The notes beneath the pieces were generated by a model. That model saw only the letters and a program-made list of their open reading frames with translations. It searched no databases and was not told the origin of the DNA. Positions 1 to 6,055 of a stretch of DNA of 6,055 nt are shown here, piece by piece. The stretch covers positions 1 to 6,055 of the forward strand of contig JAICVG010000078.1 in NCBI GenBank assembly GCA_025935445.1, in the 5' to 3' direction. The translations under genes and the position numbers were made by a program. This DNA comes from Nitrososphaera sp. (GTDB lineage Archaea; Thermoproteota; Nitrososphaeria; Nitrososphaerales; Nitrososphaeraceae). Numbering within the stretch: position 1 is the stretch's first letter; every line of letters begins with the position of its first letter.

Positions 1-2
1 CA

Positions 3-38
3 TCTAGTCCAATGGAGCATGAACATCATCATACATAA
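3..38 (+). CDS. Possible C-terminal tail of an upstream gene (partial)
   Basis: This frame is open from the window edge to a TAA at 36-38 and would encode SSPMEHEHHHT. A short His-rich end like this is sometimes found on metal-binding or secreted proteins. Eleven codons cannot establish a gene. A second frame is also open from base 1 to a TGA at 85-87, so the choice between them is uncertain. The missing upstream sequence would settle it. Confidence 0.18.
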   Translation, partial: SSPMEHEHHHT

Positions 39-248
39 GAACTGTGTATGGTCTTTGCAGTCTTTAATGTCCAATCTCTCGAAGTGAGTCAAGTAGTTCA
101 AGAATTGTACAGGAGCCTTTCTAAGAAAAACAAAGGCTATAGTACATATAATATCGTGCATGATTTTATCGGGAATGTCCTAGCAGGGATTAATATCGCT
201 ATAATGCTGTATTAGATACCATATATACATCAAACTTTTTATGTGCTT
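39..248. other. Non-coding stretch before the first repeat
   Basis: No convincing coding frame is seen on either strand between the window edge and the first tRNA-like repeat. The stretch is AT-rich. It holds one clear imperfect hairpin (106-146, listed separately) and a TATATA-like box near 222-229, about 25 bp before the repeat core. Together with the repeat and the leader of the membrane-protein gene, it makes up the roughly 400 bases without a solid gene at the left edge. Confidence 0.5.
106..146. other. Imperfect hairpin, 5 bp plus 7 bp stems
   Basis: An outer stem TGTAC (106-110) / GTACA (142-146) and an inner stem AGCCTTT (114-120) / AAAGGCT (132-138) are separated by a symmetric 3x3 internal loop (AGG / ATA) and closed by an 11-base A-rich loop. 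Twelve perfectly complementary pairs in a 41-base span are unlikely to be accidental in this AT-rich sequence. It could be part of a small RNA, a processing signal, a terminator of an upstream gene, or a DNA-binding site. No long T tract directly follows the stem, which argues against a simple terminator on the + strand. Confidence 0.4.
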
Positions 249-329
249 GCTGAGGTCGTGGGTTCAAATCCCACCCGGTCCACTTTTATCAATCTGGAAA
301 AATACGGTATTGACTGAGCTTCTTTTGAT
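249..329 (+). repeat. tRNA-3'-end repeat, copy 1 (putative att site)
   Basis: The core (249-282) matches the 3' end of a tRNA gene: variable-loop AGGTC, T arm GTGGG-TTCAAAT-CCCAC, then acceptor strand CCGGTCC and discriminator A. No matching 5' half (a GGACCGG acceptor strand followed by D and anticodon arms) lies upstream, so this is a fragment and not a working tRNA gene. After the core come a T-rich trailer, a GGTATTG-like box and GAGCTT at 316-321, 34 bases past the core, as in the other copies. The distal GACAAA box of the other copies is not recognisable here, so this copy has the most diverged or shortest arm. The arm runs into the probable promoter region of the membrane-protein gene. 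Confidence 0.8.
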
Positions 330-384
330 TCGCTAAGGTTATAGGATTGTTCAGGCACTTCAGTTGTCATTGTTTCTCAAATGT

Positions 385-389
385 AGGAG
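385..389 (+). promoter_or_regulatory. Shine-Dalgarno site deciding a TTG start
   Basis: AGGAG lies 7 bases before the TTG at 397 and 16 bases before the next in-frame ATG at 406. An in-frame TAA occupies 394-396, so the frame cannot begin further upstream. The spacing favours TTG as the initiation codon. A weak TATA-like TTATAGG near 339-345 could be the promoter and would give a short leader containing this site. Confidence 0.55.
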
Positions 390-396
390 TGGCTAA

Positions 397-1149
397 TTGC
401 AGCACATGCAGACAAACGCAGCTGACCTTGAGCGTCATATGCTTCGGATGGGGTCAATAGCATTTCTTGCAGGTATGGCTATTTTCCTTGTATCCACAAT
501 CTTGCATCCTGGCAGAGAAGACCCAACAAACCATCCTATTGTGTTTGCAGAGTACGCTGAAGACGAGCTATGGATAGCCTCACACATAGGTCAATTTGCT
601 GGCGGAATGTTAGCTTTTGCTGGAGGATTTGTATCTCTCTTTTGGTTGTTGCATACACGGTCAGAATCAGGAATCGCATCAGCACTAGCATGGATGGGTC
701 TTGCAGCAACAATAGCTGCAGGAAGCACCTTAGCCGTTCTTCAGGCGGTTGATGGAATCGCGCTCAAAATGGCAGCGGATTCTTGGTATGCTGTTCCTGC
801 TGCTGATGGTGAAGAGAAAGCAATCGCCTTTAGTGTTGCAGAAGGGATTAGATGGATTGAGATTGCAGCCAATAGCTTGTTCCGAATTCTTCAAGGCTCA
901 GTTGGAGTAATCTTTGGTGTTACAATCCTAGCAAGCGGCATTCTCCATAGGTGGATTGGAGCCTTGGGAGTGTTTGCAGGTGTAGCTACTATTATTCTTG
1001 GTGTACGCGTAGCATATGTGGGCTTTGCGACTGTTGGTTCTATAGAGGACACTGTCTCGACTTGGACTTACTTAGCTTGGGTAGTAATCCTTGGCATTTT
1101 TATGTGGAGAAAAACTACGGCTAAGAAGATGACGACCACCACTAGATGA
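397..1149 (+). CDS. Six-helix integral membrane protein of unknown function
   Basis: This 250-residue protein has about six hydrophobic helices: residues 19-36, 62-85, 93-117, 160-182, 186-208 and 222-237. Between helices 1 and 2 is a 25-residue polar loop rich in acidic residues, with HPGREDPTNHP at 37-47. A second soluble loop (118-155) has an acidic patch, DGEE. The tail is basic (RKTTAKK), which suggests a cytoplasmic C-terminus by the positive-inside rule. The motif SHIGQFAGG at the start of helix 2 and the overall layout recall small DUF4386-like membrane proteins, but I cannot confirm that family. No catalytic or cofactor motif is visible. The start is the TTG supported by AGGAG at 385-389. 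It is the only gene between repeat copies 1 and 2 and the only convincing + strand gene in the window, so it appears to be transcribed alone. Confidence 0.88.
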   Translation: MQHMQTNAADLERHMLRMGSIAFLAGMAIFLVSTILHPGREDPTNHPIVFAEYAEDELWIASHIGQFAGGMLAFAGGFVSLFWLLHTRSESGIASALAWMGLAATIAAGSTLAVLQAVDGIALKMAADSWYAVPAADGEEKAIAFSVAEGIRWIEIAANSLFRILQGSVGVIFGVTILASGILHRWIGALGVFAGVATIILGVRVAYVGFATVGSIEDTVSTWTYLAWVVILGIFMWRKTTAKKMTTTTR

Positions 1150-1271
1150 GGTCTACTAGACGAACGTGGCTATGTAATCTCTAATGAGCTCTTCTATAAT
1201 ACACCTGCAAGCGCTGGCGTCACTTGATGGCATATCATACTAGTGGGTCAATTAAGAAAGCAAGCTCCTGA

Positions 1272-1368
1272 GCTGAGGTCGTGGGTTCAAATCCCACCCG
1301 GTCCATTTCTTACTGTGAGGGAATTATGGTATTGTTTTGAGCTTGTTCTAGGCGGTTGTCCGACAAAA
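1272..1368 (+). repeat. tRNA-3'-end repeat, copy 2 (putative att site)
   Basis: The 34-bp core (1272-1305) is identical to that of copy 1. It is followed by the T-rich trailer TTTCTT, a GGTATTG box, GAGCTT at 1339-1344 (again 34 bases past the core) and CGACAAAA near 1361-1368. Directly upstream, AGCTC-CT-GAGCT (1264-1275) forms a small palindrome, but a tRNA 5' half cannot be folded. The arm, though not the core, overlaps the 3' end of the convergent hydrolase gene, whose stop codon sits in the trailer at 1310-1312. Copy 2 shares the GAGCTGAGGTC entry sequence with copy 4. Confidence 0.85.
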
Positions 1369-2626
1369 CCCCTAGCGCGCCGTGAGTGCGATCTGAAAGC
1401 CATCTATACAAATCTGACAGGACATACTGTTCAATAGGTCCAAATTCTGTAAACCATTGCGATGAAGGATTGAATAGGTGTCCCAAGTCAGGATAAGTTA
1501 TCAGGGTATGGTCAGGGTGATTTACTTCAGTTAGTCTTTGCTCTAAAAGAAAAGCCTGTTGGACAGTACTTTGTGAATCATTTTCTCCGTTCATCATCAG
1601 AATGTCTGTAGATTCAGAGACATTGCCTATGACACTTAAATTCGGCTCTAATTCTTCGTGAGATTCAATCCACTTTGGGCATGTTCCAACAGAACATTTA
1701 GCTTCTGTATCTCCTGACGTGAAGTTTTCATAAATTTTTTCAAGTACGGGCTTCAGTTCGTTTTCAATGTCAACGTAACCATCACTATTATTGCCAAAGT
1801 ATGTGGCAACGGTGTGGTTAAGATTGGGGTGCTCAATTGGTTGTTGTACTGAAAAGGAGCCAGTATGATTTTTGTCCAGTACTTGATGTGCATATGCTAG
1901 AGTATTGTCTATCACCTGAAAGTGTGCTATATCATCAATTAGATTCTGAGCTCCTGTTCCCATCAGGACAATATTGGCTACCTTTGTCAAATTCCCAGTT
2001 GAGTTATTATTATTGTTGTTGTTATTATTTAGATCTATAACAACTCTTGGAATAATGACCGTTCCTTCACTGTGACCAATAAGGGTTATCTTATTTGGAT
2101 CAACCTCTGGTTGCTCTGTTAGGACGTTAAGCGCTTTTGCTGCATCATTCTTTAGATCATCAAATGTTAAGTTGCCCCATACATTCACATCCTGAATTGT
2201 ATTATTTGCACCTACTCCCCTCTTATCATATCGAAGTACCACAAATCCTCTCTCAGATAGATATTCAGCTATCTGAAAGAAGGGAGTTGGTGGATATATT
2301 TTTGAGCCTGTTTGATTGTCAATACGAATAAAGTCCACTGTTTCGTTCATATCTGTCGGTCCAGTGCCGTGTATAAGCAACACACCAGGAAATGGACCAT
2401 TTCCAACAGCTGGTATGGTTAGCTGGGCATTGGTTTGGATGCCGTTTCCTAAATCTATTACCAAGTCCCTACCTTTTACAGTTTGAATAAAAGGTTGAGC
2501 TAGAACACTTGTAGAATAGTTGTTGAAGGTAGTAGAATTAGATAGAAGAGACGAGGAAAACATGGCTATCACTAATAACAATCCTAAAGAGAATATAGAT
2601 GCCTTTGAATTTAGCTGACCTAACAT
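1310..2626 (-). CDS. Secreted alpha/beta hydrolase (serine hydrolase)
   Basis: This 438-residue protein starts with a signal peptide or N-terminal anchor (hydrophobic core 11-28, Ser-rich region, then VLAQ at 41-44). The alpha/beta-hydrolase elements follow in order: an oxyanion-loop HGTG at 86-89, LRYDKRGVG at 131-139, nucleophile elbow GHSEG with Ser186, a likely acid Asp350 in NGEND, and catalytic His383 in DLGH. This matches exported esterase/peptidase-like hydrolases; the substrate cannot be told. At least ten N-x-S/T sequons (for example NET at 94, NLT at 152, NHT at 253, NFT at 301) and Cys311/Cys316 fit a glycosylated extracytoplasmic enzyme. Asn200-208 is an uninterrupted nine-Asn run between the nucleophile strand and the next strand. 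The last ~23 residues are translated from the arm of repeat copy 2 and lie beyond the final fold helix (YVLSDLYRWLSDR), so they are probably an acquired tail. There is no Shine-Dalgarno before the ATG, so the mRNA is probably leaderless or short-leadered. Confidence 0.9.
   Translation of the reverse strand: MLGQLNSKASIFSLGLLLVIAMFSSSLLSNSTTFNNYSTSVLAQPFIQTVKGRDLVIDLGNGIQTNAQLTIPAVGNGPFPGVLLIHGTGPTDMNETVDFIRIDNQTGSKIYPPTPFFQIAEYLSERGFVVLRYDKRGVGANNTIQDVNVWGNLTFDDLKNDAAKALNVLTEQPEVDPNKITLIGHSEGTVIIPRVVIDLNNNNNNNNNSTGNLTKVANIVLMGTGAQNLIDDIAHFQVIDNTLAYAHQVLDKNHTGSFSVQQPIEHPNLNHTVATYFGNNSDGYVDIENELKPVLEKIYENFTSGDTEAKCSVGTCPKWIESHEELEPNLSVIGNVSESTDILMMNGENDSQSTVQQAFLLEQRLTEVNHPDHTLITYPDLGHLFNPSSQWFTEFGPIEQYVLSDLYRWLSDRTHGALGVLSDNRLEQAQNNTIIPSQ
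2003..2029 (-). repeat. Asn-codon microsatellite within the hydrolase gene
   Basis: Nine consecutive AAT/AAC codons (ATT/GTT triplets on the + strand) encode Asn200-208 of the hydrolase. Both codons occur in blocks, so the tract is a slightly degenerate trinucleotide repeat and not a pure one. It probably forms a flexible surface loop. It could expand or contract by slippage in units of three without breaking the reading frame. Confidence 0.8.
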
Positions 2627-2676
2627 AGCAAAGCAGAAGGATTGCAGGTGAAGTGGTTATAAGTTTTCAAGATGAT

Positions 2677-2685
2677 TATTTTAAA
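2677..2685 (-). promoter_or_regulatory. Candidate TATA box for the hydrolase gene
   Basis: On the - strand this reads TTTAAAATA, a good archaeal TATA-like element about 50 bp before the ATG, which would give a leader of roughly 25-30 bases. A second candidate, CTTATAAC at 2655-2662, lies about 30 bp before the ATG and would give a nearly leaderless message, which suits the absence of a Shine-Dalgarno site. The sequence alone does not decide between them. Confidence 0.3.
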
Positions 2686-2770
2686 GAATTAGAGGGTTTA
2701 AAATTATGATATTATCTTTACCACCATTAGATAGGAGGTAAAAAGAACAGCCTTGGAAAAGGGCTGAGCT

Positions 2771-2878
2771 GCTGAGGTCGTGGGTTCAACTCCCACCCGG
2801 TCCATTTCTTCCTGTTGTACAAATACGGCATTGAATTGAGCTTGATTTTGATATATATCGGACAAATTCAGCAGCAAT
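2771..2878 (+). repeat. tRNA-3'-end repeat, copy 3 (putative att site)
   Basis: The core (2771-2804) differs from copies 1 and 2 by one base in the T loop (TTCAACT instead of TTCAAAT); the stem and acceptor strand are intact. The TTTCTT trailer, GGCATTG box, GAGCTT at 2838-2843, GGACAAATT near 2860-2868 and a terminal AGCAGCAAT (2870-2878) follow. The last two elements are shared with copy 4 at the same spacing and define the right end of the repeat. The sequence just upstream can form CAGCC/GGCTG (stem 5, loop 9) but shows no tRNA 5' half. Confidence 0.85.
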
Positions 2879-2918
2879 CAGAAAAACGAGCAGCAACAGC
2901 GGCGGCTTTTAGTCAGTT

Positions 2919-2936
2919 AGTGTATATAGATACACT
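2919..2936. other. Perfect short inverted repeat downstream of the permease gene
   Basis: AGTGTAT-ATAG-ATACACT makes a 7-bp perfect stem with a 4-base loop, starting about 18 bases after the permease stop codon on the - strand. Its position fits a 3'-end hairpin or mRNA-stabilising structure. The - strand sequence beyond it is not U-rich, so a terminator role is weakly supported. It could instead be a protein-binding palindrome close to repeat copy 3. Confidence 0.3.
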
Positions 2937-2953
2937 CTAGACCGCGAAAGACT

Positions 2954-5386
2954 CTATTTGCCAACAAATCTCATAAGAGCAGTTTTAACTTTGTTCATAC
3001 CTGGGATTGTAAAGTCCCTCATGATTATGACTGGACAATTCAGACGCTCTACCAGTTGCACGTATTGCTGATTATCAAATATACTGAATTTTTTTATGCT
3101 GGCTCCTGTTACTACAATGTCTGGCTGCAATGCATTAATTGCCCCCAAAATAAGACGGGCGGACTGCTGTGCCTCCCTTTCACTTTCATGAGTTAGAATT
3201 ACCCTGTCAAACTCAAACCCTATATTGGAGAGAAATTCTTCTTTTTCTAACTCCTTTACAACAGACTTCTGCTCATCCTTATCATTATCATGATGGCTCT
3301 TTCCACGTCTTGGTCCAGTAGATAGGTAGTCTTCTTGCTTTAGAAATGTTTCTTTATCCGTTACGTACAAAACATTTACCTTGAATAGACCTGAATGTTC
3401 AAGCCAATTTGTGGTTTTCAATACTAGCTCAGAATGAGCTCCACCATCATAGACGACAACCAAGTTTTTTTTCATCATCTTCTTTTCAGCCTTATCATTA
3501 GTAGTAGCAGCCGAAATAGGAGGGGACAGAATAATATCTTCCATATCACTTCCAGCCGTATCGATTGCCATTATATCACAAGTAACTAAGGTCTGAAGCT
3601 TCTTGTTATTTCTGAGCGTTTCAAAGTCTGTCACAAGAAGGTCGATCCTTTGTTCTTCAATTGTGGCAAGAACTGCTTCTGTTGCATCATGTGAAACCCT
3701 GACAAAGTAGTGATTTAGTACACCTTCTTTATCTAGAATTTGGTCCAGTGATGTGAAGGCTCTCCTTGCACTCTCTACAAAAGCTGCTCCAGCTGAAAGT
3801 GGAGTTTGCTGGGGAACAGTGATTACTCTTAGAACACTGATTTCTCCGTCATTTTCTTTTGCAACTCTTATCGCATATTTGAGGAGCCTATCAGGATTTT
3901 CAGGTGTGTATGGCATCAAGATCCTAAAATCTTTTCGTGCTAGATCACCTTCTGATGTTATGACAGGTGCATAGTGATCTACTTCTTGCTTGAAGGTATA
4001 CATTCTATATAGGATAAAGCCAACTAAAACCCATAATGCAGCAATGCCCCAACTAAGCGGTTGGGTGACAAGCAAGTAAAACGCAAGACCTATTTTCAAG
4101 AATATCCCTATGATGGGAATTGCAGGAAATAGAGGTGTCTTAAATCCGTAGTCAAGTCTGTTGCCATGCATCTTTCGTATTGTAATTACGGCTATGTTTA
4201 CTTGGATGAACAGCAGCAAAAAGATAACGCCGGCTGCAACTGCTATCTGTTCAAGGGGAAGTGCGTAAGCCATTACAGCCATGATAACACCTGATATTGC
4301 TATGGCAACATGTGGTGTCTTGTTCTTGTGGTGAATTGAGCTCAATATATGCGGCAAGTTGTAATGTCTACCCATTGCAAACGCGACTCTAGCCGAAGAA
4401 AAAGTGGTAGCATTGAGTCCTGCCAGACTAGAAACTATGCCTCCTGCAAGGACTATAAAAGCACCAAATGGAAGAAGCAATTCTGCAGCCCTCATAACTC
4501 CAAGCTCTTGGTTTTCTCCTACAAACTGCCAGGCTGGTATACCCTCGGGAAATATTCCTCCTATGGAAACAAATGCTACAAGACAGTAGAGGGAAACGAC
4601 AAGTCCAAGGGATATGAAAATCGCTCTTGGTATGTTTTTCTTTGGGTTCTTTACTTCCTCACCTGTTTGAACTATCACTTCATATCCTTCAAATGCAATA
4701 AAGGTGAGACCCATTGCAGCCACAAGTCCAGCAACACCATTTGGTATAAAGTCAGCGAAGTTACTGGGCCAATTAGGATGAAGGTGCATGCTCCAAAAGC
4801 CAGCAACTATTAATGCACCAATAGTTCCAAGCTGGATGAAAGTTGCGATGTTGCCAGTTTTTCCAGTTTCTGAAGTGCCTTTAATGTTGATATAAGTAAA
4901 CGCTGCAACGCATGCCACAGCCATTAATTTTTCAATTGGAACTACGCCGAAAAGTGGCTCAGTAACAACAAGACCGAGAGATTCAAGCAAGCTGCCCAAG
5001 AATGAAGCAAATCCAACCGCATAAAGGCTCCCAGCAATAGAGTGAGCAAGCCAAGCCATCCAGCCGCTGATAAATGCATTAGGTCGAGGCAATCCTTCTC
5101 TGACCCAGAGATATCCGCCACCAGCTTCTGGCATTGCAGAGCCTAATTCTGCATATCCCATGGCGGTAAAGAGCGTAATTACTCCATTGATGATGAAAGC
5201 AATGAGAACTGCACCGCCTGCTAAGTTTATTGCAGGACCAATGAGAATAAAGATGGCTCCAGCTATCATAGCTGCGATCCCCACCATGACGATATCTAAT
5301 AGCCCAAGCGAGCGCACCAGTTGATGCTGATGAGGATGTTCAGGAGAACTTGGAGATGTTATATCTGATGGCGGTGCCAAAGGCAA
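2954..5386 (-). CDS. APC-family amino acid/amine permease with two C-terminal UspA-like domains
   Basis: This 810-residue protein is an APC-superfamily transporter (about residues 25-465, twelve helices) joined to a cytoplasmic tail with two universal-stress-protein folds (about 485-610 and 640-790) and a polar linker between them. Permease landmarks are AGAIF at 42-46 in unwound helix 1, AGGGYLWVREGLP at 88-100 and FEGYEV...EEVKNPKKNIPRAI at 232-256. These are typical of amino acid or polyamine uptake across the cytoplasmic membrane, driven by ions; the substrate is unknown. Both Usp domains lack a clean G-x2-G-x9-G(S/T) ATP loop (the second has TGASIKKFSIF at 760-770), so they may sense something else or only mediate dimerisation. 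The linker and the 685-715 loop are rich in charge and His. A TAG lies just upstream in frame and no ATG occurs before Met34 in helix 1, so the start is TTG: 5386, or more likely 5380, which AGGAG precedes by 6 bases. It is the only gene between copies 3 and 4. Confidence 0.92.
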   Translation of the reverse strand: MPLAPPSDITSPSSPEHPHQHQLVRSLGLLDIVMVGIAAMIAGAIFILIGPAINLAGGAVLIAFIINGVITLFTAMGYAELGSAMPEAGGGYLWVREGLPRPNAFISGWMAWLAHSIAGSLYAVGFASFLGSLLESLGLVVTEPLFGVVPIEKLMAVACVAAFTYINIKGTSETGKTGNIATFIQLGTIGALIVAGFWSMHLHPNWPSNFADFIPNGVAGLVAAMGLTFIAFEGYEVIVQTGEEVKNPKKNIPRAIFISLGLVVSLYCLVAFVSIGGIFPEGIPAWQFVGENQELGVMRAAELLLPFGAFIVLAGGIVSSLAGLNATTFSSARVAFAMGRHYNLPHILSSIHHKNKTPHVAIAISGVIMAVMAYALPLEQIAVAAGVIFLLLFIQVNIAVITIRKMHGNRLDYGFKTPLFPAIPIIGIFLKIGLAFYLLVTQPLSWGIAALWVLVGFILYRMYTFKQEVDHYAPVITSEGDLARKDFRILMPYTPENPDRLLKYAIRVAKENDGEISVLRVITVPQQTPLSAGAAFVESARRAFTSLDQILDKEGVLNHYFVRVSHDATEAVLATIEEQRIDLLVTDFETLRNNKKLQTLVTCDIMAIDTAGSDMEDIILSPPISAATTNDKAEKKMMKKNLVVVYDGGAHSELVLKTTNWLEHSGLFKVNVLYVTDKETFLKQEDYLSTGPRRGKSHHDNDKDEQKSVVKELEKEEFLSNIGFEFDRVILTHESEREAQQSARLILGAINALQPDIVVTGASIKKFSIFDNQQYVQLVERLNCPVIIMRDFTIPGMNKVKTALMRFVGK

Positions 5387-5391
5387 CTCCT
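5387..5391 (-). promoter_or_regulatory. Shine-Dalgarno site bearing on the permease start
   Basis: On the - strand AGGAG directly abuts the TTG at 5386-5384, which is too close, and lies 6 bases before the second in-frame TTG at 5380-5378. The spacing argues that translation starts two codons later than the longest frame, giving 808 residues. Confidence 0.5.
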
Positions 5392-5417
5392 AGAATAGTC
5401 TAGCTGTGTTTGACGTT

Positions 5418-5432
5418 ACTTATGAATATTTG
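5418..5432 (-). promoter_or_regulatory. Candidate TATA box for the permease gene
   Basis: The - strand reads CAAATATTCATAAGT, an AT-rich TATA-like element centred about 40 bp before the TTG start. A transcript beginning about 25 bp downstream would have a leader of roughly 15-20 bases containing the AGGAG site, which is consistent. The match to a consensus is only moderate. Confidence 0.3.
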
Positions 5433-5850
5433 ATTTTCTTTTGAATTTTCTGGGTTCATTATAGATAATATTGATGTAGCATGATGAGCAGACATCCTTT
5501 ACTTTATCCACCCTTGGACGAAAGTCACTCATAAATCTTTTTCTCTACGCGCTATATTTAAGCTGTTTATAAATCCAGATATAATCGCTTGTCCAACTAC
5601 CGCCGTGCGGCTTCTACTGTGTCGTCGATCAATAGGTGGCAGTCTTTATGTTTTTTGATATCTCTATTGATTCGATGCGTCATCTCTGTCTCACATAATA
5701 CCATTTTGCATGTCTTCTAAAACAAATAAACATTTGATAAATGCTTACAGAGAGAACTATGTAATCAGAAACCTATGCTAAGTCCAAAAAGTTCAAAATA
5801 ACTTGGTATAAATGGAAATAGTATAGACAAAAGATGACTCCAGTTGTTGA
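5433..5850. other. Long spacer upstream of the permease gene
   Basis: No credible protein-coding frame is seen on either strand over roughly 420 bases. The stretch holds strong TATA-like boxes (TATATTTAA near 5553, TTTATAAAT at 5566-5574, TATAAATGG at 5807-5815), a GC-rich structured island at 5596-5643 followed by a T tract, and a small palindrome CATTT-GAT-AAATG at 5731-5743. The last TATA-like box lies about 40 bp before repeat copy 4. The region is unusually long compared with the other spacers here. Confidence 0.5.
5596..5656 (+). ncRNA. Candidate small structured RNA with U-tract end
   Basis: ACTACCGCC (5596-5604) pairs with GGTGGCAGT (5635-5643) over eight of nine positions, one of them a G-U wobble. 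A T-rich stretch ending in six Ts (5651-5656) follows at once. An alternative tight hairpin, CCGC-CGT-GCGG (5600-5610), uses part of the same 5' strand, so the two folds exclude each other. A strong TATA-like TTTATAAAT at 5566-5574 sits about 25 bp before the structured part. TATA box, GC-rich hairpin and U tract in this order fit a short + strand transcript of about 60 bases. No known RNA family is recognised, and there is no expression evidence. Confidence 0.27.
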
Positions 5851-5959
5851 GCTGAGGTCGTGGGTTCAAATCCCACCCAGTCCATTTCTCTTGTTCTGGT
5901 AAACTACAGTATTGTTTTGAGCTTGTTTTGTTTAACTGTAGGACAAATTTAGCAGCAAT
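5851..5959 (+). repeat. tRNA-3'-end repeat, copy 4 (putative att site)
   Basis: The core (5851-5884) differs by one base in the acceptor strand (CCAGTCC for CCGGTCC); the T arm is intact. The trailer TTTCTC, CAGTATTG box, GAGCTT at 5919-5924, GGACAAATT at 5941-5949 and terminal AGCAGCAAT at 5951-5959 align with copy 3. The two arms are about 60% identical by hand alignment, against one or two changes in the core. There is no tRNA 5' half upstream. A new interval begins beyond it and continues past the window. Confidence 0.85.
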
Positions 5960-5997
5960 GCTTTGGATAAATCATATACAAAGGAGTCTTTGATGAC

Positions 5998-6055
5998 ATG
6001 TTTGACATTCCTAGGCTTTACATTTCAGCTTGCTCTTATGCAGCTCACCTAATAG
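5998..6055 (+). CDS. Possible 5' end of the next cassette's gene (partial)
   Basis: An ATG at 5998 opens a frame that stays open to the window edge (MFDIPRLYISACSYAAHLI). AAGGAG at 5981-5986 lies 11 bases upstream. An ATG at 5993 has tighter spacing but closes after 19 codons. The location right after repeat copy 4 fits the one-gene-per-interval pattern. Nineteen codons are too few to be sure that this is a gene, and no function can be proposed. Confidence 0.25.
   Translation, partial: MFDIPRLYISACSYAAHLI

Follow-up and report, generated by a model that had tools for sequence, protein, structure and literature searches.

We analysed a stretch of 6,055 nt, hereafter the window, which is the whole of contig C2 in the assembly of a Nitrososphaera sp. 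genome (G000, the source genome; 1.65 Mb in 334 contigs, 75% complete). A repeat search of the window revealed the four same-direction tRNA 3'-end repeats that had been described in the initial annotation, at the positions listed in Table 1 and with spacings of 1023, 1499 and 3080 bp. Two copies of the 34-nt core are identical and the other two have one mismatch each. Past the core, about 75 nt are also conserved, more weakly in copy 1, and we named this segment arm A. The repeat is longer than first noted, consisting of the 34-nt 3' half of tRNA-Ala(GGC) plus arm A of ~75 nt, and every unit of the window starts with this same site, the arm of site 1 being decayed at its outer end. ARAGORN detected no tRNA in the window. 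Each of the three intervals contains one long open reading frame (250, 438 and 810 aa), and none of the three genes has a Pfam match to a recombinase, in agreement with the earlier view that these units carry cargo and no recombinase of their own.

Table 1. Sites and cargo genes of the window (positions counted from its first nucleotide).
Feature	Position	Strand	Basis
Site 1 core, 3' half of tRNA-Ala(GGC)	249..282	+	repeat and pattern search
Site 1 arm A, outer end decayed	283..335	+	arm A profile, positions to 86; E 1.2e-4
Unit 1 cargo, 250-aa protein, no Pfam match; TTG start, ATG at 406	397..1149	+	
Site 2 core	1272..1305	+	repeat and pattern search
Site 2 arm A; reverse reading codes for the last ~20 residues of gene 2	1306..1377	+	profile
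Unit 2 cargo, 438-aa alpha/beta hydrolase; arm A codons replace the usual C-terminus	1310..2626	-	
Spacer box CATTAGATAGGAGG, upstream of site 3	2725..2738	+	box search
Site 3 core	2771..2804	+	repeat and pattern search
Site 3 arm A	2805..2880	+	arm A profile
Unit 3 cargo, 810-aa amino-acid permease with universal-stress-protein domains	2954..5386	-	Pfam
Site 4 core	5851..5884	+	repeat and pattern search
Site 4 arm A	5885..5963	+	arm A profile

The reading of the end of gene 2 from arm A is not peculiar to the window. Among the best 120 of 3331 gene 2 homologues, seven (68-97% protein identity) switch to the arm A tail at an identical residue; endings such as GLRGLDGG are seen in others. Given this residue and this range of identities, the joint between arm A and gene 2 is evidently old and no artefact of this assembly.

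A whole-genome search for the repeat, as envisaged at the outset, was productive. Using a 131-bp repeat query, blastn returned 23 matches in G000 (E ≤ 0.001), among which were a tRNA-Pro gene on contig C276 and several core fragments, including those on C263 and C296. The core pattern matched 11 times with three mismatches or fewer, and the reversed pattern did not match at all. We then used a sequence model of arm A, built from 25 copies, with a cut-off of E ≤ 0.01. It matched eight of 70 genomes of the family: 16 times in G000, 14 times in G002, which is a second species of the genus (84% complete; one match, on C117, is half-length), once in G009, of the same genus, once in G086, of another genus, and once, weakly, in each of four further genomes (E 7e-4 to 0.006). 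The matches in G000 and G002 are spread over many short contigs. No match was obtained at E ≤ 1e-4 in 397 other genomes drawn from the phylum, with filters that lose weak matches and with G002 evidently outside the draw. In public metagenome contigs, 40 predicted reading frames match the translation across arm A and core, and all ten that were inspected hold both parts; two exact patterns gave no match in viral contigs. The arm A copies of G000 and G002 have a mean column identity of 68%, and many cores and arms show decay, yet numerous copies have kept an almost exact core. A tree of 24 arm A copies, with few firm branches, mixes the two genomes (8 label changes, against a mean of 8.3 after shuffling). 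Because the copies of the two species are intermixed, the sites are likely to be old or to have been exchanged.

Where two sites are adjacent on one contig they face the same direction, in 17 of 17 pairs overall and in 13 of 13 when only strong copies are counted, which supports the tandem, same-direction units first described. For the 17 pairs, site directions were assigned by hand; the weak copies L023 3119, L064 2738, L065 2625, and L027 3927 and 4557 were kept, and inverted partners (L064 4247+, L065 2676+ and 667+, L063 3211+), fragments (L020 3544- and 2191-, L062 132- and 1234-) and all single-site contigs were left out. The 17 intervals measure 546 to 3080 bp (0.55-3.1 kb), with a median of 1269 bp. 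The rule of one gene per interval applies throughout the window, and elsewhere it has exceptions: most intervals hold one gene, some two and one L064 interval four, and two short L023 intervals hold little. The cargo lies either way round. Its families in the rows include SnoaL-like proteins, a cupin, histidine kinases, a cupredoxin, a ferritin-like protein, an inositol phosphatase and a methyltransferase. Contigs C68, C182, C193, C196 and C266 each carry a lone site among several genes, which we count against accretion, and for this reason row membership is not established for every site. Because the assemblies are fragmented, we infer, rather than observe directly, that the sites form one row.

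The initial annotation offered serial accretion at one tRNA locus as one of two readings and proposed a search for the intact parent gene, whose acceptor 5' strand was predicted to be GGACCGG. The locus proved to be tRNA-Ala(GGC), with the acceptor strand GGGCCGG instead. An intact copy, directly followed by arm A, is present in G002 (L060), on a contig that ends 381 bp past the site, and no intact tRNA-Ala was among the core matches in the G000 assembly. The near 5' flank of L060 resembles that of a relative. A 537-aa gene located farther upstream is shared with eight other loci of the genus, and between this gene and the tRNA are two genes found in none of the nine other loci.

In six of the seven relatives' loci inspected, a member of one gene family, which we take to be chorismate-lyase-like, comes after the tRNA; it is the gene that stands by the tRNA in G015 and G016. 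In G000 and G002 it is located away from the sites' tRNA, on different contigs, and its end adjoins the decayed remnant of a tRNA, which was recognised by eye in a stretch chosen after it had been seen. The repeat profile matched the remnant with an E of 0.05 in G002 and gave nothing in G000. The score of its alignment to tRNA-Ala was reached by seven of 2000 dinucleotide shuffles for G000 and by one of 2000 for G002. Both tRNA halves contribute in G000 (5' half, 17 of 2000 shuffles) and only the 3' half in G002 (5' half, 1801 of 2000). The 5' half of the G000 remnant counts against accretion, because a simple insertion would not lead one to expect a 5' half at that place. The remnant contigs of the two genomes are 91% identical over 6.6 kb. 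Since the following gene and the remnant lie on other contigs that are so similar, it was probably in the common ancestor of both species that the tRNA locus was opened.

A filled and an empty site can be compared in two other genomes. In G008 (UBA217, L048/L055), an intact tRNA is followed 299 bp on by a second core with three mismatches, and the flank after this second core is the one that comes directly after the tRNA in G016 (L038), where the site is empty. The 265 bp between the G008 cores contain two GTCSGACAAA words and one TACGGCAATT word, which are arm A-like. Three such words were found in none of 20,000 dinucleotide shuffles, the words having been chosen after the unit had been seen, and the arm A model gave no match in G008 at E ≤ 0.01. 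The two loci offer the clearest indication of precise insertion at a core. The distance from the tRNA to the following gene is ~1.5 kb in G014 and ~0.6 kb in G010, without a second core. Precise gain at a core between relatives, for which the initial annotation proposed to look, was found for this one unit and not for the rows of G000 and G002: apart from the single-unit case of G008, no genome pair shows presence and absence of one unit in an otherwise unchanged order.

About a dozen copies of the site have an inverted partial tRNA end 40-90 nt upstream, recognised by eye and by alignment. Several of these inverted ends have their own outer arm B, and the spacer contains a TTTAGATAGGAGG-like box. 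A full copy, with the layout arm B' - inverted tRNA end - spacer - tRNA end - arm A, is almost symmetric, and the outer ends of this 110-260 bp element are undefined. The TATA-like spacer box, which was chosen from these same sites after seeing them, occurs within three mismatches at 10 of 35 sites, compared with 0.4% of shuffled stretches. In the window it is present at site 3 only, and none of the four sites has a clear inverted partner; this absence, and the varying upstream ends of the sites, count against accretion.

At L064, the spacer is reversed between the core and its inverted partner. Compared with 15 other spacers, its reverse complement scored a mean of 22.4 (maximum 44), and the spacer as read a mean of 14.5 (maximum 19), with a shuffled mean of 12.6. 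This inversion points to exchange within the 21 nt that the two ends share. A second candidate inversion, at L065, was weak (mean 15.3 versus 12.6; shuffled maximum 15.7) and was not retained.

The near-symmetry of the full copies raises the question of whether the repeat could be MITE-like and tRNA-derived, 110-260 bp long and able to insert on its own between genes, frequently at their 3' ends, with the genes as ordinary neighbours. Such an element could also occur as the single copies seen in G009 and G086, and could meet or replace the C-termini of genes, as is observed. A two-gene segment common to G000 and G009 is of the same tenor: it has the element on one side only, in opposite directions in the two genomes, and no detectable site at the other end, so that it fits the unit model only in part. 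Scattered insertion either way round, however, is not what the multi-site contigs display, since all 17 adjacent pairs have one direction, and the strong copies of G000 (n=17) lie on 10 of the 334 contigs. Moreover, one G002 copy is the intact tRNA gene itself, the G008 unit is bounded by cores at the tRNA, and genes 1 and 2 are missing from most relatives, not merely separated. We therefore regard a self-inserting element as improbable.

An attC-like hairpin was looked for by permuted pairing and by DNA folding, and no signal was obtained over the set. The folding z over 30 copies as DNA averaged -0.03 for the whole site and 0.18 for arm A, the closing stem paired in cis no better than when permuted, no covariation signal was obtained, and the alignment fold energy was only -2.8. 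Three longer stretches, two of which hold inverted tRNA ends, gave DNA folding z values of -1.39, -2.04 and -1.57. An inner stem was weak (z -1.75; 88 of 2000 permutations) and is not claimed. By eye, some individual copies pair well (L067, L023).

These results also bear on whether selection maintains the repeat between transcripts, as an RNA gene or as a signal for processing that includes a tRNA T-arm. Conservation of arm A over an old divergence and the TATA-like box in some of the spacers would be in keeping with that, but core plus arm A lack a conserved fold, and the search of the 397 other genomes of the phylum, under the stricter filters, gave no arm A. The spacer inversion and the patchy cargo would be left unexplained as well, and we consider a selected RNA very unlikely.

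The only PF00589 match in G000 is encoded on contig C190, beside two decayed cores, and its frame is split in two ORFs; G002 has no PF00589 match. The C190 recombinase scores 61.8 bits against archaeal XerA (cut-off 220) and 26.8 bits against integron integrase (cut-off 265), and no IntI was found in G000 or G002, at their 75% and 84% completeness. Of the 70 genomes of the family, 35 have relatives of the C190 enzyme, and the highest number in a single genome is 26 matches, fragments counted. A core profile scan around 15 fetched relatives detected no core within ~1.5 kb, and it did detect both C190 cores; a motif scan for cores by the relatives also gave none, and that scan missed the decayed C190 cores. 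No recombinase is linked to the sites, which counts against accretion.

The proposed kinship with integrons was not supported by these scores and the folding results. A true integron array without integrase (CALIN), whose attC sites happen to contain a tRNA end, would consist of mostly single-gene, cassette-size units in a row, as found here, and both integrons and CALINs are reported from Archaea (PMC9668308). The three longer stretches also fold somewhat better than their shuffles. Nevertheless, the set as a whole has no hairpin signal, the site is conserved in sequence along 110 nt, the cargo lies both ways round, and the one recombinase present falls far below the IntI cut-off; we give this explanation next to no credence.

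The cargo of the window differs between relatives. Gene 1 is present in two of 31 genomes searched (G000, and G015 at 35%), and gene 2 in seven of 41 (G000, G015, G007 with a weak match and, in four other genera, one genome apiece). Neither was among the matches in G002 (assembly 84% complete), which accords with the earlier view that the units are not a fixed gene set. The gene 3 family is common (34 of 41 genomes); the window copy is one of two in G000, and its nearest relative is in G007 (76%), the best in G002 reaching 64%. For contrast, chromosome DNA of G000 and G002 is 91% identical over 6.6 kb. Within the DNA around each of 22 loci with gene 3 relatives, gene 1 or gene 2 was never found beside them. 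Among the contigs examined, the clearest cargo common to G000 and G002 is a zinc-ribbon gene at 79%. The notion that the cargo of the rows consists of accessory genes is supported by these data.

The age of the sites invites the explanation that the units were inserted long ago and are now subject only to homologous recombination and decay, with no recombinase active today. The 68% mean column identity of the arm A copies of both genomes agrees with this, as do the decay of many cores and arms, the split frame of the only nearby integrase (C190) and the old joint between gene 2 and arm A. On the other hand, the cargo differs between two close species and the core is nearly exact in many copies. 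A shared core of 21 nt offers little length for homologous recombination; the L064 spacer is nevertheless inverted between two such cores. In our judgement, a wholly fossil row is unlikely.

Our preferred interpretation, to which we assign a probability of about 0.57, is that the window belongs to a row of small gene-carrying units that were serially accreted at the 3' half of tRNA-Ala(GGC) by a site-specific recombinase. Accretion is supported by the uniform direction of the 17 adjacent pairs, by the intact tRNA with arm A in G002, by the usual following gene beside a tRNA remnant in G000 and G002, by the G008 unit and by the L064 inversion. It is further supported by the number of arm A matches in the two genomes (16 and 14) and their intermixing in the tree, and by the patchy cargo, which differs between G000 and G002 and in which genes 1 and 2 accompany gene 3 at none of the 22 loci. 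In such a process, strand exchange would take place within the stretch that the core has in common with the inverted copy (GTTCAAATCCCACCCGGTCCA). A circle made up of core, arm A, gene and end would, on insertion, restore the tRNA 3' end, and the previous 3' end would then lie one unit further on. Since the window units carry no recombinase, the enzyme would be supplied in trans, either by another locus of the cell or by a visiting element. If inverted core copies can also recombine, units either way round would follow.

A bolder version, which we put forward tentatively and regard as possible rather than probable, is that of an integron-independent archaeal cassette platform. The tRNA-Ala 3' half plus arm A would then be a universal double-stranded attachment site, where circles with a single gene would be captured and exchanged in trans, and the short promoter-like segment between the two inverted tRNA ends would be able to flip. 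If so, this segment could face one or the other neighbouring cassette.

Several features expected of tandem accretion were found: direct repeats of an RNA-gene 3' end bound the units, an intact copy of the gene stands at the start (G002), and a filled and an empty site differ exactly at the repeat (the single 299-bp unit, G008 versus G016). Prochlorococcus tycheposons are tRNA-anchored accretions of cargo and include small satellites. Archaeal elements integrated at tRNA genes exceed the present units in size and usually encode an integrase, whereas the units described here hold one or a few cargo genes. Archaeal integrated elements with tyrosine recombinases target tRNA genes, often at the 3' end; more than half of the attB sites of thaumarchaeal elements are in tRNA genes, and arrays formed by reuse of one site are known (PMC8371274, PMC6563490). 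The nearest precedent is that of the tandem ssrA islands of Dehalococcoides (PMC3146451), which include integrase-less and perhaps cis-mobilizable members: 15 islands lack an integration module and were proposed to depend on their neighbours, 16 have a serine recombinase, and the repeats are of 20 bp. In both systems, tandem units lie downstream of one RNA gene and each is bounded by direct repeats of its 3' end. The rows described here, by contrast, involve an archaeal tRNA and a site of ~110 nt; their units mostly hold a single gene, the arm A matches number 14-16 per genome, and no recombinase has been tied to the sites. Archaeal integrons are recognised by IntI plus attC, and, as in integrons and CALINs, small cassettes form rows, each with its own recombination site, and the integrase may be missing (PMC9668308). 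The attC is a folded single-strand site, whereas the site here is conserved in sequence and without fold signal over the set, and, unlike integrons, the rows are anchored at a tRNA and have cargo facing both ways. Among the titles and abstract openings listed in our literature searches, none names rows of genes at tRNA ends in archaea. The rows differ from the known kinds in their long conserved site, their mostly single-gene units and the number of sites.

Rows of units that mostly hold a single gene, standing behind one tRNA and with cargo that differs between two close species, would constitute a store of cassettes in the Nitrososphaeraceae that uses no integron parts. Accretion by a recombinase acting at a tRNA site would give archaea a means of gene collection without a classical integron, and would illustrate how small passive units can become (in G008, 265 bp separate the cores) when the recombinase acts in trans. 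The combination of core and arm A provides a marker by which the system can be followed in metagenomes.

Codons of arm A, the approximately 75 conserved nt that follow the core (the 34-nt 3' half of tRNA-Ala(GGC)), form the C-terminal tail of gene 2, the 438-aa alpha/beta hydrolase of the window, and 7 of the best 120 gene 2 homologues carry a tail of this type. The arm A element has added protein sequence to gene 2. In G002, a second species of the genus, a reading frame has a site (core plus arm A) within it or at its end; this frame aligns to a frame of L020 at 79% over 29 aa.

Coordinates of the features
Locus	Coordinates	Feature
Window	1310-1369	arm A codons, gene 2 tail
L061 (G002)	3149-3565	site within or at the end of a reading frame
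L064 (G002)	2957-3138	182-bp stretch
L065 (G002)	3686-3867	182-bp stretch, at the contig end

The two G002 copies of the 182-bp stretch, on different contigs, are 98% identical and perhaps mark a break of the assembly within a row of sites. In G000 and G002 alike, a 529-533-aa protein adjoins the tRNA-Ala remnant, past the decayed tRNA (L153, L152).

The family of the tyrosine recombinase of G000 contig C190 has numerous matches in each of several genomes from other Nitrososphaeraceae genera (G074, G019, G026, G076, G091 and G092), with up to 26 in one genome, fragments counted. Some of these matches are broken.

In the third lineage, G008 (L048/L055), the 265 bp separating tRNA-Ala from the second core contain two TTGTCCGACAAA-like near-palindromes and at most 78 codons without a stop; this stretch may be a minimal unit.
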